Assembly (NCBI GenBank): GCA_003212275.1
Contig: QCQE01000001.1
Location: 1-64,000 of the forward strand
Reading direction: 5' to 3'
Length of the DNA: 64,000 nt
Source: Pelagibacteraceae bacterium AG-447-N18
GTDB lineage: Bacteria; Pseudomonadota; Alphaproteobacteria; Pelagibacterales; Pelagibacteraceae
Below the pieces are notes generated by a model. It saw only the letters and a program-made list of their open reading frames with translations. It had not been told where the DNA came from and did no database searches. Each line of letters starts with the position of its first letter. Within the stretch, counting starts at the first letter, position 1. This document shows, in pieces, positions 1 to 64,000 of the stretch. The translations under genes and the position numbers were made by a program.

Positions 1-13
1 ACAAATAACTGAT

Positions 14-1940
14 ATGAGCAAAATAATTGGAATAGATTTAGGAACAACAAACTCTTGTGTGGCTATTATGGAAGGAAGCCAGGCAAAAGTTTTAGAAAAT
101 GCAGAAGGTGCAAGAACTACACCTTCAGTAGTTGCATTTACTGATGAAAAAGAGAAATTAATAGGACAACCAGCTAAAAGACAAGCAGTAACAAATCCAG
201 AGAATACAATTTTTGCAGTCAAAAGATTGATTGGTAGAAATTTTGAGGATCCAACAGTTAAAAAAGATATCGAAGCTGCCCCTTTTAAAATTGTAAATTC
301 TGAAAAAGGTGACGCATGGATTGAAGCTAAAGGAGAAAAATATTCACCTTCACAAATTTCTGCCTTTATTCTCCAAAAAAATGAAAGAGACTGCTGAAAA
401 ATATTTGGGTCAAGCTGTCACAAAAGCAGTAATAACAGTTCCTGCATATTTTAATGATGCACAAAGACAAGCTACAAAGGATGCTGGAAAAATAGCTGGA
501 CTTGAGGTTTTGAGAATTATTAACGAACCAACCGCAGCTTCACTAGCTTATGGTTTGGATAAAAAACAAAATAAAAAAATTGCAGTTTACGATCTAGGTG
601 GTGGAACTTTTGATGTATCTATTCTTGAATTAGGTGATGGAGTTTTTGAGGTAAAATCTACCAATGGTGATACGTTTTTAGGTGGAGAAGATTTCGACAA
701 CGCTGTTGTAGAATATTTAATTTCTGAATTCAAAAAAGATAGTGGTATTGATTTAAAAACTGATAAATTAGCATTACAAAGATTAAAGGAAGCGGCTGAA
801 AAAGCAAAAATTGAGCTTTCAGCAGCAGAGCAGACAGATATTAATCTACCATTTATAACTGCTGATAAAACTGGACCTAAACACATTAATTTAAAGATGA
901 CCAGAGCTAAGTTAGAGGCATTAGTTGAAGATTTAATTGCTAAAACTATTCCACCCTGCAAAACTGCGTTAAAAGATGCTGGAATTTCAGCAAACGATGT
1001 TGATGAAGTAGTAATGGTTGGAGGCATGACCAGAATGCCAAAGGTCATTTCTGAAGTGAAAGACTTCTTTGGTAAAGAGCCAAACAAAAGTGTTAATCCT
1101 GATGAAGTAGTTGCAATGGGTGCGGCTATACAAGCTGGTGTTTTACAAGGTGATGTAAAAGATGTTCTTTTATTAGATGTAACACCATTGTCTTTAGGAA
1201 TTGAAACTCTAGGTGGTGTTTCTACAAAACTTATTGAAAAAAATACAACGATACCTACAAAAAAAAGCCAAGTATTTTCTACTGCTGATGATAATCAGCC
1301 AGCCGTCTCGATACGTGTTCTTCAAGGTGAAAGAGAGATGGCAACAGATAATAAATTACTTGGTAATTTTGAACTAGTTGGTATTGCTCCAGCGCCAAGA
1401 GGAGTTCCTCAAATTGAGGTAACTTTTGATATAGATGCAAATGGAATAGTTAATGTATCAGCTAAAGACAAAGGTACGGGCAAAGAGCAAAAGATTCAAA
1501 TTCAAGCTTCTGGTGGATTAAGTAATGAGGAGATTGAAAAAATGGTCAAAGATGCTGAAGCAAACAAAGAAGCAGACAAGAAAAAAAGAGAGTCTGTGGA
1601 TGTTAGAAACCAAGCAGACACTTTAATTCATTCAACCGAAAAAAATCTAAAAGAACATGGATCTAAGGTTTCAGATGCTGAGAAAAAAGCTATTGAAGAT
1701 GGATCTAATGCATTAAAAGAATCTCTTAAAGGTGAAGATATTGAGGACATTAAGAAAAAAACAGAGGCATTAGTACAAGCTTCAATGAAACTAGGTGAAG
1801 CTATTTACAAGTCACAACAAAGCACAAAACCAGACTCTGGTAAAGATGATGGCAAAGATGAAAAGGGAAAAAAAGACGATAATGTTGTTGATGCGGACTT
1901 TGAGGAAGTAAAAGACGAGAATAAAGAAAAAAGCGCTTAA
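14..1940 (+). CDS. dnaK: Chaperone DnaK (Hsp70), frameshifted
   Basis: ATP-driven Hsp70 chaperone of the DnaK-DnaJ-GrpE cycle, cytoplasmic. The N-terminus carries the phosphate-1 motif IDLGTTNSC (residues 7-15). Downstream are [17 protein letters not shown] and VGGMTRMP of the ATPase domain, then the linker and start of the substrate domain ([16 protein letters not shown]), a charged lid and the conserved tail ADFEEV. The reading frame breaks at a run of seven A at 375-381. The first frame reads QKNERDC-stop at 395-397, and the family sequence [10 protein letters not shown] continues in another frame. Removing one A gives a 641-residue protein, the normal length. Nothing is missing, so this is either a sequencing error or a slippage-tolerated indel. 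The dnaJ gene follows after 28 bases. Identity is certain; only the state of the frame is in doubt. Confidence 0.96.
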
Positions 1941-1968
1941 CTGACATCTATTTGTCCAGGTTATATAC

Positions 1969-3099
1969 ATGGCTAAAAGAGATTATTATGATGTCTTAGG
2001 AGTAAGTAAAAGCGCAAGCCCTGACGAACTTAAATCAGCCTACAGAAAACTAGCTGTTAAATATCACCCCGACAAAAATCCTGGTGACAAATCTGCAGAA
2101 GACAAATTTAAAGAGGCCAGTGAGGCTTATGGTGTGCTCTCTGATAAATCTAAAAAAGAAAACTACGATAACTTTGGACATGCTGCATTTGAAAATGGTG
2201 GTGGTAGAGGTGGTTTTGGTGGTTTTGGAGGTTTTAGCGGTGCAGATTTCTCAGATATTTTTGAAGATTTTTTTGGAGATTTTGGTGGAAGTAGAAGAAG
2301 TTCTAGAAGAAGCTCAAATAACAGAGGTTCAGATCTAAGATATGATTTATCAATTACACTTGAGGAGGCTTACACTGGGAAAAAACAGAACATTCAATTT
2401 TCTACATCTGAAAAATGTAATACTTGTAAAGGAAATGGTTCTAAACCGGGTTCAAGTCCAGATAGATGTACCTATTGTGGAGGAAATGGAAGAGTTAGAT
2501 CTAATCAAGGCTTTTTTACTGTTCAACAAACTTGTCCTCAGTGTGCAGGAAGTGGCGAAGAAATAACCAATCCTTGCGGAGATTGTAACGGACAAGGTAA
2601 TAAACAAACAAACAAAAAAGTGTCTGTAACAATTCCTAAAGGTGTTGATGATGGTACAAGAATAAGACTTGCCGGCAAAGGTGAAGCTGGAACAAGAGGG
2701 GGTACTAGCGGAGATTTATATTTATTTATTAATGTTAAATCTCATGAATTATTTAAAAGATCTGATGTAAATTTATTTTTTGAATTTCCAATTTCAATTG
2801 CAGATGCTGCTCTTGGTACAACCATTGAAATACCAACAATTGATGGAAAAAAAGCCAAAATTAAAATACCAGATGGAACCCAAGATGGTAAACAATTTAG
2901 ATTAAAAGGTAAAGGCATGCCCTTTATGAGAAGGGGTGATTTTGGTGACTTGTATGTTCAAGTTAAAACTGAAGTACCAGTATTTTTAAACAAAGAACAA
3001 AAAGATTTATTAGAGCGATTTAGAAAAATTGAAAATGAAAAATCAAATCCAAGTATTAAGAAATTCTTCCAAAAAGCCAAAAGTTTTTGGAATGGTTAA
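1969..3099 (+). CDS. dnaJ: Chaperone DnaJ (Hsp40)
   Basis: Co-chaperone that delivers unfolded clients to DnaK and stimulates its ATPase. The 376 residues show the full type-I layout. A J-domain spans about residues 1-70 with the HPD signature in [10 protein letters not shown] Gly/Phe-rich stretch follows (about 75-95, GGFGGFGGF). The zinc domain has four CxxCxGxG repeats ([32 protein letters not shown]). The C-terminal substrate and dimerisation part closes the protein. It lies 28 bases after dnaK on the same strand and is presumably co-transcribed with it. Length and motifs are ordinary. Confidence 0.97.
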
Positions 3100-3102
3100 A
3101 AA

Positions 3103-3270
3103 ATGGGATTAGAAGAGATAATTCCAGCTATTTTTTTAATAGCAGTTTTAGTTTTAGTGCTACCTGAATTTTTAAGATCAAACTCAAAATTAAAATTATT
3201 TTTTAAGAACTTTTTGATTTGGGTGATAATTATAGTGTCTATTTTAGTAATTTATAATTTTGTGGTCTAA
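3103..3270 (+). CDS. Small two-helix membrane protein
   Basis: A 55-residue ORF starting three bases after the dnaJ stop, beginning MGLEEIIPAIFLIAVLVLVL and ending IYNFVV. Two hydrophobic segments (about residues 6-22 and 36-54) flank a basic loop (RSNSKLKLFFKN), which suggests an inner-membrane hairpin. The tight spacing and same strand point to translation with dnaJ. I do not recognise a family and propose no function. Composition matches neighbouring genes, and the only other feature nearby is the convergent sulfotransferase ending at 3278. Confidence 0.6.
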   Translation: MGLEEIIPAIFLIAVLVLVLPEFLRSNSKLKLFFKNFLIWVIIIVSILVIYNFVV

Positions 3271-3277
3271 AAATAAT

Positions 3278-4315
3278 TCAAATTATTGAATATTTAGATA
3301 AATTTAAGTATTCTTGTAGAATAATTTTATTTTTAAATTTTTCATTTCTTTTATGAGTTTTTAACACAAAGTTATTATCAAAATAATTCTGCATATCCTC
3401 ATTTAAATCAATATTTAGGAATTGAAATAATTTAGATAAGTCATTAATTTTTTTTAAGTTATCATAATTCAAAATAACAATCTGTTTATCTCCAATTTCA
3501 TTTGAGTAGTTTTCAATAATAAAGTTTAATAAATCTTGATATCGCTCTAAATATGACCTAATTGTTTTGAGTCTTATATTTTGTAAATTTAATTGTTTAT
3601 TACCTCTCAAATTAAACATTTTTCTTTGAAATCCAAATTCATAATGGCCTAATTCACTTAATTCCTCGGAGAAATTTTTAATAGTTTCGTGATATTTTAG
3701 AAATTTAAAATGAACTTTTGCTGAAGAGAAAGCTAAGTCAACAGGATTTCTAATGACAATAATTATTTTTGAGTCAGGGTACTTCTTTAATAGGTATTTA
3801 ATCCTAAAAATATTATTATTATTTTTCGATAAATATCTATTTCTCTTATTTATGTATATTATTTTTTTAATAAATAGATCTAAATTTTTAGGTAAATCAC
3901 TAATTTCATCATGCTCTACTTTTTGCCAATATCCTTTTGAAGAATAGTCTTCTAAAAAATTCTTCCAAATTAACTCTTCAAAAGAGTCCGGGCTATTTAT
4001 ATTTACCTGTAAATTATCACCGTGTAATCTCTGTCTTTTTTTTTTACTTAAATAAAATAAATCATTTATATAATTCCAAAAAATTGGTGTTCTGTAGAAT
4101 GGAAGATATTTATATTTAAAGGTGCTAAAATAATTTGATGAGTCTAATAAATGAGTTAAAAAAGTAGTTCCAGATCTTGCCATTCCACAAATGAAAATGG
4201 GTTTTTTAATTTTAAGTCTATCTATTTGAAAAAAATTATTTTCAAAATTTGATAAAAAAAGAAATAACTTGTTAAACCTCTTTTGATCTCTTAATAATCT
4301 TAAAATTATGGACAT
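3278..4315 (-). CDS. Sulfotransferase family protein
   Basis: Probable PAPS-dependent sulfotransferase transferring sulfate to a sugar, lipid or peptide acceptor; the substrate is unknown. The 5'-phosphosulfate loop is IFICGMARSGTT (about residues 40-51), and the 3'-phosphate motif is IIVIRNPVDLAFSS (about 186-198). The first ATG is at 4315, giving 345 residues. The frame stays open to a TTG at 4438, but that extra part lies antisense to the membrane anchor of the next gene, so ATG 4315 is preferred. It faces the arylsulfotransferase-like gene head to head with an 8-base overlap. It belongs to an accessory cassette between dnaJ and dapB. Confidence 0.8.
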   Translation of the reverse strand: MSIILRLLRDQKRFNKLFLFLSNFENNFFQIDRLKIKKPIFICGMARSGTTFLTHLLDSSNYFSTFKYKYLPFYRTPIFWNYINDLFYLSKKKRQRLHGDNLQVNINSPDSFEELIWKNFLEDYSSKGYWQKVEHDEISDLPKNLDLFIKKIIYINKRNRYLSKNNNNIFRIKYLLKKYPDSKIIIVIRNPVDLAFSSAKVHFKFLKYHETIKNFSEELSELGHYEFGFQRKMFNLRGNKQLNLQNIRLKTIRSYLERYQDLLNFIIENYSNEIGDKQIVILNYDNLKKINDLSKLFQFLNIDLNEDMQNYFDNNFVLKTHKRNEKFKNKIILQEYLNLSKYSII

Positions 4316-5642
4316 TATAGATAAACTTTTAAAGTTCTGTTTTATATTATCAATATTATTTTTTATTTTTTTACTTGGATTTTTAAGTAGTGATTTAAAG
4401 TTAAAAAGAATATACGAAGGATTATCTTTTATTATCAATGATATTGAGACAAAATTTAATATAAATTTAAAAAAAAAATTTGGTGATAGAGAAATGAGAC
4501 AAAGTTTAGCTATTCACAAAAATAAATCTGGCTCCAGCTCAAATTTTAATTTTGATAATAGACCTAAAGAAAAATTTGAACATTATTTATTGGTAAAACA
4601 CGATGAAACTCAACCTATTTTAATGGAAACTCCTGATAAAGTAATATGGTCATGGGATTTATCAAATTTCAGAAATAATTCTAAAATTATTCCTTACCAC
4701 TTATTTGAAAATGGAGATTTAATAATTGGTAAATTTGAGACAAAGGGTATTTATCGGATTGATAAATTTGGAAATATTATTTGGAGAAATAATAGCTTAA
4801 ATCACCATTGGATAGATATTGAGCAAAATAAATTATTTATTCCCTCAAGAAAATTTGTCTCTTTACCAAATGATTTAAAAGGTGATTTAAAAAATAGTGA
4901 GCTTAAAAATTGTAACAATAAAAACTCTGCTTTTGATACCATATTAATTTTAAACAGTATAAATGGTGGAGTGATAAGTAATTTGAGTCTAATGGAAATC
5001 TTAATTAAAAATGATAAATTTAAAAAAGTTTTAAATAAAAAAGTTTTAAGTGACGACAAGGTTTGTGCCGATCCTTTACATTTAAATGATATTCAAAAAC
5101 TAAATATAGATGAAATAAACTTAATAAATAAAAAAATTCCTCTCACGTCAGATAATATATTGATATTATCATTGCGATCACTAGATATGATTTTATTTTA
5201 TGATTTAGACAATAATAAAATTAATCATATTGTAGTTGATCTTTTTGCAAAACAACACTCGCCAAGATTACATCAGGATGGATTTTTGTATGTATTTGAT
5301 AATAATAATTTTAGCCCCAAAAATTCAAAAATCGTAAAAATTGATTTAGAAGATAATAGCATTGTTAGCACTTTCGAAGCTGAAAATTTTGCTACTCCTT
5401 CTCGAGGTAGACTCCAGTTTTTAAATAATGATCTGTTTGTGCAAAGTTCAGGCCAAGGAGAAATATTCAAAATTATTTGTGAGAGTGATTTTTTTAAAAA
5501 TTGTAAACGAAAATATCTTTATTCTTCAAATTTCGATTTTTTTTATCCATCAAATAACTATGATGAGAATTTTTCCTTCAAGAAAGATGGTATATATATA
5601 GGTGATTTTTATGAAAAAAATAAACTCAAATTTATTGATTAA
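4308..5642 (+). CDS. Arylsulfotransferase (ASST)-like membrane-anchored protein
   Basis: 444 residues with one N-terminal membrane segment (about residues 9-28, LKFCFILSILFFIFLLGF). A long outside domain resembles the ASST beta-propeller family: repeated strands such as GDLIIGKFETKGIYRIDKFGN, a histidine-containing NHHWIDI, and HSPRLHQDGFLYVF followed by TPSRGRLQFLNNDLFVQSSGQGEIF. ASST enzymes move sulfate between phenolic donors and acceptors without PAPS. Whether this protein is catalytic cannot be judged from sequence alone. It heads a plus-strand operon with a small membrane protein, a glycosyltransferase relic and a glycosyltransferase. That context suggests envelope or extracellular polymer modification. 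Confidence 0.72.
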   Translation: MDIIDKLLKFCFILSILFFIFLLGFLSSDLKLKRIYEGLSFIINDIETKFNINLKKKFGDREMRQSLAIHKNKSGSSSNFNFDNRPKEKFEHYLLVKHDETQPILMETPDKVIWSWDLSNFRNNSKIIPYHLFENGDLIIGKFETKGIYRIDKFGNIIWRNNSLNHHWIDIEQNKLFIPSRKFVSLPNDLKGDLKNSELKNCNNKNSAFDTILILNSINGGVISNLSLMEILIKNDKFKKVLNKKVLSDDKVCADPLHLNDIQKLNIDEINLINKKIPLTSDNILILSLRSLDMILFYDLDNNKINHIVVDLFAKQHSPRLHQDGFLYVFDNNNFSPKNSKIVKIDLEDNSIVSTFEAENFATPSRGRLQFLNNDLFVQSSGQGEIFKIICESDFFKNCKRKYLYSSNFDFFYPSNNYDENFSFKKDGIYIGDFYEKNKLKFID

Positions 5643-5877
5643 AATACTATTATTTCAAATTTTTATTATCTTAATAACATTTACTAATGCACAGGCTTAT
5701 ATAGGATTGGGACCACTCCTTCCAATGCTAGGGACGATTATAGCTTATATATTTATCGGAATTATCTCAATATTTGGAATTATCGTGTACCCTTTAAGAA
5801 TAGTAATTAAAAAAATAAAAAATAAAAAAAAAAAAGATCAAGATATTCATAATAAAAAGTTAAAAGATGATAAATAG
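5611..5877 (+). CDS. Small membrane protein with AYIG motif and basic tail
   Basis: 88 residues from ATG 5611, which has GGTG upstream; a GTG at 5602 in the same frame is less likely. A signal-like hydrophobic segment (residues 8-28, ending TNAQA) is followed by YIGLGPLLPMLG, a second membrane helix (about 38-60) and a strongly basic cytoplasmic tail (KKIKNKKKKDQ). It overlaps the end of the ASST-like gene by 32 bases in another frame, so the two are translationally linked. The layout suggests a small inner-membrane partner of the ASST-like protein; its function is unknown. Confidence 0.72.
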   Translation: MKKINSNLLIKILLFQIFIILITFTNAQAYIGLGPLLPMLGTIIAYIFIGIISIFGIIVYPLRIVIKKIKNKKKKDQDIHNKKLKDDK

Positions 5878-5938
5878 AAAAAATTTTAATCTCTCAGTAA
5901 TCATTCCTTGTTATAATGAAAAAAATTTAATTGTTTAA
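5867..5938 (+). pseudogene. N-terminal stub of a family-2 glycosyltransferase
   Basis: A 23-codon frame from ATG 5867 reads MINRKNFNLSVIIPCYNEKN and then LIV and a stop at 5936-5938. The segment LSVIIPCYNEKN is the first beta strand and nucleotide-binding start of GT2 (GT-A fold) glycosyltransferases. Nothing that follows continues the fold. The frame begins inside the previous gene, and its stop abuts the ATG of the next glycosyltransferase at 5939. The simplest reading is a decayed or recombined-out GT2 gene whose 5' end survives at a cassette junction. It may still act as a translational coupling leader. Confidence 0.7.
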
Positions 5939-7093
5939 ATGAATATTCTTATTGAGGGATGGCGTGGCATTAACCATTCATATGCTCTTGTTAATCAATG
6001 GCAAATAAACGAACTAATTAAATCATCAAAAATATCTTTTAAAGATATCCCTTTTTTAGATAAAAATTGGAATTCAAAAAAAAACGATAGTGGTTTCAAA
6101 GAAAAAATTAAAAATGTGATTAATCAAATTAAGCCTCCTTCTAAGGATATTGAATACGATATAACTTATCGAATCTCAGCACCATTTAATTTTGACGAAA
6201 AATTTGTCTCTAAAGCAATTTTCGTTTTTGCTACTTCAGAATTTAGAAATCTCACTGATGAATCTTATATTAATTGTGATCCTAATAATTTTGGAAAAAA
6301 AGAAAATTTTTTTATACATACCCCGTCTAACTGGTCTAAAAAAGGTTTTTTATCTGCTGGTTTTAGAGATGATCAAATTGTAGTTGTGCCACATGGGATT
6401 GATCAAAATACCTTCAATTTAATTTCTGAGGAAAAAAAGAAAAAAATTAGAAATAAATTTAAAATAAAATTTGATGATTTTGTTTTAACAAACATCAGTG
6501 CAATGACAATGAATAAAGGTGTAGAGGTTTTAATTTCAGCGTATGGAATGTTAAAAAAAAAATACAAAAATCTTAAACTTATTTTAAAAGATCAAAGTAA
6601 CTTATATAAATGGAAGGTGGATTTCCCAATGAAGAAGGTATTTGAGTCAGAGTTTAACAAAAAATATAAAATTTTTAATGACGAAATGTACAAAGATATA
6701 ATTGTTATTTCAGAAAATTTGAGTTTTGATCAGTTACGAGACATTTACTCAATAACAGATTGTTATGTATCTCCATATAAAGCTGAGGGTTTTAATCTAA
6801 CACCTCTTGAAGCAGCTGCATGTGGTACACAGATAGCAGTCACGAATGGAGGTTCAACCGATGATTATTTTGATGACTGCATGGGTTTTAAAATTGAGAG
6901 TATAGAAAAAAATCAAAATAATAATATTTTCCTTAGCCCAAAAATAGATTCATTGATTAATATTCTAAATTCCATCATAAATAAAACTGACAATAAAAAA
7001 AAGATAAGAAGTAAACTCGTTCGAGAAAATTATTCTTGGGAAAATGTTGTAAAAAAATTAAAAAAAGAGTTTGAAAATAAATTAAGTAAATGA
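5939..7093 (+). CDS. Family-4 (GT-B) glycosyltransferase
   Basis: 384-residue GT-B glycosyltransferase, probably using a nucleotide sugar to extend a surface polysaccharide or glycolipid; donor and acceptor are unknown. The middle has VPHGIDQNTF, and the C-terminal Rossmann half carries the donor-binding signature AEGFNLTPLEAAACG followed by VTNGGSTDDY, including the EX7E pair typical of GT4. No signal peptide or membrane helix is seen, so the protein is cytosolic or peripheral. Its ATG directly abuts the stop of the GT2 stub. It closes the accessory cassette, with dapB 11 bases downstream. Confidence 0.85.
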   Translation: MNILIEGWRGINHSYALVNQWQINELIKSSKISFKDIPFLDKNWNSKKNDSGFKEKIKNVINQIKPPSKDIEYDITYRISAPFNFDEKFVSKAIFVFATSEFRNLTDESYINCDPNNFGKKENFFIHTPSNWSKKGFLSAGFRDDQIVVVPHGIDQNTFNLISEEKKKKIRNKFKIKFDDFVLTNISAMTMNKGVEVLISAYGMLKKKYKNLKLILKDQSNLYKWKVDFPMKKVFESEFNKKYKIFNDEMYKDIIVISENLSFDQLRDIYSITDCYVSPYKAEGFNLTPLEAAACGTQIAVTNGGSTDDYFDDCMGFKIESIEKNQNNNIFLSPKIDSLINILNSIINKTDNKKKIRSKLVRENYSWENVVKKLKKEFENKLSK

Positions 7094-7104
7094 AATAAGA
7101 AATA

Positions 7105-7881
7105 ATGAAAAAAATAAACTTAGCGATTACTGGTTGTTTAGGTAGAATGGGTCAACAACTGATAAAATCATCTAAAAAAAATATTAATTTTAAATTAGTT
7201 ACACTAACAGAAAATGTGTTAATTAATAAAAAAGTAAATGGAATTAAACTTGAATTGAATTCTGAGAAAGCTTTTAAAAAAATAGATATAATTATTGACT
7301 TTACAGTACCTAATTGCACAATTGAAATACTAGAAATAGCAAAGAAGCTAAAAAAAAGAGTTGTAATAGGCACTACAGGATTTAATAAAAATCAGGAAAA
7401 CCTTATCAAAAAATATTCAAAAAAAATACCAATTTTAAAAGCTGGAAATATGAGCTTAGGTATTAATCTTTTAGTTTATTTAACAGAAATTGCCTCAAGT
7501 TCTTTAGGGAAAAATTTTTTAAGTAAAGTTTTTGAAATACATCATAAACACAAAAAAGACTACCCTTCTGGCACAGCACTTATGATTGGTAAAGGGATTG
7601 CTGATGGTAAAAAAAAGAATTTCTATAGCTTGTATGGGAAAAAATTTTTAAACAAAAAAACTTTTCCATATGGCAAAAAGATAAATTTTAATTCTATAAG
7701 AAAAGGTGAGATTATTGGTGAACATGAAGTTCAATTTTCAAGTGGTAAAGAGATCATTACCTTAAACCATGAGGCCTTTGATAGAGCTCTTTACTCTGAG
7801 GGAGCCTTAACAGCAGCAAAATGGCTTATAAATAAAAAACCTGGTCTTTATTCAATGAGAGATTTAATGAATTTCAAATAA
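7105..7881 (+). CDS. dapB: 4-hydroxy-tetrahydrodipicolinate reductase
   Basis: Reduces hydroxy-tetrahydrodipicolinate with NAD(P)H in the diaminopimelate/lysine pathway, in the cytoplasm. The 258 residues begin with the Rossmann motif ITGCLGRMGQQL (residues 7-18). Then come VIIGT-type strands around VVIGTTGFN and the substrate/catalytic motif EIHHKHKKDYPSGTA. The C-terminal part GEHEVQFSS and LNHEAFDR is also typical of DapB. Its stop overlaps the ATG of nth by one base (TAATG), indicating translational coupling. Confidence 0.95.
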   Translation: MKKINLAITGCLGRMGQQLIKSSKKNINFKLVTLTENVLINKKVNGIKLELNSEKAFKKIDIIIDFTVPNCTIEILEIAKKLKKRVVIGTTGFNKNQENLIKKYSKKIPILKAGNMSLGINLLVYLTEIASSSLGKNFLSKVFEIHHKHKKDYPSGTALMIGKGIADGKKKNFYSLYGKKFLNKKTFPYGKKINFNSIRKGEIIGEHEVQFSSGKEIITLNHEAFDRALYSEGALTAAKWLINKKPGLYSMRDLMNFK

Positions 7882-8534
7882 TGAGTGAAATTCAAAGAGC
7901 TAAGATAGTCTTTAAAATTTTAGAAAAAACTTATCCTTCAATATACGTTCCATTGAAAAGTAGAAATGTTTTTACTCTTTTAATTTCTGTTCTTCTTTCA
8001 GCACAATGCACAGACGTGAACGTAAATAATGTTACTAAAAATATTTATCCAAAATATTACAAACCTAAACATTTTGTGAAATTAGGAAAAAAAAAAATTG
8101 AAAAATTAATCAAAAAAATTGGTATTTTTAGAATTAAAGCAAAAAGTATTTATAACCTATCAAAAATATTAATTAAGAAACACAATGGTAAGGTTCCTAA
8201 AACGTTTGAAGAATTAGAAAATTTACCAGGTGTCGGTCATAAAACAGCTGGCGTTGTCATGTCTCAAGGCTTTGGATATCCAGCATTTCCAATTGATACA
8301 CATATACACCGGTTAGCTCAAAGATGGGGTTTAACAAATGGAAAGAGTGTTATTCAAACCGAAGAAGATTTAAAAAGATTATTTCCTCAAAAAAGTTGGA
8401 ATAAACTCCATCTTCAAATTATATATTATGGACGAGAATATTGTAAGGCTAGAGAATGTTACGGGTTAACTTGTAAAATTTGCACTAGTTGCTATCCTAA
8501 ACGAAAAAAACCAGTTAAAACAAAGAAAGCATAA
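7881..8534 (+). CDS. nth: Endonuclease III (DNA glycosylase/AP lyase)
   Basis: Base-excision repair enzyme that removes oxidised pyrimidines and cleaves the abasic site. 217 residues. The helix-hairpin-helix LENLPGVGHKTAGVV includes the catalytic Lys, and the catalytic Asp sits in FPIDTHIHRLAQRWG. The C-terminus has five cysteines (C-X4-C-X4-C-X2-C-X2-C, in YCKARECYGLTCKICTSCY) where the classic family [4Fe-4S] ligands follow C-X6-C-X2-C-X5-C. A cluster is still likely but its ligand set is shifted. A basic tail (KRKKPVKTKKA) follows. The gene overlaps dapB by one base and has 11 consecutive A at 8087-8097 without any frame loss. Confidence 0.93.
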   Translation: MSEIQRAKIVFKILEKTYPSIYVPLKSRNVFTLLISVLLSAQCTDVNVNNVTKNIYPKYYKPKHFVKLGKKKIEKLIKKIGIFRIKAKSIYNLSKILIKKHNGKVPKTFEELENLPGVGHKTAGVVMSQGFGYPAFPIDTHIHRLAQRWGLTNGKSVIQTEEDLKRLFPQKSWNKLHLQIIYYGREYCKARECYGLTCKICTSCYPKRKKPVKTKKA

Positions 8535-8535
8535 A

Positions 8536-9465
8536 ATGAGAGTTCTTGGAATTGGAAATGCTATAGTTGATGTAATTTGTAAAGTTGATGAAAATTTTAT
8601 TAAAAAAAATAATCTTACAAAAGGTACCATGAAGTTATTTTTTGATGAAATAGAATTCAAAAATCTTTTAGGCTCTTTAAAAATTGAAAAATCTATTTCG
8701 GGTGGGTCAGTTGCTAACTCCATAGTTGGTTTATCTCAGCTTAAAAATGATGTTGGTTTTATAGGAAAAATATCCAATGATATTTTTGGGGCTAAATATG
8801 AAGCAGGACTTAAAAAAGAAAATGTTAAATATTTCTATAAAAAGAAAAAAGAGATTCTTCCTACGGCCACTTGTCTGATTTTAGTTACACCAGACTCTGA
8901 AAGAACAATGTGTACTTTTTTAGGAGTAGCGGGAAAAATAAATGAAAATGATGTGGACGAGGAAATTGTGAAAAAAAGTGAATTAATTTTTTTAGAAGGT
9001 TATTTGTGGGATGAAGGTGAACCAAAAAAAGCATTTGAGAAAGCGATTTATAATTCCAATAAAGTTGCAATGTCATTATCAGATCTCTTTTGTGTAGAAA
9101 GACATAAACAAAATTTTTTAGACTTAGTAAAAAAAAAATTAGATTTAACTTTTGCAAATGAAAGTGAAATAATGGCATTAATCAACACTAAAAATTTCTA
9201 TGAAGTCATAACTTTTGCGAAAGAAATAAAAAAACATGTTGTAATTACTCGAGGAGAAAAAGGTGCAATTTCAATCAATGGTGATGAAATTAATGAAATA
9301 AAAGCAAATAAAAATCTCACAATTAAAGATTTAACAGGTGCTGGAGATCTTTTTGCGGCTGGTTATTTACATGGTTTTATAAATAATTTGCCTACTACAG
9401 AGTGTTTAGAACAAGCAACTAAGTTATCATCAAAAGTAATTCAACAAATTGGCGCAAGACTTTAA
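8536..9465 (+). CDS. PfkB-family sugar/nucleoside kinase (adenosine kinase-like)
   Basis: 309-residue ribokinase-fold kinase that phosphorylates a sugar or nucleoside with ATP. The start GIGNAIVDVIC, the substrate-site stretch ISGGSVANSIVGLS and the C-terminal anion-hole signature DLTGAGDLFAAGYLHG (catalytic Asp in GAGD) define the PfkB family. Overall length and the N-terminal GNAIVD resemble the adenosine kinase branch, but the substrate cannot be fixed from sequence. It starts one base after nth ends and converges on the ArfA-like gene, overlapping it by four bases. Confidence 0.88.
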   Translation: MRVLGIGNAIVDVICKVDENFIKKNNLTKGTMKLFFDEIEFKNLLGSLKIEKSISGGSVANSIVGLSQLKNDVGFIGKISNDIFGAKYEAGLKKENVKYFYKKKKEILPTATCLILVTPDSERTMCTFLGVAGKINENDVDEEIVKKSELIFLEGYLWDEGEPKKAFEKAIYNSNKVAMSLSDLFCVERHKQNFLDLVKKKLDLTFANESEIMALINTKNFYEVITFAKEIKKHVVITRGEKGAISINGDEINEIKANKNLTIKDLTGAGDLFAAGYLHGFINNLPTTECLEQATKLSSKVIQQIGARL

Positions 9466-9581
9466 TTTTTTATTCTTTTAAAACTTCCTTTACCTTTTTT
9501 AGGTTTAATTACTCTAGGCTTATATTTTCTTGAAAAAAGATCTTTGGCAAATCTATTTTTCTTTTTTAATTTTGTAGCCAT
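9462..9581 (-). CDS. ArfA-like alternative ribosome-rescue factor (39 aa)
   Basis: A 39-codon minus-strand ORF running from ATG 9581 to a TAA at 9462-9464, beginning MATKLKKKNRFAKDLF. Its second half, KPRVIKPKKGKGSFKR, matches the core of ArfA (RQRV-x-K-x-KKGKGSY-x-RK in E. coli). ArfA binds the empty A-site channel of stalled ribosomes and recruits release factor 2 when trans-translation fails. The protein is highly basic, as expected. It overlaps the 3' end of the winged-helix regulator gene (same strand, other frame) by 29 bases and the PfkB gene by four bases on the other strand. The assignment rests on one motif; an RNA- or ribosome-binding basic peptide of another kind is the alternative. 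Confidence 0.68.
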   Translation of the reverse strand: MATKLKKKNRFAKDLFSRKYKPRVIKPKKGKGSFKRIKN

Positions 9582-10119
9582 TTTTTTTACTAATTATAAA
9601 ATTTTCATCATTAAAAGTTTTTGAAATTTTTTTTCTCAAACGATAAATATGTGTTTCAACTGTATGAGTTTCTAATTGAGATTGATATCCCCAAACTTGG
9701 GTTTGTAATTCTTGTATCTTGACTTCTTTTGCAATTTTAAAAAGATATACTATTGAATTGATCTCTTTTTCTGTGAGTTTAAGTTTATTTTTTCCAAAAG
9801 ACATTACACGTGAATTCAAATTAAAATTATAATTACCAATTGTGATATCAGATTGTTCGTGAAATTTTTTTTTAATAAATTCAATATTAATTTTTTCTAG
9901 TAGTTTAAAAATTGATATAGGAAAGTCGTTAAAAACTATTTGATTATTCAGACCTGGTATTTCTTTTTTTGTAAGTACTAAATAATTAGTTTTAGAATTT
10001 AGATCAGTTAGTTTTTGTTTATTTGCCTTTTCAAAACTAAGATTTATATCTTTTTTAATTTCAACTAAAATCTTATATAGTTCATCAAATTCATAAATTA
10101 AAAGATTATGATTATTCAT
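9553..10119 (-). CDS. Winged-helix (OmpR/PhoB-type) regulator with degenerate N-terminus
   Basis: 188 residues. The C-terminal half is an OmpR-type DNA-binding winged helix: KLKLTEKEINSIVYLF, then VWGYQSQLETHTVETHIYRLRKKI, then KKNGYKI, the usual hairpin wing. The N-terminal about 90 residues are where a receiver would sit, but no DD/phospho-Asp/Lys signature is visible, so phosphorylation by a histidine kinase looks unlikely. It is probably a transcription factor of unknown regulon. It starts 14 bases from the divergent L,D-transpeptidase gene, which it may control. Its 3' end overlaps the ArfA-like gene. Confidence 0.78.
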   Translation of the reverse strand: MNNHNLLIYEFDELYKILVEIKKDINLSFEKANKQKLTDLNSKTNYLVLTKKEIPGLNNQIVFNDFPISIFKLLEKINIEFIKKKFHEQSDITIGNYNFNLNSRVMSFGKNKLKLTEKEINSIVYLFKIAKEVKIQELQTQVWGYQSQLETHTVETHIYRLRKKISKTFNDENFIISKKNGYKIKKEK

Positions 10120-10132
10120 CTAAATATAGAAT

Positions 10133-10627
10133 ATGATAATTTACTTAAAAAATAAACACACTCTTGAAGTGGACGATTTTAATTTCAAGTGCTCTATTGG
10201 TAAAAATGGTAAAAGTAAAAAAAAGAAAGAAGGAGATAAAAAAACTCCAATTGGTTATTTCGGAATTGAAAATTTATACTACAGATCTGATAGGATTGAA
10301 AAACCATCTACTAAATTAAAGTGTATTAAAATTAGAAAAAATATGGGATGGTGCGATGATCCATTCGATCTTAAAAATTATAATAAGTTAATTTACCTTG
10401 AAAAAAAGGTTAAATGTGAAAAACTTTACAAAAAAGATCATAACTATGATTTATTGATACCAATAAAATATAATTATTTAAAACCGGTAAAATTCAGAGG
10501 TAGCTGTATTTTTATTCATCTAACAAATGATTATAAACCGACACTCGGTTGTATAGGCATTAAAAAAAAAGATCTTTTAATTCTATTAAAATTAATCAAC
10601 AAAAAAACAAAAATTAGAATTATTTAA
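10133..10627 (+). CDS. L,D-transpeptidase (YkuD-domain) family protein
   Basis: 164 residues with the YkuD catalytic signature in the C-terminal part, CIFIHLTNDYKPTLGCIGI: the His followed by the TxGCIG cysteine nucleophile. Such enzymes form 3-3 cross-links in peptidoglycan or attach proteins to it. No clear signal peptide is seen (MIIYLKNKHTLEVDDF), so export or a cytoplasmic or moonlighting role is open. It is divergent from the winged-helix regulator by 13 bases and converges with yggS, overlapping by four bases. Confidence 0.82.
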   Translation: MIIYLKNKHTLEVDDFNFKCSIGKNGKSKKKKEGDKKTPIGYFGIENLYYRSDRIEKPSTKLKCIKIRKNMGWCDDPFDLKNYNKLIYLEKKVKCEKLYKKDHNYDLLIPIKYNYLKPVKFRGSCIFIHLTNDYKPTLGCIGIKKKDLLILLKLINKKTKIRII

Positions 10628-11283
10628 TTTCTCTGGCCAAATATGTTAGATCCAATTCTTACATATGTAGCACAGTTTTGAATTGCATTTAAATAGTCTG
10701 AAGACATCCCCATACTTAACTCCTCAAAATTTAACTTTTTATTTAATTCATTCATTTCTTTAAAAAAAAAATCTGATGTTTCATTTAATGGTGGAATACA
10801 CATTAACCCCAACACCTCTAAATTCAGAGTTTTACAATAAGAATATAGTTCTGCTACAGATGATTTATTCACCCCAAATTTTTGTACTTCATTTCCTATA
10901 TTTACCTGAATAAAAACTCTTATTTTTTTTTTTTGTTTTTTCTGTTCATCAGAAATTTTTTTTGCAAGTTTTTCACTATCTACAGAGTGAATGTAGTCGA
11001 ATAATTTCACAGCTAATTTAACCTTATTAGTTTGAAGTCTACCGATAAGATGTAACTTTATACTATTGTTGCTTAATTTAATCTTACTCCATTTTTCAAT
11101 TGCCTCTTGAACTTTGTTTTCACCAAAATCTAAGTGTCCATATTCAATTAATGGTAATATCCTATCCATGCCAAAAGTCTTTGAAACAGCTATTATTTTT
11201 GGTATTTTATAATTTTTTTGATTAACGAAGTTGGAGTTTATTTCTTCTTGGATATTAATTAAATTTTGAACTGTCTGATGCAT
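10624..11283 (-). CDS. YggS/PLPBP-family pyridoxal-phosphate homeostasis protein
   Basis: Single-domain TIM-barrel PLP-binding protein (219 residues) that buffers intracellular PLP and affects amino/keto acid pools. The PLP lysine is in IIAVSKTF. Other family blocks are DFGENKVQEA, LHLIGRLQTNK, YIHSVDSEKLA, VNIGNEVQKFG and LSMGMSSDYLNAI with the phosphate-binding serines. The gene begins at ATG 11281-11283. This start codon shares the palindrome ATGCAT with the start of the divergent ThiE-like gene, so both proteins begin Met-His from the same six bases. It converges with the L,D-transpeptidase gene. Confidence 0.93.
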   Translation of the reverse strand: MHQTVQNLINIQEEINSNFVNQKNYKIPKIIAVSKTFGMDRILPLIEYGHLDFGENKVQEAIEKWSKIKLSNNSIKLHLIGRLQTNKVKLAVKLFDYIHSVDSEKLAKKISDEQKKQKKKIRVFIQVNIGNEVQKFGVNKSSVAELYSYCKTLNLEVLGLMCIPPLNETSDFFFKEMNELNKKLNFEELSMGMSSDYLNAIQNCATYVRIGSNIFGQRN

Positions 11284-11808
11284 ATTAAATTACTTACTAA
11301 ATATTACTTTATTAATACTCTTGATACAAATAATTTACAAAAACAGGATAAAGAAACAATAATTATTTATAGAAATTATTCTTCATCAAATATTAAAATA
11401 TGCAAACTAATAAAGCTTAAAAATTTTTTAAGAAAAAAAGGAAATAAATTTTTTTTGGCTAATAATTTTAAATTAGCATTAAAACTGGGACTAGATGGAG
11501 TATATATACCCTCTTTTAATAAAAATTTTAATCATTTGGCATATTCTACTTTCCTTAATTTCATGGTTGTGGGGTCTGCTCACAATCTTAAAGAGATTAG
11601 AACTAAAGAACTTCAACAAGTACAAAATATTTTTATATCTTCAGTATTTAAAAAAAACAAAAATTACTTAGGATTAAATAAGTTTAAAATTTTAGATAAA
11701 TATACAAAAAAAAAAGTTGTTGCCTTGGGTGGTATATCTAAAAAAAATTTAAAAAAAATTGCGTTAACAAATGTCTCTAGCATCGCAGGAATTTCTTATT
11801 TTAGATAA
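11278..11808 (+). CDS. ThiE/TenI-like TIM-barrel protein
   Basis: 176 residues from ATG 11278 (a TTG at 11266 in frame would add four residues and is less likely). The fold signature of thiamine-phosphate synthase/TenI is visible: LALKLGLDGVYIPS, VVGSAHNLKEI (family GxSxH), FISSVFKKNKN at the position of the pyrophosphate loop, and VVALGGISKKNLKKI with the terminal ISYFR. ThiE joins HMP-PP to the thiazole phosphate. The loop after SVF differs from the typical PVFPTxSK, so activity is uncertain and it may be a diverged paralogue. It is head to head with yggS and followed by a hairpin at 11815-11834. Confidence 0.65.
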   Translation: MHIKLLTKYYFINTLDTNNLQKQDKETIIIYRNYSSSNIKICKLIKLKNFLRKKGNKFFLANNFKLALKLGLDGVYIPSFNKNFNHLAYSTFLNFMVVGSAHNLKEIRTKELQQVQNIFISSVFKKNKNYLGLNKFKILDKYTKKKVVALGGISKKNLKKIALTNVSSIAGISYFR

Positions 11809-11810
11809 AA

Positions 11811-11839
11811 AAAAAGGCCCCTAAAAAGGGGCCTCTTTT
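11811..11839. terminator. Bidirectional intrinsic terminator (porin / ThiE-like)
   Basis: Stem AGGCCCC (11815-11821), loop TAAAAA, stem GGGGCCT (11828-11834). Read on the minus strand it is followed by a run of nine T, an ideal Rho-independent terminator 26 bases past the porin stop. Read on the plus strand a weaker CTTTT tract follows, so it may also end the ThiE-like transcript. The GC stem stands out in this AT-rich window. Confidence 0.88.
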
Positions 11840-11859
11840 AAATTTGATTTCTAAATGAA

Positions 11860-12822
11860 TTAGAATGCAAATGAAAGGTTAAACTCATATGACTCAAAGT
11901 CACTTGCAGCTGTACCTCTCGAGTTATCTGTTTCGTTGATAGCACCACCAAGTGTCATTCCACCCATAGTGTATGATGCAGAAATACCAGTAGACTCTTG
12001 GTCATTAGTACTATTAGCTGAATCAAACTCCATAGTATGTGTGTGATATCCAATTGACATATCATCATTTACTGCGTACGTGATACCCCAACCAGTTGAC
12101 TCTTTACTTGATGACTTAGTGTCATGGTCTTCTTCTGACATTTGGTAACCAACTGTTAATCCACCTGTTGCGTACTTCACATATCCAGTAGTTTTGTTTG
12201 AGTTTTTACCACCAGCAGCAACTTCATTGTCAGAAACTGCAAGACCAACGGTTAAACCTTCAATCATTTCAGGACTCATCGCAATAGCGTAGTCAGTGTA
12301 TGAATCAGCAGCTTCAGAACCACCATGGTTTTGGTAAGCCACAGTTAAAGTTGCACCCATAACACTTGGAGACGTGTAGATAAACATGTTAGTTCCACCG
12401 CCGCCACCGATTACAACTGGCGAACCAGAAGTAGCAGTACCGTCTGTGTCTGTAACATCCCAAGACTCTTCATAAGCATTTGGCATTACGTCATCTACAG
12501 CACCAAAAGCAGATGATGAACCTGAACCATTAAACTTTAATGATCCCCAGTCACCTGATAGTGTCATGTCGTAATCATCTAATGCACCACCATCGATTTC
12601 ATAGTAAACAGCTACACCAAGACCACCGTCTGTCTCACCGCTCGCATTGAAACCAAGGCTATCGCCCATTGAGAAGTCGTTACCTGTTTGACCTCCGTTT
12701 GACCATGGTCTGTCCATAGTAATTGATGCACTACCTGATACTGAAAATTCAGCAGCGTGTGCAGAGACAGCCACGAGAGAACCAGCTAATGCTGATAATC
12801 CGATTTTCTTTAAATTGTTCAT
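11860..12822 (-). CDS. Outer-membrane porin (Gram-negative porin family)
   Basis: 320 residues. A signal peptide (residues 1-23, MNNLKKIGLSALAGSLVAVS, cut after AHA) is followed by the start of a beta barrel (EFSVSGSASITMD). Alternating amphipathic strands, Gly/Ser/Thr-rich loops and a terminal phenylalanine (FNLSFAF), the outer-membrane assembly signal, follow. It most likely forms a trimeric diffusion channel. Signs of high expression: a strong AAGGAG ribosome site 8 bases before the ATG, a strong terminator, its own intergenic region with palindromes, and a less AT-rich codon choice than its neighbours. Substrate preference is unknown. Confidence 0.93.
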   Translation of the reverse strand: MNNLKKIGLSALAGSLVAVSAHAAEFSVSGSASITMDRPWSNGGQTGNDFSMGDSLGFNASGETDGGLGVAVYYEIDGGALDDYDMTLSGDWGSLKFNGSGSSSAFGAVDDVMPNAYEESWDVTDTDGTATSGSPVVIGGGGGTNMFIYTSPSVMGATLTVAYQNHGGSEAADSYTDYAIAMSPEMIEGLTVGLAVSDNEVAAGGKNSNKTTGYVKYATGGLTVGYQMSEEDHDTKSSSKESTGWGITYAVNDDMSIGYHTHTMEFDSANSTNDQESTGISASYTMGGMTLGGAINETDNSRGTAASDFESYEFNLSFAF

Positions 12823-12830
12823 ATTAATTA

Positions 12831-12836
12831 CTCCTT
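12831..12836 (-). promoter_or_regulatory. Strong Shine-Dalgarno site of the porin gene
   Basis: Minus-strand AAGGAG ends eight bases before the porin ATG (12820-12822). Such a full site is conspicuous here, where most genes overlap and show weak sites. It supports both the chosen start and high translation. Confidence 0.8.
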
Positions 12837-12914
12837 TGTAATTGTTTGATTATTAATAATAAACGTCCACAAATTATCATTTTTAGACCCTAAAACTTCT
12901 AATTTTCGTGTTTT

Positions 12915-12952
12915 TTCAAATTAATTTGAATGGTGTTGCAATTATGCAACAC
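12915..12952. promoter_or_regulatory. Two adjacent palindromes upstream of the porin
   Basis: A perfect 16-base palindrome TTCAAATTAATTTGAA (12915-12930) is followed two bases later by GTGTTGCA-ATTA-TGCAACAC (12933-12952), an 8-base inverted repeat with a 4-base spacer. They sit about 95-130 bases upstream of the porin ATG and 70-110 bases before the divergent lipoprotein gene. No T-run follows, so termination is unlikely. Dimeric-regulator operators are the natural reading, but the regulator is unknown. Confidence 0.55.
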
Positions 12953-13024
12953 AATTTAAATGAATATTTTTAAATAATTAATATTTAGATGTATATTAAT
13001 TTAAATTTCATTCTAAAAACTTTA

Positions 13025-13594
13025 ATGTTCAAAATTGTTAAAAACATAAAATTTGTCTTAACATTAATCGTATCTCTAAGTTTAACTTCATGCGCAAAAG
13101 AAGGTTTCTTTAAACCGGGAAATGCTAGAGAAATTTCACCTGACCCAAGAGAAAGAGTTAAGAAAAATTTAGAAGAGGGAAAAGGCTTTAGAATCAATGA
13201 TGCCATAGGAGGTCGTGGAAAAGGTACAAACTTTGAATTTGCAAGCTCAAATGAATTATGGCGAGCATCACTCGATGTTTTAGATTTTATGCCCCTAACC
13301 TCCGCAAATTATAGTGGTGGTATTATAATTACTGATTGGTATTCTGAACAAGGCAATACTGAAGAGTCAATCAAAATTACGATAAGATTTTTAAGTAATG
13401 AGGTAAGATCAGATGCAATCGATGTAGATATTTTTTACAAAAAATGCATAGCTACAAATAATTGTAAAATTAATAAACAAGATGGACAACTTAAAAAAGA
13501 AATTACAAAACAAATTCTAGCAAAGGCTGCTGTTTATAAAAAAATATCAAAAGATAAAAATTATAATCCTTATCGTATGTCATCTCCAGAATAA
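13025..13594 (+). CDS. DUF3576-type lipoprotein
   Basis: 189 residues from ATG 13025. This start gives a textbook lipoprotein signal: basic MFKIVKNIK, hydrophobic FVLTLIVSLS, lipobox LTSC with Cys23. An in-frame ATG at 12989 would put extra residues in front and is less likely. The mature part contains the conserved block GKGFRIND and ELWRASLDVLDFMPL, then a strand-rich region. It sits directly before leuS, lptE and holA, the usual alphaproteobacterial place of the DUF3576 family. It is presumably an outer-membrane lipoprotein with an envelope role; the function is not known. Confidence 0.8.
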   Translation: MFKIVKNIKFVLTLIVSLSLTSCAKEGFFKPGNAREISPDPRERVKKNLEEGKGFRINDAIGGRGKGTNFEFASSNELWRASLDVLDFMPLTSANYSGGIIITDWYSEQGNTEESIKITIRFLSNEVRSDAIDVDIFYKKCIATNNCKINKQDGQLKKEITKQILAKAAVYKKISKDKNYNPYRMSSPE

Positions 13595-13633
13595 TGAACA
13601 ATAATAGTTTCTAAAGATTAAACATCACTTGTA

Positions 13634-16169
13634 ATGAGCAGATATAATTTCAAATCGATAGAGACAAAATGGCAAAATTATTGGGAAAAAAATAAAAGTT
13701 TCAAAGTAAAAACTGATACTAAAAAAAAAAAATTTTATTGTCTTGAAATGTTTCCTTATCCATCAGGAAAAATTCATATGGGCCATGTAAGAAATTATAC
13801 TATAGGTGACGTTCTTGCTCGTTATAAGTCTCTACAAGGATATAATGTCCTACACCCTATGGGATGGGACTCATTTGGTATGCCCGCTGAAAATGCTGCA
13901 AAACAAAATAATCTAGACCCAAAAAAATGGACGGAAACAAACATTTCAAATATGAAGACTCAGTTAAAAAAACTGGGTTTGTCGATTGACTGGGATAGGG
14001 AAATTTCAACTTGCAGCAAAGATTATTATAAACATCAACAAGCCTTTTTCTTAGAATTATTTGAAAAAAAAACTTGTTTACAGAAAAGAAAATTACGTAA
14101 ATTGGGATCCAGTAGACGAAACTGTTCTTGCAAATGAACAAGTTATAGATGGTAAAGGCTGGCGATCTGGAGCTATTGTTGAGAGAAAAAAATTGAGCCA
14201 ATGGTTTTTCAATATATCTAAATTTTCTCAGGAATTATTAGATGGTTTGGAAAAATTAGATAACTGGCCAAACAAAGTAAAAACAATGCAAAAAAACTGG
14301 ATTGGAAAATCTTTTGGATGCGAGATTGATTTTAAAATTGAAGGAAACCTACCTGTTAAAAATATTAAGTGTTTTACTACCAGGCCAGATACACTTTTTG
14401 GTTTTTCTTTTTTAGCATTATCAGTAGACCATGAAGTCTCTAAATTTTTTAGTGATAACCAGGATTTTTTGAGTTTCAAGGAAGAGTGTTCGAAAACTGG
14501 TACAACTGAAGAAGCTATAGCAGTTGGTGAAAAAATTGGTTTTAAAACAAATCTTGTTGCCGTAAATCCTCTCAACCCAAGACAAAAAGTTCCTGTTTAT
14601 TTCGCTAACTTTGTTTTAATGGATTATGGATTTGGTGCTGTTTTTGGTTGTCCAGCGCATGATCAAAGAGATTACGACTTTGCAAAAAAATATGATCTCG
14701 AAATAAAGACTGTAGTTCGACCAGATGACCAAGATGAAAATTTTAAAGTACTTGATGAGGCATATCCAGGTGCAGGTGTATTAATTAATTCAGATTTTCT
14801 TAATGGTCTTAAAGCACCAGAGAATTCTATAATTGAGACAATTAAAATTTTAGAAAAAAAAAAATTTGGAAAAAAACAAATTAATTTTAGATTAAAAGAT
14901 TGGGGTGTATCAAGACAAAGATATTGGGGATGCCCTATTCCTATTGCATATGACAAAAATGGAAAAGTTCATCCAATTCCCAAATCAATGTTGCCAGTTG
15001 AACTGCCAGAAAATATAGAATTAAACGTAAAAGGTAATCCGCTTGATAGTCAGAATAATTGGAAAGAAATTAATATCGATGGAAAAAAAATGTTTAGAGA
15101 GACTGACACTCTAGATACTTTTGTTTGCTCATCTTGGTATTATCTGAGGTTTTGCTCACCAACAGAAAGTGAATATGGATTCAAAAAGGAAGATATTGAT
15201 TACTGGATGCCTGTCGATCAATATATTGGTGGTGTAGAACATGCAATTTTACATTTGCTTTATTCAAGATTTTTTATGCAAGCATTGTCACATGATAATA
15301 ATAGTTTTAATATCTTAGAGCCATTCAGTGGTTTATTTACACAAGGGATGGTGTGTCATGAAACTTACAAGGACCCTGATAACAATTGGGTCAGTCCTGA
15401 TGAAATTGAAAATATAGATGGTAAAAAATATCTCAAAAAGGATAAATCTAAATTAATTTCTGTTGGACCATCAGAGTCGATGTCCAAGTCAAAAAAAAAC
15501 ACAATAGACCCTGAAGATATCATTGCTAATTATGGTGCTGACGCAGCAAGACTTTTTATATTGTCTGATAGTCCTCCGGAAAAAGATGTTCAGTGGTCTG
15601 AAGAAGGTATCGTTTCATCTTTTAAATTTATTCAAAAACTTTGGAAATTAAATGAAAAAATAGTTGATGAAATTAATAAAAATAATACTGCAGACTATGA
15701 TGATGAGATTATAAAATATACAAATAAATATTTAAAAAAAATTCACGATAATCTTGAAAGTTTTAGTTATAATAAAATTATAGCTAATTTGTATGAAATG
15801 TATTCTTTTTTAAATAAACAAATCGATAAGCCATATACAAGACATACACTTTTTGAAAACTATGAAAAAATTTTAATTGCAATGACACCAATTCTTCCTC
15901 ATTTTGCAAATGAATGTTTAAGCGTTATTAAAGCTAAAAATTTTAAATGGCCTAAATATGATATCTCCATGCTAAAAGAAGACACTATCAATATTGTTAT
16001 ACAAATTAATGGGAAAAAAAGAGGTCTTATTCATACTAAACCAAATATTACTGAAGAAAAACTCTTTCAAATAATAAAAAATGATGAGAAAATAATGAAG
16101 TATTTTGATCAAAAAAATATAAAAAAAAAGATTTATATTAAAGACAAACTTTTGAATATAATAATTTAA
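13634..16169 (+). CDS. leuS: Leucyl-tRNA synthetase, frameshifted
   Basis: Class I synthetase charging tRNA-Leu. The HIGH motif is HMGH in [15 protein letters not shown] (about residue 45). The editing domain is in the middle ([15 protein letters not shown] region), the KMSKS motif is MSKSKKN, and a C-terminal anticodon-binding part is present ([10 protein letters not shown]). The frame breaks in a run of nine A at 14064-14072: the first frame reads into KKTCLQKRK and stops at 14137, while the family sequence [18 protein letters not shown] continues in the other frame. Deleting one A restores 844 residues, the normal size. It is a full-length essential gene with a one-base homopolymer insertion. 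It overlaps lptE by one base. Confidence 0.95.
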
Positions 16170-16627
16170 TGCTAAAAAAGATTTTTTTTATAATTCTATC
16201 TTTAAATTTGTTAAACCATTGTGATTATACGCCAGTTTACTCAAAACAAAATAAAGTAAATTACAAAATTATAATAACAAGTTTTTCTGGTGATAAAGAT
16301 ATAAATAATTTAATTGCTACAAATTTAAAAAGAACTAGCAATGAAGAATCTGGCAAAATCATAAACATTGTTTTTAATACCCAATATAAAAAAAATATTC
16401 TCGCAAAAAATAGTGCGGGATCAATAACTGATTATCAAACTAATGTGGTGACGACATTTGAAATTGAAAAAGATGATGATTCTGAAAGCTTTTCAGTAAA
16501 TGAAAAATTCAATTTTAAAAAAATGACTGACAAATATGAAGAAAAAAATTACGAGCGGAATATTAAAAAAAATCTTGCAAATTCAATATCAGAAAAATTA
16601 ATTCTTAGATTGGCTGTAATTAAGTGA
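16169..16627 (+). CDS. lptE: LPS-assembly lipoprotein LptE
   Basis: 152-residue outer-membrane lipoprotein. It starts with a signal ([18 protein letters not shown]) carrying a lipobox-like LLNHC, followed by DYTPVYS, the short consensus after the lipid anchor in alphaproteobacterial LptE. LptE plugs LptD and helps insert lipopolysaccharide. Sequence similarity is low, as usual for this family, so the call leans on the lipobox, length and location between leuS and holA, which is the standard alphaproteobacterial order. Stop and next start share GTGA. Confidence 0.8.
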   Translation: MLKKIFFIILSLNLLNHCDYTPVYSKQNKVNYKIIITSFSGDKDINNLIATNLKRTSNEESGKIINIVFNTQYKKNILAKNSAGSITDYQTNVVTTFEIEKDDDSESFSVNEKFNFKKMTDKYEEKNYERNIKKNLANSISEKLILRLAVIK

Positions 16628-17616
16628 TTTACAAAACATTCCAGTTAAAAAAAATCCCAGATCAAGCAATTTTTTATTTATTATATGGAAAAAATGAAGG
16701 TTTAAAAACTGATTGTATTAATCAAATTTTAGAGAAAAATGATGGAAAAGTTTTCAATTATGATGAAAAACAAATTAAAGATGAAACTGAAACATTTTAT
16801 GAAAATATATTATCTGGTTCATTATTTGAAAGAAACAAAGTAATAATAATAAACAGAGCATCTGATAAAATTTTTGAAATTATTCAAGATTTAATTAATA
16901 GAAATACAACAAATATCACTATCATTATAAATGCAGGTCAATTAGAAACTCGATCGAAACTAAGATCTTTTTTTGAAAAAAATGATGATTTGGTTTGTAT
17001 ACCTACATATCCAGATAATAATGATACTTTATCTAAATTAACCACAATTTTTTTCAAAAAAGAAAATATACCTATATCCCAACAAAACATAAATATCATT
17101 GTAGATAAATGTAATGGAGATAGACATAATTTGAATAATGAACTTAATAAAATAAAAAATTATACATTAAGTAAGAAAAAAATTTCATCTCAAGAAATTT
17201 TAAGATTAATCAATTTAAGTGAAAACTTTGAAATATCAGAGCTAATTGATAATTGTTTAGCACAAAATAAAAATAAGATAATAAATATTCTTAATGAAAA
17301 TAATTATAGTGCAGAGGACTCAATAATAATTCTTAGAACCTTTTTATCTAAAACAAAAAGAATTCTAAAACTTGCGATGGAACTTGAAGAAAACAAAGAC
17401 ATAAATAAAACAATAAACTCCGCTAAACCACCTGTCTTTTGGAAAGACAAAGAAATTATAAAAATTCAACTAAATAAATGGAAAACTGAAAAAATTAGAG
17501 AACTAATTAAGAAAATTAACAATGTTGAGTTAGAAATTAAGAAAAATTATAATAATTCAATTCTTATAGTTACAAATTTTATTTTAGAAAAAAGTCGTTC
17601 AGAAATTAATAATTAG
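16624..17616 (+). CDS. holA: DNA polymerase III subunit delta
   Basis: 330-residue clamp-loader subunit that opens the beta sliding clamp. The start is GTG 16624, overlapping the lptE stop by four bases. The AIFYLLYGKNEGLKTDCINQ beginning (family LLYGxDEGLxxE), an Rossmann-like half and the C-terminal collar region (AEDSIIILRTFLSKTKRILKL, KPPVFWKDKEII) are characteristic of HolA. It follows leuS-lptE as in other alphaproteobacteria and converges on parB with an 11-base overlap. Confidence 0.88.
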   Translation: MIYKTFQLKKIPDQAIFYLLYGKNEGLKTDCINQILEKNDGKVFNYDEKQIKDETETFYENILSGSLFERNKVIIINRASDKIFEIIQDLINRNTTNITIIINAGQLETRSKLRSFFEKNDDLVCIPTYPDNNDTLSKLTTIFFKKENIPISQQNINIIVDKCNGDRHNLNNELNKIKNYTLSKKKISSQEILRLINLSENFEISELIDNCLAQNKNKIINILNENNYSAEDSIIILRTFLSKTKRILKLAMELEENKDINKTINSAKPPVFWKDKEIIKIQLNKWKTEKIRELIKKINNVELEIKKNYNNSILIVTNFILEKSRSEINN

Positions 17617-18445
17617 ATTTAATAATATCGATTATTTTGTTTAGTTGTTCAATATCGTGATAAGCAAAAGTAATTGTTCCTTTATTCTTTTTATTATTCT
17701 TAATTGAAACATTTAAACCAATCTTGTCAGAAATCGATCTTTCAAGATTTTGAATGTTTGGATCATTAAATTTTATATTTGAACCTTTTTTCTTTTTAAA
17801 AATTTTAACAAAAGCTTCCGATTGACGAACTGAAAGTTTTTTTTCAATTATTTTTTTAGCAACAAAACTTGCATTTTCGAGCCCAACCAATATTTTTGCA
17901 TGGCCAGCTGAAATTTTTTTTGTTTCTATTAAGTCTAATACATCGCTTGGTAACGTTAATATCCTTAAACAATTTGTTATGTAACTTCTACTTTTTCCAA
18001 TAAATTTTGATACTTTTTCTTGATCATAAGAAAAATCATTTATTAATCTTTGATAACCTTGAGCTTCCTCTAAAGGATTTAGATCATTCCTTTGAACATT
18101 TTCAACAATTGCAAACTCTAAAGATTTTAAATCATCTGCTTCAGTAACAACAACTGGTACTTCATGAAGACCTGCTTTTTGAGCAGCAAGCCATCTTCTT
18201 TCTCCTGCAATAATTTCATACTTTAAATTTTCATCGGATTTCCTTACGATTATTGGCTGAATAATACCCCTCTCCTTAATTGATTTTTCTAGATCGTTTA
18301 AACTTTCCTCGTCAAAAATTTTTCTTGGTTGAAATTTATTCGGATACAACGCACTGATTGATAATTTGTTAGTTGTTTGCTCTACCTTAGTTTCACCAAT
18401 TAGTGATGATAATCCTCTACCTAATCCCTTTTTTATTTTGTTCAC
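17606..18445 (-). CDS. parB: Chromosome-partitioning protein ParB
   Basis: 279-residue CTP-dependent DNA clamp that loads at parS and spreads. The N-terminal GRGLSSLIGE is the ParA-contacting tail. ISALYPNKFQPRKIFDEESL, PIIVRK and YEIIAGERRWLAA form the CTPase/ParB box. A helix-turn-helix region follows (VSKFIGKSRSYITNCLRIL, ISAGHAKILVG), then a C-terminal dimer domain. It lies directly behind parA (abutting) in an rsmG-parA-parB operon. A matching parS site lies inside rsmG at 19821-19836. Confidence 0.96.
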   Translation of the reverse strand: MNKIKKGLGRGLSSLIGETKVEQTTNKLSISALYPNKFQPRKIFDEESLNDLEKSIKERGIIQPIIVRKSDENLKYEIIAGERRWLAAQKAGLHEVPVVVTEADDLKSLEFAIVENVQRNDLNPLEEAQGYQRLINDFSYDQEKVSKFIGKSRSYITNCLRILTLPSDVLDLIETKKISAGHAKILVGLENASFVAKKIIEKKLSVRQSEAFVKIFKKKKGSNIKFNDPNIQNLERSISDKIGLNVSIKNNKKNKGTITFAYHDIEQLNKIIDIIKSNY

Positions 18446-19239
18446 TAAGCTGCACTCCCTATTTGATTTTCTTGGCTTATAAATTCATCTGTAAAACTAT
18501 AATATGATTTGCTACCAGGACAATTTTTATCATATATTAAAACTGGCACTCCATGTGAAGGTGCTTCGGATAATCTTACATTACGTGGGATCACTGTTCG
18601 ATATACCTTTTCCTTAAAATAATTTCTTGCTTCTTGCTCAACCTGAGAAGATAATTTATTTCTCCTATCATACATCGTCAAAAGTATTCCTTGAATTTCT
18701 AATCCAGGGTTTAAATTGATTTTTATTCGATCTATTGTTTTCATGAGTTGGGTTAAACCTTCTAACGCAAAAAATTCTGTCTGAAGGGGGACTAAGAGAG
18801 AGTTTGAGCATACCAGTGCCATCACTGTCAATAAACTTAAAGATGGTGGACAATCTATTAGTATATAATCGTATATTGCTCCAGAATCGTTTAAATAAGC
18901 GGCTAATTTTACCTTTAAAATAAATGCCCTATCACTATCCCCGGCTGTTTCGACCTCCAGACCAGACAAATCGACATTTGAAGTTATCAAATCAAGATTA
19001 TCAAATTTTGTTTTTTTAATTACCTCTGAGATAGACTTTGTTCCATTTAAAATACCATAAATAGTTTCGTCTGATTTTTCTGAATTAGATAAACCAAGAC
19101 CAGTTGTTGCATTCCCTTGTGGATCTAGGTCAATAACTAGAATTTTTTTTCCTTGTTGTGTCAGCGCAGAGGCAAGGTTAATTACAGTGGTTGTTTTTCC
19201 AACCCCACCCTTCTGATTTATAATTGAAATAATTTTCAT
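18445..19239 (-). CDS. parA: Chromosome-partitioning ATPase ParA
   Basis: 264-residue deviant-Walker ATPase that moves ParB-parS complexes over the nucleoid. MKIISIINQKGGVGKTTTVINL carries the KGGVGKTT P-loop with the signature lysine; IDLDPQGNATTG and ILIDCPPSLSLLTV are the other ATP motifs. ATG 19239 is preferred over the TTG one codon upstream: rsmG's TGA overlaps it as TGATG, giving translational coupling. Segregation of the nearby origin is the expected job. Confidence 0.96.
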   Translation of the reverse strand: MKIISIINQKGGVGKTTTVINLASALTQQGKKILVIDLDPQGNATTGLGLSNSEKSDETIYGILNGTKSISEVIKKTKFDNLDLITSNVDLSGLEVETAGDSDRAFILKVKLAAYLNDSGAIYDYILIDCPPSLSLLTVMALVCSNSLLVPLQTEFFALEGLTQLMKTIDRIKINLNPGLEIQGILLTMYDRRNKLSSQVEQEARNYFKEKVYRTVIPRNVRLSEAPSHGVPVLIYDKNCPGSKSYYSFTDEFISQENQIGSAA

Positions 19240-19883
19240 CAAATTTTTTTTTTCATATTTTTTATATTTAACAAAAATGAATCTTTGTTTGTTAAACTTT
19301 TTTTTTCCTCATAGTCTAAATCCCAAATTTTAAGAGTTTCATTTAAAATTTTTCTCCCACTTTTGCCCATGAATAAAATAATATTTTTATATTTCCGAAA
19401 ATTTTTTTGAATTAAATCAAGAATTATTGGCATTGGTTTAAAAGCTCTGGACATAATCGTTCCAGTTTCAATATCTCTAAGTTTAAAGATATCTTTTTGT
19501 ATTATTTCAGTGTTTAATTCCAATTTTTCAGAAACATCTTTTAAAAAAACACATTTATGATGACTTTTTTCGTAAAGTTTTATTTTCATGCTATTTTTTA
19601 ATTTCTTCATTAAGATTGCTATTATTAGTCCAGGAATTCCACCCCCTGAACCTAAATCAGAGGTTGTATTTGAGTTTAAATCAACAAAATCAATTATTTG
19701 CGCTGAATCAACAATATGTCTTTGCCTTATAACCCCTTGATCAGAGTTTTTTCTACTAATTATGTTAATTTCCTCATTTTTTTTTTTAATCATGCTTATA
19801 AAATTTTCAAGCTCATTACAAGTTTCACGTGAAACTTCAAATTTTGTAATTTTAGAGTAATTTTTAGAAATTATCGAATCCAT
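19239..19883 (-). CDS. rsmG: 16S rRNA (guanine-N7) methyltransferase RsmG (GidB)
   Basis: SAM-dependent methyltransferase modifying G527 (E. coli numbering) of 16S rRNA. 214 residues. SAM-binding motif SDLGSGGGIPGLIIAI; IISRKNSDQGVIRQRHIVDS and SRAFKP are family blocks. The 5' part of the coding sequence contains a perfect parS palindrome, translated as EVSRETC. One-base overlaps with mnmG upstream (TAATG) and parA downstream place it in the mnmE-mnmG-rsmG-parA-parB block. Confidence 0.95.
   Translation of the reverse strand: MDSIISKNYSKITKFEVSRETCNELENFISMIKKKNEEINIISRKNSDQGVIRQRHIVDSAQIIDFVDLNSNTTSDLGSGGGIPGLIIAILMKKLKNSMKIKLYEKSHHKCVFLKDVSEKLELNTEIIQKDIFKLRDIETGTIMSRAFKPMPIILDLIQKNFRKYKNIILFMGKSGRKILNETLKIWDLDYEEKKSLTNKDSFLLNIKNMKKKI
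19821..19836. promoter_or_regulatory. parS centromere-like site
   Basis: AGTTTCACGTGAAACT is a perfect 16-base palindrome containing GTTTCACGTGAAAC, the near-universal bacterial parS core bound by ParB. It lies within the 5' coding part of rsmG, about 0.6 kb before parA and about 11 kb from the predicted origin. I saw no second copy in the window. Confidence 0.92.
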
Positions 19884-21754
19884 TAAGCTATATGCTTAAT
19901 AGACTTTCTTTTTACGTGTGACAACAAAATATATACTGCAGCTGGAGTAATTCCATCTATTCGTAAAGCTTGTCCCATGGTTTTTGGCCTTATTTCCTTA
20001 AATTTAGCCTTTACCTCGTTTGATAAACCAGAAAATTGATCATAATCAATATTATCAGGTATAATTAGATTCTCATCTCTTTTGAAAGCTAGAATATCTG
20101 CATTTTGTTTCTTTAAATACCCCCTATAGTGAGAATTAATTTCTATCTGCTCATCTATTTCAGAGCCAAAATTCTTGATTTCAGGCCAAATACTACGTAT
20201 TTTAGTCATATTAGCATCCTTTTGGGCTAAAATTTCATCTGCAGACCTTAAAATACCATCTTTCGCAATTTTTATGCCGTATTTTTGAGCTTTTGTTGGA
20301 GAAATACTCAAACTAGACATTTGAAGTGAAATTTCACTCATTTTTACGAATTTATCCTCAAATTTAAATTTTCTTTCATCAGATATTAAACCGATTTTAA
20401 TCCCTTTGTTAGTAAGTCTCAAATCAGCGTTATCTGCTCTTAGACTTAATCTGTACTCAGCTCTTGATGTAAACATTCTATAAGGCTCTGCTACACCCTT
20501 TGTAACTAAATCATCTATCATTACTCCAATATAAGCATCTGACCTATCAAGAATGAAAGGTTCTTTGCCCAGGAATGACAATGCTGCATTTACACCAGCT
20601 ATAAGTCCCTGGGCTGCAGCTTCTTCATATCCTGTGGTTCCATTAATTTGGCCAGCTAGATATAAATTTTTAATTTTTTTAGTTTCTAGAGTTAAAAAAA
20701 GTTCCCTTGGATCTATGTAGTCATATTCTATAGCATATCCTGGTCTAATCATTTTTACATCTTCTAAACCATTGATATTATTGAGTATTTCGGCTTGTAC
20801 TACCTCAGGTAGTGAATTTGATATGCCATTTGGATAAATTGTGTGATCATCAAGCCCTTCGGGCTCTAAAAATATTTGATGTCTTGTCTTCTCGGCAAAC
20901 TTAACTACTTTATCTTCTATCGAAGGACAATATCTAGGACCTACTCCTTGAATGCTACCGGAATACATCGCACTCTTAGATAAATTCTTTTCTATAATCT
21001 TATGTACCTTTTCGTTTGTATAAGTCATAGAGCACGAGACTTGTTTATTCGAAGTAGATTTCGTTAAAAATGAGAAGAAGTACGGATTTTCATCGGCTGC
21101 TTGTTTTTCTAAATTTTTGAAATTTATTGTCCTTGCATCAAGTCTTGGTGGAGTACCTGTTTTTAATCTTCCTATTTTAAATTTATATTTTTCTAATTGT
21201 TCACTTAAACCAGTGCTAGGTTTTTCATTATATCTACCTGCAGGAGTGCGCTCATCACCAATATGGATCAATCCATTTAAAAAAGTACCAGTTGTTAAAA
21301 TTATTTTACTACACTTTATCTTATTACCTTTTAATGTTAAAAAGCCGTTTATTGCATTATTTGAAAAAATAAACTTTACTACTGGATCAGAAAAAATGAT
21401 TAAATTACAATAGTTTACAAGTTTTTCTTGCATAAATTTCTTATATAAGCTTCTATCAGATTGTGTTCTGGGACCTCTCACGGCTGGTCCTCTGCTTCTA
21501 TTTAACAACCTAAATTGTATTCCTGATTTGTCTGCAATCTCTCCCATAACGCCATCTAATGCATCTATTTCTCTCACTAAATGACCTTTACCTAAACCAC
21601 CAATTGCAGGATTACACGACATCTCGCCAATAGTATTTTTATCGTGAGTAAAAAGACCAGTATTCACACCTAGGCGAGCTGAAGCAGCGGCAGCCTCACA
21701 ACCAGCATGGCCGCCTCCAATTACAACAACATCAAATGAAAATTCATTTTTCAT
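19883..21754 (-). CDS. mnmG: tRNA uridine-5-carboxymethylaminomethyl enzyme MnmG (GidA)
   Basis: 623-residue FAD enzyme that, with MnmE, installs the (carboxymethyl)aminomethyl group on U34 of certain tRNAs. The N-terminal dinucleotide fold [52 protein letters not shown] and the FAD-binding [15 protein letters not shown] plus [17 protein letters not shown] are all present. The C-terminal helical domain includes [17 protein letters not shown]. Normal length. Partner gene mnmE is 39 bases upstream, and rsmG overlaps downstream. Confidence 0.97.
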
Positions 21755-21793
21755 GGTGTAAATTTATATTTGAAAAAAAATTTTACAAGGTTC

Positions 21794-23125
21794 TTATTTT
21801 CCAATGCAAAAATCATTGAAAATACTGCCTAATACTTCCTCTACATCGACCTTTCCAACAATCATGCCTAAATGTCTTGTAGCTAACCTCAAATCTTCAG
21901 CAGCTTTATCGAAATCCTTTTTATCATTTTTTTCTAAAAAATTTCTTAAATTATCTGAACACTGAACTAAGTGTTGTCTGTGTCTTTCTCTAGTAATGAA
22001 TATATCCTCATTTATAATAAATTTTGTTTTTAACCTGTCTTTGATTTTTAAAATTAATTTATCTAAGTTTAGGTTCTCCTTTAATGAAATTAAAACATGA
22101 TCTAACTTTGTTACCTCTGTGTCTAATTCACCCTGAATAAGATCTGACTTATTTACAACTAAAATTGCATTATCTTTTAATAAATCATTCAAAAAACCCT
22201 TTAAATCAATGCTTTCTGCATCTACTACCACTAATTTCAAATCAGCATTTTCTGCCCTATCTAAAGATAATTTTATCCCTTTTTTCTCAATTTCATTTTT
22301 AGAATTTCTAATACCTGCTGTGTCTGAAATAATAACAGGATAGCCATCAATATTTAAACGTGTTTCAATTACATCTCTTGTAGTTCCTGCAATTTCGGAA
22401 ACTATTGCTACATCTCTATTCGATAAATTATTTAATAATGAGGATTTACCAGCATTTGTTGGACCGACAATAGCAATTTTAAAACCTTCACGTATTATTT
22501 CACCTACTTTTTGATCATCTAAAATCTTTTCAATTTGATTTAAAACTTCTATTGAATTTTTTTTAATTTTCTGAATATTTTCATCGGGTAAATCCTCTTC
22601 TGGAAAGTCTATTTTTGCTTCAACAAAGGATAAAATTTTTAATAACTTTTCTCTTAAATTATCAAATTTTTCAGCTGATTTTCCTTTCATGGTTTTCACA
22701 GCTTGCAATCTTTGTATTTCAGTTTCTGCTGAAATTAAATCAGCTATACTTTCAGCTTTAAGCAAATTAATTTTGCCATTTTGAAAAGCTGTCTTAGTAA
22801 ATTCCCCTGGTTCAGCTAATCTAAAATTTTCTATTTTAGACAATTCGTTTTGAATTGCAAAAACGATCGCTTTCCCTCCATGAACATGAATTTCAACCAT
22901 ATCTTCGCCTGTATAGCTCTCAGGACCCGGAAACCAAATAATTATGCCTTCATCAATAAGTTCAGAATTGTTGATATTGTTAATTTTCCGAAGAGAAGCA
23001 ACTCTAGGTGAAGGGACGGGTTTTCCTGTAAGTAAAGTAATTGCTTTAGATGCATTTGATCCTGAAATTCTAATGATAGCAACTCCAGAGATGCCTGGTC
23101 CCGACGATAAAGCATAGATTGTCAT
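21794..23125 (-). CDS. mnmE: tRNA modification GTPase MnmE (TrmE)
   Basis: 443-residue potassium-activated GTPase, partner of MnmG in wobble-uridine modification. An N-terminal folate-binding domain (TIYALSSGPGISGVAIIRISG; GGKAIVFAI) is followed by a helical domain into which a G domain is inserted: VGPTNAGKSSLLN (G1), IAGTTRDV (G2), SDTAGIR (G3), NKSD (G4). It ends CIGK, the conserved C-terminal motif whose Cys is required for modification. First gene of the mnmE-mnmG-rsmG-parAB block. Confidence 0.97.
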   Translation of the reverse strand: MTIYALSSGPGISGVAIIRISGSNASKAITLLTGKPVPSPRVASLRKINNINNSELIDEGIIIWFPGPESYTGEDMVEIHVHGGKAIVFAIQNELSKIENFRLAEPGEFTKTAFQNGKINLLKAESIADLISAETEIQRLQAVKTMKGKSAEKFDNLREKLLKILSFVEAKIDFPEEDLPDENIQKIKKNSIEVLNQIEKILDDQKVGEIIREGFKIAIVGPTNAGKSSLLNNLSNRDVAIVSEIAGTTRDVIETRLNIDGYPVIISDTAGIRNSKNEIEKKGIKLSLDRAENADLKLVVVDAESIDLKGFLNDLLKDNAILVVNKSDLIQGELDTEVTKLDHVLISLKENLNLDKLILKIKDRLKTKFIINEDIFITRERHRQHLVQCSDNLRNFLEKNDKKDFDKAAEDLRLATRHLGMIVGKVDVEEVLGSIFNDFCIGK

Positions 23126-23170
23126 ATTTAAATTATAATTACTTAATCTAAATATTAAAATTAAATATTT

Positions 23171-24853
23171 CTACTTAACAATCCCTTCAAGCGCCTCAAA
23201 AAAACTCTTTGAATAATCTTCGGTATTAAATAACGGACTTTTTATTGCATCAATAAATATGGAATTTCTTATATTGATATAATCATCAGTATTATTTATT
23301 AAATTAGTAACTTTTTGAACATAATCATCCTCATCTTTGGCAATTAATTGCTCCATATTTAGATTTTTATTTATCGACTCCCCACATCTGGAATTAAAAT
23401 TATATCCGGCCATTGTTATTACGGGAACACCCATCCAGATAGCTTCAAATGATGTAGTTACGCCATTATAAGGGAATGTATCAAGTGCAATATCAATAAG
23501 ATTGTAATTGTCTAAATGATCTTTAAATTTTTCTGCTCTATCTAAAAATTTAACTGATTCCAGTACGCCATCTTTTTGAAATAACTCTTTTAGTCTTTTT
23601 GTTGCAAGTCTTTTTGATGATGTTTTTAAAACTAGTTGGGAGTTATTTATTTTTTTCAAAATTTTTGACCAGGTAGAAACGACGCTTGGGTTTATTTTAT
23701 CAAAATTATTAAATGAACCAAAAGTAAAATATTTATTTTTAACAAATGGGGGAGGGTTTTCTTCTCTTTCAAAATCATAACCACAATGCGAGTTCCAGAT
23801 TTTAGGCAAGTATATTACATTTTCACTATAATATTTCTCTTCACCTGAATGAATTAAATTTGGATCTGAAATTATATAATCCATATTTTTTAATCCTGTG
23901 GTGTTACAATATCCCATCCATATAATTTGATTTTTAGCCATCCTGTTTTTAAACAATTCTAAACGTTGTGATGAGGTGTAACCCATTAAATCAATGATAA
24001 TATCTAATTTCAGTTTTCTCGCTTGATTTACTGCATCTATATTATTCAGTTTTGAGATGTTAATTGTTTTGTCAACTAAGTGCTTAAAATTTTCTGTTAA
24101 TTGGTCTTCTTTTGGATTACTTAATAGCAAAAAAATTTCAAATTTGCCTTTATCATAATTTGAAAGAATTGTTTTTAAAAAATAAGTAATGGAATGACCT
24201 TGAATTATATCTGAGGACAAAAAACCTAACCTAATTTTTGAACCAGATGTTTGTGAAATTTCTATTAATTGATTTTGTGGAATTTTGTATAAATTTTCAT
24301 CTACAAATCTACCATAATTATAAAAATCAGACTGACTCCACTCTTTATCAAAACATCGCCAATAACCATAATTACATAAATCAATAACATTAAATTTTTT
24401 AGTTTCTATAACTCTACTAAAATGAAAAATTAATTTTTTTGCATCATTTAATCTTCGATAAACCATAGCCATCGCCAAATTAACCGGTCTATGATTTATA
24501 CAATATTTTTCTGATGTCTTATAGAATTCAAGAATTTCAGAAAAATCAAACTCATAATCTTTATCTAAATCAATTAAAAAAACACTATGTGTTATAAAAT
24601 TTGCAAGAGCATCTATGGCATGAATAGTATTTTTTTCTTTTAAATATCCAAATTTAAAATCTTTGATTGCTGAATTAAGAGTTTCTTTATTTTTATTATT
24701 GTATGCATTCTTGCTCAAACCCAACAAATTACACAAAAAAGCTGATCGTTCCTCTTCTATAGTCGATGAAGTAATTTCAAATACCACCTTAGAATATTGT
24801 CTACTTTTAAATAATTCTGTAGCTTTTATCTCTAATTGTTGGATAGATTCCAT
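23171..24853 (-). CDS. SPINDLY/OGT-like glycosyltransferase (family 41), copy 1
   Basis: 560 residues. The N-terminal about 200 residues are helical and TPR-like. The C-terminal part matches the Glyco_transf_41 (O-GlcNAc transferase/SPINDLY) catalytic region: IRLGFLSSDIIQGHSITYFL, IIIDLMGYTSSQRLELF, QIIWMGYCNTTGLKNMDYII, and DIALDTFPYNGVTTSFEAIW followed by MGVPVITMAG and SRCGES. Such enzymes glycosylate Ser/Thr of proteins; in bacteria targets include flagellin or surface proteins, unknown here. It is a tandem paralogue of the next gene. The pair is inserted between rho and mnmE. Confidence 0.82.
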   Translation of the reverse strand: MESIQQLEIKATELFKSRQYSKVVFEITSSTIEEERSAFLCNLLGLSKNAYNNKNKETLNSAIKDFKFGYLKEKNTIHAIDALANFITHSVFLIDLDKDYEFDFSEILEFYKTSEKYCINHRPVNLAMAMVYRRLNDAKKLIFHFSRVIETKKFNVIDLCNYGYWRCFDKEWSQSDFYNYGRFVDENLYKIPQNQLIEISQTSGSKIRLGFLSSDIIQGHSITYFLKTILSNYDKGKFEIFLLLSNPKEDQLTENFKHLVDKTINISKLNNIDAVNQARKLKLDIIIDLMGYTSSQRLELFKNRMAKNQIIWMGYCNTTGLKNMDYIISDPNLIHSGEEKYYSENVIYLPKIWNSHCGYDFEREENPPPFVKNKYFTFGSFNNFDKINPSVVSTWSKILKKINNSQLVLKTSSKRLATKRLKELFQKDGVLESVKFLDRAEKFKDHLDNYNLIDIALDTFPYNGVTTSFEAIWMGVPVITMAGYNFNSRCGESINKNLNMEQLIAKDEDDYVQKVTNLINNTDDYINIRNSIFIDAIKSPLFNTEDYSKSFFEALEGIVK

Positions 24854-24930
24854 GGGTAAACTTAGACAGACATCTTCATCAAATTAAACATGAGTATTAT
24901 ATAATCAATTGGATATTTAATAAAAGTTTA

Positions 24931-26610
24931 TTATTTAATTATTTCCCTTAGTGAACTAAAGAAATTTTCTGAAAATCTTTTTCCATCAAATAACGGACTT
25001 TTAATTGCATTTAGAAATAGAGATTTTCTTATATTCAAAAATTTATCTCTTTCATGAGATAAACTCACAGCTTTATCGACATATTCTTTTTCATCTTTAG
25101 CAATTAAATATTCCATATTTAAATTTTTATTTATAGATTCTCCACATCTAGAATTAAAATTATATCCCGCCATGGTCAAAACAGGTACGCCCATCCATAT
25201 AGCTTCAAAGGATGTGGTAACACCGTTATATGGAAATGTGTCTAGTGCTATATCAATTTTTTTGTACAAATTTAAATGGTCCTCCAAATTGTCAATCTTT
25301 CGATAGAAAATTACTGAGTCTATTACACCACTTTTTTTGAACGCTTCTTGAATTCTATACAATTTTCTTCTTTTATTTGCACATTTTATAATTAATTTAG
25401 AGCCTTTATTTTTTTTTAAAATGTTTGACCAACAATCAATCACATTTTCGTTTATTTTAGCAGGATTGTTAAATGAGCCAAAGGTTATATAATTATTCTT
25501 TATTAGAGGTGGTGGATTTTCTTTTCTATCAAAATCAAATCCACAATGACAGTTCCATATTTCTGGTAAGTATAAAATTTTTTCAATATAATATTTTTCC
25601 TCGTTTTTGAGAACAAGATTGGGATCGGTAATAATATAATCCATATTTTTTAATCCAGATGTATTACAATAACCCATCCATATTACTTGTTTTTTCGCAA
25701 TTCTATTTTTATAAAACTCTATTCTATTTCGTGATGTGTAGCCCATTATATCAATCATAATATCAAGGTTGTGTTGTCTTATGATATTAAAAGCTTCAAG
25801 ATCGTTGAGTTTTCCAACGTTAATTGTTTTAGATACCAAATTAGCTATTTCTTCAGATGTATTATCTTCCTCAATTTGATTGATAAATAAGATTATTTCA
25901 AATTCATCTTGATTATAATTTTTTAATACAGTTTTTAAAAAATAAGTCACCGAATGAGCATTTTTTATATCAGATGACAAAAAACCTATTTTTATTTTTA
26001 TATTTTCTTTATAAGATAATTTAACTACTTTTTCTTGAGGATATATTCTCAAATTTTCATCCACAAACTTACCATATTTGAAAAAATCTGATTGTCTCCA
26101 GCTACTATCAAAACATCTCCAGTATCCGTAATTACATAAATCTTGAACAACGAATTCTTTAGATCTTATTATTTTCTCAAGATGAAATACCATTTCCTTA
26201 TAGTCACTAAGTCTCGAATACATCATTGTCATTGCGATGTTAATTTGTCTTCGATCCTTAAAAGGTTCAGGCAATACTTCATAAAAACTTATTATTTCTT
26301 CAAAATCTACATCAACTTTCTCAAAATCGCTCAAAATTGAACTTGCGACAACTAAGTTAGTCAAAGCGTTAAAGCCATTTTCACTGGTTTTTTCTTTAAG
26401 GTATCCTTTCTTAAAATCATTAACCGCTAATTGTACTTGATCTTTTTTTTTTTTGTTTAGCGAAATCCTGCTTATACCCAGTAAAACAAATAACCCTGCA
26501 TTTCTCTCCTCTTCTTTAGTTTTGGTAGTTATTTGAGAGATTATTTCAGAATATTTTTTTTTTTTATATAAATCTTGAAGTTCTAATTCTAAATTTTTCG
26601 CTGATACCAT
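24931..26610 (-). CDS. SPINDLY/OGT-like glycosyltransferase (family 41), copy 2
   Basis: 559 residues, nearly the same length and layout as copy 1, 77 bases away. Shared blocks include IGFLSSDIKNAHSVTYFLK, WMGYCNTSGLKNMDYIITDP, NCHCGFDFDRKENPPP, DIALDTFPYNGVTTSFEAIW and YNFNSRCGESINKNLNME. The N-terminal TPR-like parts are more diverged than the catalytic parts, consistent with duplication followed by change in target binding. It is ten bases downstream of rho. The acceptor is unknown; protein O-glycosylation is inferred from the family. Confidence 0.82.
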   Translation of the reverse strand: MVSAKNLELELQDLYKKKKYSEIISQITTKTKEEERNAGLFVLLGISRISLNKKKKDQVQLAVNDFKKGYLKEKTSENGFNALTNLVVASSILSDFEKVDVDFEEIISFYEVLPEPFKDRRQINIAMTMMYSRLSDYKEMVFHLEKIIRSKEFVVQDLCNYGYWRCFDSSWRQSDFFKYGKFVDENLRIYPQEKVVKLSYKENIKIKIGFLSSDIKNAHSVTYFLKTVLKNYNQDEFEIILFINQIEEDNTSEEIANLVSKTINVGKLNDLEAFNIIRQHNLDIMIDIMGYTSRNRIEFYKNRIAKKQVIWMGYCNTSGLKNMDYIITDPNLVLKNEEKYYIEKILYLPEIWNCHCGFDFDRKENPPPLIKNNYITFGSFNNPAKINENVIDCWSNILKKNKGSKLIIKCANKRRKLYRIQEAFKKSGVIDSVIFYRKIDNLEDHLNLYKKIDIALDTFPYNGVTTSFEAIWMGVPVLTMAGYNFNSRCGESINKNLNMEYLIAKDEKEYVDKAVSLSHERDKFLNIRKSLFLNAIKSPLFDGKRFSENFFSSLREIIK

Positions 26611-26619
26611 TACATGTAT

Positions 26620-27888
26620 CTAGGCTGGCTTATTCATTGAATTAAAAAACTCAGCATTATTTTTAGTATCTTTTAATTTTGAATTAATAAATTCAATTGC
26701 ATCCATGGTACCCATTGGAGCAATTATTCTTCTTAACACATTCATTTTTTGAAGGTCATTTTTATCGAACAACAATTCCTCTCTTCTGGTACCTGATTTT
26801 GTAATATCAATAGCTGGATAAATTCTTTTATCAGCTATTTTTCTATCAAGAACTGTTTCACTATTACCAGTTCCTTTAAATTCCTCAAAAATCACCTCAT
26901 CCATTCTGCTTCCTGTATCTATTAATGCAGTAGAGATAATTGTTAATGATCCACCTTCCTCAATATTTCTTGCTGCACCAAAAAATCTTTTTGGTCTTTG
27001 AAGGGCATTTGCATCAACACCACCTGTCAAAACCTTTCCAGAACTTGGTATTACAGCGTTATAGGCTCTTCCTAGTCTTGTGATTGAGTCTAGAAGAATA
27101 ACAACATCTTTTTTATGTTCTGTTAATCTTTTTGCTTTTTCTATAACCATTTCGGCAACAGCAACATGTCGTTGAGCAGGCTCATCAAATGTGGAACTTA
27201 TTACTTCACCTTTTACAGTTCTCTGCATATCAGTAACTTCCTCTGGTCTTTCATCAATTAATAAAACTATCAAATAACATTCGGGGTAATTTTTTGCTAT
27301 TGAATTAGCTATACTCTGCAAAATCATTGTTTTACCGGCTTTTGGAGGTGAGATGATAATTGATCTCTGACCTTTCCCAATTGGACTTACAAGATCGATA
27401 AGTCTCGGTGTTAAGTCTTGTTTTTTATCTGGCTTTACTTGCTCTACTTCCATAACCAGTTGTTTATCTGGATAAAGAGGTGTCAGGTTATCAAAAGCAA
27501 TTTTATGTCTAGATTTATCAGGTTCTTCGAAATTGATTTTACTAACTTGTAATAATGCAAAATATCTTTCTCCCTCTTTTGGGGCTCTGACTGGTCCTTC
27601 AACTGTATCGCCTGTTCTTAAGCCAAATTTTCTAATCTGACTTGGGCTTACATAAATATCGTCTGGACCAGGCAAATAATTCGACTCCATTGCTCTTAAA
27701 AAACCAAAGCCATCTTGAAGTAATTGAAGTACACCAGCGCCGGTTATTTCTTCTTTTTCAGCAACTTTTTTTAAGATAGCAAAGAGTATTTCTTGTTTTC
27801 TTAAAGTGCTCGCATTTTCTATACCAAGTTCCTCTGCTTGAGTAATAAGCTGTTCAGACGATTTGAGTTTTAATTCTTGTATGTTCAT
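26620..27888 (-). CDS. rho: Transcription termination factor Rho
   Basis: 422-residue hexameric RNA helicase. An N-terminal helix bundle ([20 protein letters not shown]) and cold-shock RNA-binding fold ([20 protein letters not shown]) precede the RecA-like motor: P-loop [15 protein letters not shown], Walker [18 protein letters not shown]-loop [13 protein letters not shown] and R-loop [20 protein letters not shown]. Standard length. It lies between the haem genes and the OGT-like pair; rho next to hemE-hemH-hemJ near the origin is a conserved alphaproteobacterial arrangement. Confidence 0.97.
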
Positions 27889-27950
27889 GAATGAATTATT
27901 AAGGACTTAATAATAATCTTAATATATATGCTAATAAAAATAATTCAACC

Positions 27951-28385
27951 CTAGATAGGTTTGAAAATAACGACAAAAATGATCAAAATTAGCAATAATG
28001 TGGGTATTTCATTAATATATCTATAAAATTTGTGAGAATGCTTATTCATATCTAATTTAAATTGCCCTAAAATTCTTCCAAGGTAAAAATGATATAAAGT
28101 TAAAATAATCACAAAAACTAATTTCAAAATCATCCACCTTTGCCCCAATTGTTCAAAACCTATCTCATGTATTAATATTAAACCAAATACCCAAGATAAA
28201 GTCATTGCGGGCGTCATAATGTAAAAAAAAAGTTTTTTTTCCATGACCTTAAATACCTCTGACACCAATGGCTTGTCATTATTTTGTGAATGATAAACAA
28301 AAATTCTTGGAAGATATAAAAGACCAGCCATCCAAGAAATAACTGCTATTAAATGAAGAGATTTGAAAAGCAAATAAGTATTCAT
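27951..28385 (-). CDS. hemJ: Protoporphyrinogen IX oxidase HemJ
   Basis: 144-residue integral membrane protein with four hydrophobic helices. It oxidises protoporphyrinogen IX to protoporphyrin IX. The N-terminal HLIAVISWMAGLLYLPRIFVYH carries the conserved His, and the middle has WMILKLVFVIILTLYHFYLG with the conserved Lys/His region. It starts three bases after hemH ends, in the operon hemE-hemH-hemJ, so it supplies the substrate for ferrochelatase. Confidence 0.92.
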   Translation of the reverse strand: MNTYLLFKSLHLIAVISWMAGLLYLPRIFVYHSQNNDKPLVSEVFKVMEKKLFFYIMTPAMTLSWVFGLILIHEIGFEQLGQRWMILKLVFVIILTLYHFYLGRILGQFKLDMNKHSHKFYRYINEIPTLLLILIIFVVIFKPI

Positions 28386-28388
28386 TGA

Positions 28389-29390
28389 TTACATGTTTTG
28401 TTGAATTAATGATTTTAGCAAATTTATATGATCATCATTATCATTTAAACATGGTACCATATCAAAATTTTCACCGCCAGATTCTAAAAAGCTTTCTTTG
28501 CCTTGAATAAGAATTTCCTCCAAAGTCTCAACACAATCGGAGGAAAAACCAGGACATATTGCAAGAACATTCTTCTTTCCCTCTTTGGGCAATTTCTCTA
28601 GTGTTTTATCTGTATAGGGCTCAAGCCATTTTTGAGGACCAAATCTAGATTGAAATGTTGTTTTAATTTCTATCGAATTAAATTTCTCTGAAATCAATCT
28701 TGTCGTTTTTTGACAATAGCAGTGATATGGGTCTCCTTTATCAAAATATTTTTGGGGTATACCATGATAAGATGCTAAGATTAAATCTGGCTTCCAATTT
28801 ATTTCTTTTATTTTTTTATTTAAGGAATTTACTAAAGCATCTATGTACAAGGGATGTGACTCGTAATGTGGGATTATTTTGATTGATGGTTGCCATCTCA
28901 TTTGCATAAGCGTTCTATATACTTCATCACAAACAGTTGCTGTTGTTGCTGCGGCATATTGAGGATATAGAGGGAGTATAATCAAGTTCTCACAACCTTT
29001 TTCATGAAGTTTTTTTATTTTGCTTTTTATACTCGGATTTCCATACCTCATGGCAAAATCAATAATCAGATTTTGCTCTGAGAAGGAATTGGATAATCTC
29101 TTAGCTTGTTCTTGTGTATAATAGAGAAGGGGAGAAATATTTTTATCTTTCATCCAAATTTCTTTATAAGCTTTAGCGGTTTTAGATGGTCTAAAATTTA
29201 ATATAAAAACATTTAATATAATTTGCCAAACAAAAGGATTAACTTCTATTACCCTTTTATCAGAGAGAAATTCTTTCAAATATTTTCTAATATCAAACCA
29301 ACTTGTAGAGTCCGGTGTACCCAAATTTATTATCAGGGCTCCTGTTTTGCCAAAATTAATAGGTGGATGATTTAACTCTTTTTCCATCAA
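28389..29390 (-). CDS. hemH: Ferrochelatase
   Basis: 333 residues; inserts Fe2+ into protoporphyrin IX, the last haem step. Family blocks: GALIINLGTPDS, IILPLYPQYAAATTATVCD, LILASYHGIPQKYFDKGDPYHC (catalytic His in SYHG), FQSRFGPQKWLEPYTD and the C-terminal ICPGFSSDCVETLEEI with the conserved Glu. The start overlaps the hemE stop by four bases. The membrane oxidase HemJ follows. Confidence 0.96.
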   Translation of the reverse strand: MMEKELNHPPINFGKTGALIINLGTPDSTSWFDIRKYLKEFLSDKRVIEVNPFVWQIILNVFILNFRPSKTAKAYKEIWMKDKNISPLLYYTQEQAKRLSNSFSEQNLIIDFAMRYGNPSIKSKIKKLHEKGCENLIILPLYPQYAAATTATVCDEVYRTLMQMRWQPSIKIIPHYESHPLYIDALVNSLNKKIKEINWKPDLILASYHGIPQKYFDKGDPYHCYCQKTTRLISEKFNSIEIKTTFQSRFGPQKWLEPYTDKTLEKLPKEGKKNVLAICPGFSSDCVETLEEILIQGKESFLESGGENFDMVPCLNDNDDHINLLKSLIQQNM

Positions 29391-30388
29391 TAATCTTTTA
29401 TAGTTTTAACTAAATAATCCATCATACTTGGATCTGTTTCGGGTAATATTCCATGACCTAAATTAAATATATATGGATGATCTTTAAAAATATCCAGATA
29501 CTTAATTGCTTCTTTTTTAATGTTGTCTTTATCAGTGAGTAAAACTTTCGGATCCATGCCACCTTGCACAGGAATTTTTATTTCTTTTTCAATTTTTATT
29601 GGATCAACTTCATAGTCTATACAAATTGCATCTGGTTTTACAATTTCACAATATTTTTTATAATTTTTTATACCTCGTGGGAAACAAATCACTGGAACAT
29701 TTAAAGATTTGGTAAATTCAACTAAAGAACAAGTTGGATTATAGATGTAAAAATCATAATCCTTATCTTCTAATAGTCCCGCCCAACTATCAAAAATTTG
29801 TATAATATCTGCACCACTATCAATTTGATTTTTAATATGAATTTTTAAAAATTTATCTATTATTTTTAAAGTTTTTTCAATTATAGAAAAATCTTTAAAA
29901 AAATTTTCTTTGAGCTTTATTTTTGGAGATTGTTTATTTAGAATATAAACAAGTAATGTCCAAGGAGCTCCAACAAAACCTATAGTAGACTTGTTTTCTG
30001 TTAAATTGTTATTTCTTACCAAATTTATAGCTTTATAAACAGGATCAACTCTTTCAATAAAATCACTTTCAGTAATTTCAAATGCTTGATTAAGGTTTAA
30101 ATCACCAAGGATGGGTCCAATATTTTTTTTAAATTCTACTTTTTGTTTCAAACCATAAGGTAAGATTAATATATCAGAAAAGATTATGGCTGCATCTAAG
30201 TCAAATCTTTTAAGAGGTTGTAAAGTTATTTCAGCTGATAAACTAGAATTTAGACATAGTTTAATAAAATCAGTATTTTTTTTTCTAATTTCTCTAAACT
30301 CTGGCAGATATCTTCCAGCTTGCCTCATAATCCATATGGGATTTAAGTCTGTTTTTCTATCTCTAATAACTTTCTTAATGTTAGACAT
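29387..30388 (-). CDS. hemE: Uroporphyrinogen decarboxylase
   Basis: 333-residue enzyme removing four carboxyl groups from uroporphyrinogen III. IWIMRQAGRYLPEFREIR is the substrate-binding signature, AAIIFSDILILPYGL contains the catalytic Asp region, and GFVGAPWTLLVYIL plus FNLGHGILPETDP complete the family pattern. It is the first gene left of the predicted origin and transcribed away from it, as in Caulobacter and Rickettsia. Confidence 0.97.
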   Translation of the reverse strand: MSNIKKVIRDRKTDLNPIWIMRQAGRYLPEFREIRKKNTDFIKLCLNSSLSAEITLQPLKRFDLDAAIIFSDILILPYGLKQKVEFKKNIGPILGDLNLNQAFEITESDFIERVDPVYKAINLVRNNNLTENKSTIGFVGAPWTLLVYILNKQSPKIKLKENFFKDFSIIEKTLKIIDKFLKIHIKNQIDSGADIIQIFDSWAGLLEDKDYDFYIYNPTCSLVEFTKSLNVPVICFPRGIKNYKKYCEIVKPDAICIDYEVDPIKIEKEIKIPVQGGMDPKVLLTDKDNIKKEAIKYLDIFKDHPYIFNLGHGILPETDPSMMDYLVKTIKDY

Positions 30389-30670
30389 ATTAATAATTAA
30401 GTCTATTTAATAGTATTTGTAGTATGAGCTGTGAAATACGTGGATTAAATTTTATATACATTTTATAAACCAGTTATTAACATTTAAATGTAATTTTTTG
30501 ATATATATATAAGTAATATTGAAGCTTATTACCAATATTTCAATTTAATGAAAAACTTTATACAGATGTTTAATAATGTTAATAAAAGCTATGTTTTACA
30601 GCATAAATTTTAAATTTATAAAATTAATTAATTTTGTCTAAAAAAAACAAAAACTATTAACACTTTATAC
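30389..30670. other. oriC: Predicted chromosomal origin of replication (oriC)
   Basis: A 282-base AT-rich gap between divergent hemE and the DUF299 regulator gene, the location of oriC in Caulobacter and Rickettsia. Internal structure: the 8-mer TATTAACA occurs three times (30475-30482 plus, 30577-30584 minus, 30655-30662 plus); ACTTTATACA occurs twice (30555-30564, 30662-30671), containing the DnaA-box-like TTATACA; a TATATATATA stretch lies near 30500-30512; and an inverted repeat AATATTG/CAATATT lies at 30515-30521 and 30533-30539. No perfect TTATCCACA box is present. Genes run outward on both sides and parABS is about 11 kb away. It must also hold the promoters of both flanking operons. 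Confidence 0.75.
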
Positions 30671-31495
30671 ATGAGTAATATTTATCAGATTTATCTAATA
30701 TCAGACTCTACGGGTGAAACGTTAGATAGAATTTTTACTGCAATTAAAGCTCAATTTAAAAATATAGATTACAAAATACATACTTATTCCTTTACAAGAA
30801 CTGAAAACCAAATTTTAAAAATTTTATCAAATGCCAAAGAAAATCAAAACTCTATCATCTTATATTCAATCGTAGATAGTAGCCTTGCAAAATATCTTGC
30901 TAGAAATAGCGAAGAAAAGAAAATTCCTTGTTTTGGTGTTCTTGGAGATTTAATCTTAAGCTTTTCAAAGCTACTTAACCAAAAAGCATCTCACCAACCC
31001 AGTGGTCAATACACTCTCAATGATGAGTATTATAAAAGGATTGAAGCAATCCAATTTACAATGAACCATGATGATGGGAATTTAGTAAAAGATATAAAAA
31101 AATCGGACATTATTTTATTGGGGGTTAGTAGGACAAGCAAAACACCAACCTCGATTTATCTAGCAAACAAAGGGTTTAAAATATCTAATATTCCTCTGGT
31201 AAATGAAAATTCAATTCCTGAGACTTTAAAAGAAGACCCAAACCTTACTTGTATTGTTGGATTAAGCACAGAAGCAGAAAGGTTAGCTGATATTAGGAAA
31301 AATCGAATGAATTCATTAAAAGAGTCTCAGAATAAATCTTATACAGATCTATCTAAAATTAAAAAAGAAGTTGAGGACGCTAAAAATACTTTTAAAAAAT
31401 ATAAATGGCCAATTATAGATGTTACTAGAAAATCAGTCGAAGAAACTGCCGCCTCAATTATAAAGATATACGAAATATATAAAAATAATGGTTAA
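30671..31495 (+). CDS. Pyruvate, water dikinase (PEP synthase) regulatory protein
   Basis: 274-residue DUF299-family bifunctional kinase/pyrophosphorylase that inactivates and reactivates PEP synthase or pyruvate phosphate dikinase by threonine phosphorylation. Family features: the start YQIYLISDSTGETLDRI and the P-loop-like DIILLGVSRTSKTPTSIYLA near residue 150. It is the first gene right of the predicted origin, transcribed away from it. It overlaps maf by eight bases. Confidence 0.92.
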   Translation: MSNIYQIYLISDSTGETLDRIFTAIKAQFKNIDYKIHTYSFTRTENQILKILSNAKENQNSIILYSIVDSSLAKYLARNSEEKKIPCFGVLGDLILSFSKLLNQKASHQPSGQYTLNDEYYKRIEAIQFTMNHDDGNLVKDIKKSDIILLGVSRTSKTPTSIYLANKGFKISNIPLVNENSIPETLKEDPNLTCIVGLSTEAERLADIRKNRMNSLKESQNKSYTDLSKIKKEVEDAKNTFKKYKWPIIDVTRKSVEETAASIIKIYEIYKNNG

Positions 31496-32072
31496 AATTA
31501 TACTTGCCTCAAAAAGCAAAGTAAGAAAGCAAATTTTGGATGATAACAATATATCCACAGAAGTACAAAACTCTAATTTAGATGAGGATATTGTCAAAGA
31601 AAGTTTAATTAAAGAAAAAGCATCTCCCGAATTAATATCAAAAAATTTAGCTGAATTAAAAGCAAACAAGGTTAGTCAAAAAAATCAAGAATTTTTAGTT
31701 ATAGGTGCTGATAGCGTAATAGATTTAGAAGGTGAGTTAATATCTAAGCCTATAAACAGAGACCAAGCTTTAGAAATTTTAAAAAAACTTAATGGAAAAA
31801 AACACGATCTCATTAGTTCAGTTTGTATCTCTCAAAATGGTGCCATGATTTGGAATTATACTGATAAAGCAACTTTAACAATGAAACAATTTAGTTTAGA
31901 TGAGCTTAAAAGTTATTTGTCAAAAATTACAGATGAAGCCCTATACGCTTACAACGTTTATCAAATTGAGGGAGAGGGTAGGAAATTATTCTTAAATATA
32001 GAAGGTGACGAAGATACTATTATGGGTTTACCAATAAAAAAAATAAAACAATACTTAAGCAATTACGAATGA
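31488..32072 (+). CDS. Maf-like nucleoside triphosphate pyrophosphatase
   Basis: 194 residues; hydrolyses non-canonical or excess nucleoside triphosphates to monophosphates. The N-terminal IILASKSKVRKQIL (family LASxSPRR), VIGADSVIDLEGELISKP with the catalytic Asp, LNGKKHDLISSV and the terminal EGEGRKLFLNIEGDEDTIMG are Maf blocks. The SPRR portion is replaced by SKVRK, a mild divergence. It is embedded in the overlapping operon ppsR-maf-aroE-coaE-dnaQ. Confidence 0.9.
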   Translation: MVKIILASKSKVRKQILDDNNISTEVQNSNLDEDIVKESLIKEKASPELISKNLAELKANKVSQKNQEFLVIGADSVIDLEGELISKPINRDQALEILKKLNGKKHDLISSVCISQNGAMIWNYTDKATLTMKQFSLDELKSYLSKITDEALYAYNVYQIEGEGRKLFLNIEGDEDTIMGLPIKKIKQYLSNYE

Positions 32073-32863
32073 AAAAATATTTAGTAATAGGAAATCCAAT
32101 TGATCATTCTTTGTCTCCTAAACTTCAAAACTGGTGGTTAAAAGAAAATAAAATTGATGCTACGTATGACAAAATTAAACTCGAGGTTCATGAAATTAAA
32201 AACTTCATTCAAGAAATTAAGGAACAAAAAATAGCCGGTTGTAATGTAACTGTCCCTTTCAAAAAAACAGTTATTCCTTTTTTAGACAGATTAAGCCCAG
32301 AAGCAGAACAGACACAATCAGTAAACACCATTACTTATGATAATGGTGATTTAGTTGGGCATAATACAGACATAGCTGGTTTTGATAGTGCGATTAAAAA
32401 GTTAAATTTTAGTTTAAAGGGCAAGAAAGTTATGATTTTGGGGGCTGGCGGTGTAGTGCCATCATTAATTTTTGCATTACAAAAGATGAATGTCCAAGAG
32501 ATAACAATTAGCAACAGGACTAAAGAGAAGGCAGAAAATTTGAGAGTTTTATTTAATAATATTAAAATTTTAGAATGGGGAAAATTAACTGATTTTCATA
32601 TGGTAATAAATGCTACAAGTCTTGGTTTGAATAATGAAAAAATAAATCTAAATTTTTCAAGTTTGGGAAATGACAGATTATTTTATGACGTAATTTATAA
32701 TCCTCAAGAAACTCAATTTTTGAAAATGGGAAAACAATTAGGATACAAGACTGAAAATGGAAAAACTATGTTTGTTTACCAGGCTATGGAAGCATTTAAA
32801 TTATGGCACAGGATAGAACCAAAAGTTAATACTGATACATTTAAGCTTTTAGATAATGATTAG
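32069..32863 (+). CDS. aroE: Shikimate dehydrogenase
   Basis: 264 residues; NADPH-dependent reduction of 3-dehydroshikimate in aromatic amino acid synthesis. VIGNPIDHSLSPKLQNWWL binds shikimate, GCNVTVPFKKTV contains the catalytic Lys, VGHNTDIAGFDSAI the partner Asp, and VMILGAGGVVPSLIFAL the NADP Rossmann loop. Overlaps maf by four bases and coaE by eight. Confidence 0.95.
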   Translation: MKKYLVIGNPIDHSLSPKLQNWWLKENKIDATYDKIKLEVHEIKNFIQEIKEQKIAGCNVTVPFKKTVIPFLDRLSPEAEQTQSVNTITYDNGDLVGHNTDIAGFDSAIKKLNFSLKGKKVMILGAGGVVPSLIFALQKMNVQEITISNRTKEKAENLRVLFNNIKILEWGKLTDFHMVINATSLGLNNEKINLNFSSLGNDRLFYDVIYNPQETQFLKMGKQLGYKTENGKTMFVYQAMEAFKLWHRIEPKVNTDTFKLLDND

Positions 32864-33425
32864 AATTGGAATTTTAGGAGATATTGGATCTGGTAAGAGT
32901 TTTGTAGCAAAGTCATTTGGTTGTCCAGTATTTAATGCTGATAATGAAGTTGGAAAATTATATAAAAAGAATAGAAAAATTTTTACTAAACTTAATAAGT
33001 CTTTACCTAAAAATATCACTCAATTTCCAATAAAAAAGCAAGAGGTAACAAAGACAATATTAGCAAATAAAAATAATTTAAGGAAAATTATTAAAATTAT
33101 TCATCCTGAAATAAGAAAGAAGATGAATATCTTTTTGAAGAAAAATAAAAAAAGTAAATTAATCGTTTTAGATATTCCTTTATTACTTGAGAATAAAATT
33201 AACAAAAGAAAAGATATTTTGATATTTGTTCAATCTAATAGAACTGAAATTTTAAAAAGATTGAAAAAAAGGGAAAATTTTAATTCAAAAATTATGAACA
33301 GATTTAGAAAAATACAACTACCACTTGATTACAAAAGAAAAAAATCAAACTTTATTATTAAAAATAATTTTACAAATAGATTTATTAAAAAACAGATAAA
33401 ATATATTCTTAATCAAATTTATTAA
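32856..33425 (+). CDS. coaE: Dephospho-CoA kinase
   Basis: 189 residues; last step of CoA synthesis (ATP-dependent 3'-phosphorylation). P-loop GILGDIGSGKSFVAKSFG near the start, FNADNEVGKLY (family ADxxxH/L) and IVLDIPLLLEN are CoaE signatures. It overlaps aroE by eight bases and directly abuts dnaQ. The aroE-coaE-dnaQ order is standard for alphaproteobacteria near the origin. Confidence 0.92.
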   Translation: MIRIGILGDIGSGKSFVAKSFGCPVFNADNEVGKLYKKNRKIFTKLNKSLPKNITQFPIKKQEVTKTILANKNNLRKIIKIIHPEIRKKMNIFLKKNKKSKLIVLDIPLLLENKINKRKDILIFVQSNRTEILKRLKKRENFNSKIMNRFRKIQLPLDYKRKKSNFIIKNNFTNRFIKKQIKYILNQIY

Positions 33426-34091
33426 ATGAAAGAAGTAATTTTAGATACAGAAACAACAGGATTGTCTGTTAAAGAAGGTCACCGAATAGTAGAGATAGGA
33501 TGTATTGAGTTGGAAAATTTCATTCCTACAAACAATAATTTTCATTGTTATTTAAATCCTGAGAGAAAAGTTTCTGAAAAAGCTTTAGAAACTCATGGAT
33601 ATACAGATGAATTTTTGTCTGATAAAAAAAAATTTAAAGAAATAGCGGATGATTTTTTACTCTATATTAAAGGAAAAAAGCTGATAATTCATAATGCCGA
33701 ATTTGATCTATCGCATTTAAATAATGAATTGAAAATAGTGGGTAAAGATTTAATTAAAAATGAAATTATAGATACTGTTGTTTTGGCTAGAGATAAATTT
33801 CCTGGATCATCTAATAGTCTAGATGCACTTTGTAAAAGATATAGAATAGATAATTCTAGAAGAGAAAAACACACAGCTTTAATTGATTGTGACTTATTAT
33901 CAAAAGTTTATATAAATTTAATCGATCAAAAAGAACCAAAATTAAATTTTGATAATGAAACCAGTGACAATAATCAAATGTTAAAAACAAATATTTCGTA
34001 TTTTAAAAAAGTTGTTAAACCAAGTGACGAAGAAAAAAAAAATCACGACCAATATTTAAAAACTAAATTAAAAAAAAATTTTTTTAATTAA
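33426..34091 (+). CDS. dnaQ: DNA polymerase III epsilon subunit (proofreading exonuclease)
   Basis: 221-residue 3'-5' exonuclease of the DEDDh type. Exo I VILDTETTGL, the HRIVEIGCIEL block, Exo II LIIHNAEFDLSHLNNEL, and Exo III with the HTALIDCDLLSKVY histidine and Asp. The C-terminal tail would bind the polymerase alpha subunit. It converges with secB; the two stops overlap by eight bases. Confidence 0.94.
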   Translation: MKEVILDTETTGLSVKEGHRIVEIGCIELENFIPTNNNFHCYLNPERKVSEKALETHGYTDEFLSDKKKFKEIADDFLLYIKGKKLIIHNAEFDLSHLNNELKIVGKDLIKNEIIDTVVLARDKFPGSSNSLDALCKRYRIDNSRREKHTALIDCDLLSKVYINLIDQKEPKLNFDNETSDNNQMLKTNISYFKKVVKPSDEEKKNHDQYLKTKLKKNFFN

Positions 34092-34485
34092 ATTTCTTGT
34101 TGTAGAGATCTTCAAAATCAACTTTTTTCAAAAATTTTACATTAGGATAACCTGAAATGTGTAAAAGACTCAGAAGTGCCTTTTCTATTTCAGGAAACAC
34201 TTCTTTTTGAACATCGCATAAGACTATTTTTTGTACAATATTTTTATCTTTTACTTTTTCGTCGAGTTTAATAATAGAGGTGTAAGTCATCTCAAAATGT
34301 GATTTTTTTTTACTTTCATTATTGTCATGAAATTTTAGAATTGTATCTACTTCAATAACTTGAGCTTTTAAAGCTTTTGAGATTATTTCAATATTAAGTT
34401 GATATCTAGAGATAAAATCTTTTACATATAGATATGTCTCGAAGTTAGGTGTTTCACCTGAGATATCTTTTATAAATTTACTCAT
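34084..34485 (-). CDS. secB: SecB-like protein-export chaperone (divergent)
   Basis: 133 residues from ATG 34485, four bases after the fxsA stop; the frame also has ATGs at 34509 and 34506, which would overlap fxsA. SecB holds unfolded precursors for SecA. The beginning FIKDISGETPN matches the conserved SecB KDISFEAPN, and KVDFEDLYNKKF matches the C-terminal PVNFDALF block. The intervening AHxLGAxCPxxLFPYAR block is poorly kept (KEVFPEIEKALLSLLHISGY). The assignment is supported by position between dnaQ and fxsA, as in other alphaproteobacteria. Function may be altered. Confidence 0.75.
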   Translation of the reverse strand: MSKFIKDISGETPNFETYLYVKDFISRYQLNIEIISKALKAQVIEVDTILKFHDNNESKKKSHFEMTYTSIIKLDEKVKDKNIVQKIVLCDVQKEVFPEIEKALLSLLHISGYPNVKFLKKVDFEDLYNKKFN

Positions 34486-34489
34486 TATC

Positions 34490-34915
34490 TTATAGTTTTC
34501 GCTCATCATCCTCCTCTATATCCTCAAATTCACCCTCTATATATGGTTTTTTAATTTTTGTCTTACTCTTTAATTTGCTTATTAATTTTCCAAAAAATAA
34601 TTTTCTTGTTAAAGGAAATATTAAAAGAAATCCCAAAAGATCAGTTGCAAATCCAGGAACTATTAGAAGAAGTGCTGCAAATGCTATGGCAGCACCTGAG
34701 ATTATTTCATAAATTGGCGCTTCATTTTTTATTAATTGTGAAAAACCGGATCTGAGAGTATTTAATCCTTCGTATCGTGCATAAAACACTCCAATTATTG
34801 CTGTGATAAATATAAGTGATATCGTGTTAAACGCACCTATTTGACCACCAATCTTAATAAATAGATAAATTTCTACAACAGGGACCAGGATAAGGGCAAT
34901 TAATACTGAGTTCAT
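34490..34915 (-). CDS. FxsA-family membrane protein
   Basis: 141 residues with about three membrane segments, starting NSVLIALILVPVVEIYLFIKIGGQIGA. The family motif region VEIYLFIKIG, YARYEGLNTLRSG and LLIVPGFATDLLGFLLIFPL are typical of FxsA. In E. coli overproduction eases phage T7 exclusion by F; the native role is unknown. The C-terminus is cytoplasmic and charged (EGEFEDIEEDDERKL). It lies just upstream of secB and is divergent from the Tim44-like gene. Confidence 0.9.
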   Translation of the reverse strand: MNSVLIALILVPVVEIYLFIKIGGQIGAFNTISLIFITAIIGVFYARYEGLNTLRSGFSQLIKNEAPIYEIISGAAIAFAALLLIVPGFATDLLGFLLIFPLTRKLFFGKLISKLKSKTKIKKPYIEGEFEDIEEDDERKL

Positions 34916-34972
34916 TTGTCTTTAATCTAATTGCTAGTTGAAATTATTCAACAGAGTAATTAAATTGTTATC

Positions 34973-35569
34973 ATGAATTATAGTTTTGAATACATCGATA
35001 TCATATTATTAGCTATGATAGCTGGATTTATCTTTTTAAGATTAAGAGGTATTCTTGGAAAAAGAACTGGTTTTGAGGGAAAAAACCCACAACAATTTCA
35101 AGAAATTTTAAAAGAAGTTCATCAGGACAGTAATTTAAAAAAAGAGGAGAATTTTGATAAAAAAGCTCAAAGCGAATTTTTAAAAGGAGCAAAGATTGCT
35201 TATGAAACTATCATTACTGATTTTAGTGACAATGATAACAAGTTAATAGCCAGCAAACCTTTACTAAGTAAAGAAATTTATGATGAGTTTAACAAAGCTC
35301 TTAAAGATAGAGGTGATAGAGGCCATTATGCTGAAATAACATTTATTGGAATAAAATCAGCAGACATAAAAGAACACAAAAAAATCGATAAAGCTCTTCA
35401 GGTTACAGTAGATTTTGTAAGCGAGATCATTACTTGTATAAGAGATAAAGAGAAAAAAATCGTTTCAGGAAGTCCTGATAAGATAAAAACTATTTATGAC
35501 ACTTGGACATTTTCTAGAGATATGAGATCGAACAATCCAAACTGGTTGTTGGTAAATACTCTCAACTAA
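34973..35569 (+). CDS. Tim44-like domain protein
   Basis: 198 residues: one N-terminal membrane segment (residues 8-24, IDIILLAMIAGFIFLRL), a charged linker, then a Tim44/TimA-type alpha-beta domain (FLKGAKIAYETIITDFSDND through SPDKIKTIYDTWTFSRDM with the common WTFxR ending). Alphaproteobacterial homologues of mitochondrial Tim44 are anchored to the inner membrane and may aid membrane-protein assembly. It sits by secB and fxsA as in relatives and abuts the Smr gene. Confidence 0.88.
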   Translation: MNYSFEYIDIILLAMIAGFIFLRLRGILGKRTGFEGKNPQQFQEILKEVHQDSNLKKEENFDKKAQSEFLKGAKIAYETIITDFSDNDNKLIASKPLLSKEIYDEFNKALKDRGDRGHYAEITFIGIKSADIKEHKKIDKALQVTVDFVSEIITCIRDKEKKIVSGSPDKIKTIYDTWTFSRDMRSNNPNWLLVNTLN

Positions 35570-35980
35570 GTGAATAGTAAAATTTCAGAAAAAGATAAAA
35601 AAACTTGGGAAGAATTTTTATCTAAAAATCAAAAATTGCCAAATAAAGATAATGAACAAGCGGAAACTCAAGTTAAAAAAACTAGAACATTAGATCTTCA
35701 TGGTAAAAGTCTCGAAGAGGCAAATCAGATTATTGAAAACTTTATAAAAAAATCTTTTGAAGATAGAGTTCAAAAATTAATAATTGTTACTGGAAAAGGT
35801 CTTCACTCCAAGAATGATAAAGACCCATATGTTTCGAAAGATTTAGGTATTTTGAAACATTCAATACCTGATTATTTGAGTAAAAATTCAGAGTTGATGA
35901 AAATGATTTCAAATATCAGCGAGGCAAGCATAAAAGATGGTGGAAGTGGTGCTTTTTATATTTTCTTAAAAAAAAAATAA
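35570..35980 (+). CDS. Smr-domain protein
   Basis: 136 residues from a GTG start directly after the previous stop. The C-terminal Smr domain (MutS2-related) has RTLDLHGKSLEEANQII (family LDLHG), LIIVTGKGLHSK (family TGxGxH) and GGSGAFYIFL. Stand-alone Smr domains act as nucleases on DNA or on mRNA of collided ribosomes; which applies here is not known. The N-terminal about 40 residues are charged and probably disordered. Confidence 0.9.
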   Translation: MNSKISEKDKKTWEEFLSKNQKLPNKDNEQAETQVKKTRTLDLHGKSLEEANQIIENFIKKSFEDRVQKLIIVTGKGLHSKNDKDPYVSKDLGILKHSIPDYLSKNSELMKMISNISEASIKDGGSGAFYIFLKKK

Positions 35981-36022
35981 TCTATATATGATCGGAAATT
36001 CAATTATATAATAAATTAAATA

Positions 36023-36862
36023 ATGATTGTTTGGTTAGCCTCATATCCTAAAAGCGGAAATACGTTTGTAAGATCTTTGTTATCCTCGTATATATTTTCA
36101 AAAGATGGCAGTTTTAATTTTGAATTATTAAAAGAAATTAAACAATTTCCAGATAATTCATTATTTAAACAATTGGGTGTTGATATAGAAAATGAAGATG
36201 AAATGTATAAAAACTATATCAATTCTCAAAAATTGTTTAATGAAAAAGATTCTATTAGATTTTTAAAAACCCATAGTTGTTTTGTTAATACCAATAAATT
36301 TCAATTTACCGATAGACACAATACCTTAGGTGTAATTTATATTGTAAGAGATCCTAGAAATATTGTTACTTCATTTTCACATCACTTCCAATTACAACCT
36401 GAACAAGCTCTTGAAAGTTTATTATCCCACCAGTATCTTGGTCAGACCTCTAAAGATCATTGTACAACTTATATAGCTTCTTGGAAATATCACTTTAATT
36501 CCTGGAAGGTTTTTAGAAGATTTAATAAATATTTGCTGGTTAGATATGAAGATTTAATAAATGATACTGAAAAAACTTTTTTGAATATTCTAAAATTTAT
36601 TGCCCATCTTGGTCGAGTTAAATTTAAATTAGACAAGGATAAATTTGACAATACTCTTAAAACAACAGGATTTGATAAGATGCAGCAACTAGAGGATAAA
36701 GAAAGTTTTGCTGAGGCAAAAACGGATAAAAAAACTGGTGAAAAAATAAAATTTTTTAATATGGGAATTAAAAATGATTGGAAAAAACTTTTAGATAAAA
36801 AAATAAAAGGAAATCTAGAAAAAGAATTAGAAAATGAAATGAAGGAACTTAATTATTTATAA
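36023..36862 (+). CDS. Sulfotransferase domain protein
   Basis: 279-residue PAPS-dependent sulfotransferase of the Sulfotransfer_1 type. The start IVWLASYPKSGNTFVRSLL is the 5'-phosphosulfate loop, and GVIYIVRDPRNIVTSFSHHF is the 3'-phosphate motif. LLVRYEDLINDTEKT is a further family block. It is a different type from the sulfotransferase at 3278-4315. The substrate is unknown. It sits between the Smr gene and convergent hslU and is not part of the usual conserved order there, so it may be an insertion. Confidence 0.87.
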   Translation: MIVWLASYPKSGNTFVRSLLSSYIFSKDGSFNFELLKEIKQFPDNSLFKQLGVDIENEDEMYKNYINSQKLFNEKDSIRFLKTHSCFVNTNKFQFTDRHNTLGVIYIVRDPRNIVTSFSHHFQLQPEQALESLLSHQYLGQTSKDHCTTYIASWKYHFNSWKVFRRFNKYLLVRYEDLINDTEKTFLNILKFIAHLGRVKFKLDKDKFDNTLKTTGFDKMQQLEDKESFAEAKTDKKTGEKIKFFNMGIKNDWKKLLDKKIKGNLEKELENEMKELNYL

Positions 36863-36868
36863 TGTTTC

Positions 36869-38242
36869 TTAAAGTATAAATTTTGACAAATCTGTATCTT
36901 TTATAAGAGTATCTAAATTTTTATTAATATATTCTTTGTTGATAATAATTTTTTCACCAGCTCTGTCTGTTGCCGTAAAACTTATTTCATCTAATATTTT
37001 TTCGATAATAGTATGCAGTCTTCTTGCTCCAATATTTTCTACAGTTGCATTAACTTCAGATGCTATATTTGCAATTGCATCAATGCCATCTTCCGCAAAT
37101 TCCAAATCCACATTTTCTGTTTTTAACAAAGCCACATATTGCTTGATTAAACTATAGTCTGGTTCTTTAAGAATTCTTTTAAAGTCTTCACTTGTCAAAG
37201 CTTCTAGCTCGACTCTTATAGGCAATCTACCTTGCAGTTCAGGTAATAAATCTGAGGGTTTAGCGAGTTGAAAAGCACCAGATGCAATAAATAAAATATG
37301 ATCCGTTTTGATAGGACCATATTTTGTATTAACTGTTGTACCTTCAATAAGAGGTAATAAATCTCGTTGTACACCTTCTCTGGATACATCTCCTCCAACT
37401 CTATCGGCTCTGCCAGAAATTTTATCAATTTCATCTAGAAAAACTATTCCATTATTTTCTGTTGAAATTTTTGCAGATTTAATAATTTTGTCTTGTTCAA
37501 TCAATTTATCAGACTCATCATTAATTAAAATTTCATGAGACTCTTTGACAGTCATTTTTTTCTTTTTTTCTTTTGTTCCCATTGACTTTCCAAGCATTTC
37601 TCCAATATTGATCATACCAACATTAGCTCCTGGCATACCTGGAATTTCAAATGATGTTCCACTTCCACCAGTATCACTAACAGCTATTTCAATTTCATTG
37701 TTGTCTAAATCCCCATCTCTTAATCTTTTTCTAAAGCTCTCTCTAGTAGCTGTACTTGCCTTTTTTCCAACTAAAGCATCTAAAACTTTTTCCTCTGCCA
37801 TTTTCTGAGCTTTTGCATAAACTTCTTTTCTTTTTTTTACTTTTTCCATTGAAATAGCAATTTCAATTAAATCTCTTACAATTTGTTCAACATCTCTTCC
37901 CACATATCCAACTTCAGTAAATCTTGTAGCTTCAACTTTAACGAATGGAGCCTCAGCAAGTTTTGATAGTCTTCTAGATATTTCAGTTTTACCAACTCCA
38001 GTTGGTCCAATCATAAGGATGTTTTTTGGCAGAACTTCATTTTTCATTTCACCTTTTAGAGCTTGTCTTCTCCATCTATTTCTAAGGGCTACAGCAACAG
38101 CTTTTTTAGCTTTATTTTGGCCGACCACAAACCTATCTAATTCTGAAACTATTTCCCTTGGTGATAATGAACTAACTAAAGTTTCATTATCTTTAGAATT
38201 TTTATCTTTTGGAACAAGAGGTGTAACATTAGATTTTTCCAT
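36869..38242 (-). CDS. hslU: ATP-dependent protease ATPase subunit HslU
   Basis: 457-residue AAA+ unfoldase that feeds Hsl[26 protein letters not shown] is the family start; Walker A is [16 protein letters not shown], Walker B is [12 protein letters not shown], with a helical I-domain between. The C-terminal end DLSKFIL inserts into HslV pockets. It follows hslV with a one-base overlap. The unit is likely heat-shock regulated as in relatives, though no heat-shock promoter was identified. Confidence 0.97.
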
Positions 38243-38757
38243 TATATTTTTTCAACCTTAATATTATTATTGGTAAAAACACAAATTTCTGAAGCAACTT
38301 CAATAGCTTTTTTTGCTACTTCTTCAGCACTCATATCTGTACCTATTAAAACTTTTCCAGCTGCTAAAGCGTAATTTCCACCTGAACCAATTCCAATTAC
38401 GTCGCCCTCTGGCTCTAGCACATCTCCGGTTCCAGAGATAATATAACTATTATCTTTGTCACCAATCGCCATAAGTGCCTCAAGTCTTCTTAAATATTTA
38501 TCTGTTCGCCAGTCTTTTGCTAATTCAACAGCGGCTCTAGATAAGTTGCCTGCATGTTTTTCTATTTTTGCCTCTAATCTTTCAAATAAGGTCAAGGCAT
38601 CCGCTGTAGAACCTGCAAATCCTGCCACAACATCTCTTTTTTCAATTTTTCTTACTTTTGACGCGGTGCTTTTCACAACAGTATTCCCCATACTAACTTG
38701 TCCATCACCAGCAACTACTACCTCATTATTTTTTCTTACTAAAACAATCGTTGTCAT
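38242..38757 (-). CDS. hslV: ATP-dependent protease peptidase subunit HslV
   Basis: 171-residue threonine protease forming a double hexamer capped by HslU. After Met1, Thr2 in [20 protein letters not shown] is the nucleophile; [20 protein letters not shown] and [17 protein letters not shown] are family blocks. [12 protein letters not shown] is the conserved C-terminal half motif. First gene of the hslVU operon, divergent from hisB across 91 bases. Confidence 0.97.
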
Positions 38758-38848
38758 AGCTTATAAATGGATACTAAATTTGATAGTTCAAGCCCAGGTT
38801 TAGTATTATTGCCATATTTCGATAATATATGTATACCTCTTTTTAATT

Positions 38849-39439
38849 ATGAAGCGTAAAGGTAAAATTAGTCGAAAAACAAAAGAGACCAGTATAAGTG
38901 TTGACCTCAACATTGATGGTAAAGGTAAATATAAGATAGATACTGGAATAGGATTTCTTAATCATATGCTTGAGCAGCTATCCAAGCATTCATCAATTGA
39001 TATGAGTATAAAAGCTAAAGGAGATACGCATATTGATCTTCACCACACAACAGAGGACACAGGTATAGCAATCGGTGAGGCTTTGAAAAAAGCATTAAAA
39101 AAATCTGTTGGAATTAGAAGATATGCGCATGCGATGATACCAATGGATGAAACTTTATCTCGAGTTGCAATTGATATTTCAAATAGACCTTATTTAATTT
39201 GGAAAGTTAATTTAAAAGTAGAAAAGCTAGGTGAGATGGACACAGAACTTTTTAAAGAGTGGTTTCAGGCTTTTTCTCAAGCAGCAGGAATTACTTTGCA
39301 CGTAGAAAATATTTATGGTGATAATAGTCATCACATAATTGAATCTTGTTTTAAAGGATTAGCAAGATCATTAAGAGCTGCATTAGAGATAGACCCTAGG
39401 AATAGTAAATCAATTCCATCTACTAAAGGCTCATTATAA
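38849..39439 (+). CDS. hisB: Imidazoleglycerol-phosphate dehydratase
   Basis: 196 residues; Mn-dependent dehydration in histidine synthesis. The metal-binding repeats [17 protein letters not shown] and [18 protein letters not shown] are present, as is [13 protein letters not shown]. It is the monofunctional form without the phosphatase domain, usual for alphaproteobacteria. It starts a tight operon with hisH (5 bases) and onward. Confidence 0.96.
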
Positions 39440-39444
39440 AATTA

Positions 39445-40071
39445 ATGAAAGTTACGATTGTTGATTACAACTCGGGCAATATAAGCTCGGTGATAAACTC
39501 ATTTAAAGAAGTTGCTAAAGACAAGGTAAATATTGAGGTTACTGCTGATTTAAGTAAAATTAAATCAAGCGACAAAGTAGTTTTACCAGGGCAGGGCTCA
39601 TTTAAAAGTTGTGTAGATGCTTTAAATAAAATTAATGGTCTAACAGAGGCTTTACATGAATTTGCAATAAATAATAAAAAACCACTTCTTGGAATTTGTG
39701 TTGGTTTACAAATGTTTGCAGATATTGGTTATGAGGAAACTGAAACTAAAGGCTTAGGATGGATTTCTGGCAAAGTCTCAAAAATAGATAATCAAAATGG
39801 AAAATATAAACTTCCTCACATTGGTTGGAATCAGATAAATATTGTCAAAGAAAGTAAGATTTTTGAAAATATAGAAAATAATTCACACATGTATTTTGTT
39901 CATAGTTACGAATTTTTACCAAATGATAAGAATGTAATATCAGCAACAACAGATTATTCATCAAATATTGTTTGCTCTGTTGAAAAAGAAAATATCTTTG
40001 GAACACAATTTCATCCTGAAAAAAGTGATAAATTGGGGCTTAAGATAATTGATAATTTTATCAATATTTAA
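39445..40071 (+). CDS. hisH: Imidazole glycerol phosphate synthase glutaminase subunit
   Basis: 208-residue class I glutaminase that feeds ammonia to HisF. Nucleophile Cys in LLGICVGLQMFADIGYEE, and the His/Glu pair in GTQFHPEKSDKLGL. Also VTIVDYNSGNISSV and VVLPGQGSFKSC. Followed after four bases by a small lipoprotein frame and then hisA. Confidence 0.95.
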   Translation: MKVTIVDYNSGNISSVINSFKEVAKDKVNIEVTADLSKIKSSDKVVLPGQGSFKSCVDALNKINGLTEALHEFAINNKKPLLGICVGLQMFADIGYEETETKGLGWISGKVSKIDNQNGKYKLPHIGWNQINIVKESKIFENIENNSHMYFVHSYEFLPNDKNVISATTDYSSNIVCSVEKENIFGTQFHPEKSDKLGLKIIDNFINI

Positions 40072-40075
40072 ATTT

Positions 40076-40219
40076 ATGAATAAATTTCTTTTTATAATTC
40101 TTTATTATTTTTTTCTTACTTCATGTCAAAGTGTACAAAACGTTGAAAAAACAAACAAAAAAAGTTTGAATAAAGAATTTTCAATTTCAATTAAACCAAA
40201 TGTAAAAGTCAATAAATGA
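40076..40219 (+). CDS. Small lipoprotein within the his operon
   Basis: A 47-residue ORF, MNKFLFIILYYFFLTSCQSV onward, ending PNVKVNK. It has a complete lipoprotein signal: Lys3, a hydrophobic core and lipobox LTSC with Cys17. The mature part would be only about 31 residues, polar and basic. It starts four bases after hisH, and its TGA overlaps the hisA ATG (ATGA), so it is clearly part of the translated operon. I know no family for it. It resembles small entericidin-like lipoproteins only in size. Confidence 0.65.
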   Translation: MNKFLFIILYYFFLTSCQSVQNVEKTNKKSLNKEFSISIKPNVKVNK

Positions 40220-40932
40220 AAATATTCCCAGCGATTGATATTAAAGATAAAAAATGTGTGAGGTTAGTTAAAGGAGACTTTGATAATAAAACTGAGTATG
40301 AAATGTCTCCAGTTGAACAAGCTAGCAAATATAAAGATCATGGCTTTAAAAATTTACATATAGTTGATTTAGATGGAGCTTTAACCGGCGAAACTACTAA
40401 TTTAGATATCATTCAAGATATAGTAAGTAAATTTGACCTTAAAATCGAGGTTGGTGGAGGTGTTAGAAACTTTGAAAGTATTCAAAAGTATACTGATGCT
40501 GGAGTTGACAAAGTAATCTTAGGTAGTGCCGCAATTAAAGACAAAAATTTTTTAAAAGAAGCATGTGTAAAATTTCCAAATAAAATTGCCTTAGGTTTAG
40601 ATGCTAAAGATGGATATTTATCAGTATCTGGCTGGAAGGAAAATTCTAATCGGTTAACTCTGGATTACTTGAGAGATGTAAATAGTTGTGGTGTCAGCAG
40701 ATTAATTTATACAGATATCAACAGAGATGGTATGAAGCAAAGTCCAAATTTTGAAGAGACTTCAAAAGTTGCTGAAAAATCAAATTGTCCGGTTATTATT
40801 TCTGGTGGTGTTTCATCAATAGATGACATTAAAAAAGCTAAAACTTTGAAAAATATTGAAGGTATAATAGTCGGTAAAGCTATTTATGATGGAGATATAA
40901 AGTTAGAGGATCTGGTTAAAGAAGATGCTTAA
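40216..40932 (+). CDS. hisA: Phosphoribosylformimino-AICAR isomerase HisA
   Basis: 238-residue TIM barrel that isomerises ProFAR. Catalytic Asp in [15 protein letters not shown], phosphate loops IEVGGGVRN and VILGSAAI, second catalytic Asp in YTDINRDGM, and [11 protein letters not shown]. Start overlaps the small lipoprotein stop by four bases and the end overlaps hisF by eight. Confidence 0.96.
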
Positions 40933-41680
40933 AAATAGAATAATTCCCTGTTTAGATGTTAAGAATGGCCGTGTTGTTAAAGGTATTAACTTTGTTGATT
41001 TAAAAGATGCAGGTGATCCAGTTGAACAAGCCAAAATTTATTCTGATGGTGGTGCAGATGAAATTTGTTTTTTAGATATTACCGCTTCAAACGAAAATAG
41101 AGACACAATTTATGATGTAGTTGAGAGAACATCAAAAAAATGCTTTGTTCCATTAACTGTTGGTGGAGGAGTAAGAAGTATAGATGATATCAATAAATTA
41201 TTAAATTGTGGTGCCGATAAAGTATCTATTAATACTGCTGCTGTTGAAAATCCAAAAGTTGTTTTAGATAGTTCAAAAAAGTTTGGTTCACAATGTATTG
41301 TTGTTGCAATTGATGCAAAGAAAAATGGAGACAAATGGGAAATATTTACTCATGGAGGTAGAAACAATAGTGGTCTTGATGCTTTAGACTATGCCAAAAA
41401 AATGGAAGATAGTGGGGCAGGAGAGCTATTAGTTACCTCAATGGATAGAGATGGAACACAAATAGGTTATGACGTCGATTTGATGAGTAAAATTGCATCA
41501 AAAGTTAACATACCTTTAATTGCATCAGGAGGCGTTGGTAACTTAGATCATTTGGTTGACGGAATTAAGTTAGGAAATGCAAGTGCAGTTTTAGCAGCTT
41601 CAATATTTCACTATGGAAAACATTCAGTACAAGAGGCCAAGGAATATTTGGACTCAAAAGGAATTCCTGTTAGAATTTAG
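40925..41680 (+). CDS. hisF: Imidazole glycerol phosphate synthase cyclase subunit
   Basis: 251-residue TIM barrel that uses ammonia from HisH to make IGP and [71 protein letters not shown] and [13 protein letters not shown] are family blocks with both catalytic Asp residues. The AICAR by-product feeds purH at 48900. Confidence 0.97.
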
Positions 41681-41681
41681 A

Positions 41682-41963
41682 ATGTTAAGTACACTTGAAA
41701 ATTTATTTAAGCTCGCGCGTGAAAGAAAAGAAAAGCCGGTCGATGGATCTTATACTAATAAATTATTAGCAGATAAATCACTAAGTAAATCAAAAGTTCT
41801 AGAGGAAATAAATGAACTGATTGAGGCGGTAGATAAGGATACTAATAAAATACATGAAGCTGCTGATGTATTTTACCATTTGATAATTTATCTTGAGGCA
41901 CATAATATTAAAATTGAAGATATTGAAAGTGAGTTAAAAAAAAGACAAAAATCTAATGGGTAA
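41682..41963 (+). CDS. hisE: Phosphoribosyl-ATP pyrophosphatase
   Basis: 93-residue MazG-fold enzyme, second step of histidine synthesis. ATG 41682 is one base after the hisF stop; the in-frame extension upstream lies inside hisF and is rejected. The metal-binding pattern is EEINELIEA plus HEAADVFYHLIIYLE. It is the stand-alone HisE form, separate from HisI, which is not in the window. Confidence 0.93.
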   Translation: MLSTLENLFKLARERKEKPVDGSYTNKLLADKSLSKSKVLEEINELIEAVDKDTNKIHEAADVFYHLIIYLEAHNIKIEDIESELKKRQKSNG

Positions 41964-42300
41964 AATAAAATATATTGTAATTTTATTAATTTGTTATGGA
42001 CTTTATAAGGGTTATGTTGCTTTCACAAACTTTGAAATAGGTGTTTCCTCTAGAGTTACTCAGTTAGAGGAAGGGTCCGATTTTGAAAAGAAAGGCAAGG
42101 TTATTGCACTTATGATGTATTTAGGTGATCCTCCTGACTTAAATGAGCATTTATTGGTAAAAAGTAAATCAAAGTGCTTAGATATGAAAAGAATAGCCGA
42201 GGAAACATCTTTTGCTTATTATGAATGTGCTGTTGTAGATGCTAATATTAGAGGTGGTAAAATAATTAGCATTAATGAGGAGTTAAAAGTTTTAGAATGA
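41956..42300 (+). CDS. Conserved hypothetical single-pass membrane protein
   Basis: 114 residues with a hydrophobic N-terminus (residues 4-20, IKYIVILLICYGLYKGY) and a soluble, probably periplasmic part of about 90 residues with two Cys (SKCLDM and YYECAV) that could form a disulfide. It overlaps hisE by eight bases and the HIT gene by four, so it is part of the his-operon run. I do not recognise a family. Confidence 0.75.
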   Translation: MGKIKYIVILLICYGLYKGYVAFTNFEIGVSSRVTQLEEGSDFEKKGKVIALMMYLGDPPDLNEHLLVKSKSKCLDMKRIAEETSFAYYECAVVDANIRGGKIISINEELKVLE

Positions 42301-42662
42301 CGTATGACGACAATAATATTTTTGCGAAAATTTTAAGGGGTGAAATTTCTTGTAAAAAAATTTATGAGGATGATTTTGTATTATCTTTTCATGATATCAA
42401 TCCTCAAAAAAAAATTCACGCATTGGTAATTCCAAAAGGAAAATACATAGATTTAGATGATTTTAGTAATAAAGCTTCACCAGATGAGATGGTAGGATTA
42501 TTAAAAGGTATCAATATAGTAGCAAAGAAACTTGGTATTTCAGTCGATAAAGGTAAAGGATATAGAGCTTTAGCAAATATTAATGAACATGGTGGTCAAG
42601 AAGTGCCTCACCTTCATTTTCATTTATTTGGTGGCGAAAAAGTTGGTAAGATGGTGCAGTGA
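42297..42662 (+). CDS. HIT-family nucleotide hydrolase (HinT-like)
   Basis: 121 residues; histidine-triad proteins hydrolyse purine nucleoside phosphoramidates. Start NIFAKILRGEISCKKIYEDD is the family beginning, and the triad HLHFHLFGG is at the C-terminus. Closest in length and pattern to bacterial HinT. ATG overlaps the previous stop (ATGA). Confidence 0.93.
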   Translation: MTYDDNNIFAKILRGEISCKKIYEDDFVLSFHDINPQKKIHALVIPKGKYIDLDDFSNKASPDEMVGLLKGINIVAKKLGISVDKGKGYRALANINEHGGQEVPHLHFHLFGGEKVGKMVQ

Positions 42663-43162
42663 ATAAGAAGGTCGAGAGAAATTATTTAGAAATATCTTAT
42701 TTGGAAGATTTAAAAGATTCTTCAAATTTATCAGACCACTACTCAATAAATTTAGTCGATCCGGTTGATTTTCAGTTAAATAAATTTTTTTATAAAAATA
42801 TTGGTAAAAGTCATCATTGGGTGGACCGATTAGTGTGGAGTGAAAAACAATGGCTGGACTATGTTTCTGACAAAAAAGTTAAGACATATATATTAAAAGA
42901 TGGGGATGAATTAGCAGGTTATTTTGAGTTAATTTTACACACAGATAAAAATGAAGTTGAGATTGCTTATCTGGGTTTATTGGAAGAATATCAAAATAAA
43001 AAATTAGGTTCATATCTATTATCAGCAGCTATTAAAAATTCTTTTAAAGAAAAACCCAAGAGAGTTTGGGTACATACGTGTTCATTAGATCACAAAAATG
43101 CATTAAATAATTATATTGCACGAGGTATGAAAGTTTTTAAAACTGAAACAGTCGTAATTTAA
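42659..43162 (+). CDS. GNAT-family N-acetyltransferase
   Basis: 167 residues from GTG 42659, overlapping the HIT stop. The acetyl-CoA-binding motif A is IAYLGLLEEYQNKKLGSYLL (family Q/RxxGxG/A), and the end VWVHTCSLDHKNALNNYIARG is the usual motif B. The acceptor is unknown. It is the last gene of the his-operon run and converges on lolA. Confidence 0.87.
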   Translation: MNKKVERNYLEISYLEDLKDSSNLSDHYSINLVDPVDFQLNKFFYKNIGKSHHWVDRLVWSEKQWLDYVSDKKVKTYILKDGDELAGYFELILHTDKNEVEIAYLGLLEEYQNKKLGSYLLSAAIKNSFKEKPKRVWVHTCSLDHKNALNNYIARGMKVFKTETVVI

Positions 43163-43163
43163 G

Positions 43164-43712
43164 CTAGTTCTGTTGTGGAAGTTTAAATATTTCCTTTTTT
43201 AATTTTTGATTTCTTTTAATGGAAGAAAGATAGGTAATACTGACATTTTGATAAATATCTACTGTTTGCCATCCAATTAAGTTATAAGTTTTTTTATCAA
43301 AAAATAGATTTATCTCATTTTCATTTTCTATAAAATTAAAGTTTATAAAATCATCACTTACTTCCCTTTGATCTAAATTTTTTATCTTTTTTAATAAATA
43401 TTCTTTATTGAGAATTGTATCCAGAGGAGTTTTTTCAAGTGGATAATAGTAATAACTACTTAATGTTTTGATAACTAATGATTTTCCATCTGCAACCAAA
43501 ACCTTCTGATTACTTAAATTATATTTACAATAAATTTTTTTTGGATACTCAATTATACAATTACCATTTTCAATCTTACCATTAATATTTTGTTCAAAAT
43601 CAAATGATACATTTTTAATATCTGTAAATTTTTTAATTATATTTTCTTTTATAGATGCCGAGACATCGGAAATTATAGAAAAGAAAACTAGGATAATAAA
43701 AAATTTTTTCAT
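43164..43712 (-). CDS. lolA: Outer-membrane lipoprotein carrier LolA-like protein
   Basis: 182-residue periplasmic protein: signal peptide MKKFFIILVFFSIISDVSAS, then a LolA-like domain with DIKNVSFDFEQN, GNCIIEYPKKIYCKYN, VLVADGKSLVIK and PLDTILN. LolA ferries lipoproteins from LolCDE to the outer membrane. Its start overlaps the ftsK stop by four bases; ftsK-lolA adjacency is common in alphaproteobacteria and supports the call. Confidence 0.85.
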   Translation of the reverse strand: MKKFFIILVFFSIISDVSASIKENIIKKFTDIKNVSFDFEQNINGKIENGNCIIEYPKKIYCKYNLSNQKVLVADGKSLVIKTLSSYYYYPLEKTPLDTILNKEYLLKKIKNLDQREVSDDFINFNFIENENEINLFFDKKTYNLIGWQTVDIYQNVSITYLSSIKRNQKLKKEIFKLPQQN

Positions 43713-45796
43713 TTAAGAACATCTCTTTTCCCAACGTGATTTGCTTTACTCACTATTCCTTCGGACTCCATCATGTCAATTATTCTTGCGGCTCGATTAT
43801 ATCCAATTTGAAGTTTTCTTTGTAAGAATGAAGTTGATGCTTTTCCTTCAGTTTTAATTATTTCAACAGCAGTTTGATATAATTCATCTTTTTCACCTTG
43901 ATTTTTTGACTCATTTAATTCTTTTTCATCAGCAAAATTTAGTATTTCATCAACATAATCAGGCTCCGATTGAGATCTTAAAAAGTTATTAATTTTCTCT
44001 ATCTCAGCATCCGAAACAAAAGGAGCATGAATTCTTACAATTCTATTTGCAGATGACATATATAACATGTCTCCTTTTCCTAATAATTGTTCAGCCCCTT
44101 GTTCACCTAAAATTGTTCTGCTATCTATTTTAGAGGTGACTTGAAAAGAAATTCGGGTTGGAAAATTTGCTTTGATTGTACCTGTAATTACATCAACACT
44201 AGGTCTTTGAGTAGCCATTATAATATGAATACCAGCAGCTCTAGCCATTTGGGATAATTTTTGAATATAATTTTCAATTTCTTTTCCTGCGACCAACATC
44301 AAATCCGACATTTCATCAACTACTACAACTATGTAGGGCATTGGTAATTTATGTTTTGAATTGTAGCTGTCAATATTTCTGACACCTTCTTTGGTCATAA
44401 GCCTATATCTACTTTCCATTTCCTTGACTACCCAACCAAGAACTGACGCAGCTTTTTTGGCTTCAGTAATTACCGGGCAAAGTAAGTGCGGTATACCTTC
44501 ATAAGTAGAAAGCTCTAACATTTTTGGATCAATTAAAATAAATTTGCATTTTTCTGGATTATGTTTGTAAAGAAGAGATAAAATAATTGTATTAATACAA
44601 ACTGATTTACCCGAACCAGTGGTTCCAGCAATTAGTAAATGTGGCATCGCAGACAAGTCACCAATTATTGGAGTGCCAGAAATATTTTTTCCTAAAGCAA
44701 TAGGTAATTTGGTTTCTTTCTTTTTAAAATAGGAATTATTTAAAATTTCACTAAGATAAACATTTTCTCTATTTGTGTTCGGAAGCTCTATACCTATAGT
44801 ATTACTTCCAGGTATGGTAGCTATACGTGCTGACTCTGAGCTTGTGTTTCTTGCGATGTCGTCAGATAGATTGATTATTTTAGAAACTTTAATGCCTGCC
44901 GCAGGTTCAAATTCATTTAAAGTAACTACTGGTCCATGACTGACTTTTTTAATTTTTCCATTAACACCAAAATCTAAAAGAATTTTCTCTAAAAATTCTG
45001 GATTATTATTTTCATTTTTATTTATACTTGCTCTTTCTTCTTTTGTTGGAGTTTTTAAAAGATCAATTGATGGAAGAGAAAATTTAGTTTTTGAAGACCT
45101 ATTATTTTCAGCTTTAATAAAAGGTAAATCTTCCTGTATAATGTCTTTTATTTCATCTTGAGGAATAAATTCGTTTATAAGTTCATTCTTATTTGTATAA
45201 TTTTTTGAGTTTTTCTTAAATAAAAAATTTGATATTTTTTTAATACTTAAAATAAAGTTATTTAAATTAAAATTTATACTTAAAGTAAAAAAGAATAGAG
45301 TAAATAATAGAAGCAAATAATACAAGAAATTTTCATAATTATTTAATAAATCAATAAAAAAGTTTTCTGATAGATAATTACCAACAAAACCTCCACTACC
45401 ATTTACATAAAGTGTAAAGTTCTCAGAGTAAAATTTTGAAAAAAATAAAGATCCAATTAATACATAAATTATTATAAAAAAAGTGTTTTCTATAAGAATT
45501 AAAACATCTTTTTTTCTAAAAATACTTAAACCTGTAAAGATATAAGTAACAGGTAATAAGTAACCTATTAGGCCTATAGATTGTAAAATAAAGTCCGAAG
45601 CAACACTACCCTGATAACCCAAAATATTCTTGATAATTGTATTATCTGGAAAAATAAAATTCGGGTCTTCTGGAGAGTATGAGATTAAGGCAATAAAAAT
45701 TAAAACCCCTATCAAAAAAACACAAATACCAAAAATCTCAATTAATCTATTAGTAATGAATGTTAAAGCTGTGTTTGATATTTTTTTTATATCCAT
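43709..45796 (-). CDS. ftsK: DNA translocase FtsK
   Basis: 695-residue septum-anchored DNA pump. Four hydrophobic helices occupy about the first 190 residues. A charged linker follows, shorter than in E. coli, then the RecA-like motor with Walker A IAGTTGSGKSVCINTI, Walker B YIVVVVDEMSDLM and RMAxxAGIH (ARAAGIHIIMATQRPS). The C-terminal gamma winged helix (ASTSFLQRKLQIGYNRAARI) reads KOPS orientation sequences. It fits chromosome segregation with the ParABS system nearby. Confidence 0.95.
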   Translation of the reverse strand: MDIKKISNTALTFITNRLIEIFGICVFLIGVLIFIALISYSPEDPNFIFPDNTIIKNILGYQGSVASDFILQSIGLIGYLLPVTYIFTGLSIFRKKDVLILIENTFFIIIYVLIGSLFFSKFYSENFTLYVNGSGGFVGNYLSENFFIDLLNNYENFLYYLLLLFTLFFFTLSINFNLNNFILSIKKISNFLFKKNSKNYTNKNELINEFIPQDEIKDIIQEDLPFIKAENNRSSKTKFSLPSIDLLKTPTKEERASINKNENNNPEFLEKILLDFGVNGKIKKVSHGPVVTLNEFEPAAGIKVSKIINLSDDIARNTSSESARIATIPGSNTIGIELPNTNRENVYLSEILNNSYFKKKETKLPIALGKNISGTPIIGDLSAMPHLLIAGTTGSGKSVCINTIILSLLYKHNPEKCKFILIDPKMLELSTYEGIPHLLCPVITEAKKAASVLGWVVKEMESRYRLMTKEGVRNIDSYNSKHKLPMPYIVVVVDEMSDLMLVAGKEIENYIQKLSQMARAAGIHIIMATQRPSVDVITGTIKANFPTRISFQVTSKIDSRTILGEQGAEQLLGKGDMLYMSSANRIVRIHAPFVSDAEIEKINNFLRSQSEPDYVDEILNFADEKELNESKNQGEKDELYQTAVEIIKTEGKASTSFLQRKLQIGYNRAARIIDMMESEGIVSKANHVGKRDVLK

Positions 45797-45859
45797 ATCA
45801 GATGAATCAAATTACCACTTTGTATCATCTAATTTTTATTGTTAAAATTAAAAATTAAT

Positions 45860-46930
45860 ATGAAACTTTGTATTCTAGGTGGTGGATTGACTGGATTAAG
45901 TTTAGCAAAATCTTTGCTTAAAAAAGGACTTTCTGTTGATATTTTTTTAAGTAAAAAAAGTTTAGATTTTAATAGGACTAGAACAATTGGTATATCATAT
46001 GACAATTTAATATATTTTAATAAAGAAATACTAGATATCAAAAAATTATTGTGGGATATAAAAAAGATTGAAATTTACTCTGATAAACTAAAAAATGAAA
46101 AAATTTTAAGTTTTGAAAATAACAATAAGACCCTATTTGCTGTTCTGAGAAATTATAAATTGCAAAGTAAATTATTAGTAAGTTTGAAAAAAGAAAAGCT
46201 TTGTAAATTTGAAAACAATTTTAATTATAAACTTTCAAATTTAAAAAAATATAAGTTAATAATTAACTGTGAAAATAACAATTATTTCTCAAAAAAATTT
46301 TTTGCAAGAAGTCTTAAAAAAAAATATGATAGCTTTGCGTATACTACAATTTTAAAACACAAAAAAATAAAGAATAATGTTGCATCTCAAATATTTACAA
46401 AAAATGGACCTTTGGCATTTTTACCATTATCTGAGTTAGAAACTTCTATTGTTTATTCAATTAAAGGTAAAAAAAATATCAATTTAAAAGAATTAATTAG
46501 AAAATATAACACTAAATATTCAATTAAAAATTTTGGTACCAGCAACTTTTTTGAGTTGAAATCCTCAAATTTGAGAATTTATTATTATAAAAATATTTTA
46601 GCTTTTGGTGATTTATTACATCGTCTCCATCCTCTAGCTGGTCAAGGTTTTAATATGACTATAAGAGATATCCGAGATTTGTGTAATTTAATTGAACTTA
46701 AGTTAAAGAATGGATTAGAATTAGATAACTCAATTTGTGAGGAATTTCAAAATAAGACCAAACCTAAAAATTATTTGTTCTCTAGTGGAGTTGATTTTAT
46801 TTACGAATTTTTTAATCTTGAAAGAAAGATGGATAATAATATTCTTAGTAAATCAGTAAGACTTATTGGAAGAAATAAATTTCTGAATAGATCTTTTAAA
46901 AATATAGCTAACAGAGGTTTTGAAATTTAG
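45860..46930 (+). CDS. UbiH/UbiF-family FAD monooxygenase
   Basis: 356 residues from ATG 45860 (an in-frame TTG at 45839 adds seven residues and is less likely). The FAD fold starts LCILGGGLTGLSLAKSL, and the second FAD motif is FGDLLHRLHPLAGQGFNMTI, matching GDAAHxxHPxAGQGxN of ubiquinone hydroxylases. It probably hydroxylates a polyprenyl-benzoquinone ring in ubiquinone synthesis; the position is undetermined. Divergent from ftsK by 63 bases. Confidence 0.85.
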   Translation: MKLCILGGGLTGLSLAKSLLKKGLSVDIFLSKKSLDFNRTRTIGISYDNLIYFNKEILDIKKLLWDIKKIEIYSDKLKNEKILSFENNNKTLFAVLRNYKLQSKLLVSLKKEKLCKFENNFNYKLSNLKKYKLIINCENNNYFSKKFFARSLKKKYDSFAYTTILKHKKIKNNVASQIFTKNGPLAFLPLSELETSIVYSIKGKKNINLKELIRKYNTKYSIKNFGTSNFFELKSSNLRIYYYKNILAFGDLLHRLHPLAGQGFNMTIRDIRDLCNLIELKLKNGLELDNSICEEFQNKTKPKNYLFSSGVDFIYEFFNLERKMDNNILSKSVRLIGRNKFLNRSFKNIANRGFEI

Positions 46931-46932
46931 TA

Positions 46933-47577
46933 TTACTGGACAGTTGTATTATTATAATTGTCAAAAGAATATGTAGTTAAAATTTCAGAAATTTTAGTTT
47001 TTCTAAGTTCTAAATTTTTTGCTTCTAATAAAATTTGTTTTTCCTCTAATGTAAAAGGAGATGCCATTGCTAGAGCATTTATTGTTTCATCTAAACTTTG
47101 TTTTTCTAACCCTTTCCAATTAATAATAAATCCTCGTTTTTCAAAAAGATTTTTTAAATCTTTAAATATTAATTTTAAATCAGAAAATTGTAAATTTTCG
47201 CTTTGATAACTAAGATCTTCATAAAAATTATTAAAATCTACATTGCATTCTCTGTATTTTTTATTTGATTTTATCTCATTTATTTTTTTAAATCTTATTA
47301 CACCCTTAAGTTCTATCAAAAATTGACCATTATCATTTTCTCTAAAGCTGGTAATTTTACCCATACACCCAATGTCATATAATTCAGGGACAACTTCACT
47401 CTCTTTTGAATTTTTAGGCTGTATCATTCCGATAAGCTTGTTTGATTTCATACTGTCATTAATCATATCAATATATCTAGGCTCAAATATATTCAATGGA
47501 ACAGTGGTTCTTGGAAAAATAATAAAATTACTTAATGGAAAAACTGGTATTATTTTTGGTAGATCTTCTTTTTTCAT
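46933..47577 (-). CDS. Lon N-terminal (substrate-binding) domain protein
   Basis: 214 residues; only the LON substrate-binding domain, with no ATPase or protease part. Family start IIPVFPLSNFIIFPRTTVPLNIFEPRYIDMI, then GCMGKITSFRENDNGQFLIELKGVIRF. The C-terminal half is helical (ANALAMASPFTLEEKQILLE type). The stand-alone form is common in alphaproteobacteria; function unclear, possibly regulatory. Ends two bases from the monooxygenase gene. Confidence 0.87.
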   Translation of the reverse strand: MKKEDLPKIIPVFPLSNFIIFPRTTVPLNIFEPRYIDMINDSMKSNKLIGMIQPKNSKESEVVPELYDIGCMGKITSFRENDNGQFLIELKGVIRFKKINEIKSNKKYRECNVDFNNFYEDLSYQSENLQFSDLKLIFKDLKNLFEKRGFIINWKGLEKQSLDETINALAMASPFTLEEKQILLEAKNLELRKTKISEILTTYSFDNYNNTTVQ

Positions 47578-47641
47578 AAGAAAATCATACCATAACTAAT
47601 ATTACATCAATTAAAAAAAATGACACACTATATTAAATTTT

Positions 47642-48319
47642 TTATAATTTATTTTTAAAATTAAACCATGCTGTTTGATAATTTGAAAAATATAATGTAG
47701 CATTATTAGCAAAAGCAAATTCGTTTACTAAGTAACCTTTACCTCCTATAAATGGCTTTGGCGCAGGATGTTCTGTTATTAAAGACATTTTTTCATTCTC
47801 AATTTTCATTGGAGCAAGTATAGGCGCATCATCAATTACAATTAATGTTTCCTCAGATATATAATTAATTATTGCTGTCATCTCTTTTAAATGATGGGCT
47901 GCCGATCTATCAGATGACTGCCAATCAACATCAAATGAGTCTAGATAAAACAAAGAAATTTTTTGGTTTCCCTTTTTTAATTTTGGTAAAAGTTCAGTTA
48001 AATATTTGACACTATCTCCAGTATGTATTTCAACATTATCACTTACCACTGACCTACAAACCTCCGTGGCTTTACGGTTTATGTCTACAGTGTAAACTTT
48101 TGAATTTTCTCCCCTAAATTGAGTATATTTATCAAAAAGTAAAGTGCTTTGCCCATCACCCTTAAAATTATCTTTAATCCTAAGACAACCTGTTTCAACA
48201 ATATTTATTGGTCCTTTGATATTGTCCAAATATTGAAAAATTTTAGTAAAAGATGTTTTCCTTATTCCTAATTTATCTTTAATACTTTCAAAGAATTCAC
48301 TAAATTTTTTGTTATTCAT
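47642..48319 (-). CDS. Class I SAM-dependent methyltransferase-like protein
   Basis: 225 residues. INIVETGCLRIKDNF and KVYTVDINRKATEV match the SAM-binding strand 1 (ExG-like) and the acidic end of strand 2, followed by VEIHTGDSVKYL, and FYLDSFDVDW with the strand 4 acid. It is a methyltransferase-fold protein with unknown substrate, perhaps for a sugar or surface molecule. Flanked by ATGACACACT at 47620 and 48353, and next to a tRNA gene, so it may be accessory cargo. Confidence 0.68.
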   Translation of the reverse strand: MNNKKFSEFFESIKDKLGIRKTSFTKIFQYLDNIKGPINIVETGCLRIKDNFKGDGQSTLLFDKYTQFRGENSKVYTVDINRKATEVCRSVVSDNVEIHTGDSVKYLTELLPKLKKGNQKISLFYLDSFDVDWQSSDRSAAHHLKEMTAIINYISEETLIVIDDAPILAPMKIENEKMSLITEHPAPKPFIGGKGYLVNEFAFANNATLYFSNYQTAWFNFKNKL

Positions 48320-48443
48320 ATAAGTTTTAAATTTATAATTTAAATTAATTTATGACACACTCTAAGCCTAGTTTAAAATAAATTTTGTCATTTTGGCTAT
48401 TGCTTAATTTTTAAAAAACTACTAATTTAACAATAGTTACTTT

Positions 48444-48518
48444 GCGGGCGTAGCTCAGTGGTAGAGCGTCTCGTTGCCAACGAGAAGGTCGAGGGTTCGA
48501 TCCCCTTTGCCCGCTCCA
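48444..48518 (+). tRNA. tRNA-Gly (GCC anticodon)
   Basis: 75 bases folding as a full cloverleaf. The acceptor stem GCGGGCG pairs with TGCCCGC, the D arm contains AGCTCAGTGGTAGAGC, and the anticodon stem CTCGT/ACGAG encloses the loop with GCC. The T arm is GAGGGTTCGATCCCC (GGTTCGA consensus), discriminator T, CCA encoded. The gene stands alone between a methyltransferase-like gene and the PCD gene. Confidence 0.97.
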
Positions 48519-48567
48519 ATTAAAAGCAAAATAATAAAAAATTTAATTGTATGAGGATGTAGATTAA

Positions 48568-48903
48568 ATGAGTGAATTATTTGAGAAAAAATGTGTTCCT
48601 TGTGAAGGTGGTGTACCTGCACTCGATATAAGTGAAATACATAAATATCAAAAAAAAATTGATGGATGGGATGTTATTAAAAATGAGAAAAATATATATT
48701 TTCTAGAAAAAAAATTTAAATTCAAAAACTTTGTTGAGAGTCAAAAATTTGTAAATGAAGTAAGCAGAATATCTGAGGAAGAAGGTCATCATCCTGAGAT
48801 ATTATTTGGATGGGGTTATGCGAAAATAAACATATCAACCCATGCAATTGAGGGATTATCAGAAAACGATTTCATCTTAGCTTCAAAGATTGATAAGATT
48901 TAA
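48568..48903 (+). CDS. Pterin-4a-carbinolamine dehydratase
   Basis: 111 residues of the PCD/DCoH fold. EEEGHHPEILFGWGYAKINI carries the paired His of the active site, and STHAIEGLSENDF is the C-terminal signature. It recycles oxidised pterin after aromatic hydroxylation or assists other pterin enzymes. The N-terminal Cys pair (KKCVPCEGG) is common in this bacterial subgroup. It overlaps the convergent purH end by four bases. Confidence 0.93.
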   Translation: MSELFEKKCVPCEGGVPALDISEIHKYQKKIDGWDVIKNEKNIYFLEKKFKFKNFVESQKFVNEVSRISEEEGHHPEILFGWGYAKINISTHAIEGLSENDFILASKIDKI

Positions 48904-50456
48904 TGTCTAAAATGTCTTGTTTTAGAAAAAATTAAAATAGTATTTGTCTTATCTGCAAACTTTATAATCTCTTTGTCTCTGATTGATCCTCTGGGTTGGA
49001 TTACAGCAGAAACACCAGATTGAATTAATTTTTCAATACCATCAACAAATGGGAAAAAAGCATCAGAGGCTGCAACTATTTCTTTTTCATTTTTTTTGAA
49101 CTTTTTCATTTTATTTATTGCAATTTGACAGCTATCAAGCCTACTTGGTTGTCCAGACCCGATACCAACTGTTGTTTTATCACCAACGAGCACAATAGAG
49201 TTGGATTTAACATGACGGGAAATATTGAACGCAAATAATAAATTTTCAAATTGTACTTTGCTTGGTTTTTTCTTTGAGACAACTTTGAAATCCTTCTTTC
49301 TAAAAACAATATTATCTTGTGATTGAATTAATATTGAGTCTGATACAGAGTTAATTTGAAGGACATCATCAAAGCTAAAGTTTGTCGAGTCTATAATTCT
49401 AACATTTTTTTTTGATTTTAATAATTCCAGAGCGCTTGTTTCAAAACCATTTGCAATGATTACTTCTAAAAAAGTTTTGTTTAACTCAACAGCTAAGCTT
49501 TTATTAATTCTAAAATTGCAAGATACAATACCTCCAAATGCGCTTACAGGATCACATTCAAATGCAGATTTATAACTGCTTACTTTGTCCTTCAAAATAG
49601 AAACTCCACAGGGGTTAGCATGTTTGATAATTACAGTGCCTATATTTTTTGGTAGACCTTTGGATATCTTTAAAGCAGCAAAAATATCATTGTAATTGTT
49701 ATAGCTTAATTGCTTTCCATGAATTTTTTTTAATTTAAAATCTTTATTTTTGGAGTAAATAGCAGATATTTGATGAGGATTTTCTCCGTATCTTAATTTC
49801 TCGATTAAGTTTCCGTAAATAATTTTTTTCTCTGTAAAATTTTCACTTGAGACTGAATTGAAATAATCTGAAATTACGGAGTCATAATATGCTGTTTCAT
49901 TAAAGGCTGATTGAGATAATTTTTTTCTAAATTCTAATTTTGTTGAACCCTTAAATGTTTTTAATTGATCTATCAACGCTGAATATTGATTGGTGGATGT
50001 TATCACTGCAACGTCATTGTAATTTTTTGCAGCACTCCTTACTAAGGCAGGACCACCAATATCAATTTTTTCAATTATTTTATTGTGATTTTTTGTTGTG
50101 TTTAAAGTTTTTTCAAATGGATAAAAGTTGACTATAACTAAATCAATATTTTGAAAATTATTTTTTCTTATTTCTTTTTTGTGAAAATTATTGTTTCTTT
50201 GATTCAAGATTCCCGCATGAATTTTTGGATGAAGTGTTTTAACACGTCCATCAAGAATTTCATTAAAACCAGTATATTCAGAAACTTCAAGGCATTGATA
50301 CCCTAATTTTCTAATTGCCTTAAATGTACCCCCTGAACTAATAAGTTTAACCTTATACCTATTTAAGGTTTGTAATAATGGTTTTAAGTTTGATTTATCT
50401 GAAACAGAAATTACAGCTGATTTTATCCTTTTTACTATATTTTTTTTATTTGCCAT
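48900..50456 (-). CDS. purH: Bifunctional AICAR transformylase / IMP cyclohydrolase
   Basis: 518 residues, last two steps of IMP synthesis. N-terminal IMP cyclohydrolase (MGS-like fold): SAVISVSDKSNLKPL, LISSGGTFKAIRKLG, FNEILDGRVKTLHPKIHAGI and VNFYPFEKT. C-terminal transformylase: ENPHQISAIY, VIIKHANPCGVSI, DPVSAFGGIVSCN, SNSIVLVGDKTTVGIGSGQPSR and DAFFPFVDGIEKL. The formyl donor is the folate pool fed by folD at the right end. It overlaps the upstream heparinase-like gene by 22 bases. Confidence 0.97.
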   Translation of the reverse strand: MANKKNIVKRIKSAVISVSDKSNLKPLLQTLNRYKVKLISSGGTFKAIRKLGYQCLEVSEYTGFNEILDGRVKTLHPKIHAGILNQRNNNFHKKEIRKNNFQNIDLVIVNFYPFEKTLNTTKNHNKIIEKIDIGGPALVRSAAKNYNDVAVITSTNQYSALIDQLKTFKGSTKLEFRKKLSQSAFNETAYYDSVISDYFNSVSSENFTEKKIIYGNLIEKLRYGENPHQISAIYSKNKDFKLKKIHGKQLSYNNYNDIFAALKISKGLPKNIGTVIIKHANPCGVSILKDKVSSYKSAFECDPVSAFGGIVSCNFRINKSLAVELNKTFLEVIIANGFETSALELLKSKKNVRIIDSTNFSFDDVLQINSVSDSILIQSQDNIVFRKKDFKVVSKKKPSKVQFENLLFAFNISRHVKSNSIVLVGDKTTVGIGSGQPSRLDSCQIAINKMKKFKKNEKEIVAASDAFFPFVDGIEKLIQSGVSAVIQPRGSIRDKEIIKFADKTNTILIFSKTRHFRH

Positions 50457-52042
50457 TTAATATCTTCAGTCTGGTTATTTGAAATCCCAGAAATAAATAT
50501 ATTTTGATTATCAATATATGAATTTTTATTACCGAAATATAAACCATTATCAATATTTATATCATAATTATCACAAGTAAATTTCCAGCCCTCATCCTCC
50601 AATTCGATTAATATTGATTTACCATCCTGAGTTTTCATTAATTTTACGTCAGGTTCTACATGAAATCGAATATCAAATTTATAATTTTTATTAATTTTTT
50701 TTAGAATTTTATCACAGCCAACAAAAGTTTCTTTCTCAGGGTAAAATTCTATATTTCTTTCATGAATAGTATTATATTTTTTTTGGTATCCATCATGAGA
50801 AGCATTTATTTTCCAATAGTTTTTTTCAAAAATAGTCTCTTTTTTTGTAATTTTTAAACCCTTGCTAACAAAAAAAGATTTATCGCTGTTTGTAAATTTG
50901 CAAGAGGAATTATCATCGATTACCAACGTATTCTGAGCAGCAGTTGATTTTGATAAATGATTTAGCTTTATATTTGTTTCGCTATGATAGCCACAATTAG
51001 TAATTAATTTTTTTCCATTAGAAATTATTTCAAAAGATAAAGCTCCAGATTGATAATCCTTAGAAAAAAATGAATTTGGTGAAGGACCAGCATCCATACT
51101 AAGACACATTTTTTTATTTCTTAAGATTATATATCCACCATAATCTTGATTGTCATTTTTGAATTTATAACCTAGTCTTTGAAGGTAATTATCAAAATTA
51201 TTATTATCTGAAATATTATTGCCGTTATAAAGGATATCACTTTTTAGATTTTGCCAGACAAAAGCGTAACCTTGTCCAAGATAGTAAATTGTTTCATTGA
51301 TATGTTCCGGAACATTAATTTGAGATTCTTTAAACCATTCTCTGATTAAAATATAATATTTTAGATAAAATATTAATTGTTTAATACTTCTTGATTTAGG
51401 AAAACCAGAATTATCAAGGGTAATTTTAGATATTTTTTTTAGTAAATTTGAACCATATGATAAATATTTTTTTTCATCCTGATAGCAAAGTCCAACTAAT
51501 ATAATTGAAGCACAACCTATCAATTTATCTTCAACAAATTTTGATTTATTGATTTTATTAATGAGGTGATTGGTTTGTTTTTGTATCATCGTGTTGAAAT
51601 CAATTTTATATTGTCCGTTACTATCTTCATAAGTGAGATTATGATTAGATAACCAAGCAATAATTCTTTTTGCAGTTAGATCAAAATTCCAACTTTTTGA
51701 GTTGTATTTATGATTTAAAGTCATCCAGTTTTTTATAACTGATTGGGTATTTTTTTTTGAAGACTTAAGATCTAAACTAAAAAGCCAATAAAAATTATGA
51801 AGTTTTCTTAAGTTTTTTTTAGTAATTTCTTTGTTATCCCAAATTTCATTTAATGCAAAATCTTCAATCCTAAATTTTTTTTTTTGATATTTAATTAAGG
51901 ATGAAAGTAAATGAGGACTAGGCTTATAAATCAAATTTTTATAATAAGTTTTTGAAATCTTTTTATCGTACAGACTAGAATGTAAATATAATTCTTTTAT
52001 CTTATCGAAAATATTAAAAAAAAATCGATTTATGTAAATCAT
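50435..52042 (-). CDS. Heparinase II/III-family protein
   Basis: 535 residues: an N-terminal alpha-toroid-like half (WDNKEITKKNLRKLHNFYWL, KSWNFDLTAKRIIAWLSNH) and a C-terminal beta-sandwich half (SGALSFEIISNGKKLITNCG, KSTAAQNTLVIDDNSS). Family members cleave acidic polysaccharides by beta-elimination. Alphaproteobacteria keep such a gene next to purH without a known substrate, possibly a peptidoglycan or envelope polymer role. No signal peptide is evident. Four bases separate it from rpe upstream. Confidence 0.83.
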   Translation of the reverse strand: MIYINRFFFNIFDKIKELYLHSSLYDKKISKTYYKNLIYKPSPHLLSSLIKYQKKKFRIEDFALNEIWDNKEITKKNLRKLHNFYWLFSLDLKSSKKNTQSVIKNWMTLNHKYNSKSWNFDLTAKRIIAWLSNHNLTYEDSNGQYKIDFNTMIQKQTNHLINKINKSKFVEDKLIGCASIILVGLCYQDEKKYLSYGSNLLKKISKITLDNSGFPKSRSIKQLIFYLKYYILIREWFKESQINVPEHINETIYYLGQGYAFVWQNLKSDILYNGNNISDNNNFDNYLQRLGYKFKNDNQDYGGYIILRNKKMCLSMDAGPSPNSFFSKDYQSGALSFEIISNGKKLITNCGYHSETNIKLNHLSKSTAAQNTLVIDDNSSCKFTNSDKSFFVSKGLKITKKETIFEKNYWKINASHDGYQKKYNTIHERNIEFYPEKETFVGCDKILKKINKNYKFDIRFHVEPDVKLMKTQDGKSILIELEDEGWKFTCDNYDINIDNGLYFGNKNSYIDNQNIFISGISNNQTEDIKWQIKKI

Positions 52043-52046
52043 GAAA

Positions 52047-52706
52047 TTATTTTGATTTTAATAATTCAATATTCTTTTTTATATCTCCATTATTACTTTT
52101 AAAAATTGTTGTTCCTGAAACAAGTATATTTGCACCTGCCTCTATCGCCTCTTTTGAATTATCAAAATTGATACCTCCATCAATTTCAATATCAAAATTG
52201 AGATTTTGAGTTTTCTGTATTTCTTTAAGTTCTTTAATTTTTACTAAAACTTCTGGCATAAATTTTTGACCACCAAAACCGGGGTTAACACTCATTATTA
52301 AAACTAAGTCAATTTCGTTCAAGTGTTCTCTAATTACATCAACTTTAGTTTCAGGATTTAAAGATACCCCAACCTTTTTATTTAATTGTTTTATCTTTGA
52401 AATAGATGAACTTAGATCGTCTGTAGCTTCTGGATGAATAGTAATTATATCTGCACCTGCATCAGAATATGCATCAATATATTTGTGTACTGGAGAAATC
52501 ATTAAGTGGACATCAAATATCATTGATGATTGTTTTTTTAATGCCTTTATAACTGGAGGTCCGATGGTTAAATTTGGAACAAAATGCCCATCCATCACAT
52601 CTACATGTATCATATCGGCCCCGGCGTCTTCCAGTCGTTTTATTTCGTTTCCTAATTGACTAAAATCAGCAGATAAAATTGATGGTGATATTTGTATTTT
52701 TTTCAT
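52047..52706 (-). CDS. rpe: Ribulose-phosphate 3-epimerase
   Basis: 219-residue TIM barrel interconverting ribulose- and xylulose-5-phosphate. ISPSILSADFSQLGNEIKRL, HVDVMDGHFVPNLTIGP, HLMI, VSLNPETKVDVI, IMSVNPGFGGQKFMP and IEIDGGINFDNS are the family blocks with metal-binding His/Asp. Standard size. Confidence 0.97.
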   Translation of the reverse strand: MKKIQISPSILSADFSQLGNEIKRLEDAGADMIHVDVMDGHFVPNLTIGPPVIKALKKQSSMIFDVHLMISPVHKYIDAYSDAGADIITIHPEATDDLSSSISKIKQLNKKVGVSLNPETKVDVIREHLNEIDLVLIMSVNPGFGGQKFMPEVLVKIKELKEIQKTQNLNFDIEIDGGINFDNSKEAIEAGANILVSGTTIFKSNNGDIKKNIELLKSK

Positions 52707-52733
52707 TGATAACTAAATTACTAGTACCAATTT

Positions 52734-53090
52734 TTAAAATTTAATTGAATTAAAAAATTGATAAATTTGTCTAGAAATTTCACTTTCCAAAGGAAATGAT
52801 AACATTCCCATGACAGAATATCCCAAAATCCATGGCATTAAATAAAATCTTATCATAAAGAAAAACCAAGCAACATATAGTGGAACTATCGGTTGAATAA
52901 TAAATTCGGGTGTAATTGGTTTAAAAATACGTAGTAATGGATTGGTAAATTTTACGAATACTTTCATGAAAAAAAATTGAGAGTCTTCTCTTTGAAAAAT
53001 ATTCATTGCAACTCTACCAATTAATGTCCACATTATTATCCCAAGTATGTAATCAATAATGTACACCATTGGGTGAAAATTAGCCGACAT
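52734..53090 (-). CDS. YggT-like small membrane protein
   Basis: 118 residues with three hydrophobic segments. MVYIIDYILGIIMWTLIGRV leads in; KFTNPLLRIFKPITPEFIIQ followed by PIVPLYVAWFFFMIRF resembles the YggT pattern in which a (T/N)-(E/N)-PLLRxxxxxxP turn precedes a Pro-containing second helix. Function of the family is unsettled (linked to osmotic response and cell division). It is more diverged than the YggT gene at 62316-62606. Confidence 0.6.
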   Translation of the reverse strand: MSANFHPMVYIIDYILGIIMWTLIGRVAMNIFQREDSQFFFMKVFVKFTNPLLRIFKPITPEFIIQPIVPLYVAWFFFMIRFYLMPWILGYSVMGMLSFPLESEISRQIYQFFNSIKF

Positions 53091-53120
53091 TTAAGAATTT
53101 ATATTGGAAAAAGACTTGAA

Positions 53121-53150
53121 TTAAAAGGGGCGAAATTAATCGCCCCTTAA
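53121..53150 (-). terminator. Intrinsic terminator of the symporter operon
   Basis: Stem AAGGGGCG (53125-53132), loop AAATTAAT, stem CGCCCCTT (53141-53148). On the minus strand TTTTAATT follows the stem, ten bases beyond the symporter stop at 53160. A GC-rich hairpin in AT-rich DNA, well placed for the symporter transcript. Confidence 0.82.
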
Positions 53151-53159
53151 AATAATTAT

Positions 53160-54974
53160 TTAGTGTTGTTTGCCAAGGATCGATTTACCTGATGGCACAC
53201 GAACCTCATCAACCATTCTCTGCGTTGCAGCGTTTGGCGCTGAAGTCATTAGACTTACAACAACCATAGCTACTAAGCTGACAGCTGAACCAAAGATACC
53301 AAATGTTAACTGTGTAATACCTAAGAATCCACTTCCGCCGTTTCTTACCCAAATTAGGTAACCAGCACCTGAAATTAATCCTAAAGCCATACCAGCTATA
53401 GCACCTTCTCTGTTAGCTCTCTTCCACCATACACCGAGTACGAGTGGGAAGAATAATCCAGACATCGCAAAGTCAAAAGCCCAGATTACCGAACCTAAGA
53501 TACCTTGGATCTCCATTGCCGCAATAGTTGCTCCAGCAAAACCAATTACTACAAGTAGTACCCTTGCAACAACTAGTCTCTTAGCAGTCTCAGCTTTTGG
53601 ATCGATGATTTTATAATAAACATCGTGTGAGATTGCGTTTGCAATTGCTAGAATCAAACCATCAGCTGTTGACATGGCAGCAGCCATACCTCCAGCAGCA
53701 ACTAGACCTGAGATTACGTATGGTAATCCAGCTATTTCTGGAGTTGCTAACACAACGGCTTTACCACCCATGAAAAACTCATTTAATTCAAGAGTTCCAT
53801 TTCCGTTAAAGTCGCTTACAAACATTAAGTTTGCTTGGTTCCAGTTTTGATACCAATCTATCGATTGGACTTCTGAAATTGATTTACCAATAATACCTGT
53901 TGGTAATGTTGGATCAATCAATGACAACTTAGATAGTGTCGCTAACATTGGAGCAGAAGAATAAAGTAGGAAGATAAAGAATAAAGACCAACCTACTGAT
54001 TTTCTAGCTGCTTTTACACTTGGAGTAGTGAAGTATCTCATCATCACGTGAGGCAATGAAGCTGTTCCCATCATCATCGCTAGTGCTAATGAAATAAACG
54101 CCCAAGGCGTTGCATTCACCGCTGAGTGAGCTTTAGTTATACCAGCCAAACCTTTTGGCACCTCTTTTAGATTTTCAGCAGAGTTTTTCACAAAACCAAA
54201 CTGAGCTTCTAATTCAGCAATTCTTGATACTTCATCAGCTAACATGAAGTGTGGGAAGAAACCCGCACCCATTTTGTTACTGATCCAGAATACTGGTAAT
54301 AAGTAAGCTATGATTAGTACAATATATTGCGCAACCTGTGTCCAAGTAACTCCTCTCATACCACCAAGCATTGAACAAAGTAAAATACTTACTAGTCCAA
54401 CGTACACAGCGTATTTGAAATCGATATCTAGGGCAACAGATGCAATAGTACCTGTAGCGTTAATTTGTGCAGTCACATAAGTAAATGATGCAACAGTAAG
54501 AACTACTACCGCCATAAATCTACTTAAATTACCACCATATCTAGTACCTATAAAATCTGGAACAGTATAACAGCCAAATTTTCTCAAGTATGGTGCTAAT
54601 AAAGATGCGACTAATACATATCCACCAGTCCAACCTACAAGTAGTGCCATATATCCGTAACCTTTGAAGTAAATACCTCCTGCCATTGCAACGAATGATG
54701 CACCAGACATCCAGTCTGCTGCAGTTGCCATTCCATTGAATACAGTTGGAACTTGTCTTCCAGCTACATAATATGCATCTGCTTGGGCTGTTCTTGATAG
54801 CCAACCGATTAGTGCATAGATGAATATTGTAAATGCAACGAAGCAAACTCCTATTGCATATTTAGTCATACCCATCTGCTCTCCAATTGCCATGATAATT
54901 ATGAAAGCAAGGAAACCTCCTGTATAGATTCCATAAACCTTAGGCAAGTTGTCGATAAAATTACCTTTAATCAT
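53160..54974 (-). CDS. Sodium:solute symporter large subunit (VC_2705-type)
   Basis: 604-residue SSS-family transporter with about 13 membrane helices. AQADAYYVAGRQVPTVFNGM and AADWMSGASFVAMAGGIYFKG are the SSS sodium-site region, followed by GCYTVPDFIGTRYGG and SAMSTADG-like AAAMSTADGLILAIANAISHD. Near residues 388-399 an external loop contains DFNGNGTLELNE, a canonical EF-hand calcium loop. It is paired with a DUF4212 small subunit upstream (one base short of overlap). Likely an acetate or small organic acid importer given nearby acsA, but the substrate is not proven. Codon use is less AT-rich than most neighbours, suggesting strong expression. Confidence 0.9.
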   Translation of the reverse strand: MIKGNFIDNLPKVYGIYTGGFLAFIIIMAIGEQMGMTKYAIGVCFVAFTIFIYALIGWLSRTAQADAYYVAGRQVPTVFNGMATAADWMSGASFVAMAGGIYFKGYGYMALLVGWTGGYVLVASLLAPYLRKFGCYTVPDFIGTRYGGNLSRFMAVVVLTVASFTYVTAQINATGTIASVALDIDFKYAVYVGLVSILLCSMLGGMRGVTWTQVAQYIVLIIAYLLPVFWISNKMGAGFFPHFMLADEVSRIAELEAQFGFVKNSAENLKEVPKGLAGITKAHSAVNATPWAFISLALAMMMGTASLPHVMMRYFTTPSVKAARKSVGWSLFFIFLLYSSAPMLATLSKLSLIDPTLPTGIIGKSISEVQSIDWYQNWNQANLMFVSDFNGNGTLELNEFFMGGKAVVLATPEIAGLPYVISGLVAAGGMAAAMSTADGLILAIANAISHDVYYKIIDPKAETAKRLVVARVLLVVIGFAGATIAAMEIQGILGSVIWAFDFAMSGLFFPLVLGVWWKRANREGAIAGMALGLISGAGYLIWVRNGGSGFLGITQLTFGIFGSAVSLVAMVVVSLMTSAPNAATQRMVDEVRVPSGKSILGKQH

Positions 54975-55235
54975 TTAGTCATCCCCTCTTTCTGAGAAGC
55001 CAAATTCTTCATCAATTTTTTCCTGCCTATTCGCAAACCAGAAAATTAGGATTACGAAAGCACCAAGAGAACCTTGACAAGTGAACCAATAAGTTAACGG
55101 ATAACCAAATGGTCCCGTAACTTCGTTCATTTCAGCCCCGAATAAGAAGATGCCAATTGAGAATACAAACCAGATTGCTAGTGTTATAAATAGCAAAGCT
55201 CTGGATTTTTCCCAGTGTTGTTCTTGTTTTGACAT
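54975..55235 (-). CDS. DUF4212 symporter small subunit
   Basis: 86 residues with two membrane helices: a RALLFITLAIWFVFSIGIFL segment and YPLTYWFTCQGSLGAFVILI, the usual pattern of the DUF4212 protein that accompanies VC_2705-type symporters. A GAGAGG ribosome site lies five bases upstream (55241-55246). Its stop directly precedes the large subunit's ATG, so both are made together. Confidence 0.92.
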   Translation of the reverse strand: MSKQEQHWEKSRALLFITLAIWFVFSIGIFLFGAEMNEVTGPFGYPLTYWFTCQGSLGAFVILIFWFANRQEKIDEEFGFSERGDD

Positions 55236-55360
55236 TTATACCTCTCTCTTTTTAGTTATAACTGGCAAAAACCATAACCATTATCAAAGAGATTTAAAGT
55301 GTTAAAATTGCTCAAATTAGTTCGATTTATGGGTTATAACTATCAAAATTAGCTTATTTT

Positions 55361-55984
55361 ATGGGAAAATATAAACTTACTTGGAAAGATCTTACTTTGA
55401 GGGACTTCAAAATCTATCTATTTGCCCTTTTTAAAGCATTTATCCCTAAAAAAAAAATAAAATCATTAGATGAACTAGAGGATTTTATTCAAACAAAATC
55501 AGCTTGGGTTTCACAAGTTACTTTGTATGGTTATTTAAAGACCAGGATGGGCACTAGGTATGTTCTTCATTTTGAAAATGATGAATTTATGAAGTCAGTT
55601 AATTTAGCTAAGTGGAATATCTATGCTGTAGCTTTACAAGATCTTACGTTTTTTACTTTCTCTTATTTAAAAGCAACTACAAACTATGAAGACACCAATA
55701 AGGCTAAAGAAATTTTTTTTAAAATTCTAGACGATGAAATTTCAAACAAAATGCCTCTAGATATTATCGAAAACACCAAAAAAAATTTTGATGAAAGATT
55801 TGAGAAAATGAATTGGGATACTTATCATAGTGATCTCCCTTTTAATCCGAGCGCTTTATCTTTATATAAGTGGGCTCCAATTGCGGAAGAATTAAAAACT
55901 TTAGATCGTAAAATAGTTTTGAATTCAGTCATACTTAAATGGGATGTTGTTAAAAAGGAATTTAAAGAAAGATTAGGTTTCTAA
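55361..55984 (+). CDS. Conserved protein of unknown function
   Basis: 207 residues, soluble and helical. The block [20 protein letters not shown] followed by [15 protein letters not shown] is the part I would expect to be conserved. No catalytic motif, signal or membrane segment is evident. It is divergent from the symporter operon (125 bases) and overlaps the convergent acsA by four bases. The position between symporter and acsA might hint at a shared role, but nothing in the sequence shows it. Confidence 0.75.
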
Positions 55985-58059
55985 TTATTTTTTCTATTGT
56001 CAACTAAACTATCAACAACACTAGGATCAGCTAAAGTAGTAGTATCACCTAATTGACCATGTTCATTTGCTGCAATCTTTCTAAGAATTCTTCTCATTAT
56101 TTTTCCAGATCTTGTTTTTGGAAGCCCTGGAGTAAAGTGAATTAAGTCAGGAGTTGCTAATGGACCTATTTGTTTTCTAACCCACAATTTTAGTTCTCTT
56201 TCAAGATCTCCTGTCTCAGTCTCACCTGCATTAAGAGTTACGTAACAATATAGTCCATTTCCTTTAATGTCATGTGGATAACCAACCACAGCAGCTTCAG
56301 CAACTTTAGGATGAGCAACAAAAGCACTTTCAATTTCAGCAGTACCCAAGTTGTGTCCTGATACAATAATGACATCATCTACTCGTCCAGTGATCCAGTA
56401 ATATCCATCCTTGTCTCGTCTGCACCCATCCCCAGTAAAATATTTTCCATCAAATTGAGAAAAGTAAGTATCAATAAATCTTTGATGATCGCCATAAACA
56501 GTTCGCATTTGGCCTGGCCAAGACTGAGCTATACAAAGTCTCCCTTCTCCTGCACCTTTAATTTCTTTTCCATCTTTATCGACAAGAACAGGTTTAATTC
56601 CATAAAAAGGTTTTGTTGCTGATCCAGGTTTTAAAGGTATAGCTCCTGTTTGAGGCGCAATTAAAATTCCGCCTGTCTCTGTTTGCCACCAGGTATCTAC
56701 GATTGGACACTTTGAGTTTCCAACTGTTTTGTAATACCACATCCAAGCCTCTGGATTTATAGGCTCTCCGACTGTACCCAATAATTTTAGAGATTTTCGA
56801 GATGTTTTATTTACTGGATCATCACCCTCTCGCATAAGGGCTCTGATAGCTGTTGGAGCAGTATAAAAAGTATTAACTTTATATTTATCAACAATCTGCC
56901 ACCATCTTGAGCTGTCCGGATAATTTGGCACTCCCTCAAACATTATTGTAGTAGCTCCGTTAGATAAGGGTCCATAAATAATATAACTATGACCTGTTAC
57001 CCAACCTATATCTGCAGTACACCAATAAATATCTTTAGGCTTATAGTTAAATATGTATTGATGAGTCATAGAAGCATAAACCATGTACCCACCCGTTGTG
57101 TGTAACACACCTTTCGGTTTACCTGTAGATCCAGAAGTATAAAGAATAAATAAAGGATCTTCAGCATTCATTTCCTCAGGTTCACAATGACTTGGGACAT
57201 CTTTAATTAAATCATGATACCAAACATCTCTGTCGTCATCCCAATAAACATAGTTTCCTGTTCTTTTGACAACAATACATTTTTTAACATCAGGACAATT
57301 ACTTAATGCTTCATCGGTTGTTGCTTTTAAAGGAATTGTTTTTCCACCCCTAACACCCTCATCAGCTGTTATAATGTACTCTGATTTACAATCATTTACT
57401 CTTCCAGAAATAGACTCTGCTGAAAACCCTCCAAATATAATAGAATGTATGGCTCCTATTCTTGCACAAGCTAACATCAAAACAGCCAGCTCGGGTATCA
57501 TCGTTAAATATATTGTTACTCTGTCTCCTTTTTGTATCCCTAATTTTTTTAGACCATTAGCTGCTTTAGAAACTTTTTGATGAAGTTGTTTATAAGAAAT
57601 TTTTTGAGTATCTTTAGGATCATCGCCTACCCAAATAATGGCTGTTTTATCTTTTTTATCTTTTAAATGTCTATCAATACAATTAGCAGAGGCATTTAAA
57701 GTTCCATCTTCAAACCATTTTATCTTAACTTCATCTTTACTATACTTCACATCTTTAATTTTTCTGTATGGTTTCATCCATGTAATTCTTTTCCCTTCTT
57801 TTTTCCAAAAAGCATTATTATTTTTGATAGAGTCGGTATATTTATTCTGATATTGAGATTTATTAATTAAACCACTTTTCACCCACTCCGGTTTTGGTTT
57901 AAAAATTAGTTCTTGTGTTGAGCCTTCGTTATTAATTTTAACCTTTTTAATCTTACTTCTAGTCTTTTTTTTTCTTTTAAGAATTTTTTTTCTTTTTTTA
58001 ACCTTCTTTCTTTTTGAGGTTTTTTTTCTTGATTTAGATTTTTTCTTTTTTTTAGGCAT
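55981..58059 (-). CDS. acsA: Acetyl-CoA synthetase with polybasic N-terminal tail
   Basis: Activates acetate to acetyl-CoA via acetyl-AMP. The 692 residues include [55 protein letters not shown] (P-loop), [24 protein letters not shown] and the end [16 protein letters not shown] with the Lys usually acetylated for regulation. Unusual: residues 1-42 form a Lys/Arg tail (28 of the first 41), absent from ordinary Acs, which begins near PEWV (residue 57 here). No alternative Met occurs before about residue 94, so the tail seems genuine. It converges with the unknown gene at 55361. Confidence 0.95.
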
Positions 58060-58070
58060 AAATATTATTT

Positions 58071-58484
58071 CTAAATCTTACCCATGTTATTTAAAATTTT
58101 CCAGCTTTTAGAATCTATTGGCATTACTGATAGTCTGCTTTGTTTAATAAGTGATAAATGGCTTAATTGCTTGTTTTTCTTAATATCCTCAAGACTTACT
58201 GGCTTATTTAATTTTTTTAAAAATTTTACTGTAACAGCAACAAATCGACCAGATTTATCTGTCTTGTCTAAATATGCTTCCTTGATAACCTCAACAATAC
58301 CAACAATTTCCTTTCCTATGTTCGAATGGTAGAAAAAACATTGATCTCCCTTTTTCATTGATTTTAAATTTTTGGCAGCTTGATAATTTCTTACACCATC
58401 CCAAGGAGCACCTTTAATACCAGCTTTTTTTTGTTGATCAATTGACCAAACGTCAGGTTCTGACTTAAGTAACCAATATTGCAT
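58071..58484 (-). CDS. EVE-domain protein (thymocyte nuclear protein 1-like)
   Basis: 137 residues covering one EVE/PUA-like domain. [15 protein letters not shown] is the invariant start; [18 protein letters not shown] and [20 protein letters not shown] follow. The family reads modified bases in DNA or RNA. The start overlaps the tsaD stop by one base, a common alphaproteobacterial pairing. Confidence 0.93.
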
Positions 58485-59557
58485 TAAAGTTTAACCCCAG
58501 CACCTTTTAAAAATAATGCATTTTCATCTAAGGGCCATCTTGGTTTTGCTGGATGATCTAGTTTATTAAATAGTTTTAATTTATACTTTTCCAAACCTAC
58601 CATTGCTATCATTGCAGCATTGTCCCCACATATTTCAATTGGTGGAAAAACACTTTGATAATTATTTTCTTTACATAAGTTTATCAACATAGATCTTATT
58701 TTTTTATTTGCTGCTACACCACCCGCAACAACAAAAAATTTTTCTTGTATATTATTTTGTTTTTCAAATTCATTAAAAGCAATTTTGGTTTTTTTTTCTA
58801 ATATTTCTTCAATTGTTTTTTGAAAAGAAGCTGCTAAATTAAATTTTTCTTGCTCTGTTTTAATGGTTTTACTTATCTTCAGGATTGCAGTTTTAAGACC
58901 AGCAAAAGACAAATTACAACCCCCCTTATTAATAATAGGTTTTGGTAGATCATAAGAATTTGGATCACCTTTTTCTGCCCAAAGCTCGATTTGGGGTCCT
59001 CCAGGAAATTCTATTCCTAAAAGTTTTGCAGTTTTGTCGAAAGCTTCACCTAGTGCATCGTCAATAGTTGTTCCTAGTCTTTTATATTTTCCAAGGCCTT
59101 GAACATTTAAATATTGTGAATGACCACCCGAAATTAATAGTAGGAGGTAAGGATAATTTAAGTTTGAAACTAATTTTGGACTCAACGCATGTCCTTCTAA
59201 ATGATTTACAGCTATAAAAGGCTTGTTTATTGAAGAGGCAAAAGCTTTCCCAAAGCTTAAGCCTACTGACAAACAAACGATTAGACCAGGACCTGCAGTC
59301 GAAGCTACTGCATCAATATCTTTGATTTTTATTCCACTATCATCCAAAGCTTTTTTCACGATTAAATCTATTTTTTCGATATGTGATCTGGCTGCTAACT
59401 CTGGAACTACACCTCCAAATTCTTTGTGGACATCAGTTTGGCTAGAGACAATGTTTGATAAAATTATAGGTTTCCCTTGGTCATTCTCAGTTATAACCGA
59501 GGCAGCTGTTTCATCACAACTAGTTTCAATTCCAAGAATTAAGGGTTTTTTACTCAT
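58484..59557 (-). CDS. tsaD: tRNA threonylcarbamoyladenosine (t6A) synthase subunit TsaD
   Basis: 357-residue ASKHA-fold protein that transfers threonylcarbamoyl to A37 of ANN-decoding tRNAs. LGIETSCDETAASVI, the metal-binding HLEGH (family HMEGH), LLLLISGGHSQY, LGEAFDKTAKLLG, NLSFAGLKTAI, VAGGVAANKKIR and the C-terminal ICGDNAAMIA are all present. Normal length. Divergent from hemC by 56 bases. Confidence 0.97.
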   Translation of the reverse strand: MSKKPLILGIETSCDETAASVITENDQGKPIILSNIVSSQTDVHKEFGGVVPELAARSHIEKIDLIVKKALDDSGIKIKDIDAVASTAGPGLIVCLSVGLSFGKAFASSINKPFIAVNHLEGHALSPKLVSNLNYPYLLLLISGGHSQYLNVQGLGKYKRLGTTIDDALGEAFDKTAKLLGIEFPGGPQIELWAEKGDPNSYDLPKPIINKGGCNLSFAGLKTAILKISKTIKTEQEKFNLAASFQKTIEEILEKKTKIAFNEFEKQNNIQEKFFVVAGGVAANKKIRSMLINLCKENNYQSVFPPIEICGDNAAMIAMVGLEKYKLKLFNKLDHPAKPRWPLDENALFLKGAGVKL

Positions 59558-59613
59558 ACAAATAGTTTTTAATAATTGTACATTTCCAATACAAGAAAGA
59601 AATAAATTTATTT

Positions 59614-60531
59614 ATGACTAAAAAAATTATCATAGGTTCAAGAGGTAGTAAATTAGCATTGTTGTATGCTCAAAAAGCTAAAGAACAAATTATTAAAAAA
59701 ACTACTTTAGATACAAATGATATTGAAATTAAATCTATTTCAACAAAAGGTGATCAAGTTATAGATACTAGGTTGTCTGATATAGGTGGCAAAGGATTGT
59801 TTTCAACTGAAATTGAAAAAGAGTTAGAGAATAAAAGTATCGACATTGCAGTACATGCATTAAAAGATATGCCAGCAACAGAAACCAGCGGACTTAAAAC
59901 AGACTGTTTTTTAGAGAGAAATGATCCAAGAGAAATTTTGATAACAAATGATAAGAAAAAATTAAATGATCTTAAGCTGAAATCAATTATAGGAACATCT
60001 TCATTTAGAAGGGAATTTCAAATTAAAAAATTAAGATCTGATCTAACATGCAAAATAATTAGAGGCAATGTGGATACTAGAATTAAAAAACTAAAAGATG
60101 GAAATTATGATGCAATAATTTTGTCTTATGCAGGGATTAAAAATTTAAATCTTGAAAATGAAATAGCTGAAATTTTCTCAGCACAAGAAATCATACCAAG
60201 TGCTGGACAAGGAATAATTGCACTCCAATGTCGTGATGCAGATAAAGAAATTATTTCAATTTTAAAAAAAGTAAATCATGAAGAAACCTATAAAAGAGCT
60301 CATGCTGAGAGAAATGTACTTAAAGTTTTAGAGGGAGATTGTGAAACAGCAATAGGCGTTTATTCAAAAATAGAAAGTGATACAATTGTAGTTGAGGCAG
60401 AACTTTTTTCAATAGATGGCTCTCAAAGGTTTTATGAAAAGAAATCTGGCCAGATTGATAAATTTAAAGAGATAGGTAAACAAATTGGGCAGAATTTAAA
60501 AATGCAATCAAATAATTCTTACAAAAAATAA
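59614..60531 (+). CDS. hemC: Hydroxymethylbilane synthase (porphobilinogen deaminase)
   Basis: 305 residues; polymerises four porphobilinogens on a dipyrromethane cofactor. IIIGSRGSKLALLYAQ, DIAVHALKDMPA (catalytic Asp region), IGTSSFRREFQI, IRGNVDTRIKKL and the cofactor Cys in EGDCETAIG. Followed one base later by hemD; the product goes on to HemE, encoded beside the origin. Confidence 0.96.
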   Translation: MTKKIIIGSRGSKLALLYAQKAKEQIIKKTTLDTNDIEIKSISTKGDQVIDTRLSDIGGKGLFSTEIEKELENKSIDIAVHALKDMPATETSGLKTDCFLERNDPREILITNDKKKLNDLKLKSIIGTSSFRREFQIKKLRSDLTCKIIRGNVDTRIKKLKDGNYDAIILSYAGIKNLNLENEIAEIFSAQEIIPSAGQGIIALQCRDADKEIISILKKVNHEETYKRAHAERNVLKVLEGDCETAIGVYSKIESDTIVVEAELFSIDGSQRFYEKKSGQIDKFKEIGKQIGQNLKMQSNNSYKK

Positions 60532-60532
60532 T

Positions 60533-61231
60533 ATGCATATTTTATTAACAAGACCACTGGAAGATTGTTCAGAAATGATTTTAAAGTTTAAATCATTAGG
60601 TCATCAAGTTTCGCACATCCCACTGATTAATATTGAAAAAGTTAATTATGAGGAAATTAAATTTTCTGAATATGGAGGAATTGTTTTTACCAGTGCTAAT
60701 GCAGTGAAATATTTAGATCAAAATAACATAGACAAAAATATCAAATGTTTTTGTGTTGGTAATTTAACTGAGAAAAAGGCTAGAGCTTCAGGATTTCAAA
60801 ACACAGTAGCTGCAGAGGGCAATGTTTCTAACTTAAAAGAGTTAATTTTACAAACTTACGAGACAAAAAGTAAAAAGTTACTTTATGTCAGCGGTGAAAT
60901 TATATCTGTTGATTTAGATCAACAACTTATGAAAGAGGGCTATGGCATAAAAAGAGTGATTAATTATAGAGTAAAACATAATCAAAAATTCAATGAAAGT
61001 TTTGTAAAAGATTTAAAATTGAACATGCCTGATATGGTTTATATTTATTCACAAAATAGTGCACAAAGTTTTTTGAGTTTTGTCAAAAATCATCAATTTG
61101 AAAGCTTATGGATGAATACCAATTTATCGTGTATTGGGGAGAAAACTTCATCTATATTGAATGAAATTAAATGGAAAAAAATATTTCTTTTTAATCCTGG
61201 AGAAGAAGAGTTTTTGTTATATAAAATTTAA
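60533..61231 (+). CDS. hemD: Uroporphyrinogen-III synthase
   Basis: 232 residues of the two-domain HemD fold. HILLTRPLEDCSEMILKFKS begins the family pattern; GIVFTSANAVKYL and MVYIYSQNSAQSFLSFV are the domain motifs (family FTSxNAV; SPSAA-like). Sequence is otherwise weakly conserved, as usual, so adjacency to hemC is important support. Confidence 0.9.
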   Translation: MHILLTRPLEDCSEMILKFKSLGHQVSHIPLINIEKVNYEEIKFSEYGGIVFTSANAVKYLDQNNIDKNIKCFCVGNLTEKKARASGFQNTVAAEGNVSNLKELILQTYETKSKKLLYVSGEIISVDLDQQLMKEGYGIKRVINYRVKHNQKFNESFVKDLKLNMPDMVYIYSQNSAQSFLSFVKNHQFESLWMNTNLSCIGEKTSSILNEIKWKKIFLFNPGEEEFLLYKI

Positions 61232-61233
61232 TT

Positions 61234-62319
61234 ATGGAATTGTTAAATAATTTTTCTGAAATATTTTTATCGGTATGGAACAAAGGTATTTTAGGTGTTG
61301 ATATCTTACAAATATTAATTGGTTTAGGAATTTTTTTAATTTTTTTAATCTTCAGAGGTCTAATTAGTAAACTTGTAATAAAAAAGTTAGAAATTATCTC
61401 AAAAAGAACAACAAATAAATTAGATGATACTTTCGTAAAATCTTTAATTGGTCCTGCAAGATTTTTACCAATTGTTTTAGGTTTTTTTATAGCAAGTTAT
61501 TACATGACATTTTCTATGGAAGGTAGAGAAATTGTCGATACTATAAATAGAACTTTAATAACCATATTAATTTTTTGGGTTATTCATCAAATTATAGAAC
61601 CAGTCTCATATATCTTAAGCGGTCTTGATAAATTATTAACAAGAGAACTCATTGGGTGGATTATTAAATCTTTAAAGATATTAATATTCATTTTAGGACT
61701 TGCAGCAGTCTTAGAATTATGGGGAATAAAGATTGGACCAATTATTGCTGGTTTAGGTTTGTTTGGAGTAGCAGTTGCATTGGGCGCTCAAGATTTGTTT
61801 AAAAATTTAATTTCTGGGATTTTGGTATTAGTTGAAAAAAGATTTAAAATCGGTGATTGGATTTCTGTTGATGGAATAATTGAGGGTATTGTTGAAAAAA
61901 TTGGTTTTCGATCAACAACAATCAGAAAATTCGATAAATCATTAGCAATAATTCCAAATTTTCAATTTGCAGAAAATGCTGTAGTAAATGTAAGTGAAAC
62001 TTCAAACTGGTTAATTAGTTGGATTATTACTCTCCAATATGACACTTCGATTGATCAATTAAAAAATATTAGAGATCAAATTGAAGATCACATAAAAAAA
62101 AGTGATGATTTTGACACTAACATAGGAATTGCAGTTAGGGTCGATAAGTTTTCAGATAGTTCTATAGATATGTATGTGCGTTGTTTCACAAAATCAGATA
62201 GTTGGAACGAGTGGCTTTCAGTAAAAGAAAAACTTGCAATTGCAATAAAACAAATTGTTGAAAACAATAAGGCTTCTTTCGCATTTCCAAGCTCTTCGAT
62301 TTATATTGAAAAAAAATGA
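61234..62319 (+). CDS. MscS-family mechanosensitive channel
   Basis: 361 residues: four or five membrane helices, then the pore and beta domain. The pore helix region GLFGVAVALGAQDLFKNLIS and the following GILVLVEKRFKIGDWISVDG are the MscS signature. A C-terminal alpha-beta domain follows (VSETSNWLISWIITLQYDTS). It releases solutes on hypo-osmotic shock. It sits two bases after hemD and overlaps yggT by four bases; MscS and YggT may be functionally linked. Confidence 0.92.
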   Translation: MELLNNFSEIFLSVWNKGILGVDILQILIGLGIFLIFLIFRGLISKLVIKKLEIISKRTTNKLDDTFVKSLIGPARFLPIVLGFFIASYYMTFSMEGREIVDTINRTLITILIFWVIHQIIEPVSYILSGLDKLLTRELIGWIIKSLKILIFILGLAAVLELWGIKIGPIIAGLGLFGVAVALGAQDLFKNLISGILVLVEKRFKIGDWISVDGIIEGIVEKIGFRSTTIRKFDKSLAIIPNFQFAENAVVNVSETSNWLISWIITLQYDTSIDQLKNIRDQIEDHIKKSDDFDTNIGIAVRVDKFSDSSIDMYVRCFTKSDSWNEWLSVKEKLAIAIKQIVENNKASFAFPSSSIYIEKK

Positions 62320-62606
62320 TTGCTATCTTTTATTTAGTTTTACAATTATTAAAACTTTATTCTTATGTAGTGATAGCCAATGTTATTATCAGCTGGTTAA
62401 TCGCTTTTAATGTACTGAATACCCAAAACAGATTTGTTTATGCAGTTTTAGATTTTACTTACAGATTAACAGAACCATTTTTAAGAAGAATAAGACGATT
62501 TTTGCCAAATTTGGGAGCGTTGGACATTTCTCCAATTATTTTACTGCTATTGATTTGGTTTATAGAAATGTGTATGAAACTCTACATCGCACCAATGATA
62601 TTCTAG
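62316..62606 (+). CDS. YggT-family membrane protein
   Basis: 96 residues, two membrane helices: LKLYSYVVIANVIISWLIAF and DISPIILLLLIWFIEMCMKL separated by the family turn RLTEPFLRRIRRFLPNLGALD. Length and motifs are canonical. The role is not settled (osmotic protection, envelope or division). ATG overlaps the MscS stop. Confidence 0.92.
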   Translation: MIAIFYLVLQLLKLYSYVVIANVIISWLIAFNVLNTQNRFVYAVLDFTYRLTEPFLRRIRRFLPNLGALDISPIILLLLIWFIEMCMKLYIAPMIF

Positions 62607-62611
62607 AATTT

Positions 62612-63457
62612 ATGATTTTAATTGATGGAAAAAAAGAAGCAGCATTATTAAGGGAACAGCTTAAAAAAGAAGTATCTGATCTTAAAGTCAAGTATAACAA
62701 AGTTCCAGGTTTAACAGTAATTTTGATTGGAGATTTAACCCCTAGTCAGATTTACGTTCGAAACAAAGAAAAATCTGCTATTGAAGTTGGACTTAAATCA
62801 GATGTAATTAAATATCCAGATAGTGTTGAAGAAAAAGTCATTTTAGAGAAGATAGATGAATTAAATAAAGATAACTCTGTGTCTGGTATTTTAGTTCAAT
62901 TACCATTACCAAAACATATTGATAAACAAAAAATTATTGAAGCGATTGACCCATCAAAAGATGTAGATGGATTTCATCCAATGAATGTTGGAAATCTTTC
63001 ATCAGGTTATGAGAGTTCCGTTCCATGCACACCATTAGGATGTTATTTGTTAATTAAAAAGATAGAACCTAACTTAAATGGTAAAAAAGCAGTTGTTGTT
63101 GGTCGGTCTAACTTAAATGGTAAACCAATGACTCAACTTTTACTAAAAGAAAATTGCACTGTTACTATAACACACTCTAAAACAAAAGATTTAAAAGCAG
63201 AGTGTTTAGAAGCTGATATTATTATTGCAGCTGTTGGTATTCCCGAGTTAGTTAAAGGTGATTGGGTTAAAAAAGATACAATAGTGATCGATGTTGGAAT
63301 TAATAAAACTGAGAAAGGTATCGTTGGCGATGTTGCATTTGATGAAGTTTCAAAAAATGCTAAAGCACTCACGCCTGTTCCTGGTGGAGTTGGTCCAATG
63401 ACAATCGCTTGCTTGCTAAAAAATACGATTGACTGTTTCAAAAGATCGCAAGCATAA
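62612..63457 (+). CDS. folD: Methylenetetrahydrofolate dehydrogenase / cyclohydrolase
   Basis: 281 residues from ATG 62612; an in-frame TTG at 62555 lies inside yggT and is rejected. VILIGDLTPSQIYVRNKEKS with the catalytic Lys of YxxxK, GILVQLPLPKHID, PSKDVDGFHPMN, PCTPLGCYLLI, VVVGRSNLNGKPM (NADP loop) and VPGGVGPMTIACLLKNT. Interconverts methylene-, methenyl- and formyl-THF, supplying purH. Six bases after yggT. Confidence 0.97.
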   Translation: MILIDGKKEAALLREQLKKEVSDLKVKYNKVPGLTVILIGDLTPSQIYVRNKEKSAIEVGLKSDVIKYPDSVEEKVILEKIDELNKDNSVSGILVQLPLPKHIDKQKIIEAIDPSKDVDGFHPMNVGNLSSGYESSVPCTPLGCYLLIKKIEPNLNGKKAVVVGRSNLNGKPMTQLLLKENCTVTITHSKTKDLKAECLEADIIIAAVGIPELVKGDWVKKDTIVIDVGINKTEKGIVGDVAFDEVSKNAKALTPVPGGVGPMTIACLLKNTIDCFKRSQA

Positions 63458-63494
63458 TATTGAATTCCATAAATTTTTTTTGATAAGATAGGTT

Positions 63495-63698
63495 ATGAAA
63501 AAACCTAGATACCCCTATAGAATTGCACTTCTTATGCTCATACTGACAGTTCCACCAATTGGCGCGACACAATTAGGTTGGTATTTATATGATAAACAAA
63601 CTGGATTTGATTATGGTATGATAGTTGGAACATTTTCAGTAATTTATGCTGCATGGTTAATGTATGAAAAAAATTGGAGAGAAGATGATGAGGATTAA
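63495..63698 (+). CDS. Small two-helix membrane protein
   Basis: 67 residues: basic start MKKPRYPYR, helix IALLMLILTVPPIGATQLGW, a short loop, helix YGMIVGTFSVIYAAWLMYE, acidic end REDDED. No family recognised. Three bases before the SHOCT-domain gene on the same strand, so likely co-expressed with it. Confidence 0.72.
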   Translation: MKKPRYPYRIALLMLILTVPPIGATQLGWYLYDKQTGFDYGMIVGTFSVIYAAWLMYEKNWREDDED

Positions 63699-63701
63699 AT
63701 T

Positions 63702-63968
63702 GTGGAAAAAATAATTTTTTTCGGATTAGCGATACCAATTTTAGCATTTGTCCTTTACTTGGGCGGAACAGCTATCATGAAAGGCTTTGAGGCCAAAAGA
63801 GAAAATAAATCCAATGAGAGCTTAGAAGATCAGGACCATGAAGACAACTTATCTGATAATAATGATAAGTTAACAGATGAATTGGATAAATTAAATCAAC
63901 TCCTTAAAGATGGTGTTTTAACTGAAGAAGAATTTAAAAAAGCTAAAAAAAAAATTTTAGATAATTAA
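63702..63968 (+). CDS. SHOCT-domain membrane protein
   Basis: 88 residues from a GTG start. One N-terminal helix (residues 4-27, IIFFGLAIPILAFVLYLGGTA), an acidic linker, and the C-terminal SHOCT domain LDKLNQLLKDGVLTEEEFKK, a short helical hairpin with the family LLxxGxLTxEEFxxxK pattern. SHOCT modules are thought to mediate oligomerisation. Function unknown. It is the last gene of the window; only 32 AT-rich bases follow. Confidence 0.82.
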   Translation: MEKIIFFGLAIPILAFVLYLGGTAIMKGFEAKRENKSNESLEDQDHEDNLSDNNDKLTDELDKLNQLLKDGVLTEEEFKKAKKKILDN

Positions 63969-64000
63969 TTATAATTAAGTAATTTTTTTAAAGATCCAAA

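Follow-up and report, generated by a model that had tools for sequence, protein, structure and literature searches.

Introduction

The chromosomal origins closest to the locus studied here are those of other Alphaproteobacteria. In Caulobacter crescentus, the interval between hemE and a COG1806/DUF299 gene is a proven origin, Cori (PMC1914354), which binds DnaA at weak sites known as the G- and W-boxes (PMC1914354, PMC4468827) and also carries five CtrA sites and an IHF site. The predicted origin of Rickettsia prowazekii, an AT-rich alphaproteobacterium, has the same hemE and COG1806 flanks, and its published description includes CtrA/IHF sites (PMC1914354). Two systems outside the class are also relevant: the basal unwinding system (BUS) of Bacillus subtilis and others, in which a DnaA box is followed by a short spacer, phased trios readable as 3'-GAT/TAT-5' and AT-rich DNA (PMC6669920, PMC8287927), and the low-affinity arrays of Escherichia coli oriC, in which weak sites are spaced for cooperative DnaA assembly (PMC4285127). 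An element map of a SAR11 origin was not found in the open-access literature searched.

Here we describe the gap between hemE and ppsR in a SAR11 genome. The window, meaning the whole stretch analysed, comprises the initial 64 kb of a contig of 200,714 bp, from a genome of 1.12 Mb in 36 contigs. The gap at 30389-30670 is very probably the oriC of the SAR11 chromosome, a placement already proposed in an earlier note on this DNA and upheld by the conservation of the gap, its box lattice, and its skew and parS context. The location follows the known alphaproteobacterial origin plan, of which this gap would be a variant. Taken together, we regard it as highly likely that this is an oriC built on the hemE-ppsR plan, with rigidly placed, mostly weak TTATNNACA boxes and trio-guided opening beside hemE. 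The place of the gap, its conservation, its fixed spacing, its phased trinucleotide tract, and its skew and parS context are direct observations; DnaA binding, the direction of opening and helicase loading are inferred.

The hemE-ppsR locus

The locus and the nearest partition site are laid out as follows.

29387..30388, minus strand: hemE, uroporphyrinogen decarboxylase (Pfam URO-D)
30389..30670, no strand: predicted oriC, the whole hemE-ppsR gap (282 bp, 17% GC)
30671..31495, plus strand: ppsR, DUF299 (COG1806) kinase-pyrophosphorylase family (Pfam Kinase-PPPase)
19821..19836, plus strand: parS-like site AGTTTCACGTGAAACT inside rsmG, beside parA/parB (sequence search and Pfam context)

For comparison we assembled 30 same-genus and 80 named loci, giving 110 hemE-ppsR gaps, of which 107 are distinct. 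The hemE and COG1806/DUF299 flanks that characterize an alphaproteobacterial hemE-type oriC are present here, by Pfam on both sides, and in 110/110 relatives, and the gap measures 261-288 bp in all 110 Pelagibacteraceae loci; the ppsR protein of the window reaches up to 100% identity to loci labelled uncultured Pelagibacteraceae. Gene orientation diverges outward from the gap, locally, and to the left of the gap in the window, at a distance of about 11-13 kb, are parB, parA and a single parS-like site (19821). The earlier note had likewise remarked on diverging genes and a nearby parABS. Also near the predicted origin, two adjacent and clearly similar proteins of about 560 aa are encoded at 23171-24853 and 24931-26610 (minus strand), an apparent tandem duplication.

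A rigid lattice of predicted DnaA boxes

Conservation was measured over the 107 distinct gaps after weighting to reduce the influence of related sequences, which left an effective number of about 26, and every offset on both strands was scored. Seven box positions stand out, each within one mismatch of TTATNNACA in 57-92% of gaps (weighted), against 19% for the next-best offset, and these supply the DnaA-box cluster that belongs to a hemE-type oriC. Over all gaps TTATNNACA occurs 375 times against a shuffle mean of 45, its density being 12.3/kb in the gaps and 0.33/kb in flanking DNA, and the spelling TTATTAACA is present in 185 copies as against 2 of TTATCCACA. The elements, from the hemE side to the ppsR side, are listed below.

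30430..30438, minus strand: DnaA box B1, reading TATTTCACA in this gap against a genus consensus of TTATTCACA; 91% of the 107 gaps (weighted) match TTATNNACA with no more than one mismatch
30439..30447, minus strand: conserved element directly next to B1, reading TAATCCACG in this gap and TAATCCACA in some close relatives; column-conservation peak at 30439
30452..30460, plus strand: DnaA box B2, TTATATACA; position conserved, 22 bp from B1 in 107/107 gaps
30463..30471, plus strand: DnaA box B3, TTATAAACC; 11 bp from B2 in 107/107
30474..30482, plus strand: DnaA box B4, TTATTAACA; 11 bp from B3 in 107/107
30558..30566, plus strand: DnaA box B5, TTATACAGA, inside the first ACTTTATACA; position conserved
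30577..30585, minus strand: DnaA box B6, TTATTAACA; within one mismatch in 92% (weighted), 19 bp from B5 in 105/107
30654..30662, plus strand: DnaA box B7, CTATTAACA; within one mismatch in 81% (weighted)
30665..30673, plus strand: half-box B8, TTATACATG (also the consensus), which overlaps the start codon of ppsR; at an 11-bp step from B7 in 105/107

Distances within the modules are thus fixed, and the linkers between modules vary in length across gaps. The low-affinity DnaA sites of the E. coli array have a 2-bp separation. By analogy with those arrays (PMC4285127), the one-helical-turn steps of the SAR11 boxes would put DnaA on one face of the DNA; the two origins differ in that the gap studied here has no strong TTATCCACA anchors and has other flanking genes.

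The sequence features listed in the earlier note are all present: three TATTAACA copies at 30475 (+), 30577 (-) and 30655 (+); two ACTTTATACA copies, located at 30555 and 30662 and with no others anywhere in the 64 kb, the second extending one base into the ppsR ATG; a TATATATATA stretch; and an inverted repeat (11/11, 30474-30484 / 30575-30585), which consists of two boxes in opposite orientation. We also agree that there is no perfect TTATCCACA, since neither it nor TTATNCACA occurs within the gap. The suggestion of lineage-specific DnaA sites broadly holds, but in the form of a single family of degenerate boxes occupying seven fixed positions and not of two element types: TATTAACA is the core of the lineage box TTATTAACA, and of the two repeats expected to be conserved in relatives, TATTAACA is found in at least one copy in 102/107 gaps, whereas the ACTTTATACA pair is confined to 13/107, all close relatives, and is rejected as a separate element. 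That reading overlooked the most informative element, the trio-like tract with its reversed box at the hemE edge, as well as the fixed lattice and the right-edge box over the ppsR start.

Among the 17 gaps closest to that of the window, B1 no longer has the consensus form TTATTCACA and has decayed to TATTTCACA or close variants, and in most of these gaps the abutting element is TAATCCACG or TAATCCACA. This element may have taken over as the anchor box, 9 bp further on and still inside the published spacer range.

The trio-like tract and the proposed site of first opening

Between hemE and B1 lies a second group of elements, given here together with the AT-rich linker farther into the gap.

30389..30410, no strand: AT-rich stretch beside hemE, candidate first-opened DNA on the trio model
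30411..30425, plus strand: DnaA-trio-like tract TAG TAT TTG TAG TAT, in phase with B1
30426..30429, no strand: 4-bp spacer GAGC separating the trio tract from B1, read from the sequence
30483..30557, no strand: AT-rich linker containing TATATATATA at 30502-30511, a possible alternative site of unwinding; sequence poorly conserved, length variable

Trinucleotide repeats phased beside a DnaA box, the mark of a BUS, are found in the lineage: six trios in the phase of B1 contain on average 3.27 TA[GT], whereas the two other phases give 0.24 and 0.80 and shuffles give 0.71±0.12. The published loose trio rule (three or more contiguous trios that have A in the middle, and a spacer not exceeding 16 bp) is satisfied by 66% of gaps, the window gap among them with 3 contiguous trios, but also by 61% of shuffles, and it is therefore non-discriminating in such AT-rich DNA, so that our claim is limited to a phased, conserved, trio-like tract from which we infer function. 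A stricter TA[GT] rule separates gaps from shuffles (50% against 2%), the window gap having only 2 such trios; its third trio is TTG, which lacks the middle A. Compared with the published BUS, the trios of this gap are degenerate (TAT and TTG among TAG), the box adjacent to the tract is weak in the window species, and the arrangement is a prediction from sequence.

In the mechanism that we propose, DnaA would bind the rigid set of mostly weak TTATNNACA boxes, laid out with B1 reversed at the hemE side, B2 two turns on, B2-B3-B4 in one-turn steps, B5/B6 in mid-gap and B7/B8 at the ppsR edge. DnaA would be loaded from B1 and the element abutting it, presumably in the leftward direction, and would come to lie on a single strand of the phased TAG/TAT trios; DnaA on the trios would then open the AT-rich DNA beside hemE and probably admit the helicase. 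The 30-mers starting at 30380-30390 are among the least stable 1-3% of the window.

The alternative that survives best accepts the gap as oriC but places first opening in the AT-rich linker between B4 and B5, leaving the trio-like tract unused for unwinding. The 30-mers of lowest stability in the gap fall in the linker (the one starting at 30490 belongs to the least stable 0.1% in the window), which also contains TATATATATA and has boxes on both flanks; the sequence and length of the linker are poorly conserved, however, in contrast to the tract on the B1 side, which is conserved and in phase. We consider opening in the linker unlikely, though still to be reckoned with, and retain opening beside hemE as the preferred reading.

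At the hemE edge of several other Alphaproteobacteria, a TAGTAGTTG-type or GTAGTGG-type tract is followed by CCTGTGAATAACGG or CCTGTGGATAACGG. Sequence of the CCTGTGAATAACGG / CCTGTGGATAACGG type recurs at this edge of the hemE-ppsR gap in several alphaproteobacterial families, and we know of no role for its CGG half, which abuts the box.

Genome-scale context

Whether a match to these elements singles out the gap depends on how much of the arrangement is used. A block model comprising the trio tract and B1-B4, built only from training sequences that share no more than 60% identity with the target and run on both strands, ranks the gap as the clear best site both in G012, a complete genome of the same genus (39.6 bits, with 16.2 for the next site), and in the window's own contig (39.4 bits, with 8.5 for the next). 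Parts of the model used alone give a less decisive result. Exact-box clustering places the gap first in G012, a weak result with only three boxes in 300 bp, and a density scan of G012 with a single-box PWM does not rank the gap first, its top being an AT-rich intergenic stretch at 618.7 kb. This densest DnaA-box-like patch (about 618,680-619,000) lies beside the skew maximum, near the presumed terminus, and is probably a composition effect.

Skew was computed on G012, the window's own genome being fragmented, and on the window's contig. The earlier note had predicted a GC-skew minimum at the gap, and the result is in keeping with this: cumulative GC skew in G012 peaks at about 0.616 Mb, about half a genome away, and has a flat valley with a support interval of 1.229-1.291 Mb that includes the gap at 1.262 Mb. 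Such intervals take no account of correlation at the scale of genes and are narrower than they should be. For TA and purine skew, the minima fall at 1.227-1.238 Mb, about 30 kb from the gap. Because the GC valley is flat and these minima lie elsewhere, skew supports the region and not the exact gap; local minima on the window's contig at about 30 kb and about 60 kb are not decisive alone. G012 has a single exact parS core, at 1.2547 Mb and some 7 kb distant from the gap; its dnaA is not at the gap, lying about 63 kb away.

The offset of the TA and purine minima lends some weight to a second alternative, in which the gap is a shared regulatory region of divergent hemE and ppsR promoters, bound by DnaA or another factor, with the origin nearby, for example at about 1.231 Mb in G012. 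Divergent genes do require promoters, and B8 overlaps the ppsR start codon. Against this stand the rigid multi-box lattice, the persistence of the gap in a sister family after loss of ppsR (described below), the proven Caulobacter origin at the same location (PMC1914354) and the position of parS closest to the gap, and we judge a purely regulatory gap very improbable.

The last alternative, that the repeats are chance products of 17% GC sequence, is right in so far as 81% of dinucleotide shuffles of the gap contain an 8-mer in three or more copies and 56% contain a 10-mer in two copies, so that the repeats are rejected as single-sequence evidence, but conservation of the sites at the same places and distances in 107 distinct gaps and the clear composite match leave it a negligible probability. 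As conserved sites across genomes, the TTATNNACA set overwhelmingly exceeds chance; the chance reading is refuted for that set and still stands for ACTTTATACA as an independent element.

Regulators of Caulobacter-type origins

Despite the shared location and the weak DnaA sites, the predicted SAR11 origin differs from Cori in several respects. Its gap is about 280 bp long, its box is spelled TTATTAACA instead of TGATCCACA, and the five CtrA sites of Cori contrast with a window gap in which no CtrA box (TTAA-N7-TTAA) was found. Over all gaps this motif occurs 78 times against 56 expected, which barely exceeds the shuffle maximum of 74 and is not a clear enrichment. A CtrA gene was not found in G012 with a CtrA protein query, the four OmpR-type DNA-binding proteins detected there showing at most about 32% identity to CtrA and the best being PhoB-like. 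The comparison with R. prowazekii, whose published origin has CtrA/IHF sites, was made at the level of the published description.

Among its other genes, the window encodes at 9553-10119 (minus strand) a 188-aa protein with a C-terminal OmpR-type DNA-binding domain and no evident receiver domain, which has a 184-aa counterpart in G012 about 18 kb from the origin.

GANTC, the CcrM site, is present in only 3/107 gaps, unlike what is expected of a Caulobacter-type Cori. Depletion of GANTC at the origin was considered and set aside: it looks strong in unweighted both-strand counts (6 against 22) and lost after weighting (1.6 against 3.5, lowest shuffle 0.5). An N6/N4 methyltransferase gives a strong match in 10/10 genomes and GcrA is found in 8/10; the published sentence on SAR11 and CcrM is ambiguously worded (PMC3973325).

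The sister family and the DnaA protein

In a sister family of the same order, a gap of 271-281 bp is kept between hemE and maf, and ppsR was not found in the genomes of that family. Many of these genomes have a TTATGAACA box overlapping the maf start codon, and one genus has TAGTAGTAGTAGTTGTGCC followed by TGTG at the place of the trio tract. Most sampled other Alphaproteobacteria with ppsR retain the hemE-ppsR gap.

Aligned to E. coli DnaA (1J1V), domain IV of DnaA from the Pelagibacter lineage retains the RPRQ and RDHTT motifs. The lineage has V before RPRQ and FSN or FAN before RDHTT in 15/15 proteins, as against A and FGG in 12/12 from the sister family and mostly GG in other classmates. 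The idea that FGG to FSN is a SAR11-only change is weakened by FGN, FGD and shortened forms elsewhere in the class. At box position 6, in loosely defined boxes, A and C number 290 and 106 in the lineage and 15 and 19 in the sister family, a shift confounded by gap base composition (14-20% GC in the lineage, 22-31% in the sister family), so that co-evolution of DnaA and its box can be offered only as a hypothesis. On this hypothesis, which we find possible though doubtful, SAR11 changed its initiator code, with derived DnaA residues beside the DNA-contacting ones and boxes drifting from C towards A at position 6 (TTATTAACA), DnaA and oriC having co-evolved.

Significance

SAR11 bacteria are among the most abundant cell groups in the ocean. 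Their replication in situ has been estimated from origin-to-terminus read coverage (PMC9589681), and an origin placed at base level would provide a fixed anchor for such coverage-based estimates. Should co-evolution of DnaA and its boxes prove true, it would represent a new DnaA-oriC recognition spelling in one of the sea's most abundant cell groups. The B1-22-B2-11-B3-11-B4 lattice and its trio-like tract would, in turn, offer a small natural origin for testing how DnaA assembles on weak sites without a perfect box or CtrA boxes.
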